Of a stretch of 32,824 nt of DNA, positions 1 to 32,824 are shown in pieces (the stretch's first letter is position 1; the number at the start of each line of letters is the position of its first letter). The notes beneath the pieces were generated by a model. That model saw only the letters and a program-made list of their open reading frames with translations. It was not told where the DNA came from and made no database searches. Both the position numbers and the translations under genes were made by a program. This stretch comes from Spirochaetes bacterium GWE1_32_154 (GTDB lineage: Bacteria; Spirochaetota; GWE2-31-10). The DNA is taken from positions 1-32,824 of the forward strand of contig MIAY01000024.1 in the NCBI GenBank assembly GCA_001829315.1, written 5' to 3'.

Positions 1-72
1 CGGTCAGTAGTTCGTAACTTGCTGATCAGTACATCAATCCCTCCGTCAGAAGGACTTGAACCTTTTATATGA
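1..72. other. Edge fragment with tRNA T-arm-like sequence or CDS tail
   Basis: This edge stretch looks less AT-rich than its surroundings. Read leftward it contains GGTTCAAGTCC (about 53-63), which fits the tRNA T-loop consensus with T54, T55, C56, A58 and a G53-C61 pair, and is followed by an acceptor-like TGACGGAG. The bases that would have to form the anticodon and D arms (about 64-115) do not fold as a tRNA. Read rightward, frame 1 is open from the window edge to a TGA at 70-72 and would end in SEGLEPFI. Such peptides often arise as antisense reading of tRNA genes. It could be a tRNA 3'-end remnant, an integration-site duplicate, or the tail of a gene lying outside the window. I cannot decide from the bases present. 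Confidence 0.25.
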
Positions 73-101
73 TTTCACCCCTTTTGTCAACAGGAAAATC
101 A

Positions 102-524
102 TTAATTTTTAAAAATTGAATCATAATTTGAATTAAAGGGAATTTTTTTAGTTTTTCCATTTTTATCGAATATTACACCTTCACCCCATCGAATCATATC
201 CGGTGCTTCATTTGAAATCCATATCTTCATTCTATCTAATATACTGGTAAATTTTGCGATTATTCTCATTAAACGTAATTCATCTTCAACAACATCTTCT
301 TTATAAATCTCTTCAAACTTAACATCCGGTTCAACAAGTAAAAAAGGACAATAAATAGATATCTTAATCTGGTTCAGAGGATACAGCAACTTAGCATACA
401 ATGTTACCGGAACACTTTGATCTTTTATCAAATTGTAAGAAATTACCTCAGTACATTCCTCTTTACCAGCATAAATATCTTCGATCATCCCTTCAATCGT
501 CTTTTTCACTTTAGAATAAAACAT
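102..524 (-). CDS. Hypothetical protein, 140 aa
   Basis: I do not recognise the family. The 140-residue product has no signal peptide, no membrane segment and no metal-binding cluster (two isolated cysteines, near residues 24 and 59). It reads as a soluble mixed alpha/beta protein with an acidic middle (EEIYKEDVVEDELRLMRII). The ATG is preceded by AAGGGTGA at good ribosome-binding distance, and codon choice matches the neighbours, so I take it as real. It lies downstream of uvrA on the same strand, across a 93-base gap that holds a weak hairpin, so it could be expressed by read-through or from its own promoter. No function is proposed. Confidence 0.7.
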   Translation of the reverse strand: MFYSKVKKTIEGMIEDIYAGKEECTEVISYNLIKDQSVPVTLYAKLLYPLNQIKISIYCPFLLVEPDVKFEEIYKEDVVEDELRLMRIIAKFTSILDRMKIWISNEAPDMIRWGEGVIFDKNGKTKKIPFNSNYDSIFKN

Positions 525-548
525 TATTTGTCACCCTTATAAAAAATC

Positions 549-571
549 TATTATGTAATAATCACATAATA
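549..571 (-). terminator. Weak AT-rich hairpin downstream of uvrA
   Basis: TATTATGT (549-556) and ACATAATA (564-571) form a perfect 8-bp stem with a 7-base loop. On the leftward strand the stem is followed by GATTTTTT. The position between the uvrA stop and the next gene fits a weak intrinsic terminator or attenuator. The AT-only character of most of the stem makes this tentative. Confidence 0.35.
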
Positions 572-617
572 CAAAATTAACAAAAAAAAAGATTTAAATT
601 TACATTTTTTTTTAATC

Positions 618-3434
618 TTATTTTTCTAACATCTTTTTTAAATAATTACCCGTATATGATTTAGTACATTTAACAATATCCTCGGGAGTTCCGGCAACTA
701 AAACTTCACCACCTTTTGTTCCACCTTCAGGACCAAGATCAATGATATAATCAGCAATTTTAATAACATCTAAATTATGCTCAATGATTATCATAGAATT
801 CCCCTGATCAACTAACCTGTTTAATACCGTGACTAACTGCTTAACATCCGAAAAATGAAGCCCTGTTGTAGGCTCATCTAAAATATACAATGTTTTTCCG
901 GTCTGTCTTTTCGATAATTCATCTGCTAATTTAACCCGTTGCGCCTCACCACCTGAGAGTGTTAATGCTGATTGACCTAATTTAATATACCCCAATCCGA
1001 CATCATTTAATGTTTCTAATTTTCTTTTTATAGAAGGATGTTTATCAAAGATTACAACAGACTCCTCAACAGTCATATCAAGAACATCTGCAATTGAGTA
1101 ACCTTTGTACTTTACTTCCAATGTTTCACGATTATACCGTTTTCCATTACAATTTTCACATTTTATATAGACATCGGGCAGAAAATGCATTTCAATTTTT
1201 ATTTGCCCATCACCCTGACATTGCTCACACCGCCCCCCCTTTACATTAAATGAAAATCTGCCGGTCTTATATCCTCTAATCTTAGAATCCTCTAAAGCGG
1301 CAAATAAATCACGTATATAGGTAAAAACACCTGTATATGTAGCTGGATTTGATCTGGGTGTTCTACCTATAGCCGATTGATCAATATTAATAACTTTATC
1401 AATATTTTCCCACCCATCTATTTCAGTAATTGTGCTAATAGTTGATGCCTTTCTTAATTTAGAAATTAATAATGGATAAATTATATCATTAACTAAAGTC
1501 GATTTTCCTGAACCGCTAACACCGGTTACAATTGTCATAACACCAAGAGGAATTGAAATATTAATATTTTTTAAATTATGTAAATCAGCTTTCGTAATAA
1601 CAAGATTTTTCCCGTTTCCGGATCTTCTTTTTTCCGGTACAGCAATTTGATTAGCTCCGGACAAAAATTTACCAGTAATGGAATTAGGGTTGTCTTCAAT
1701 CTCTTCGGGAGTACCTTGAGCGATTATGTCACCGCCGTGTTCACCTGCTCCGGGTCCAAGTTCAACAACATAATCAGCAGCCCTGATTACCTGTTCATCA
1801 TGTTCAACAATTATTAATGTATTACCAATATCACGCAATTCCAATAATGTATTCAATAATCTGTCATTATCTCTTTGATGTAACCCTATAGTAGGTTCAT
1901 CCAAAATATACAAAACCCCTACTAATTTTGAACCTATTTGAGTTGCCAGCCTGATTCTTTGCGCTTCACCACCTGACAAAGTAGCAGCTTTACGATCGAG
2001 GGATAAATACTCTAAACCCACATCGATTAAAAATCGAAGGCGAGCCTTCACTTCTTTTAATATCTGGGCTGCTATTTTTGTTTTATTTTCATTAAGAACA
2101 AGTGAATCAAAGAAACCGTAACAATCACTGACTGATATAGTCGTGATCTGATGGATATTTTTATTTGCAATTTTTACTGACAAAGCTGTTTTATTAAGTC
2201 TCTTCCCTTTACAATCCGGACAAACCTGATATGTCATAAATGACTCAAGCCAGTCACGCACTCCATCACTTGTTGATTCCTTAAACCGTCGTTGCAAATC
2301 AGTAATGATTCCTTTAAACTTACCCCGATATGCCCAGACACCGGTTTTACCTTTTGATTCATATCTAAAATCAATATCATCATCTGATCCATTCAATATA
2401 ATATTTTTATGCTCTTCTGATAAATCTTTAAATGGAGTATCTAAACTGAAATTAAAATGTTTTGCTAATGCCTTAATGTTTCCAAAAACAACATTATGTC
2501 GTGGAAGATGGCTTAAAACTGCACCTTCGCTTAAAGACAATGTTTGATCCGGGATGATTTTATCAAGATCAAACGCATTTATTTCGCCTAATCCATGACA
2601 TTTTCCGCAGGCTCCCTGAGGATTATTAAATGAAAACAACCTTGGTTGTATTTCCGGATAACTTATCCCGCAATCGATACACGAAAAATTTTCTGAAAAC
2701 ACAGTGATTTCATTATTACATTCAATAGTGACTAAACCGGATGATAATGACAGTGCAGTTTCTACCGAATCGTTCAATCGTTGCCTTATTCCCTCTTTAA
2801 TAACAATTCTATCTATAATGATATCAATATCATGTTTCTTCTGTTTATCAAGTTTTATATCATCTTCTAATTGAAAAATTTCACCGTCAACTTTTACCCG
2901 TGTGAAACCTGAATTTCTGGCATCATCAAATACTTTTTGATATTCACCTTTTCTGGCTCGCGCAACCGGTGACATTATAACAAGTTTTGATTCATCCGGA
3001 AAACTCATAATCTGATCAACAATCTGATCAACGGTTTGAGATTCAATTATTTTTCCACACTTATAACAATGTGGAGTACCAACTCTGGCATATAACAATC
3101 GTAAATAATCATAAATTTCAGTTATCGTTGCTACAGTCGATCTCGGATTTTTATGAGTTGTTTTCTGTTCAATTGAAATAGCCGGACTTAAACCTTCTAT
3201 ATAATCTAAATCAGGTTTTTCCATAAGTCCTAAAAACTGTCTGGCATAGGCTGATAAAGATTCTACATATCTTCTTTGACCTTCTGCATAAATTGTATCA
3301 AAAGCAAGCGATGATTTACCTGAACCTGATACACCTGAAACAACTATCATTTTATCTCGCGGTAATATCACATCAATATTTTTTAAGTTATGCTCCCGTG
3401 CACCTTTAATGATTATACTTCTATGTGGATCCAT
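618..3434 (-). CDS. uvrA: Excinuclease ABC subunit A (UvrA)
   Basis: UvrA is the damage-recognition ATPase of nucleotide excision repair. As a dimer it loads UvrB onto distorted DNA. The 938-residue length is normal for the family. It shows two ABC ATPase modules: Walker [10 protein letters not shown] at residues 34-42 and GVSGSGKST near 640, with signatures [12 protein letters not shown] and [12 protein letters not shown]. The zinc-binding pairs are CYKC near 123, CIDC/CGKC and CPDC in the first half, and CEQC/CENC in the second. DNA-binding phrases typical of UvrA are present ([18 protein letters not shown]). Start ATG follows TGAGGTT. It is transcribed away from the hydrogenase-like chemoreceptor across a 182-base divergent spacer. 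uvrB and uvrC are not in the window. No defect is seen. Confidence 0.98.
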
Positions 3435-3616
3435 TTAATAACCTCATAATATTAATAATATATTACTCAATTTTACTATTTCTATTCCAAATATGCTATA
3501 TTTTTATAATTATATTTCGATATATATACTAGAGTTTAATGCAGAATCCATTTTTAAAAGTATTTTTGCACAAAATTCAACAGTCAATAATTTTTTAAAC
3601 ATCCAAGGTTGGGAAT

Positions 3617-5428
3617 ATGAGTTTATCTAAAGTAGTAGCAGTCAATAAAGAGAAATGTGTTAATTGTAGAGAATGCGTAAACAAATGCCCTATAAAATAC
3701 TGTATTGAAACCGATGGAAAATCGGTAAAAATTAATGACGATCTCTGTATTGCGTGTGGAAACTGTTATAAAGCCTGCCAATACGAAGCAATAAGTATCG
3801 TTGATGATTTTTCAGAATTCCTTGATGCAATTAATAAAGGTGAAAAATTATGCATTATTCTATCGCCTTCTGTAATTATTGAATATAAAGAAGATTACAA
3901 AAAATTAATAACCTACCTGAAAAGCACCTGGGCATTAACAGAGATTTACGACGAGGGATTAGGCGCCGAAATTTCTGCACATAAATATATTGAACATATA
4001 AAAAAAAATGGAGTTTCCCCCCTTATATCACAACAATGCCCAACCATTGTTGAATTTATCAGATCATATAAACCAGATTTAATACAATATCTCGCACCAA
4101 TTCAATCACCAGCTGTGATATTAGCAAAATACATTAGAGATGAATTGAAATTTGATGGTAATATTGCATATATTGGTTCATGTCTTGCAAAAAGAAGAGA
4201 ATTTAAAGACCCTGATACTGATGGTGTGATACAATTTAATATAACAATGCATAACCTAAAAAAATATATTGAAATGCATAAAATTGATCTAGGTAAATAT
4301 CCTAATAGTAAGTTTGCATTAATCCCATCTGAAAACGGATCTGTTTTTTGCAGAGCAGGTGGAATAAAAAAAATAGCAAACAGAATATATGACAAAATAA
4401 ATATCAGAGGTGTTGAGGGATATGATATCTATGGTACATATTTTAATGATTTACAAAAAAATATTGATAGTAAATTTAAAAAGCTCCCATTAATAATCGA
4501 CTGCTATAACTGCTCAGGGGGATGCTTTAATGGACCTGCCTTAGAAACAGAATTGACGTATGAAGAGAAAGAATCAATTATTCAATCAAGATTGGATGAA
4601 GGAATTACAAAATACAAATCAAGTCAAAAAGCCCAGAATACTATTGAACAATTTATAAAAAATATTAAAGAAGCAACATTTGAAAGAATATATTTTTCAG
4701 AATCACCAAAAGTTATAAATACAATGAGTGTTGAAAAAATCATTAAATCATTTGACAACACCTCATTAAAATACCCTCAGGATTTTGTTTGTACCTATTC
4801 AGGATATGATAATGCAAATCAATTTGCAACTGCAGTTGCAAATAAAATAACCAATAACAATGTAAGTCGAAAATATTTAGAAAATGCTTATAGAATCCTT
4901 ATTGAAAATAATTATGATATTTCAAATGAAATATCATCAACAACAATCGAAATGGAAGCCTCAACACGTTCTATCGTTGTTCTTGCAGAAAAAGCGATCT
5001 CAACATTTAACTTAATTCTATCACTAACAGAAAAAGTAAAAAAGCACATTTCAAAATTAAAAGGAAGTTCAAATGAATTCAGTCCGATAGTTAATGCAAT
5101 TTCTGAGATTTCAGAACAAATTAACCTTTTATCATTAAATGCAGCAATTGAAGCATCAAGAGCCGGTGAAATGGGAAAAGGTTTTGCTGTTGTTTCTACA
5201 GAAGTTAGAAAACTTGCTGATAAAACAAAAACAGAAACAGAAAAACTTATTCCATTAACGCAAACGAGTGCCGAATCGATTGAAAATATGAATGACGAAA
5301 TTGAAAGTCTCGACTCATCGACCCATGAATTTGCTCAAGCTATAGAAACTCTTCATAAATCAATATCAGAAGTAAATGAAGCAATTCAAAACCTTGGAAA
5401 TATGTCAAAGAAACTATCATCTAAATAA
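3617..5428 (+). CDS. [FeFe]-hydrogenase-like sensor fused to a methyl-accepting chemotaxis domain
   Basis: This soluble 603-residue protein has three parts. Residues 14-54 hold two [4Fe-4S] motifs (C14, C17, C20, C24; C44, C47, C50, C54). Residues about 75-310 match the [FeFe]-hydrogenase large-subunit domain, with the four H-cluster cysteines kept: C141 (SQQCP), C189 (GSCLAK), C299 and C303 (CSGGC). Residues about 430-603 are a cytoplasmic MCP signalling hairpin whose tip reads [16 protein letters not shown] followed by GKGFAVV. There is no membrane segment. The catalytic proton-relay cysteine of TSCCP is Gln140, and the usual Met of the ExMxC motif is Tyr297, so H2 turnover is unlikely and sensing is the better inference. 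Residues 390-412 resemble the C-terminal Fe-S domain of sensory hydrogenases but have kept only C392. Start ATG follows AAGGTTGG. No che gene is adjacent. Confidence 0.88.
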
Positions 5429-5660
5429 TAATATCAAGACCATCAGATTTTTTCTGATGGTCTTTGCTCGTATTAAATTTCTTTTGAATATAAAAAGGAC
5501 ATAACTCACCAATTGAATTTGCCACTGTTGCATAAGGAATAATTCGTTTAGTTACAAGCCCCCATTTAGTACATGTATAAATAAAATACTGCCCTAACCC
5601 AGATTTTTTGGATAAATACGAACAAGTATGACAATTTACTATAATTTTGTTATCATCCAT
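5421..5660 (-). CDS. Small four-cysteine protein, 79 aa
   Basis: Family not recognised. The product has CHTC at residues 10-13, then YTC near 30 and LCPFY near 54, a spacing that could bind one zinc ion or an Fe-S centre (inference). It follows the adenosine deaminase gene, and its ATG shares one base with that gene's TAA (TAATG), so the two are probably translationally coupled. This argues that it is a real gene. Its last eight bases overlap the end of the convergent chemoreceptor gene, and its last third contains a 12-bp hairpin that looks like a terminator. That makes the C-terminal end (after about residue 60) less certain than the Cys-rich part. Confidence 0.6.
5436..5464. terminator. 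12-bp perfect hairpin between convergent genes
   Basis: AAGACCATCAGA (5436-5447) pairs perfectly with TCTGATGGTCTT (5453-5464) around a T5 loop. It starts seven bases after the stop codon of the chemoreceptor gene and is the natural terminator for that transcript, though only a short T run follows the stem. Because it is symmetrical it could also act leftward. It lies inside the reading frame of the small Cys-rich gene. Confidence 0.7.
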
Positions 5661-6871
5661 TATGTATTGTAATTATATAATTTTGAAATTTTATCATAAT
5701 AATCAATACATTTTCTAACATATTTCCTTTTTTCACTATATGAACCATAATAAAATGATCTTTTGAAACCATACACAATAATATTTCGAAGCATATCATT
5801 ATTGATATTAAAATTAGCAACAGCAAGTTTTATTTCATTACAAACTGTAGTATCAGAAACTAATCTATTATCAGTACATAAACTAATTGAAATATTATTT
5901 TGAAGCATTTTTCCAAGTGAATGCTGCTTTATATCGGTCAACTCAGGTGTTGTTTGCAAATTACTTGTTAAACACACTTCTATAGTTATACGCCTGTCTG
6001 CAATATAATTAGTTAAATCTCTAATATATTTTTGTTTATCTTTTATATTTTCATCATAAATCTTATTCTCATCAAAAAGAAATAAACCATGACCAATTCT
6101 ATCAGCATGACATTTTGTTATTGCTAAAAAAATAGATTCCGGCCCATACGCTTCACCGGCATGAACGGTTTTATGAATAAAATTATTGTGAGCAAAATTA
6201 TAGGAATCGGTATGATTTGAAGCAGGATACCCGTATTCGCTTCCGGCAATATCAAAACCAACAATTTTAATATCAGTTTTATCTCTTAACTGAACTGTAG
6301 CTTTAACAAGTTCTAAAGATGCTAATTTGATTTTTTCTTCTATAGTAGAGTATTTATGGATTTCAAAAAAATCCCGATAATATTCAGAAAAGTATTCATT
6401 ACAAAACCTCATGGCACATACAATAATACCATACGAAAAGTTTGGTTCATCAGAATTTAAATGTGAATTGATCTCATTTTGAGCTTTTCGTAAACCATTA
6501 TCCACACTTGTCATTATTTCCTCAAAAGAAAAACCTTTTCGTATATGTAATTGTGGAGCAAAACGAACTTCAATATACCTGACACCTTCATTGAAATTAT
6601 CATATACCAATTCATAAGCAACCCGTTCCATGGATAACGCATCATTCATAATCTGTGTTGTATAAGAAAACCCCTTTAAATAATCATTTAAAGAATCATA
6701 TTTATCTTTAAAAACGACTTTTCTTAAACCATCTTCTGAAAAGGACGGCAAATCAATACCTTTTAATGTTGCAAGTTCAATTAAAGTAGAAAGACGTAAC
6801 GATCCGTCTAAATGAACATGTAAATCTGTTTTAGGAATTGCCTTAATAAATTCATCTGAAAAATGACTCAT
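5660..6871 (-). CDS. add: Adenosine deaminase family protein
   Basis: Amidohydrolase-fold enzyme of purine salvage that deaminates adenosine (or a related purine nucleoside) to inosine. The 403-residue protein shows the zinc motif HVHLDGS (H18, H20), the catalytic HAGEAYGPES stretch in the middle, CLTSNLQT, and the zinc/catalytic Asp in CTDNRLVS. TDN in place of the TDD of the mammalian enzyme is, from memory, also found in other bacterial members. It is somewhat longer than the usual 330-350 residues, so substrate specificity (adenosine, adenine or a modified nucleoside) is not settled by the sequence. Start ATG follows AAAGGGTG. A promoter-like TTGAAA-N17-TAAAAT lies upstream. It is coupled by TAATG to the small Cys-rich gene and diverges from the response regulator. 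Confidence 0.9.
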   Translation of the reverse strand: MSHFSDEFIKAIPKTDLHVHLDGSLRLSTLIELATLKGIDLPSFSEDGLRKVVFKDKYDSLNDYLKGFSYTTQIMNDALSMERVAYELVYDNFNEGVRYIEVRFAPQLHIRKGFSFEEIMTSVDNGLRKAQNEINSHLNSDEPNFSYGIIVCAMRFCNEYFSEYYRDFFEIHKYSTIEEKIKLASLELVKATVQLRDKTDIKIVGFDIAGSEYGYPASNHTDSYNFAHNNFIHKTVHAGEAYGPESIFLAITKCHADRIGHGLFLFDENKIYDENIKDKQKYIRDLTNYIADRRITIEVCLTSNLQTTPELTDIKQHSLGKMLQNNISISLCTDNRLVSDTTVCNEIKLAVANFNINNDMLRNIIVYGFKRSFYYGSYSEKRKYVRKCIDYYDKISKLYNYNT

Positions 6872-6925
6872 AAAACACCCTTTAAAATAAAAATATTTTT
6901 AAAAAATAAAAAAAAATTACATACC

Positions 6926-6954
6926 ATTTTAATCTATTAAATATATATTTTCAA
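6926..6954 (-). promoter_or_regulatory. Sigma-70-type promoter for the deaminase gene
   Basis: Read leftward: -35 TTGAAA (6954-6949), 17-base spacer, -10 TAAAAT (6931-6926). Transcription would start near 6919, about 47 bases before the ATG. The spacing is ideal and five of six bases match consensus in each box, although the AT-rich background raises the chance of accidental matches. Confidence 0.55.
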
Positions 6955-7002
6955 TACGATATTATTATGATATTATAAATAATTGTTTAAACGGGGTTGA
7001 TT

Positions 7003-7443
7003 ATGCCAAAGATACTTATAGCTGATGATAAAAATGAAAATAGATTTGTTTTAAAAAACTTTTTCAAACTATTTGGAAATGATTATACAATTGAAATTAT
7101 TGAAGCAGGTTCTGCAAAAGAATCAATTGAACTGATTGAAGCCCACAAACCTGATCTTGTTTTAATGGATATTAAAATGGAAAGTGAATTTGCAGGTTTT
7201 GATGTAGTAAAACATATTAGAGAAAGAAGTGAATATTCTTCGATTATTATCTGGGCAATAACAGCTCATGCACTTGAGGCACATGACTCAGAAGCTTCAG
7301 ACCAGGAAAAATGTTTAAATGCCGGTTTTGATGATTTTATTTCAAAACCATTTGATCCGGTTAACCTTCTGCTAAAAACATCAAAATTATTAAACATGGC
7401 AATACCCGAAAACGTTAAGAAAAAAATAGGTTTAATCAGCTAA
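7003..7443 (+). CDS. Single-domain response regulator
   Basis: Stand-alone CheY-like receiver domain of 146 residues with no output domain. Acidic pocket D8/D9 (ADDKNEN), phosphoacceptor D56 in LVLMDIKM, switch threonine T88 in AITAHA and the conserved lysine K115 in FISKPFDP are all present. I start it at ATG 7003, because the GGGG ribosome-binding stretch (6993-6996) is six bases upstream. An in-frame TTG six bases earlier would leave no spacing. No histidine kinase is nearby, so its partner is unknown. The signal may go to flagellar motors, the cell cycle or a phosphorelay. The 3' end overlaps the convergent DHH gene by four bases. Confidence 0.93.
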   Translation: MPKILIADDKNENRFVLKNFFKLFGNDYTIEIIEAGSAKESIELIEAHKPDLVLMDIKMESEFAGFDVVKHIRERSEYSSIIIWAITAHALEAHDSEASDQEKCLNAGFDDFISKPFDPVNLLLKTSKLLNMAIPENVKKKIGLIS

Positions 7444-8624
7444 TCGGCAGCATTATTAATTGAATCAATAATCACTTCAAATAATTCATTCATCTTTTTT
7501 ACAAATAAAGTCCTCGGTAATTTTGACATTCTAAAACTTGTTGCACCGGGATGTCCTCCACCACCAATATATTTAGTACCAAATATTTTTTTCAAATCAT
7601 TTTCAAAATTTCTTAAATCAATCCCTTTATACTGTGATGATCTTCTTATTTTTACAAGATATTGTTTTTTAATGTCATCATAATAACAAAAAACACCAAT
7701 TTTGCCGGCATTTTCAGGAAGCATATTCGCTATATCACTTGATATTTTATTAAGAATACAGGAAGCATCACCATTTTCTGCCAAGGATTCATATTTACCA
7801 ATCATCGGTAAAATAAGAAGCCCTACCCCATTTTTATATAAAGCACCATCAACAAGATTTGACATAGTAACAAGTTTCATTTCACTCATTTTATTAATCG
7901 TATCAAAAACCTCATTAGCAGTTCTCATATGCGAAGATTGTCCCCAGGTAAGATTATTGAGTCGTTCTGATAAAAAATTAACCCATTTATTATAATTATT
8001 TTCATTTACAAGAAATTTACCAAATTGAGTATCATAACACATACCAACTAACAAACTTAAGACAATATTTCTTGGAAAATAGGTAACAAGTTCATTTGTT
8101 CGAGTACTTTTAGTTGCAATTATTTGAAAAAATTCTGCAATCATATCACAACAGGAATTAGCTTGAAAAAAAATAGTTTCAGATCCTGAATATATCTGTT
8201 CACTATCTCCTCCAAAATGATGATCGATCTCAATTGATTTTTTTTGTATATAACCATCCCACACTTTAAATATTTTTTTATAGTCAGGTAGAAGTCGATA
8301 TGTAGGAGTATCACAAGTAACAAAAACGAACTCTTCTTTCTTTAAATGTTTTAAAACAGTAGAAACGTCATAAATTATTTTAATATGATTATATTCAGCA
8401 ATTTTAATTAAAAAGTTCAAATTATAATCATAACCATTCGGTAAATAAACAACACTTTTCTTTTCTAAGGAGTTTAAAAACAATGCTAAAGCAATACTCA
8501 CCCCTATAGCATCAGGATCCGGACTAAAATAAAAAAAGAAACTTGTAGAATCATTAATCATATCAAGAATTTGAAATGTTTTTTTTATAAATTCCTCTTC
8601 ATTAATCTCAATCTTATTCATCAT
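7440..8624 (-). CDS. DHH/DHHA1 family phosphoesterase
   Basis: The 394-residue protein has the DHH-DHHA1 architecture of NrnA-like nano-RNases, pAp phosphatases and cyclic-dinucleotide hydrolases. Motif I reads YFSPDPDAIG (D36, D38), motif II is CD (D105), the DHH triad is D134-H135-H136, and the DHHA1 substrate-binding motif GGGGHPGA is near residue 358. The expected motif I is HxNPDGD, so the metal-ligand histidine is Tyr32 here and the Gly is Pro. No membrane helices or CBS domains are seen. Start ATG follows TAGGAAT (ATG 8624 or 8621). It is convergent with the response regulator, overlapping by four bases, and divergent from the PilZ gene across 241 bases. The substrate cannot be assigned. 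Confidence 0.85.
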   Translation of the reverse strand: MMNKIEINEEEFIKKTFQILDMINDSTSFFFYFSPDPDAIGVSIALALFLNSLEKKSVVYLPNGYDYNLNFLIKIAEYNHIKIIYDVSTVLKHLKKEEFVFVTCDTPTYRLLPDYKKIFKVWDGYIQKKSIEIDHHFGGDSEQIYSGSETIFFQANSCCDMIAEFFQIIATKSTRTNELVTYFPRNIVLSLLVGMCYDTQFGKFLVNENNYNKWVNFLSERLNNLTWGQSSHMRTANEVFDTINKMSEMKLVTMSNLVDGALYKNGVGLLILPMIGKYESLAENGDASCILNKISSDIANMLPENAGKIGVFCYYDDIKKQYLVKIRRSSQYKGIDLRNFENDLKKIFGTKYIGGGGHPGATSFRMSKLPRTLFVKKMNELFEVIIDSINNAAD

Positions 8625-8865
8625 ATTCCTATTTCGTCATAAAATAACTTTGAAATTATAATATTAAATTTCAAAAAATACTAATTTTTTTTTGAAAAAT
8701 GTAATTATTTACGATATTTTAAAATTTTAAAACTACAAAAATTACAATATTTCTTTTATCAATATAAATCAATATTTTTTATTACGATTTCATTTATATA
8801 CTTTTAATTCCGATACTTATAGTCAACTAACAATAATTGAAAGATATAAAACTTGTGAGAAAAAA

Positions 8866-9306
8866 ATGAAAAGTATATTATATACTAATACCAGAATTAC
8901 AAACAGAAATAATCTTGATATAAAAGGTACATTGTCCTTTGATTTTCATAATAACATTATCTCAGAAGTTATAATGATAAATAACATCTCATTAAATGGA
9001 CTTCAAATTGTTTTTTCAAATAATTATTTTTTATATACTATATTGGAAATCAATGAAAAGAATGATTTTATATTTGATATAGAATTTAATTTACATACAT
9101 ATTCAATTAAAATAAAATGCACGATTAATTGGATTAAAATTATAGATATTGGAGAAAAATCGTTTTACGTATTACTGGGAATTAACTATGAAAGAAACAA
9201 CTTCATAGAAAATAAACAGAATTTAATATCACTATTAGTTGATATTAATATGACTAATTTCTACCTTGGAAAAATCGAAAATATAGAAGAATCATTAATA
9301 GGGTAA
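8866..9306 (+). CDS. Probable PilZ-domain protein
   Basis: This small basic protein of 146 residues has the layout of a single PilZ domain, the cyclic-di-GMP receptor fold. RITNR at residues 10-14 fits the RxxxR motif. NISLNG at 40-45 stands where (D/N)xSxxG is expected. The C-terminal stretch around INWIK and VLLGINY resembles the closing beta strands of PilZ. The Asp of the second motif is Asn, which is an accepted variant. Start ATG is preceded by TGTGAGAAAA, a modest ribosome-binding site. It stands alone between the divergent DHH gene and the gatAB operon. If the call is right it links c-di-GMP to an unknown target. Identity is from motifs only. Confidence 0.6.
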   Translation: MKSILYTNTRITNRNNLDIKGTLSFDFHNNIISEVIMINNISLNGLQIVFSNNYFLYTILEINEKNDFIFDIEFNLHTYSIKIKCTINWIKIIDIGEKSFYVLLGINYERNNFIENKQNLISLLVDINMTNFYLGKIENIEESLIG

Positions 9307-9411
9307 TTTATCGTTCATACTAACCTTTAAATATCCGAAAGGTATAAACTGATAAAATAATTAAATTTTTAATGTTCACAAATTGAACTAAAATCTTTCA
9401 TAATACTTCTC

Positions 9412-9440
9412 TTGAAATTTTTCCGATTTTACTATATTAT
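9412..9440 (+). promoter_or_regulatory. Sigma-70-type promoter of the gatAB operon
   Basis: -35 TTGAAA (9412-9417), 17-base spacer, -10 TATTAT (9435-9440). Predicted start near 9447 gives a 5' leader of about 55 bases to the gatA ATG at 9503. Good boxes, ideal spacing and correct placement support it. Confidence 0.7.
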
Positions 9441-9502
9441 AGAAAAATTAGCATCACATAATTCATAATACAAGTTAATAATTGACTTAAAGGACGATCT
9501 TA

Positions 9503-10936
9503 ATGAATACATTTTTATCTTATAAAGAACTAACTAATTCTATAAAACAAAAAAAAATCTCTTTCAAAGAATACTATGAAACATTACAACAAAAAATCAT
9601 ATCAAATGATAAAGAAATCAACTCATTTATTACAGTCAATGAAAAGGTATTAGATCAGGCATCTGAAGCTGATATTCGAATTGCAAATGGAACAAACAGA
9701 TTACTAGAGGGGATGCCTCTTGCTGTAAAAGACAATATTGCTGTTTATGATATGAAATTAACATGCGGATCAAAAATGCTTGAAAATTTCACTCCACCGT
9801 ATCAGGCGACTGTGATTGACAGATTGCAGAATGCAGGAATAATTTTTACCGGTAAAACAAATATGGATGAATTTGCCATGGGTTCAACTACTGAAACATC
9901 ACACTTCGGCGTTACAAAAAATCCGGTAAATCACAATTTTGTTCCCGGTGGTTCTTCGGGAGGATCGGCGGCAGCTGTTGCAGCAGGTTTTTCACCTGCT
10001 GCATTAGGCAGTGACACAGGCGGGTCTGTAAGACAACCTGCAAGTTTTTGTGGGATTGTCGGTTATAAACCTACATACGGATTACTATCACGATATGGAT
10101 TGACAGCTTTCGGGTCAAGTCTTGATCAAATCGGTACCCTTTCATTAAATTGCGAAGATGCAGCTTTATTAACTGCTTCTATGTTAGGACTTGATAGTAA
10201 AGATTCAACAAGTTCATCAATTGTACCTGAAAATTTTTATAATTTTCAATCCATAACTATTAAAGGTAAAAAATTTGGAATCATTGCAGAAACTATGTCG
10301 GAACACACTGATCCCCAGGTAAAATCTATAATTAATGCTAAAATCAAAGAAATTGAAAAACATGGTGGCATTGCTGAGGTTGTTTCTATCCCCGAATTAG
10401 AGTACGGTGTAAGTATATATTATATTATTGCTCCCGCTGAGGCAAGTTCTAATTTATCAAGATTTGACGGTATACGATATGGCTTACAAAATAATACAGA
10501 CAAAAACATTGATGTTAAAACGCTTGTCACAAAAACAAGAACTGAAGGTTTCGGAAGCGAAGTAAAACGAAGAATAATTACCGGTAACTTTGTATTATCC
10601 TCAGGATATTATGATGCGTATTATAAAAAAGCTCAAAAAGCAAGAATTCTACTTTCTGATAAATTTAAATCTTTATTTAATACATATGATTTTCTAATTA
10701 CGCCAACATCTCCTGTTCTGCCCTTTAAATTAGGTGAAAATATCGATGATCCGCTCAAATTATATACAGCGGATTTATGTACCATCCCTGTTAATCTTTC
10801 CGGTCTTCCTGCAATTAGCATTCCAGCCGGGGTCTCAAAAGAAGGCTTACCTGTTGGTATGCAAATAATTGCACCTTCTTTTAAAGATGGAAAATTACTG
10901 GGAATCGGCGAATATATACTAAGAGAGGTAAAATAA
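9503..10936 (+). CDS. gatA: Asp-tRNA(Asn)/Glu-tRNA(Gln) amidotransferase subunit A
   Basis: GatA releases ammonia from glutamine, which GatB uses to amidate mischarged Glu-tRNA(Gln) or Asp-tRNA(Asn). The 477-residue protein carries the amidase-signature Ser-Ser-Lys triad: K76 (AVKDNIA), S151 in GGSSGGSAAAVAAG and nucleophile S175 in GSDTGGSVRQPAS. The spacing of 75 and 99 residues from the lysine equals that of the characterised S. aureus enzyme. Length is normal. Start ATG follows AAAGGACG. The stop overlaps the gatB ATG by one base (TAATG), so the two subunits are translationally coupled. gatC, usually the first gene of the set, is not in the window. The presence of GatAB implies that the organism lacks at least one of GlnRS and AsnRS. 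Confidence 0.97.
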   Translation: MNTFLSYKELTNSIKQKKISFKEYYETLQQKIISNDKEINSFITVNEKVLDQASEADIRIANGTNRLLEGMPLAVKDNIAVYDMKLTCGSKMLENFTPPYQATVIDRLQNAGIIFTGKTNMDEFAMGSTTETSHFGVTKNPVNHNFVPGGSSGGSAAAVAAGFSPAALGSDTGGSVRQPASFCGIVGYKPTYGLLSRYGLTAFGSSLDQIGTLSLNCEDAALLTASMLGLDSKDSTSSSIVPENFYNFQSITIKGKKFGIIAETMSEHTDPQVKSIINAKIKEIEKHGGIAEVVSIPELEYGVSIYYIIAPAEASSNLSRFDGIRYGLQNNTDKNIDVKTLVTKTRTEGFGSEVKRRIITGNFVLSSGYYDAYYKKAQKARILLSDKFKSLFNTYDFLITPTSPVLPFKLGENIDDPLKLYTADLCTIPVNLSGLPAISIPAGVSKEGLPVGMQIIAPSFKDGKLLGIGEYILREVK

Positions 10937-12393
10937 TGAATAAACCATATCCAATAATTGGTCTTGAAGTTCATGTTCAATTAAAAACTAAAACGAAAGC
11001 ATTTTGTCGCTGTGAAAATAAATATGGTGGCATACCCAATTCAAGGGTATGCCCTGTTTGTATGGGAATGCCTGGTATGTTACCGGTACTTAATGAATCT
11101 GTTCTCAATGATGCGATTGTAGCAGGTTTAGCTTTTGGATCACAAATCGCATCGATTACTAAATTTGATCGTAAAAATTATTCATACCCTGATTTACCAA
11201 AAGGATATCAAATCAGTCAATATGACAAACCAATTTGTTCAGGTGGATTTATAGAAATCGAAGATGATAATGGAACATTGAAACATATAAATATTACAAG
11301 AATACATATAGAAGAAGATGCCGGTAAATTAATTCACCTGGAAGACGGCACAAATAATAGTTATGTTGACTATAATCGTTGTGGAGCACCATTATTAGAA
11401 ACAGTATCTGAACCGGATATAAGATCTTCTGATGAAGCGGTAAAATACTTAAAAAGTTTAAAGGAAATATTCGAATACATCGAAATATCAGACTGTAATA
11501 TGGAAGAAGGTAGTTTACGTTGTGATGCAAATATCAGTATGATGATACCCCTTTCAGATGGAACTGAAATTAACACTCCAATATCTGAAGTAAAAAATAT
11601 TAATTCATTTTCAAATGTAAAAAAAGCTATTGAATATGAAATTATTCGTCAAGTTGAGGAATATCACAAAACGAAAGAAGTTAATAATGGAAAAAATAAA
11701 ATTACCCGGGGATTTGATGATAGTAAAGGTATAACTGTATTCCAGAGATCTAAAGAAGGTGAGTCAGATTACAGATACTTCCCTGAACCAGATTTGCCTC
11801 ATCTGGAAATAACTGAAGAGTTAATTAATAAATCAAAACTAAGACTACCTGAGTTACCTCAAAATAAAAGAAATCGACTTGAAAATCAATATGGTATTAC
11901 CCAATACGATGCAACAACATTATCTGCGGATAAAAAACTATCTGATTACTTTGAAAAATGCTGTAAATACACAACGAATTATAAAAAAGTTGCTAATTTT
12001 ATACTTACCGATATTTGTTCAATTTTAAATACAGAAAACATTTCAATTATCGATTTTTCAGTTTCTGCTGAAGATATTGCACAACTTGTAAATCTTTTAT
12101 CTGATGGTACAATCAGTTCATGGATTGCAAAAAGTGTATTTGAAAAAATGCGTTTAACTAATAAAAATCCTTTAAGTATTGTTGAAGAAGAAAGTCTTTT
12201 ACAATTAAACAATGATGATGAATTAGACACAATAGTTATCAAAGTTTTATCTGAAAATCAAAAATCAGTAGAAGATTATAAAAACGGTAAAGATAACGCT
12301 CTAAAATACCTTATGGGACAAGTTATGAAACAATCAAAAGGAAAAGCAAATCCGGTAAAAACAACTGAAATGCTTATTGAGAGACTAAAATAA
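10936..12393 (+). CDS. gatB: Asp-tRNA(Asn)/Glu-tRNA(Gln) amidotransferase subunit B
   Basis: GatB is the tRNA-binding kinase/transamidase subunit: it phosphorylates the mischarged aminoacyl ester and amidates it with ammonia channelled from GatA. The 485 residues begin with the hallmark IGLEVHVQLKTKTKAFCRC, followed by CPVCMGMPGMLP (zinc-binding cysteines), then NYSYPDLPKGYQISQYD and the DYNRCGAPLLE catalytic-cradle region. The last 150 residues match the helical YqeY-like tail that grips the tRNA. Its ATG overlaps the gatA stop, and its own TAA overlaps the ATG of the next gene, both as TAATG. No defect is seen. Confidence 0.97.
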   Translation: MNKPYPIIGLEVHVQLKTKTKAFCRCENKYGGIPNSRVCPVCMGMPGMLPVLNESVLNDAIVAGLAFGSQIASITKFDRKNYSYPDLPKGYQISQYDKPICSGGFIEIEDDNGTLKHINITRIHIEEDAGKLIHLEDGTNNSYVDYNRCGAPLLETVSEPDIRSSDEAVKYLKSLKEIFEYIEISDCNMEEGSLRCDANISMMIPLSDGTEINTPISEVKNINSFSNVKKAIEYEIIRQVEEYHKTKEVNNGKNKITRGFDDSKGITVFQRSKEGESDYRYFPEPDLPHLEITEELINKSKLRLPELPQNKRNRLENQYGITQYDATTLSADKKLSDYFEKCCKYTTNYKKVANFILTDICSILNTENISIIDFSVSAEDIAQLVNLLSDGTISSWIAKSVFEKMRLTNKNPLSIVEEESLLQLNNDDELDTIVIKVLSENQKSVEDYKNGKDNALKYLMGQVMKQSKGKANPVKTTEMLIERLK

Positions 12394-13277
12394 TGCCTGA
12401 TAATTGTGATACTACTATTTTCAAAAAAACTAATGGCCCTTATATCAGATCAATGAAAGGCGAGCGATTTTTTGATTTTTCAAGTTCAAAAAATATTATT
12501 GGTTTTACCGATAAAATAGTAACAAGATCTTTAAAAAACAACACGACTTCACTTCTTAATTTAAATCAAAAAACAATTTATCATAATAGATTTTTAAAAA
12601 TTTTTAATCCGAAAATGCTGAGTAATCATTCTATTTGTTTATTCAGCTCACTAAAAGAATTAATATATTATTTTTCTTACTATTACAACGGAATGGACAC
12701 TAAGGGGCAAAGAGATTCTATTCTATTAGATTCTCTTGGTATAAAAAGATCAGATTCAATTCAATTGCATGATATGGCTGAATTATTTTTAAATGATTCA
12801 GTTCAAAACATTAGCCCAAATGTAATTAATATTTCAAATAACTATTTTCTACCATTCATTGATTTAAATTCAATAAATACAAAAAATGAAATAATAATAC
12901 TGCCTTCGCTAATGAGTGGTTACATAGACAACGTATATGTTCTTATTTCAAATGAATTATTAAAAAAATGCAAGGGTATACGATTATTTAATCAGATTCC
13001 TGGATATTTAATTGCCCATTCACTTGATTTTTATCATAGAATTAAAGGTTTTTCTGATATTTCCTACCCTGAAATTTCAAATGATAAACTATTACAAAAA
13101 TCAAGACTTATTTCTTTTTCGAATTTAGATAATAAAAATATTGAAAAAATATATAAAACATTATTCGATCATACAATAATAATTAATAAATCACCGCCAT
13201 ACTACTCATACTTACCCGGAATATTAGATGAGAATCAGAAAAAGAAGTTATTGGAGCAAATAAATGATTTATTTTGA
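12393..13277 (+). CDS. Degenerate class III aminotransferase-like protein
   Basis: I read this 294-residue protein as a shortened relative of class III PLP aminotransferases (glutamate-1-semialdehyde or acetylornithine type). KTNGPYIRSMKGERFFDFSS (residues 12-31) matches their N-terminal pattern GxYLxDxDGxxYLDF, the stretch near 82-98 (SICLFSSLKELIYYFSYYY) matches their small-molecule phosphate-side helix region, and the C-terminal end is also similar. It lacks the DEVQxGxGR stretch and any clear PLP lysine motif, and is about 130 residues shorter than active enzymes. It is therefore probably not an aminotransferase. Yet it is an intact frame, coupled by TAATG to gatB and overlapping the next gene by 14 bases, which suggests a retained role. 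That role is unknown. Confidence 0.5.
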   Translation: MPDNCDTTIFKKTNGPYIRSMKGERFFDFSSSKNIIGFTDKIVTRSLKNNTTSLLNLNQKTIYHNRFLKIFNPKMLSNHSICLFSSLKELIYYFSYYYNGMDTKGQRDSILLDSLGIKRSDSIQLHDMAELFLNDSVQNISPNVINISNNYFLPFIDLNSINTKNEIIILPSLMSGYIDNVYVLISNELLKKCKGIRLFNQIPGYLIAHSLDFYHRIKGFSDISYPEISNDKLLQKSRLISFSNLDNKNIEKIYKTLFDHTIIINKSPPYYSYLPGILDENQKKKLLEQINDLF

Positions 13278-13593
13278 TACGATTAAAGATTTTGCACTCA
13301 AAGATATCAATTTTTTTTTTATAATAATTGAAATATTTACCGCAAGTATCATGTCTTTTGTTGCGGTATTATCTTTCTCAAGATCAAAAAGTATATCATC
13401 ATTTTTTTTAATTCTCACAAGTTTCTTTCTTTTCTTTAGAATGACAGCCCGGATACTTACACTTTTACATATACTATATATCGATCAAATAAAGATTTCG
13501 GGAGTTAGTATCTACTCGCACATTTTAGAAGTACTTCCCTATGTAACTCTCACAATAGCTTTAATAGCTATTTCACTTAAAAAGAATCAATAA
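13264..13593 (+). CDS. Small membrane protein, three helices
   Basis: Family not recognised. The 109-residue product has three hydrophobic spans: about residues 17-39 (FFFIIIEIFTASIMSFVAVL), 46-70 (FFLILTSFFLFFRM onward), and 84-104 (HILEVLPYVTLTIALIAI). The short hydrophilic ends are basic. The start ATG lies inside the end of the aminotransferase-like gene and follows GGAG, so it is probably translated from the same gatAB message. The operon ends after it at a strong hairpin. It may work with the aminotransferase-like protein, but only proximity suggests that. Confidence 0.7.
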   Translation: MIYFDTIKDFALKDINFFFIIIEIFTASIMSFVAVLSFSRSKSISSFFLILTSFFLFFRMTARILTLLHILYIDQIKISGVSIYSHILEVLPYVTLTIALIAISLKKNQ

Positions 13594-13636
13594 TTAAAAA
13601 AAGTATCTATATACAAAATAGATACTTTTTTTAATT
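13592..13636. terminator. Strong bidirectional intrinsic terminator
   Basis: A perfect 19-bp inverted repeat (13592-13610 with 13618-13636, seven-base loop) has the core AGTATCTAT/ATAGATACT flanked by A7 and T7 runs, so each strand gives a stem ending in a U tract. It closes the rightward gatAB operon and the leftward rnpB transcript. Confidence 0.9.
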
Positions 13637-13643
13637 ATTGAAA

Positions 13644-13983
13644 GAAAAACAGAGCATATAAGCCGGGTTCTGTTTAAAACAGTCATCTATCTGTACATTA
13701 CATTACTGTATGTATCAAGCTGCCTACCCGAAGGCTTAATAACGGGTCGTTAACCTTCTGCTTGGCATTGCTCCTGATGGGGTTTACACTGCCATACAAT
13801 GTTACCATCGTATGCGGTAGGCTCTTACCCTGCCTTTTCACCCTTACCATAAAATGGCGGTATATTTTCTGTTGCACTATCCATCTGTATAAAAACACAG
13901 CCCGGCTGTTAGCCGGCATCATACCCTATGGAGCCCGGACTTTCCTCTTTATTTACATAAAGCGACTGTAAGCTCTGTTTTTC
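13644..13983 (-). ncRNA. rnpB: RNase P RNA, bacterial type A-like
   Basis: Catalytic RNA of RNase P, which makes the 5' ends of tRNAs. Read leftward, the 5' region has GAGGAAAGTCCGGGCTCC (about 13930-13947) and the 3' end has ACAGAACCCGGCTTAT (about 13659-13674), the two most conserved rnpB landmarks. The P1 stem is formed by GAAAAACAGAGC (13983-13972) and GCTCTGTTTTTC (13655-13644), 12 bp, which sets the ends. The total of about 340 bases fits the family. The 5' end overlaps the last 11 or so codons and the stop of the RNase H gene on the same strand, so the RNA may be processed from an operon transcript or started inside that gene. The terminator at 13592-13636 follows. Confidence 0.95.
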
Positions 13984-14500
13984 CATTTTTCTTTAAATCC
14001 ATAGCAGTATTGGCTAATTTATCAGCATCTTTATTTTGTTCTCTTCGAATATGTTTAATTGAAAAAGAATTTAATTGAGAAGCTAAACCAATAATTCTAT
14101 TATATATTTCTTTCAAATTATCATTTTTTACTTTATATAAACCGTTTATCTGCTTAGTTACCAATTCAGAATCTGAATAAACTATTATTGAATTATGGTT
14201 ATTTTGAATTGCTATCTTTATTGCATTTTCTAAAGCAGTATATTCGGCTACATTATTTGTTGTTTCACCTAAATAATAATAATATCCGGTTTTACAACCG
14301 GATACATATTCAACAACCCCACAACCGGCGTTACCGGGATTACCCCTGGCCCCGCCATCAATATAATAAGCAATAGTCGTATTTTCACCGGATAAAAACT
14401 TTTGCAACTCAGCAAAAGTAGTATTTAAATCCTCTGCTAAACTTTTTAAAAGTATTTCATTTTTTAAAAGAGCTTTAATTACATTTTGATGTGTTAACAT
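13949..14500 (-). CDS. rnhA: Ribonuclease HI
   Basis: RNase HI cleaves the RNA strand of RNA-DNA hybrids (R-loops, primers). The 183-residue protein has an N-terminal helical extension of about 42 residues followed by the RNase H fold. The four acidic catalytic positions are D48 (YYIDGGARGNPG), E86 (NNVAEYTALENAI), D110 (VYSDSELV) and D160 (REQNKDADKLAN). The extension lacks the aromatic pattern of a hybrid-binding domain. Its start lies two bases after the stop of the zinc-ribbon gene, so it is a later gene of the dnaG operon. The 3' end runs 35 bases into the RNase P RNA gene, which constrains the last residues. Confidence 0.93.
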   Translation of the reverse strand: MLTHQNVIKALLKNEILLKSLAEDLNTTFAELQKFLSGENTTIAYYIDGGARGNPGNAGCGVVEYVSGCKTGYYYYLGETTNNVAEYTALENAIKIAIQNNHNSIIVYSDSELVTKQINGLYKVKNDNLKEIYNRIIGLASQLNSFSIKHIRREQNKDADKLANTAMDLKKNGKTELTVALCK

Positions 14501-14502
14501 GT

Positions 14503-15282
14503 TTACTCATCAAAAGAAAAGAAATCACTATCATCCATTTCTTCATCATTGATTGTAAAAATATTATCAGGTGATTCATCAAAATATAGTGTCCTCGAAC
14601 AATTTGGACAAAAATAAATTTTATCATTACTTCTAACTTTATTTATATATTCCGGAGGAAGAACCAAAAAACATCCCGTACAATATCCGCCTGTAATAGC
14701 GACAATTCCTTTTCCCTCTTTATTTTTAACAATTTTTTCAAATTTATATCTGAAATCATCACCAATTTCAGGCACAATCTCGGCTTCTTTCTTTTTAATA
14801 ACATCAAGTTCTTTTTTGATCTTATCTAGCTCGATATTGATTCTATCCTGTTCTTTTGAAATTTCTTCTTCTTGTTGTTTTAAATTTAATTCATAATCTT
14901 CTATATCAGATCTTAAATCATCAGTCATTCGTCTGTCTTGCATTATTTGAATAGAGATTTCATCTTCCCTTTCTTTATTCGTTTTGAGAGTCCTGTCAAT
15001 TGCCTCATATTCTTTCTGAGTTTTAACAAGATTAATTTTTTCTTCATACTCGGATTTTTCAAGACGAAGTTCATTTATCTTTTTTTCCAAGCTATGAACA
15101 TTTTCTTCAAGTTGTTTAAATCTTTTATGTTTTGTTAAATAAGATTTTTTAGCTCTTAATAAAACCTCATTCTTTGAAGCAATAATTTTTGGAAGATCGT
15201 CCATTTGCTCTTCCAATCTAAACTTATCAGTTAAAATATCCTGATATGTTATCAATTTGTCATATACTGATTTATCAATCAT
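14503..15282 (-). CDS. Coiled-coil zinc-ribbon protein (former DUF164)
   Basis: The 259-residue protein consists of a long antiparallel coiled coil (about residues 15-170, rich in E/K/L heptads) and a C-terminal zinc ribbon with C201-x2-C204 (GYCTGC) and C225-x2-C228 (FCPNCSR) followed by TLYF. This is the C4-type zinc-ribbon family once called DUF164 (PF02591), whose members are proposed nucleic-acid-binding or adaptor proteins of unclear function. An acidic tail (EEMDDSDFFSFDE) follows the ribbon. It sits nine bases after rpoD and two bases before rnhA on the same strand. From memory it is also near these genes in other spirochaetes, which hints at a role in RNA or replication metabolism. 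Confidence 0.9.
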   Translation of the reverse strand: MIDKSVYDKLITYQDILTDKFRLEEQMDDLPKIIASKNEVLLRAKKSYLTKHKRFKQLEENVHSLEKKINELRLEKSEYEEKINLVKTQKEYEAIDRTLKTNKEREDEISIQIMQDRRMTDDLRSDIEDYELNLKQQEEEISKEQDRINIELDKIKKELDVIKKKEAEIVPEIGDDFRYKFEKIVKNKEGKGIVAITGGYCTGCFLVLPPEYINKVRSNDKIYFCPNCSRTLYFDESPDNIFTINDEEMDDSDFFSFDE

Positions 15283-15291
15283 TTTTTTCTC

Positions 15292-17046
15292 CTACATATT
15301 ATCTAAAAAATCTTCCAATATCTTTTTATTTTTTGAATTCCTTAATTTACTTTTAGCTTTTGACTCAATCTGTCTAATTCGTTCTCTTGTTACATTAAAT
15401 GAATTCCCAACTTGCTCAAGCGTAGAAGCACAACCATCTTCAAAACCAAATCTCATCTGAAGAACATTTTGTTCTTTAAGAGGTAGATTTTTTATAAGCT
15501 TTCTAAATATATCTTTAAAATCTTTATTAATAACATAATCTTGAGGATTTTCAAACCATTTATCTTCAATAAATTCACCTAATGAACTATCATCCTCTTC
15601 TCCAATTGGAGTTTCTAAACTTACCGGTTCTCTGGCAACACTTCGAACCGATTTAACCCTGCTTGCCGGCCAATTTAGTGCCTGTGCAATCTCTTCAGTA
15701 TTCGGTTCCCGTCCATAAATTTGCATAAGTCTTCTTGTTTCTCTATGAACTTTATTTATCTGTTCAATCATATGAACCGGAACTCTGATTGTTCTAGCTT
15801 GATCACTAATTGATCTGGTTATTGCCTGTCTAATCCACCAGGTAGCATAGGTTGAAAATTTATATCCTTTCTTATATTCAAATTTATCAACTGCTTTTAT
15901 CAAGCCTATATTACCTTCCTGAATTAAATCAAAAAACAATAAACCACGATTTGTATATTTTTTTGCAATAGAAACAACTAATCTTAAATTTGCTTTAACT
16001 AATTTATCTTTTGCATTCTTCACAAGAAAAACACCCTTAGCTATTTCATTACCGTATTGTCTGATTTCTTCAATTGAATTATAATACTTTTGCTCATAAG
16101 CCTTTAAAGTCGAATCATTTCGACCAACTTTCTTATATAAATCTTTTATTTTTTCAACCGGCATTCCAAAATCTTCTTCTGCAGCACGCCTGAATGTATT
16201 ATCATCTAAATCTTTAACAAAACTTTTTAATTGTTTTAAATTTGCTAATTTAAATTTTTTTAAAATTCGCTTATTAGCAGTTTCTAATTCATCAATTTTC
16301 TTAACAATTTTTACAATTTCATCAGCTATTTTTAAAATATCCTGATTATCCAGTTCATGTGCAAACATAATATCAAAAGCCTCTTCTCTATATTTTAATA
16401 TATCTTCGTGTATTTGCTCTTTTTCTTCCGGATTTCTCACAACTTTTAACTTTTCAATTAAAGATTTAAAAGTCAAAACCTTTTTCATAAATGAATCAAG
16501 AATATCTTTATACTTACTCTTCAATCTCTTTTTTTCAGATGAATAATCTTTACTATCTGATCTAATTGTAACAATCGGTCTATTTGGATCTATTGGATCT
16601 GCACTTATTTTTTCAAGAAGATTTGAAAATTCAATTAATGTAATACCAATTTTTCTGATTGATGAAAAGACTAATTTCTCACCTTTTTCTATTTTTTGAG
16701 CTAAATCTACTTCTTCTTCTGCTCCTAATAAATCAACTTTCCCGATTTCCTTTAAATAAATTCGTATCGGATCATCGGATAACGAAGCCGTACCGCCCGT
16801 AATTACTTTCTTTTTTAATTCTTTTTTACCATCTTCAAGAATGTCTTCTAAATTTATATTTTCATCAACTTCATCGTTAACAGTAATATTTGATTCCTTC
16901 AAAAGGATCAAAACATCATCAATTCTTTCATCTTCAAGAACCTCTTGCGGAAGATTTTTATTAATTTCCTCATATGTTATTATTGATTTCTGTTTCCCAA
17001 TTTCCAAAAGCTTTCTGATCTCAGGATATTCCAGTAAATTTTTCAT
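15292..17046 (-). CDS. rpoD: Primary RNA polymerase sigma factor RpoD
   Basis: Housekeeping sigma-70 that directs RNA polymerase to -10/-35 promoters. The 584-residue protein has region 1.1 at the N-terminus, region 1.2 ([11 protein letters not shown] at 92-102), a non-conserved acidic/basic insert (about 130-340), region 2 ([20 protein letters not shown], then [19 protein letters not shown]), region 3 and region 4 with the helix-turn-helix [18 protein letters not shown]. The intact -10 and -35 reading residues match the consensus-like promoters found elsewhere in the window. Its ATG overlaps the dnaG stop by one base (TAATG). dnaG-rpoD is the classical macromolecular-synthesis pair. Confidence 0.98.
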
Positions 17047-18854
17047 TATTTTTTTAACTCCTGCAAACCAATTATTTTAATCATGTTTCCGGTTACCAAC
17101 TCTTTTTCCAGCTGTAAATCAGCAATCAGTTCATAATCCTTATACATCTCGCTAAGTTTAATCTTTTCTGTAATTTGATCACTTTTTCTTTTCCAAAATT
17201 GTTTCATAATATCACTCATTAAATCAATTATACATTCCTTTAATAATTTTTCATCTTCACTAAACCTTTCAGACATTAAACAGCCGGTTATATAATCTAA
17301 AACAGTGCCATTATCAATTCCTTCAATAAAATTTTCTTTTGAAAAATTATTATTTAGAGCTTTATCGTATAACTGAGCAGTATAATCACAATAAAAAAAA
17401 CTTCTATCAAAACCTGATAAATCAATTATCTTTAAACTATCGGTATAAGAATGAAGATAAATTAATAAATCCAACTCTAATTTCATTTTATCATCTAATA
17501 CAGTATTAGGTTTAATTATAAAGTTATTTATTTTCTCTTCAACTTTATCATTTTTATTATGAAAACCTTTATATTTATTGAATTCTGACAGTAAACTCTC
17601 TTTATTAATTCCTAATAAAGCACTCATTTTTTCAATTAAAAGATCTCTTACAATTATGTTTTCCCATAAATAAATATAATCAAATAAATACTTCAAAACT
17701 TCTACTAATTTATTATAATCTTTTAAATTTACACCCTTAGTAACATAATTAACGCAAAAATCAAAGGCATCAATCCGATTATTTACAATATTCTTAAATT
17801 CATCAACACCATATTTATTAAAATAATCATCAGGATCCATTTCATCGGGCAATAGTATTACTGAAAACTTCACAGAATCAAGATTTGCCCCTTCCTTTAA
17901 TGCTCTAAAAGCACCTTTAAGACCGGCACTATCTCCATCAAGCAAAAGAATAATCTCACTTGAAAACCTTGATAACAATTTAACCTGTTCAGTAGTTACT
18001 GCAGTTCCACATGGAGCAACAACATTCTTAATTCCATTCTTATAACATGCAATAACATCTACATACCCTTCAACCAAATATGAAATACCGGTCTTTCGCA
18101 TCTCATCCTTGGCTACATTTATACCATATAATAATTGGCTTTTTTTATAAACAACCGTCTCAGATGTATTTAAATATTTTGGCTTTACATCATTATTTAA
18201 CACCCTTCCGCCAAAACCAACACATTCATTCATATAATTATAAATCGGGAAAACAACTCTATCAAACAATAAGGTTTTCAAACCTCGTTCACCAACACTA
18301 AACAAACCTGAATCAATTAAAATTTCTTTATTAAGTCCCCTTGATAATAAAATATTTTCCAGCCTGCCATACTCTTTTGGAGCATATCCTAAATTGAATA
18401 TCTGTATAATATCGTTATCAATACCCCTTGAAGTTAAATAATCTAAAGCAACCTTCCCTTCATTTTTTTCTAAAAGAAAATGATTAAATAATTTTGCAGT
18501 TCTTGTATTAAATAATATAATATCATTTCGCTTCCCGGTATACTCATCACCTTCACCGGACACATCAATTACTATTCCTGCCCGTTTTGCGAGTAGTACC
18601 ACAGAGTCAACAAAAGTTATTCCTTCTATTTTTTCAACAAATTTTAAAACATCACCTGTTTCACCACATGAAAAACATTTATATATTTTATAATCTTCAG
18701 AAACACTAAATGAAGGTTTTTTATCATTATGAAAAGGACATAAACCAACCCAATTTTTACCTGATTTCTTTAATGTTTTTACATAATCAGAAACCACGCC
18801 AACTATATCAACCGAATCTTTAACAAGCTTAATCGTTTCCCTGGAAATCTTCAA
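17046..18854 (-). CDS. dnaG: DNA primase DnaG
   Basis: DnaG makes the RNA primers for DNA replication. The 602-residue protein has the CHC2 zinc finger (C39, H42, C60, C63; [12 protein letters not shown] and [11 protein letters not shown]), the RNAP-like core, a TOPRIM domain ([14 protein letters not shown], then [13 protein letters not shown]) and a C-terminal helicase-binding region. I use the TTG start at 18854: AAAGGTG lies seven bases upstream, and the N-terminus ([22 protein letters not shown]) then matches other primases with no missing residues. It is first in a leftward operon with rpoD, the zinc-ribbon gene and rnhA, expressed from a TATAAT promoter. Confidence 0.97.
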
Positions 18855-18891
18855 AAAGCAACACCTTTAAGTCAATAAAATTGTGTTGTAT

Positions 18892-18920
18892 ATTATAATA
18901 CTAAAACAATGAAAAAGCAA
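18892..18920 (-). promoter_or_regulatory. Promoter of the dnaG-rpoD operon
   Basis: Read leftward: -35 TTGCTT (18920-18915), 17-base spacer, perfect -10 TATAAT (18897-18892). Start near 18885 leaves a leader of about 30 bases with ribosome-binding site AAAGGTG before the TTG start of dnaG. Confidence 0.7.
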
Positions 18921-18988
18921 GAAATTATTAGAAAAATCATTTTAAGCGAATTATATAAAATAAATAAAAAAAATATACACTCACAATA

Positions 18989-19126
18989 GAAGCTGGTGCA
19001 AAAATCAAAAATACTCGATAAAAAAAAGGATACTTTACTAAAACTACTTCCAATGCGATAAAATCGCAGCAGAAGCAGCTTCTTGCAGAAATTCAAAATA
19101 AGAATAGTATTTTTACAAAAACCTCT
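18989..19126 (+). repeat. Dispersed intergenic repeat, copy 1
   Basis: About 138 bases aligned with copy 2 in the same window orientation. Shared blocks in order: GAAGCT..TGCAAAAATCAA (18989 on), a TACT..GATAA..AAAAGG(A)TACTTT block, ACTTCC, a TGCGAT-AAA-ATCGCA hairpin (19054-19068), and AGCTTCTTGCAGAAATTC (from 19077) pairing imperfectly with ATTTTTACAAAAACCT (to 19124). It lies between kamA and dnaG, both leftward. It holds no open frame with coding character. The type (MITE-like, REP-like or regulatory RNA) is not known. Confidence 0.7.
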
Positions 19127-19134
19127 ACAAATAA

Positions 19135-20259
19135 TTATTTTTTATACTGAACTATTTTATTTTCATAATTCTTAAAATAAATAAAATCAGAATCCTCTTT
19201 AACAATATACTCAGGTAATAAAGGAACTTTCCCCCCCTCAGGCAGATCGATTACAAATTGAGGAATCGACATCCCGGAACAATTCCCCCTTAAAGCCTGC
19301 ATTAAACTTATACCATCATTTAAATCACTTCTAAAATGAACAGTTCCCTCGATTAAATCCGGATAAAAAAGATAATATGGTTTAACCATAATTTGTTGAA
19401 GAGTATTGTTAAGTTTTCGCATATCATCATATGTGGTATTTATATTTTTCAATAAAACGCTTTGATTACAAAGCGACGAACCGGATTGTAATATTTTTTT
19501 AACAGCAACTTCCGTATCTTTACTTATTTCATTTGAATGATTAAAATGAGTCACAATCCAAACCGGAAAATATTTTTTTAAAACATCAGTCAAACCATCA
19601 TCAATCCTATAAGGTAAAAAAGAAAGGATTCTTGTACCAATCCTGATTGTTTGTACAGAATTAATCGATGATATTGCAGATAAAATCATATCAAGTTTAT
19701 GATTTTCCAATAATAGAGGCTCGCCACCTGAAATTATCACCTCCCGAATATGCGGATTTGCTTTTAAATACACGACAACATCTTTTAAATCACTCTCGGT
19801 TAACGTGTATTTTTCAGCCCAATTCCATTTTCGCGTACAATACCGGCATAAAGAAGGACATTCTGAAGTTGTTAATAAAACAACTCTATCAGGATAACGC
19901 TTCAAAACACCCGGTAAAGGACAATTTTCAAGTTTATTTTCTCTAAACGGATCAATTTTTAAAATATCAGAGGATATCAACTCTTTTTCATCAGGAAAAA
20001 CCTGACAAAATAAAGGATCATCATGAACAGCATCATGATCCATTAATGAAAAAAAATAAGGTGTTATTGAAAAAGGAAATTTTTTAATAACCTGAGAAAA
20101 TCCGGATCCGACAGCTACATTAAAACGACTCATTAAGGACTCTTTCGTTTTAATTCTATTAGCCATTTGCCATCTATAATCAAACCAATCCTCATCACTA
20201 ACAGAACTATAAAATTGACCCCTGTTTTTCTGTACCAATAAATTATAATCTTTTTTCAA
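19135..20259 (-). CDS. KamA-family radical SAM lysine 2,3-aminomutase-like enzyme
   Basis: Members use SAM, a [4Fe-4S] cluster and PLP to move an amino group from C2 to C3 of lysine. The free amino-acid enzyme is KamA and the elongation-factor-P modifier is EpmB. The 374-residue protein has the radical SAM motif C134-x3-C138-x2-C141 (ECPSLCRYC), SAM-binding SGGEPLLL (177-184), the PLP lysine K344 in EGGKVP, and the two Asp residues that bind the lysine side in KamA (D301 in YPDLIEGTVHF, D338 in FVIDLPEGG). Glutamate mutases change these Asp residues, so lysine is favoured. Length lies between EpmB and KamA. Start is TTG 20259 with AAAGG upstream. No efp, epmA or lysine-fermentation gene is adjacent. 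Confidence 0.88.
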   Translation of the reverse strand: MKKDYNLLVQKNRGQFYSSVSDEDWFDYRWQMANRIKTKESLMSRFNVAVGSGFSQVIKKFPFSITPYFFSLMDHDAVHDDPLFCQVFPDEKELISSDILKIDPFRENKLENCPLPGVLKRYPDRVVLLTTSECPSLCRYCTRKWNWAEKYTLTESDLKDVVVYLKANPHIREVIISGGEPLLLENHKLDMILSAISSINSVQTIRIGTRILSFLPYRIDDGLTDVLKKYFPVWIVTHFNHSNEISKDTEVAVKKILQSGSSLCNQSVLLKNINTTYDDMRKLNNTLQQIMVKPYYLFYPDLIEGTVHFRSDLNDGISLMQALRGNCSGMSIPQFVIDLPEGGKVPLLPEYIVKEDSDFIYFKNYENKIVQYKK

Positions 20260-20289
20260 ATTTTACCTTTATCAATGAATTTTATTAAT

Positions 20290-20318
20290 ATATAATACTT
20301 TTAAATACAGAATGTCAA
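20290..20318 (-). promoter_or_regulatory. Promoter of the aminomutase gene
   Basis: Read leftward: perfect -35 TTGACA (20318-20313), 17-base spacer, -10 TTATAT (20295-20290), or TATATT at 18 bases. The start would fall about 25 bases before the TTG start codon. Confidence 0.6.
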
Positions 20319-20347
20319 TTATTCATTTAGTTCAACTAAAAAAAATC

Positions 20348-20376
20348 GTGACATTATAAATTCACTATCTTTATAC
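20348..20376 (+). promoter_or_regulatory. Promoter of the EF-G-like gene
   Basis: -35 GTGACA (20348-20353), 17-base spacer, -10 TTATAC (20371-20376). It diverges from the aminomutase promoter about 30 bases away. The start near 20383 leaves only about 12 bases before the TTG start codon, shorter than usual, so the exact start is uncertain. Confidence 0.45.
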
Positions 20377-20394
20377 AACACAAGGTTCAACCAA

Positions 20395-22350
20395 TTGCAT
20401 GATATCTCAAAAATAAGAAATTTTGGAATAATCGCACATATTGATGCAGGAAAAACAACAACGACAGAAAAACTTCTTTTATTAACCGGCGTCATCAAAC
20501 ATTCAGGCAGAGTTGATGAAGGAACCGCTTACACCGATTGGCTTTACGAAGAAAAAAAACATGGTATCACTATCAAATCAGCTGCTATAAAATGCAAATG
20601 GCATACAAATGAATTTAATATTATAGACACCCCAGGTCACATTGATTTCTCATCGGAAGTGCATCGCTCATTACGGGTATTAGACAGCACCGTAACAATT
20701 ATTTGTGGCATATCAGGCATTCAAGCACAAACACAGCATGTAACTGCAAAAGCAAAAGAATACGAGCTTCCCGGATTAATCTTCATTAATAAACTTGACC
20801 GGGAAGGTGCTTCATTCGAATCAGTATTAAAACAAATTGAAGAAAGATTTAACTACAGAACACTTCCTATAATAATTCCTTACTATACCCGGGGTAAGTT
20901 TAACGGGATAATTGACATTATTGAATTACATTATTTCACTCCTACATCAAACACCCCGCAAAATATTCCTGAAGATTATACTGATGTTGTAGAAATTTAT
21001 CGTGATTTACTTTTTGACACATTATCATTACACGACGACAAACTTCTTGAAAAACTACTTCATAAAAAATCAACATTAGAAGATATTAAAGAATCAATAC
21101 GAAAACAAACAATAAACAAATTAATAACTCCTGTACTATGCGGTAGCAGCATAAATAACATTGGAATATACCACCTTGCTGAATCTATTAAAAACTACCT
21201 GCCATCGCCGGATGAATCATTAAAAAGAAACGGATTTAACACAACCAATTCAAACAATTTAAAGTTACTCTATATATTTAAAACTATCAGTTCAGCATCA
21301 CATTCAAAACCATTATTTTACGCACGGATTTATAAAGGAAAAATAACAAAAAATGACGTTATTTGGAACCCTGACAACTCAATTGAATACAAAATACTAC
21401 AAATCTTTGAACCTGATATTCAAAATCACACAGAAATAGAATCTGCCGAAACAGGTGATATTGTAATAATTTTATTAGACTTACCTGCAAAATCTGGTGA
21501 TACATTATCCGATAAAAGCAATCACGCATTACTTGAAAAAATCCATTTTCCGGAGCCTGTCTTATATGTAAAAATAGAAACAAACACCTATGAAGACAAA
21601 TTAAAATTCAATCAAATAAAAGATGCTTATTTACTTGACGACCCTACACTCAGATATAAAGAAGACCCGTTAACAGGAGAAACTTTAATCGGTGGTATCG
21701 GTGAACTGCAAATCGAGATTTTCATTGAGATGATAAAAAATAATCACAAATTATATGTTAAACAGGGAAAACCTCAAATTGCATATCGAGTTTGTCCGAT
21801 TGAAAAAACAATTAAAACAATTAGATCTCAAATTCTATTTGAAGGTGAAGCAAAAACAATCAACATAAACCTGACTATTGAAGAGATCCTATCACCTAAA
21901 AATTCCAATGAAATACAACTCCCTGACACTCAAAAAAAAGACATACTCATTAATGAAATACATAAATGTTTATTATCATCTGATTGTGGTCCCTACCCGT
22001 TTATAAATACCAGAGTCACAATTGATTCTATTTCAAATGACAACATCAATGAAACAGTACTTTATGCCGGTATAACTAAAATAATTCTATCTGAACTAAA
22101 AAATATCACAACAAAAAAACTTGAACCTATTATGAATGTAATAATAGAAACAGAACGGGAATACACAGGTGCCGTAACCGGAGATATTCAAAGTAGAAAA
22201 GGTTCAATTATTGACATCATGAGTAAAAATCAACATTCAATTATATACAGCAAGATTCCCATGAAAAACCTTTTTGGTTATTCAACTCACATTAGAGATA
22301 TTACTGCAGGAACCTCAGATTTCAGTATAATTTTCTCTGAGTACACATGA
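20395..22350 (+). CDS. EF-G-like translational GTPase paralogue
   Basis: Ribosome-binding GTPase related to elongation factor G. The 651-residue protein has G1 AHIDAGKTTTTE (14-25), G2 HGITIKSAA, G3 DTPGHIDF, G4 INKLDREGA and G5 CGSS. Domain V is EF-G-like (GAVTGDIQSRKGSI, MKNLFGYSTHIRDITAGTSD). Domain IV is short and lacks the KQSGGRGQYG and VDSSE motifs of EF-G, so the part that reaches the decoding site is degenerate. It starts at TTG 20395 with AAGG upstream, since the overlapping ATG at 20399 is out of frame. It is not clearly TetM-like, and a resistance role should not be assumed. It precedes rplU by 125 bases. A spirochaete-type second EF-G is the likely identity. Confidence 0.85.
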   Translation: MHDISKIRNFGIIAHIDAGKTTTTEKLLLLTGVIKHSGRVDEGTAYTDWLYEEKKHGITIKSAAIKCKWHTNEFNIIDTPGHIDFSSEVHRSLRVLDSTVTIICGISGIQAQTQHVTAKAKEYELPGLIFINKLDREGASFESVLKQIEERFNYRTLPIIIPYYTRGKFNGIIDIIELHYFTPTSNTPQNIPEDYTDVVEIYRDLLFDTLSLHDDKLLEKLLHKKSTLEDIKESIRKQTINKLITPVLCGSSINNIGIYHLAESIKNYLPSPDESLKRNGFNTTNSNNLKLLYIFKTISSASHSKPLFYARIYKGKITKNDVIWNPDNSIEYKILQIFEPDIQNHTEIESAETGDIVIILLDLPAKSGDTLSDKSNHALLEKIHFPEPVLYVKIETNTYEDKLKFNQIKDAYLLDDPTLRYKEDPLTGETLIGGIGELQIEIFIEMIKNNHKLYVKQGKPQIAYRVCPIEKTIKTIRSQILFEGEAKTININLTIEEILSPKNSNEIQLPDTQKKDILINEIHKCLLSSDCGPYPFINTRVTIDSISNDNINETVLYAGITKIILSELKNITTKKLEPIMNVIIETEREYTGAVTGDIQSRKGSIIDIMSKNQHSIIYSKIPMKNLFGYSTHIRDITAGTSDFSIIFSEYT

Positions 22351-22475
22351 GACACATTTAAAAAACTGATATTTAGACTTTATTTTATGCAGAGCATTTG
22401 ACTTTAATTCCGAATTATGATAGAAGTTTTTGTCTTAAATCGACTGAATTAATAATAGTGAACAGGAGTTCGAAA

Positions 22476-22796
22476 ATGAAAGCAATTATAGAAGACAGAT
22501 CAAGACAATACACTGTCGCTATCGGTGATACTTTAGCAATCGATAGAATTGAAGGTCTTGAGGAAGGAAAAGAAGTTACTTTTGATAATGTAATGATGAT
22601 AACTAATGATAAAAATGAGACAAAATTTGGTGCTCCTTTTGTTGCAGGATCATCTGTAATTGGAAAAGTTGTAAACAATTCAATTAGAGATCCAAAAATC
22701 ATCGTATTTAAGTTCAAAAGAAGAAAAGGTTACAAAAGAACAAAAGGTCATAAGCAAGAGCGAACTCTTATAAAAATAGAGTCTATAAAAGCTTAA
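22476..22796 (+). CDS. rplU: 50S ribosomal protein L21
   Basis: Structural protein of the large subunit that binds 23S rRNA. The 106-residue product begins MKAIIEDRSRQYTVAIGD and ends with the L21 signature FKRRKGYKRTKGHKQ. I place the start at ATG 22476, preceded by AGGAGTT. An upstream in-frame extension to 22398 has no ribosome-binding site and no similarity to L21. A TTGACT at 22398-22403 with TAGAAG 17 bases later is a possible weak promoter, with an inverted repeat TAATTC-C-GAATTA in its spacer. First gene of the rplU-prp-rpmA-obgE-nadD run. Confidence 0.97.
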   Translation: MKAIIEDRSRQYTVAIGDTLAIDRIEGLEEGKEVTFDNVMMITNDKNETKFGAPFVAGSSVIGKVVNNSIRDPKIIVFKFKRRKGYKRTKGHKQERTLIKIESIKA

Positions 22797-22797
22797 T

Positions 22798-23139
22798 TTG
22801 ATTACTGTAATGTTCAATGTCTATGCAAATGGATTATTAAATACCATAACCATTTCAGGACATGCTGAATTTGACAAAAAAGGAAAGGATATAGTTTGTG
22901 CAGCAGTATCTGTATTAATCCAAACTTTTTATATGACATTAAAACAACTTGATGGTTTAATTGTTAATTTGATTGACGATAAAGTTTTTAGTGTCACCAT
23001 TGAAAATGATTTTAAGAATTATACTGAAACACTATATGGTATCTGCTCTTTTTTATTGACCGGAATATATCTTTTAAAAAAAAATTATCCGGACTATATT
23101 AAAATTATAAATAAAGGAGTTAATAATGGCACATCATAA
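22798..23139 (+). CDS. prp: Ribosomal-processing cysteine protease Prp homologue
   Basis: Prp (DUF464/YsxB family) removes an N-terminal extension from ribosomal protein L27 in Firmicutes and relatives. The 113-residue protein has the catalytic pair H22 (SGHAEF) and C34 ([10 protein letters not shown]), with the usual spacing. The start is TTG 22798, one base after the rplU stop; this gives the expected MITV N-terminus, and the next ATG would cut off four residues. No strong ribosome-binding site precedes it, so coupling to rplU is likely. Its 3' end overlaps rpmA by 14 bases. The neighbouring L27 lacks a cleavable extension, so its substrate here is unclear. Confidence 0.92.
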
Positions 23140-23383
23140 AGGTGGTGGTAGTACCACTAACGGAAGAGAATCGGAGTCAAAAAGATTAGGTGTTAAAAAA
23201 TTTGGCGGAATGACTGTAAAAGCAGGAAATATACTAATCAGACAAAGAGGAACAAGATTTCATCCTGGGACAAATGTAGGTTGTGGTAAAGACCACACAC
23301 TTTTTGCTTTAACTGACGGTATTGTAGAGTTCGAAAGAATTAGAGGCGGTACAAGAAGAGCAATTAGCGTTTACCAGGCGTAA
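23126..23383 (+). CDS. rpmA: 50S ribosomal protein L27
   Basis: L27 reaches the peptidyl-transferase centre with its N-terminus. The 85-residue protein begins [20 protein letters not shown] and continues LGVKKFGG, then [22 protein letters not shown], all family hallmarks. AAAGGAG sits directly upstream of the ATG, so the start is firm and the protein begins directly at the mature form, with no Firmicutes-type leader. The start lies inside the end of prp. Confidence 0.98.
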
Positions 23384-23385
23384 AT

Positions 23386-24393
23386 ATGTTTTTTGTTGAT
23401 GAAACAATAATTAAGATAAAATCAGGAAATGGCGGAGCCGGCTGTGTTAGTTTCAGACGGGAAAAAAACATTCCATTTGGCGGACCCAACGGTGGCGATG
23501 GCGGCGACGGTGGGTCTGTTATCTTTAGAGTTAAACAAAATGTCAGAACTCTTTATGACTTGAAAAGACTAAAGAAATTCTTCGCAAAAAACGGATCCGG
23601 TGGTATGGGTTCTCAAATGAACGGTAAAGCTGGCGAGGATGTGTATATTGAAGTACCACCCGGTACAGCTTTGTACGACTTTGAAACCGGAGACTTTTTG
23701 AAGGATCTTGTAACTGAAAATGATGAATTTGTATTATTGACAGGTGGCAAAGGCGGACTTGGTAATATGAATTTCAGAAGTGCAACAAATCAAGCTCCTC
23801 GATATGCACAACCGGGCTTACCCGGTAAAGAAATGAAAATTAAAGTTGAACTTAAGTTAATTGCAGATGTCGGTTTAGTAGGTTTTCCTAATGCAGGAAA
23901 GTCAACACTATTAAGTGTTGTTTCTGATGCAAGACCAAAAATTGCCAATTACCCGTTTACAACATTGATTCCAAATCTTGGCGTTTTTCGTGTTGAATAC
24001 CAAACGTATGTTATGGCTGATATTCCAGGGATTATAGAAGGTGCTTCGAGTGGCGTAGGTTTAGGAATTGAATTTTTAAAGCACATAGAACGAACGAAAT
24101 TATTATTATTTATTATTGATCTTGAAGATCAGGATTATGAATTACAGTTTAAAAAGTTAAGAAAAGAAATTAAAAATTACTCTACCGAACTGTATAAAAA
24201 ACCATATTTAATTGCAGCATCAAAATACGATCTTGAAGATGGTAATTTTAAAGTAGAACTTCTTGAAAAAGAAGTCGGTTTAAAAAATGTCATTCCTTTT
24301 TCAGGAATAACGATGGATGGGATTGAAAATCTACTTTATATATTAAAAAATACCATCCATAGTATTGAAGAAAAAGAAAAGGTACATGTCTAA
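23386..24393 (+). CDS. obgE: GTPase ObgE/CgtA
   Basis: Obg is an essential GTPase for 50S subunit maturation and stress control. The 335-residue protein has the glycine-rich Obg fold (residues 1-157; repeated GG motifs such as GGPNGGDGGDGG) and a G domain: G1 GFPNAGKST, G3 DIPGIIEGAS, and G4 as ASKYD rather than NKxD. The first base-reading residue, Asn, is therefore Ser. It ends without the C-terminal OCT domain found in some homologues. The start is two bases after the rpmA stop, and the stop overlaps the nadD ATG (TAATG). Confidence 0.97.
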   Translation: MFFVDETIIKIKSGNGGAGCVSFRREKNIPFGGPNGGDGGDGGSVIFRVKQNVRTLYDLKRLKKFFAKNGSGGMGSQMNGKAGEDVYIEVPPGTALYDFETGDFLKDLVTENDEFVLLTGGKGGLGNMNFRSATNQAPRYAQPGLPGKEMKIKVELKLIADVGLVGFPNAGKSTLLSVVSDARPKIANYPFTTLIPNLGVFRVEYQTYVMADIPGIIEGASSGVGLGIEFLKHIERTKLLLFIIDLEDQDYELQFKKLRKEIKNYSTELYKKPYLIAASKYDLEDGNFKVELLEKEVGLKNVIPFSGITMDGIENLLYILKNTIHSIEEKEKVHV

Positions 24394-24962
24394 TGAAAAT
24401 AGCCATCTATGGTGGAACTTTTAATCCAATTCATTTTGGTCATTTGTTATCAGCCCAATTCGTGGCTGAAACACTTGATTATGATCAAATCTATTTTGTT
24501 CCTGCACATATCCCGGTACATAAAAACACATCAAACTTAATCGATGGTTTTCATCGATTAAAAATGATTGAACTTGCCATTACATCTATACCTCAATTTT
24601 CAATATTAGATATTGAATTAAAACGAGGTGGGAATTCATATACAATTGATACCATTGAAAGCCTGATCAATGAAACTAATATCGACAGTAAAATTGGTAT
24701 TATTATCGGCGACGACCTGATTGATGGTTTAAGCACATGGAAATCTTTTGAAAAATTACAAAAATTAACTGACATAATTTGCCTAACAAGAAAAAACAGA
24801 TCATATGATAATATATATAACGTCCAATTTCTACACAATAATATATACGAATTCAGTTCTACAGAAATTAGAAAAAGAATAATTAACAAAAGAAATATTG
24901 ACTTTATGGTACCAAATAATGTAAAAAACTACATTGAAAGTAATGGATTATATCAAAATTAA
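24393..24962 (+). CDS. nadD: Nicotinate-nucleotide adenylyltransferase
   Basis: NadD joins nicotinate mononucleotide and ATP to give deamido-NAD. The 189-residue protein has the nucleotidyltransferase motif GGTFNPIHFGHL (residues 7-18) and the C-terminal SSTEIRKRI, both complete. It starts in a TAATG overlap with obgE. The HD-domain phosphatase (YqeK), often next to or fused with NadD, is missing here; instead the gene is followed by repeat copy 2. Confidence 0.95.
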   Translation: MKIAIYGGTFNPIHFGHLLSAQFVAETLDYDQIYFVPAHIPVHKNTSNLIDGFHRLKMIELAITSIPQFSILDIELKRGGNSYTIDTIESLINETNIDSKIGIIIGDDLIDGLSTWKSFEKLQKLTDIICLTRKNRSYDNIYNVQFLHNNIYEFSSTEIRKRIINKRNIDFMVPNNVKNYIESNGLYQN

Positions 24963-24979
24963 AATTCAATATACTTATG

Positions 24980-25164
24980 GAAGCTCTTGCAAAAATCAAG
25001 AGTACTTGATAATGAAAAAGGTACTTTTTTTTTACTTCCGTAATATGCGATATAATCGCATTAGCCCCTGGTCATAACGGGTACGCTACTGCTCGAACAT
25101 GCAACCTGAGTAGCTTCTTGCAAAATTTCGAGATATGAAAAAAAATATTTTTGCAAGAAGCTCT
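24980..25164 (+). repeat. Dispersed intergenic repeat, copy 2
   Basis: About 185 bases between nadD and the LCP-like gene. It begins GAAGCTCTTGCAAAAAT (24980) and ends with the near inverted complement ATTTTTGCAAGAAGCTC. Internal parts are a TGCGAT-ATA-ATCGCA hairpin (25046-25060), a G+C-richer insert absent from copy 1 (about 25062-25110) with GCTACT/AGTAGC arms (25085-25090, 25109-25114), and a perfect 14-bp hairpin AGCTTCTTGCAAAA (25112-25125) with its complement (25149-25162). No frame looks coding. It would be transcribed if nadD and the next gene share a message. Confidence 0.8.
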
Positions 25165-25198
25165 ATGAATAAACAAAATTATGAAATAAGGAAATTGT

Positions 25199-26401
25199 AT
25201 GACAGTCAATGCAAGAAAAAATAACGATTCAAATGGTTTGATTTTAATCGGATTAATTATTTTGCTTTTGTTACTTACAATATTTGCAGGTCGTTTTTTT
25301 AGAAGTGAAAATAAATTGAATATATTATTTCATAATAATCAAACGATATCAACTATAGTTGGTGTATATGACGAAAATCAGGAGATAACAAATATAAGTG
25401 TTCTTTTCTTTAATTCATTTAGTAATCGAGTTAGCGGAGTATACTTATTGCCTTCAACATACACTTCATTTATCAAAAACAATAAATCAGTTTTTTTAAC
25501 ATTAGCTGAAGCATTAAAAAAAGACATTAATAAAGACGAAATAAAAAATGGGATTTCGCGTCTTTTAGGAACGAAAATAAATTATTATTTATTCATTAAA
25601 GAAAATAATTTTATTAAATATATAGATCTGATTGGTGGTGTTGAAGTATACACAGAAGAAATATCTATTCCTGAAAAAAATATTTTTTACCCTTCTGGTA
25701 TCATACAACTGGACGGAGACAAGTCATTAGAGTATATACAACTTCAGTTTTCAACCGGAAACGAATATGATACATTAAAAAGATCTGATATTTTTATTAA
25801 AAGTCTTTTTCAATTAAAAGATGATTTTACTCAATCAAATAATGAAGTTATAATAACAGATTTCCTATATCCTTTGTTTTCAACAAATTTATCAATTAAC
25901 GATTTTTTAATATTCTATAAACAAATTTTAAAAAGATACAATGAGGGAATAACTGATTTTTCACGTTTTTTTCTATCAACAATTGTATATTGCGATAAAG
26001 ATATGAAAGACGGTGTCGAAATCTATCTTCCAAAACAATCCGGCAATTGGATTCGTAGCCAGATAACTGATAATCTTGAAAAACTATCCCGAAAAGAATT
26101 GAAAGATATAGGTAATAAAATTACCATCCAGCTACTAAATGGAACTGATATAGTAGGTTTTGCGAATAGAACAAAACACTATATTGAATCATTTGGCTTT
26201 GATGTTGTTGAAGTAGCGAATGCAGATAATCAGGACTATAGAAATACTATTGTTATTATCCAGGGTTCTGAAGAGAAAGCATTAAAATTAGCAGAATTAA
26301 TTCGATGTAAAAAGATAACAAAAAATGAAAGTGAAAATAATACAACCTATGATTTAACGTTAATATTAGGTAAAGATTTTGATGGACGAGTAGTAAAATA
26401 A
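25199..26401 (+). CDS. LytR/CpsA/Psr-like protein with LytR_C domain, degenerate catalytic site
   Basis: The 400-residue protein has one N-terminal membrane helix (about 14-31) and an outside domain resembling LCP phosphotransferases, which attach polymers to cell-wall glycan. LIGGVEVY, the G-x-IQLDGDKSLEYIQ stretch and YDTLKRSDIF match the LCP pattern (GGVeV, LdGeqALaYvR, D..R..RQ). The C-terminal LytR_C domain begins at ITIQLLNGTDIVGFANRTK. The conserved phosphate-binding residues are altered: PRD is PST, and YvRxR is YIQLQ. Catalysis is therefore doubtful. Start ATG follows AAGGAA. It occupies the place a LytR-type gene has in other spirochaete nadD clusters. RsfS, often next, is absent. 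Confidence 0.75.
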   Translation: MTVNARKNNDSNGLILIGLIILLLLLTIFAGRFFRSENKLNILFHNNQTISTIVGVYDENQEITNISVLFFNSFSNRVSGVYLLPSTYTSFIKNNKSVFLTLAEALKKDINKDEIKNGISRLLGTKINYYLFIKENNFIKYIDLIGGVEVYTEEISIPEKNIFYPSGIIQLDGDKSLEYIQLQFSTGNEYDTLKRSDIFIKSLFQLKDDFTQSNNEVIITDFLYPLFSTNLSINDFLIFYKQILKRYNEGITDFSRFFLSTIVYCDKDMKDGVEIYLPKQSGNWIRSQITDNLEKLSRKELKDIGNKITIQLLNGTDIVGFANRTKHYIESFGFDVVEVANADNQDYRNTIVIIQGSEEKALKLAELIRCKKITKNESENNTTYDLTLILGKDFDGRVVK

Positions 26402-26415
26402 AAAGTTGGTAACAG

Positions 26416-27150
26416 ATGGTACTAAAAGAATATATAAATTTTGAAAAACAAATTGAACACAATCTTATCTCTGTAACACATTATGAATTTAATGCCCTTG
26501 AGGATTCAACACTTACTATTGAAATTGGTACTAATTTATCGATATTTATCAATATTGGAAATATGGTTAATACGATTCATAATAATAATAATAATAATAT
26601 TCTTTTATTACCACCGAAAAATGCATATTTATTAAATGATGAAACATTCGAAATTAAAACATGTAAAGGAAAATATATAAAATATACAATTATTGAATTT
26701 AAAAATGAATTACAACATTTTCTACTGAAAAATATAAATAGCTCAATTGATAAAAGATATAATCATATTTTTGCATCAAATAAATTTAATTTTGATTTTC
26801 CCTTAAATATAGATATTTTAACATTAATTGAAGAAATATATAAAATAGACTATAGTAATGATAATGTTTTTTCTAATCTTGAAATAAAAGCAAAATCATT
26901 CTATTTACTCTACAACATCTTAAGAAAAATTTTGTTTATGGATTACAAATACATCGAACAAGTATCAACAATATATTCTCGATATTATGCATCACTTAAG
27001 AATATTTTTGATAATCAAATGAACCTTGAAAATTCACTGGATTTATATAATTTAGATATTAATATTTTTCAAGATTTATTTGAAAAATTTACTAACACCA
27101 CAAATTATACCAATTTTATCGAGAAGTACACTGAATATGAACAATTATAA
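26416..27150 (+). CDS. Hypothetical protein, possibly a degenerate AraC-type regulator
   Basis: The 244-residue protein is not clearly recognised. Residues 35-100 have a cupin-like rhythm, including ILLLPPKNAYL. Residues 125-172 (NIDILTLIEEIYKIDYSNDN, then NLEIKAKSFYLLYNILR) resemble the linker of PchR-type AraC regulators. Residues 185-240, including LYNLDINIFQDLFEKFTN, resemble part of the AraC DNA-binding region, but it stops before a complete second helix-turn-helix. It may be a truncated regulator or an unrelated protein. A run of six AAT codons encodes N56-N61. It starts 14 bases after the LCP-like gene with a weak ribosome-binding site, and its end overlaps ispH by 14 bases, so it is part of that operon. 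Confidence 0.5.
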   Translation: MVLKEYINFEKQIEHNLISVTHYEFNALEDSTLTIEIGTNLSIFINIGNMVNTIHNNNNNNILLLPPKNAYLLNDETFEIKTCKGKYIKYTIIEFKNELQHFLLKNINSSIDKRYNHIFASNKFNFDFPLNIDILTLIEEIYKIDYSNDNVFSNLEIKAKSFYLLYNILRKILFMDYKYIEQVSTIYSRYYASLKNIFDNQMNLENSLDLYNLDINIFQDLFEKFTNTTNYTNFIEKYTEYEQL

Positions 27151-28000
27151 AATACTGATATCAAAAAACTCCGGATTTTGTATGGGAGTTAAAAATGCTT
27201 TTAAAAAATCAATCGAAATTGGCAACATGAATCAGAATACTATTTTATTAGGTGATATTGTTCATAATAGATTTGCTATAAAGCAAATAATAGAATCAGG
27301 TTTAATTGTTGATGAAAATATTGATTCTATAATAAATAACAAAGCAATTAAAAATGTAATTATTCGTGCTCATGGTGTTTCTCCTGAGATTGAAAAACAA
27401 TTAAGAGAATCAAAAAAAAATATTTATGACTTAACGTGCCCAATTGTTAAAAAAGTACAATTATTAACTAAAAAATTATCAAATGAAAATCATGAAATAA
27501 TAATATTTGGAAAATTAAATCATCCTGAAGTAATTGGTATTCAAGGTTATGCTTCGAGCAATTTTATTATTATATCAAATACATCCGATGCTGAAAATAT
27601 AAACAGAAACTTATTAAATCCCGTTTTAATTTCACAAACGACAATGAATTCAAAGGAATTTATTCAAATTTCTACTATACTAAAAGAAATATTTCCTCAT
27701 TTAACAATTTACAATACACTATGTAATAATACAATTAAAACTCAAGAGTACGCAATTAAATTATCACACGAAGTTGATTTAATGATTGTAATTGGTGATA
27801 AAAAGTCATCTAATACTATTTCATTATATAATAAAGTGAAAGAAAATATAGAAACAATATTTGTTGAAGATATACAAGATATAGATATAGCTTTATTCAA
27901 GAATAAAAATCGTATTGGTTTAGCAGGAGGGAGTTCTACTCCTGATTATCAGATTGAAAAAATTAAAAAATTTATAGAATCACTTGAAACTGTTACATAA
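27137..28000 (+). CDS. ispH: 4-hydroxy-3-methylbut-2-enyl diphosphate reductase
   Basis: IspH (LytB) is the last enzyme of the MEP pathway. It reduces HMBPP to IPP and DMAPP with a [4Fe-4S] cluster. The 287-residue protein keeps the cluster cysteines C15 (GFCMGVKNA), C101 (DLTCPIV) and C196 (YNTLCNNTI), the substrate histidines H43, H79 (RAHGVSPE) and H129, and the catalytic E131 (NHPEV). I start at ATG 27137, which gives the standard N-terminus; a longer frame from TTG 27080 adds 19 residues unlike any IspH. The start lies within the preceding gene. The gene implies that isoprenoids are made by the MEP route. Confidence 0.95.
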   Translation: MNNYKILISKNSGFCMGVKNAFKKSIEIGNMNQNTILLGDIVHNRFAIKQIIESGLIVDENIDSIINNKAIKNVIIRAHGVSPEIEKQLRESKKNIYDLTCPIVKKVQLLTKKLSNENHEIIIFGKLNHPEVIGIQGYASSNFIIISNTSDAENINRNLLNPVLISQTTMNSKEFIQISTILKEIFPHLTIYNTLCNNTIKTQEYAIKLSHEVDLMIVIGDKKSSNTISLYNKVKENIETIFVEDIQDIDIALFKNKNRIGLAGGSSTPDYQIEKIKKFIESLETVT

Positions 28001-28021
28001 AGATCCTTTAATTACTATCTT

Positions 28022-28699
28022 CTAAAACATTGAAAAAAAACCAATCTTTTTTATTGAATCATACGAATCTTCCATGTTTTTCTTCTCTACTTCTGTTCCA
28101 TATACATTACATTTTAAAAATTCCATATAATTTATGAAAAAATGGATTACCAGAAATATACCGGGTAATAAAAATATTGAAGTCATTATAATTATTACCA
28201 TGATTATATGGTAATAGATCAATAAAAAAAAATATTTGAAAGTTAAATTAATTGATTTATTATATATATATAATAGATTTTCATCCTGATTATACAAAAA
28301 AATTAACACGGCTAACTGTATAATGATGATAATATAAAAGATAAATATTGTACAATATGCCATCACTTTTTGTAAAAAAAAGGAATTATTATCAAGCCCT
28401 TTTAAATAATAAAAAAAAACACTACAAAATAAAATAAATACAATATTTGTTAGAAATAATCGAACTAATTTAATTATTAATGAATATATTGAATTATCCA
28501 ACGACCGTAAAAATAAATAAAATGACAAATACAAATATATAATACAAACAATTAATAATATGAACTCAATAAAATAATGTTCACCAAAAACTGAAAAGAA
28601 AAGTACAAATAATCCAAGAAAAACACTATTTATAATAAATGAAAAAAATAATCGATGCATTATATCAATAATACTTTTTTTTATTAATAAAAGTAACAC
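28022..28699 (-). CDS. Integral membrane protein, about six helices
   Basis: Family not firmly recognised. The 225-residue product is very rich in Ile, Leu and Phe, with about six spans: near residues 18-40, 43-65, 80-101, 112-136, 150-172 and 173-190. It then has a hydrophilic C-terminal tail. The start is GTG 28699 with AAAGGG upstream, one base after the stop of the second sugar permease, so it is the last gene of the importer operon. Membrane proteins of the DUF624 (YesL/YteU) type often accompany CUT1 importers, and size and topology fit, but no diagnostic motif is seen. It converges with ispH across 21 bases that hold no clear terminator. Confidence 0.65.
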   Translation of the reverse strand: MLLLLIKKSIIDIMHRLFFSFIINSVFLGLFVLFFSVFGEHYFIEFILLIVCIIYLYLSFYLFLRSLDNSIYSLIIKLVRLFLTNIVFILFCSVFFYYLKGLDNNSFFLQKVMAYCTIFIFYIIIIIQLAVLIFLYNQDENLLYIYNKSINLTFKYFFLLIYYHIIMVIIIMTSIFLLPGIFLVIHFFINYMEFLKCNVYGTEVEKKNMEDSYDSIKKIGFFSMF

Positions 28700-28700
28700 A

Positions 28701-29948
28701 CTAACCCTTTACTGCTCCGGCAGTTATACCTTTAATAATAAATTTTTGCATTAACAGATAAAATATAACAACAGGCATTGCTGCCAAAACTAAAGAAGCT
28801 AATTCTACTCCAATATCTCTTGAATAAGCACCTCGCGTGTAATATTGAGCCAACTGAATTGTTACGATTTTCTTTACAGTAATTATTAAAGGAAGCAAAA
28901 AATCATTCCATAACCATAAAACATTTAATATTGCAATAGTTGCTGTTATTGGACTTAAAAGTGGAAAAACAATTCTAAAAAAAATAGTAAGCTGATTTGC
29001 TCCATCTAACGCCGCTGATTCTTCTAACTCCATAGGAACACCTTTAATAAAACCGTGATACATAAAAATTGCCATAGGGCAGCCTACACCCATATAGATT
29101 AAAATAATACCCTGAAAAGTACCAAGTAAATTTAAACTCTTTGCTGTTCTAACCAGTGGAAACATAATAGCCTGAAACGGAACTACCATTGCAAATGTAA
29201 AAATCAGAAAAAAGACCCAACTTAATCTGGTTTTAGTTCGAACCAAAGCATACGCTGCCATTGAACTTATTATAATAATGCCGGCAGTACTTAAAACAGT
29301 GATAATTAAAGTATTCAAAAAAACAATCGGGAATTTAGTTTCTTTCCATGAAGAAGAATAGTTATGGATAAAGTTGTCAAATAAAGTTCTAAATATATTA
29401 TTATTTTTTAATATACTAATTAGTTTTTTAGTATCAACTTCATTTAAAACATCAGATTTAAGTGTATATATACCATCATAATAACGATATCTTTCAGTAA
29501 TTAGTTTTTTATCATGAGCATCGTCAATTTTCTGTAAAATGGAATTAGTATAATCATTCCAGATAATTGTATCATCAAGTTGAATGGAATATTTCTTTGA
29601 TAAAAGCACTAAATCTTTCGTCTTCTTTGTTTTCAACCTGTATTCAGCTGATTTCAAATTATAAAAAGAAATAAAATATTCGCGCTCTTCAATAGTTGGC
29701 AAACGATTAATTATCATACCTTCAAAGTATTTTTGTTTAACCTTATTTGGAACTTTAACTGAAAAACGCGGAAGTGATGCAATGTTCATTTGAATTTCTG
29801 AATTACTTTTTAATGAATTAAAAAAAGCTAAAATAACAGGTAAAAGAAAAATAAATGCACAAAAAAGAAGTAAAAACTCAAAAATAAATATTAATGACCG
29901 TTTTTGTTTATTATTAAATAATGATTTTTTTAAATTATGTGTATCCAT
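28701..29948 (-). CDS. Carbohydrate ABC transporter permease, MalG type with periplasmic insert
   Basis: One of two membrane subunits of a CUT1 sugar importer. The 415-residue protein is about 130 longer than the usual 280. After TM1 (about 19-43) and the normal SLKSNSEI turn, residues about 62-190 form a hydrophilic, mostly helical insert that must lie outside the membrane. The typical permease then resumes (PIVFLNTLIIT, five more helices). The EAA loop that docks the ATPase reads LEESAALDGANQLTIFFRIV (about 308-327), and the C-terminus GITAGAVKG is typical of MalG. Start ATG follows AGGAG, eight bases after the first permease gene. The ATPase is not encoded nearby and is probably a shared MsiK/UgpC-like protein. 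Confidence 0.93.
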   Translation of the reverse strand: MDTHNLKKSLFNNKQKRSLIFIFEFLLLFCAFIFLLPVILAFFNSLKSNSEIQMNIASLPRFSVKVPNKVKQKYFEGMIINRLPTIEEREYFISFYNLKSAEYRLKTKKTKDLVLLSKKYSIQLDDTIIWNDYTNSILQKIDDAHDKKLITERYRYYDGIYTLKSDVLNEVDTKKLISILKNNNIFRTLFDNFIHNYSSSWKETKFPIVFLNTLIITVLSTAGIIIISSMAAYALVRTKTRLSWVFFLIFTFAMVVPFQAIMFPLVRTAKSLNLLGTFQGIILIYMGVGCPMAIFMYHGFIKGVPMELEESAALDGANQLTIFFRIVFPLLSPITATIAILNVLWLWNDFLLPLIITVKKIVTIQLAQYYTRGAYSRDIGVELASLVLAAMPVVIFYLLMQKFIIKGITAGAVKG

Positions 29949-29956
29949 AGAAACTC

Positions 29957-31252
29957 CTAATATTCCATTTCTTTTCTTTTCATAATAGTTAATTGAATTG
30001 TAGAAACAATCATTATTACAAAAAGTAAAACGATTGCCTGGGCAGTACTATAACCTACTCGATTACGCCTGAATGCTTCCTGATAAACATTCAATACAAA
30101 ACTGGTTGTTTTAAAACTTCCATCTGTTAATGCAAGCATAATCTCAAATGTTTTAAGACTATTAGTTAACGTAATAAAAAAACAAATAGTAATAGATGGA
30201 AAAAGTAATGGTAATGTAATACTTGTGAATTTTTTAAACCCGCCGGCACCATCAATTGATGCCACCTCAAGAATATCAGAAGGTATTGTTTGCAAACCAG
30301 CTAAATAAATAACCATAATATACCCAACGCCCTGCCAGACAGACGTTAAAACAACTGCCCACGGTGCTTTTTGAATATCGGTTAGCCAATTAAGACTGAA
30401 TATTTCAAATCCGGTAACATTATATAATGATGTAAACGCTTCACGATAAATAAACGACCAGATATATGCAACAATAATTAAACTCAGTATATTTGGAAGA
30501 AAAAACATCCCCCTCAAAGTATTACGGGATCTTATTTCAGTATCTAACGCTAAAGCCAATAATAAAGCTATTAAATTTATTAGTAATACATTAAAAAATG
30601 TAAAAAAAACTGTAAATGAAATAACCTCTTTAAATTTAGGATCTTTACCCAATCGTAAAAAATTATCAAATCCGACATTTCTTATATTTTCATATCCAAT
30701 TTTCTTCAGGATCCGTTTTATACTGTTTCTGGCAAACATTGATGTTCCAGGTTTTAATCTATAATTCCCCCCCATTATTTCATAATGTTTTTTTATTGAA
30801 TTAATGTGTTTATCAGAAACAATTCCGTTATATCGTATAGTTCTTAAAATTGAATTCAAACGAACCAGCTCATTATCAGAAATATCACGAATATTTCCAA
30901 CTTCAATAACATTGTTTTTAAAAACGTATTCTGACTTATCATTTGTTATCTGATAAAAAGAATTAAAAAAATCTTTATCATCAGCACTTTGAATTACATT
31001 AACTATTTTTTTCTGAAATTTTTCAGCATTACAATAAAGAGGAATATTATAATCAACCAGACTGGTAAATTTTTTAATATCCATTTGAGTCGGGATTTCA
31101 GGATCTATTCCATTCCAATTTAAAAATGAGTACCCGATTCCCTGGAAAAAAGGATATAAAAAAAACATAAAATATAAAATCATTGCAGGTGCTATAAATA
31201 TATAAAAATAATATCGCATACTAATATGCTTACTCGGTTTCGCCTGATTCAT
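29957..31252 (-). CDS. Carbohydrate ABC transporter permease, MalF type with periplasmic insert
   Basis: Partner permease of the same CUT1 importer. I start at ATG 31252, because GAGGG lies just upstream; an in-frame TTG four codons earlier would use no ribosome-binding site. That gives 431 residues against the usual 290-310. After TM1 (about 17-39) and the standard GYSFLNWNGI turn there is a hydrophilic insert of about 135 residues, then NVGFDNFLRLGKDPKFKEV, where normal family sequence resumes, followed by five helices and the EAA loop ILEVASIDGAGGFKKFTSIT. The insert sits in the first outside loop, not the P2 position of E. coli MalF. The sugar cannot be told from sequence. Confidence 0.93.
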   Translation of the reverse strand: MNQAKPSKHISMRYYFYIFIAPAMILYFMFFLYPFFQGIGYSFLNWNGIDPEIPTQMDIKKFTSLVDYNIPLYCNAEKFQKKIVNVIQSADDKDFFNSFYQITNDKSEYVFKNNVIEVGNIRDISDNELVRLNSILRTIRYNGIVSDKHINSIKKHYEIMGGNYRLKPGTSMFARNSIKRILKKIGYENIRNVGFDNFLRLGKDPKFKEVISFTVFFTFFNVLLINLIALLLALALDTEIRSRNTLRGMFFLPNILSLIIVAYIWSFIYREAFTSLYNVTGFEIFSLNWLTDIQKAPWAVVLTSVWQGVGYIMVIYLAGLQTIPSDILEVASIDGAGGFKKFTSITLPLLFPSITICFFITLTNSLKTFEIMLALTDGSFKTTSFVLNVYQEAFRRNRVGYSTAQAIVLLFVIMIVSTIQLTIMKRKEMEY

Positions 31253-31275
31253 TGTATCCCTCAAAAAAAATATTT

Positions 31276-31347
31276 AACTTCCTGCAAAAACACCATACTT
31301 AAAAGGAGTTTCTGCATGAAGCTACCTATAACACAATTATATTGTGT
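31276..31347. repeat. Repeat-like hairpins between binding-protein and permease genes, possible copy 3
   Basis: AACTTCCTGCAAAAACACC (31276-31294) and GGAGTTTCTGCATGAAGCT (31305-31323) pair at 15 of 19 positions around a 10-base loop. Both arms resemble the AGCTTCTTGCAAAA hairpin of the two larger repeats. Next to it, ACACAAT-TAT-ATTGTGT (31331-31347) is a perfect 7-bp hairpin, comparable in design to the TGCGAT/ATCGCA hairpin of copies 1 and 2 though different in sequence. It could be a short relic of the repeat family. Confidence 0.5.
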
Positions 31348-31363
31348 CCGTTATATGAAATTA

Positions 31364-31392
31364 ATTAATGAGGAGAAAACCTCCTCATTAAT
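31364..31392 (-). terminator. Perfect hairpin after the binding-protein gene
   Basis: ATTAATGAGGAG (31364-31375) and CTCCTCATTAAT (31381-31392) form a perfect 12-bp stem with a five-base loop. It is 12 bases downstream of the binding-protein stop and upstream of the permease genes. No long U run follows on the leftward strand, so partial termination or 3'-end protection of the binding-protein message is more likely than complete termination. Such hairpins commonly let the binding protein be made in excess over the permeases. Confidence 0.7.
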
Positions 31393-31403
31393 CTTCATAA
31401 AAG

Positions 31404-32636
31404 TTATTTATTTTTCCATAAATCATCAAGATAAGTAATCATCTGATCTTTTGTTCTTTGTCCTGAGTAATATTCCTGTAAAGCACTTTTTGAAGTTTCA
31501 AAAACTACTGTAGGCCACATCGAAAAAGCCCATGGCATTACCACACCATCACCAACATACTTAACTAAGTCCTGAAATGGAGCATCCATTGAACTAACAT
31601 CAGCACCTTTTACCGTAGGTAAAAGTCTTGCTTTACTTACGATCATTGCAGCACCTTCCGGTGATGTTAAGAATTCAAGAAATTTCTTAGCAGCATCAAT
31701 ATTAGCTTTTGGTGCATTGGCAGAAACTGCAAGAGTTGAATCGGTATCGGCATATAATTTATTCTTTGATGCATCATCAAAAAATGGAAACGGAAAAAAA
31801 CCTGCATTTAGAGCCGGGTTTAAACTTTTTGATGAACCATACGCCCAAAGTCCCTGAACCATCATTGCATAATTACCTGATGCAAAATTGCTTGTTTGTG
31901 CGTTATAATCTAATTCCATTGCTTTATCGCCACCATTAGCTTTATAAAAATCAAAAACATCAAAAATCATATTCATATCTGCACTTGCAAAAGATCCGGT
32001 GCCATCATTCATAGATTTAATCCACGGAATCAAACCATCACCAATTGATGCGGTATGTGCCATAGAAAATAAATGTCCCAAAGGCCAATTATCTTTAATT
32101 GAAACAGCAAAAGGAGTAACCCCATTAGATTGTAATATTTGCGTAGCTTTTTTTAAATCAGAATATGTTCTGGGAACTTCGATTCCATATTTAGTGAAAA
32201 TATCTTTATTATAAACAACACCGATAGCGGCCATATCAAGTGGCATTGCATAAAGTTTTCCTTCATAATTTACGGCTGTCTTAGCACCATCTACAATATT
32301 TTCCATAAATTTTTCATTCGTCATATCGAGTAAATACCCTGCTTGAGCATATTCAAACACTGTAGAATACGCTTGTAACATCATAATGTCCGGAGCTTCA
32401 CCGGCTACTAATCTGGCTTTTAAAACAGTTTGTGCATCATTAGGAATTGTTTCAGTCTCAATTGTTATGTTTGGATATTTCTGACTGAATGCCTGAACAA
32501 TTTCATTCATTCCTGTCACAATTTCCTGTTTGTAGTGAAAAAGCTGAAGTGTTACTTTCTGACTTCCCTTTCCTTTACATCCTGCTAATCCCCCGATAAT
32601 TACAACAGGAATCAACAATAGAAGTAATTTTTTCAT
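31404..32636 (-). CDS. Extracellular sugar-binding lipoprotein of an ABC importer
   Basis: Solute-binding protein of family 1, which delivers sugars to the MalF/MalG-type permeases. The 410-residue precursor has a lipoprotein signal peptide MKKLLLLLIPVVIIGGLAGC, with lipobox LAGC and acylated Cys20, so it is anchored to a membrane. Family features include the early VTLQLFHYKQEIVTGMNEIV strand-helix, PDIMMLQAYS, AIGVVYNKDIFTKYGIEVPR and the late FLTSPEGAAMI. It starts with a strong AAGGAGAG ribosome-binding site and a near-perfect promoter. It is first in the operon, with two permeases and a membrane protein after the intergenic hairpins. The ligand is unknown. Confidence 0.95.
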   Translation of the reverse strand: MKKLLLLLIPVVIIGGLAGCKGKGSQKVTLQLFHYKQEIVTGMNEIVQAFSQKYPNITIETETIPNDAQTVLKARLVAGEAPDIMMLQAYSTVFEYAQAGYLLDMTNEKFMENIVDGAKTAVNYEGKLYAMPLDMAAIGVVYNKDIFTKYGIEVPRTYSDLKKATQILQSNGVTPFAVSIKDNWPLGHLFSMAHTASIGDGLIPWIKSMNDGTGSFASADMNMIFDVFDFYKANGGDKAMELDYNAQTSNFASGNYAMMVQGLWAYGSSKSLNPALNAGFFPFPFFDDASKNKLYADTDSTLAVSANAPKANIDAAKKFLEFLTSPEGAAMIVSKARLLPTVKGADVSSMDAPFQDLVKYVGDGVVMPWAFSMWPTVVFETSKSALQEYYSGQRTKDQMITYLDDLWKNK

Positions 32637-32677
32637 AGTTCTCTCCTTAATTTAAGAATAATTTAATATTAGCAAAT

Positions 32678-32706
32678 ATTTTATTTTATAAATATGTATT
32701 TGTCAA
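32678..32706 (-). promoter_or_regulatory. Strong promoter of the sugar importer operon
   Basis: Read leftward: perfect -35 TTGACA (32706-32701), 17-base spacer, -10 TAAAAT (32683-32678). The predicted start near 32671 leaves a leader of about 35 bases with AAGGAGAG before the ATG. Confidence 0.8.
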
Positions 32707-32708
32707 AG

Positions 32709-32726
32709 ATTATTATACATAATAAT
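32709..32726. promoter_or_regulatory. Inverted repeat upstream of the importer promoter
   Basis: ATTATTAT (32709-32716) and ATAATAAT (32719-32726) form an 8-bp inverted repeat just upstream of the -35 box. It could be an activator or repressor site, or chance in AT-rich DNA. It is unlike the LacI-type consensus. Confidence 0.25.
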
Positions 32727-32757
32727 TTTTTCGGGTGTAAATTTCTTTTACTGGTAA

Positions 32758-32824
32758 CTATCCGACCTTTTCAAGGTATGCAGTAACCTCATTCCATCTA
32801 TTACTAAAATATAGACTTCTAAGT
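32758..32824 (-). CDS. C-terminal end of an unidentified gene
   Basis: Read leftward from the edge, one frame is open for 21 codons and ends at TAG (32758-32760), giving a tail ending SNRWNEVTAYLEKVG. Codon choice (AGA, AAT, GAA, CTT) fits the neighbours. A second frame is also open, to TAA at 32748-32750, but its codons fit less well. The fragment is too short to name. It is on the same strand as the importer genes and ends about 50 bases before their promoter. Confidence 0.4.
   Translation of the reverse strand, partial: LRSLYFSNRWNEVTAYLEKVG

Follow-up and report, generated by a model that had tools for sequence, protein, structure and literature searches.

The gene at positions 3617-5428 (+) of the window, by which we mean the whole stretch of DNA analysed here (32,824 nucleotides, contig 24 of the genome), encodes a protein in which a sensory [FeFe]-hydrogenase-like part is joined to an MCP signalling hairpin, and this protein, whose function we infer throughout, is probably a soluble H2-responsive chemoreceptor of the group C2 type that signals without a third cluster. 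The absence of the C-terminal [4Fe-4S] motif is a feature overlooked by the first-pass annotation of this DNA. Hydrogenase-MCP fusions are a known and common kind of protein, and it appears from the sequences compared that the loss of the third cluster is what is new here. We give roughly even chances to the proposal that a natural H2 chemoreceptor has here shed its C-terminal [4Fe-4S] site and gone on sensing.

The reading frame begins with ATG and runs for 603 amino acids uninterrupted by stops. Two [4Fe-4S] ferredoxin motifs occupy residues 9-60 (3641-3796 (+); Fer4, 4.8e-08, in two stretches), with C14, C17, C20 and C24 as the ligands of one cluster and C44, C47, C50 and C54 as those of the other. 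The H-domain follows at residues 79-307 (3851-4537 (+); Fe_hyd_lg_C, PF02906, 5.8e-27, above the gathering score) and carries the H-cluster ligands C141, C189, C299 and C303 together with K192. Next comes the degenerate C-terminal [4Fe-4S] site, identified by ligand alignment at residues 389-417 (4781-4867 (+)), and finally the MCP signalling hairpin, with helices at residues 418-515 and 517-602 (4868-5422 (+)) delimited by the AlphaFold2 model and by the MCPsignal match (PF00015, residues 472-601, 1e-27). The Fer4, Fe_hyd_lg_C and MCPsignal matches are all far beyond chance, and Pfam matches up to E 0.1 included no PAS domain in this protein. The AlphaFold2 model (mean pLDDT 86.3) comprises a hydrogenase body, with pLDDT mostly between 83 and 96 across the H-domain, and two hairpin helices, and in Foldseek [FeFe] hydrogenases rank first, including CbA5H, TmHydA and CpI. 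The intact frame and the Pfam matches thus bear out the earlier claim that one protein joins two ferredoxin motifs, a four-cysteine H-domain and an MCP tip, and the four cysteines, Gln140 and Tyr297 were all found where the first-pass annotation had placed them. The Kyte-Doolittle profile gave no sign of a membrane helix, its highest 19-residue mean being 1.56 and located within the hairpin, which is consistent with the proposed solubility.

None of the 86 aligned sequences departs from the eight ferredoxin and four H-cluster cysteines, and 83 of them keep K192, the equivalent of CpI K358. Judged by this ligand conservation and by the fold, the suspicion that the pocket might be unable to hold an H-cluster finds no support. 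It had also been argued that Gln140 and Tyr297, which align with the proton-relay Cys299 and Met497 of CpI, point to a sensor. The same two columns hold Cys and Met in the group A enzymes of this genome; two of the eight orthologs have Q at position 140, four have H and two have R, while at position 297 three have L, two have M and one each has Y, S and T. In the full alignment of 86 sequences Pro occupies position 140 in 72 and Leu occupies position 297 in 79, Y297 being unique to the window protein. Both residues were rejected as diagnostic because they vary among orthologs and relatives; they fit a sensory-type enzyme, and neither is conserved or decisive. TmHydS, with Ala and Ser at the equivalent positions, still turns over H2, and restoring Cys at its proton-relay position reduced activity (PMC10055695). 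Because TmHydS is active without this Cys, its absence alone does not separate a sensor from an enzyme.

As far as the sequence goes, the case for a sensor rests best on the covalent MCP output, on membership in a family that is almost always fused to an output, and on the loss of the entire canonical proton path. What stands of the earlier sensor reading is a cytosolic sensory-type [FeFe] hydrogenase with a complete chemotaxis hairpin, and what falls is the use of Gln140 and Tyr297 as evidence for it. By alignment, the group A proton path is fully replaced (E279 by S120, E282 by K123, C299 by Q140 and S319 by A160, in CpI numbering). These replacements could slow H2 turnover and, taken with the full conservation of both ferredoxin clusters and with the existence of cytosolic redox sensors on chemoreceptors such as Aer, they give some weight to a redox or energy-taxis sensor, in which the two ferredoxin clusters come into redox balance with the ferredoxin of the cell, the H-cluster chiefly takes up electrons and the physiological ligand is something other than H2. 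Against this, TmHydS remains H2-active without its proton-path Cys (PMC10055695). The four H-cluster ligands, K192 and the maturases are also all kept, while a pure redox sensor would need none of them, and we regard this alternative as unlikely. Since H-clusters bind CO, and residues near the H-cluster in the pocket are altered, the ligand could be CO or another H-cluster inhibitor instead of H2. This we consider very improbable, as changes at the same positions in TamHydS and TmHydS accompany lower CO sensitivity (PMC8163306) and a CO-metabolism gene was not recognised among the ORFs of the window.

Proteins of the sensory groups C and D (M2f, M2e) have a motif near the C-terminus, Cx2Cx4Cx16C, that holds one more [4Fe-4S] cluster (PMC8163306; PMC13104023). 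The window protein retains C392 alone, which is its sole cysteine beyond residue 310; S395, A400 and S417 stand where the remaining ligands would be, and a one-residue deletion lies ahead of C392. In two orthologs, L012 and L014, the four ligand positions read C, T, V and S. Our scan of named genomes comprised 80 loci, seven of them identical to the orthologs, and 77 of these 80 named relatives have the strict motif, the exceptions being L069, L071 and the frameshifted L099. By identity and length L069 and L071 are the same proteins as L012 and L014, from the MAGs RGIG8597 and HAN109. Five orthologs out of eight have the motif, none of the three sensory paralogs in the window genome has lost it, and the PF04060 (FeS) match follows the same division, being present in L009, L010, L004, L005 and L007 and absent from the window protein, L012 and L014. 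Over residues 361-420 the AlphaFold2 confidence, taken by blocks, is 59-81 in the window protein and 71-89 in L009, an ortholog that bears the cluster. In the RGIG8597 and HAN109 MAGs the paralogs fused to an MCP (L077 and L080) have the motif intact, and the loss is therefore specific to this gene. Sequencing error was rejected as the source of the missing cysteines, since three genomes agree, partly with different substitutions. We also rejected L099 as an additional cluster-less protein: its reading frame is interrupted at the linker, and the MCP part goes on in a different frame. This hydrogenase-MCP gene (L099:3944-5329) has either an assembly error or a real break at that point.

H2 does not reduce the C-terminal cluster of TamHydS (group D), and disrupting this cluster hardly alters catalysis (PMC13104023). 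A natural loss would be tolerable because TamHydS catalysis barely depends on that cluster, and a natural loss with the remainder of the protein conserved agrees with a third cluster that has a structural role and is not an electron relay.

When the tree includes the linker, the three proteins without the third site group as a single clade (100/100) nested among the orthologs, themselves a clade (100/100), and in a tree built on residues 1-308 only they are still grouped at 91/93, under the strict star threshold. The fourth genome of the window's family, whose protein L010 matches MAG.183, retains the site. The simplest reading of these sequences is one loss within the window's family. Could the loss of the third cluster instead mark a sensor that is losing its function? 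Such a decaying copy could account for the low linker identity to the cluster-bearing orthologs (22-33%), for the Ser at the CpI P354 position and for the unique Y297. However, the ORF is intact, the F- and H-cluster ligands and the MCP tip are invariant, and the new linker is itself conserved (47% identity to L012 and 44% to L014). Comparison of L012 with L014 gave dN = 0.05 and dS = 1.21 overall, and dN = 0.04 and dS = 2.25 in the linker, which puts dN/dS near 0.04 for the whole gene and at a smaller value yet within the linker. The cluster-less pair is thus under strong purifying selection and is not decaying. The nearest relatives of the window protein are about 52% identical and dS is at or near saturation, for which reason only clade-wide conservation speaks for its function. 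Altogether we consider decay an improbable explanation.

Seven further genomes of the order have full-length orthologs (49-52% identity), so that the gene is present in eight of the nine genomes of the order examined, the window genome counted, and the closest named kin are uncultured Spirochaetes MAGs, some apparently from animal guts and digesters. The search for further hydrogenase-MCP fusions that had been proposed showed them to be common: among the 67 scanned relatives Fe_hyd_lg_C is found in all and MCPsignal in 62, and these relatives span at least four phyla, with Spirochaetota, Bacteroidota, Ignavibacteriota and Bacillota among others. Cultured organisms that carry such a fusion include Heliobacterium mobile and Natronincola peptidivorans. 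By its architecture, a sensory-type H-domain covalently linked to an MCP (MCPsignal 1e-27), the window protein corresponds to the description of [FeFe] group C2, which HydDB names 'Chemotactic (putative)' (PMC5037454); the architecture is also treated in PMC9431212. The sensory role of [FeFe] hydrogenases has been termed putative (PMC8924675), and direct physiological proof of such a role is not known for any of them.

The hairpin is antiparallel, with its turn at residue 516 and its tip at E518 in the AlphaFold2 model, and its arms of about 12 heptads each (C-arm of 85 amino acids) match the short 24H class. The canonical CheA/CheW tip, a 16-residue stretch, is conserved in all eight orthologs. 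A search for the strict methylation-site consensus found none in the window hairpin and one loose site in the ortholog L011. The genome (a 4.0-Mb draft, 97.6% complete) contains ten CheR-domain matches, four flagellin matches and 16 CheW-domain matches, of which seven lie in CheA-size frames (658-819 amino acids) and most others are CheW-sized; CheA and CheW, on whose presence the chemotaxis interpretation had been made to depend, do occur in this organism. The maturases likewise gave matches above the curated cut-offs (HydG 512 bits, HydF 476 and HydE 329), with HydG and HydE adjoining on contig 23 and HydF on contig 1, and the earlier call for hydEFG in the same genome is thereby answered for all three genes.

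Seven proteins of the genome have an H-domain. Three (L001-L003) are group A-like and about 580-605 amino acids long, and four are of the sensory type, namely the window protein, the MCP fusions L004 and L005, and the GGDEF/EAL fusion L007. The three hydrogenase-MCP fusions of this one genome would be a paralogous set of putative hydrogen chemoreceptors; likely counterparts of all three occur in several genomes of the order, and hairpin lengths among the fusions fall into at least two classes (C-arms of 85-91 versus 122 amino acids). The remaining sensory-type protein, encoded at L007:1225-3633 (+) (contig C1, about 400.7-403.1 kb), joins a sensory-type [FeFe] hydrogenase to GGDEF (108 bits) and EAL (173 bits) domains, and the gene before it (L007:114-1148) looks by eye like a HAMP/SpoIIE-type phosphatase. 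HydDB lists kinase, MCP and phosphatase outputs for the [FeFe] groups C1-C3 and a diguanylate-cyclase link only under [NiFe] group 2c; the GGDEF/EAL output of L007 may be new for [FeFe] hydrogenases.

Just past the stop codon of the window gene lies a terminator-like palindrome with a 12-bp stem (5436-5464), its T-rich tail being reported on the - strand, and the flanking ORFs, named by eye as uvrA-like (-) and adenosine deaminase-like (-), run in the opposite orientation. The palindrome and the opposing neighbours suggest a one-gene transcript. A sigma-70 promoter scan was uninformative (16 sites versus 15.4 expected). None of the neighbours of the window gene is common to any ortholog, only the close pair L069/L071 sharing neighbours with each other, and operon context was for this reason rejected as evidence. 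The protein looks like a stand-alone receptor that must rely on arrays encoded elsewhere. Elsewhere in the window, about 1.6 kb downstream of the hydrogenase-MCP gene, positions 6997-7443 (+) encode a stand-alone response-regulator receiver with a TTG start (PF00072, 2.3e-21). The ORFs at 8866-9306 (+) (146 amino acids) and 12393-13277 (+) (294 amino acids) are without a Pfam match at 0.01, and the latter has a one-base overlap with the stop codon of the gatB-like ORF before it.

Placing these results into a model of signalling, HydE, HydF and HydG, being present in the genome, would load the H-cluster. H2, or the H2/ferredoxin redox state, would then alter the H-cluster and the two ferredoxin clusters, as suggested by TmHydS and TamHydS, and the resulting change in H-domain shape would act on a cytosolic MCP dimer. 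For the cluster-less lineage, transmission from the H-domain to the hairpin would run through the remodelled linker, with no C-terminal [4Fe-4S] cluster of the usual kind in between, and the MCP tip would control a CheA/CheW array, and through it the flagella, the components of both being present in the genome. If so, an H-domain could signal to its output by shape change alone, and the leftover Cys392, beside the start of the MCP hairpin, may serve a simpler switch, for example as an inter-subunit thiol. This bears on how the signal passes in sensory [FeFe] hydrogenases, where the C-terminal [4Fe-4S] cluster was once proposed as a relay and the TamHydS work argues against a redox role. A clade that is cluster-less and keeps all other ligands and the chemotaxis tip amounts to a natural deletion experiment. 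The short soluble protein could be reconstituted with CheA and CheW, and its cluster-bearing orthologs of about 50% identity, among them L070 from MAG GWB1_27_13, would provide matched controls. To our knowledge hydrogenase-MCP fusions, although frequent in anaerobes, have not been tested as hydrogen chemoreceptors, and we know of no group C2 protein that has been assayed.

Compared with group C2 as defined in HydDB (PMC5037454), the window protein has the same H-domain with H-cluster ligands, the same MCP output and the same proposed H2 sensing, but its relatives keep the C-terminal [4Fe-4S] site that it has lost. TmHydS of Thermotoga maritima (group C, M2f) resembles it in the two N-terminal [4Fe-4S] motifs, the sensory-type H-domain and the non-Cys proton-relay position; TmHydS, however, has a PAS domain after a C-terminal [4Fe-4S] cluster, whereas the window protein has neither and its output is a covalent MCP hairpin. 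TamHydS of Thermoanaerobacter mathranii (group D, M2e) shares the N-terminal clusters and the changes at the Cys299, Met353 and Met497 positions, yet it keeps Cx2Cx4Cx16C, lacks a PAS domain and has no MCP output described, while the window protein has the MCP and has lost the motif. Ballor and colleagues (2012) reportedly suggested that hydrogen sensor/transducer H-domain proteins of termite-gut treponemes feed methylation or chemotaxis pathways; the Treponema loci of our scan keep the third cluster site, unlike the window protein. Finally, Aer and other cytosolic redox chemoreceptors also monitor redox or gas conditions inside the cell and have no ligand domain in the periplasm, but Aer does so with an unrelated FAD-PAS sensor, and its homology to the window protein is limited to the hairpin.
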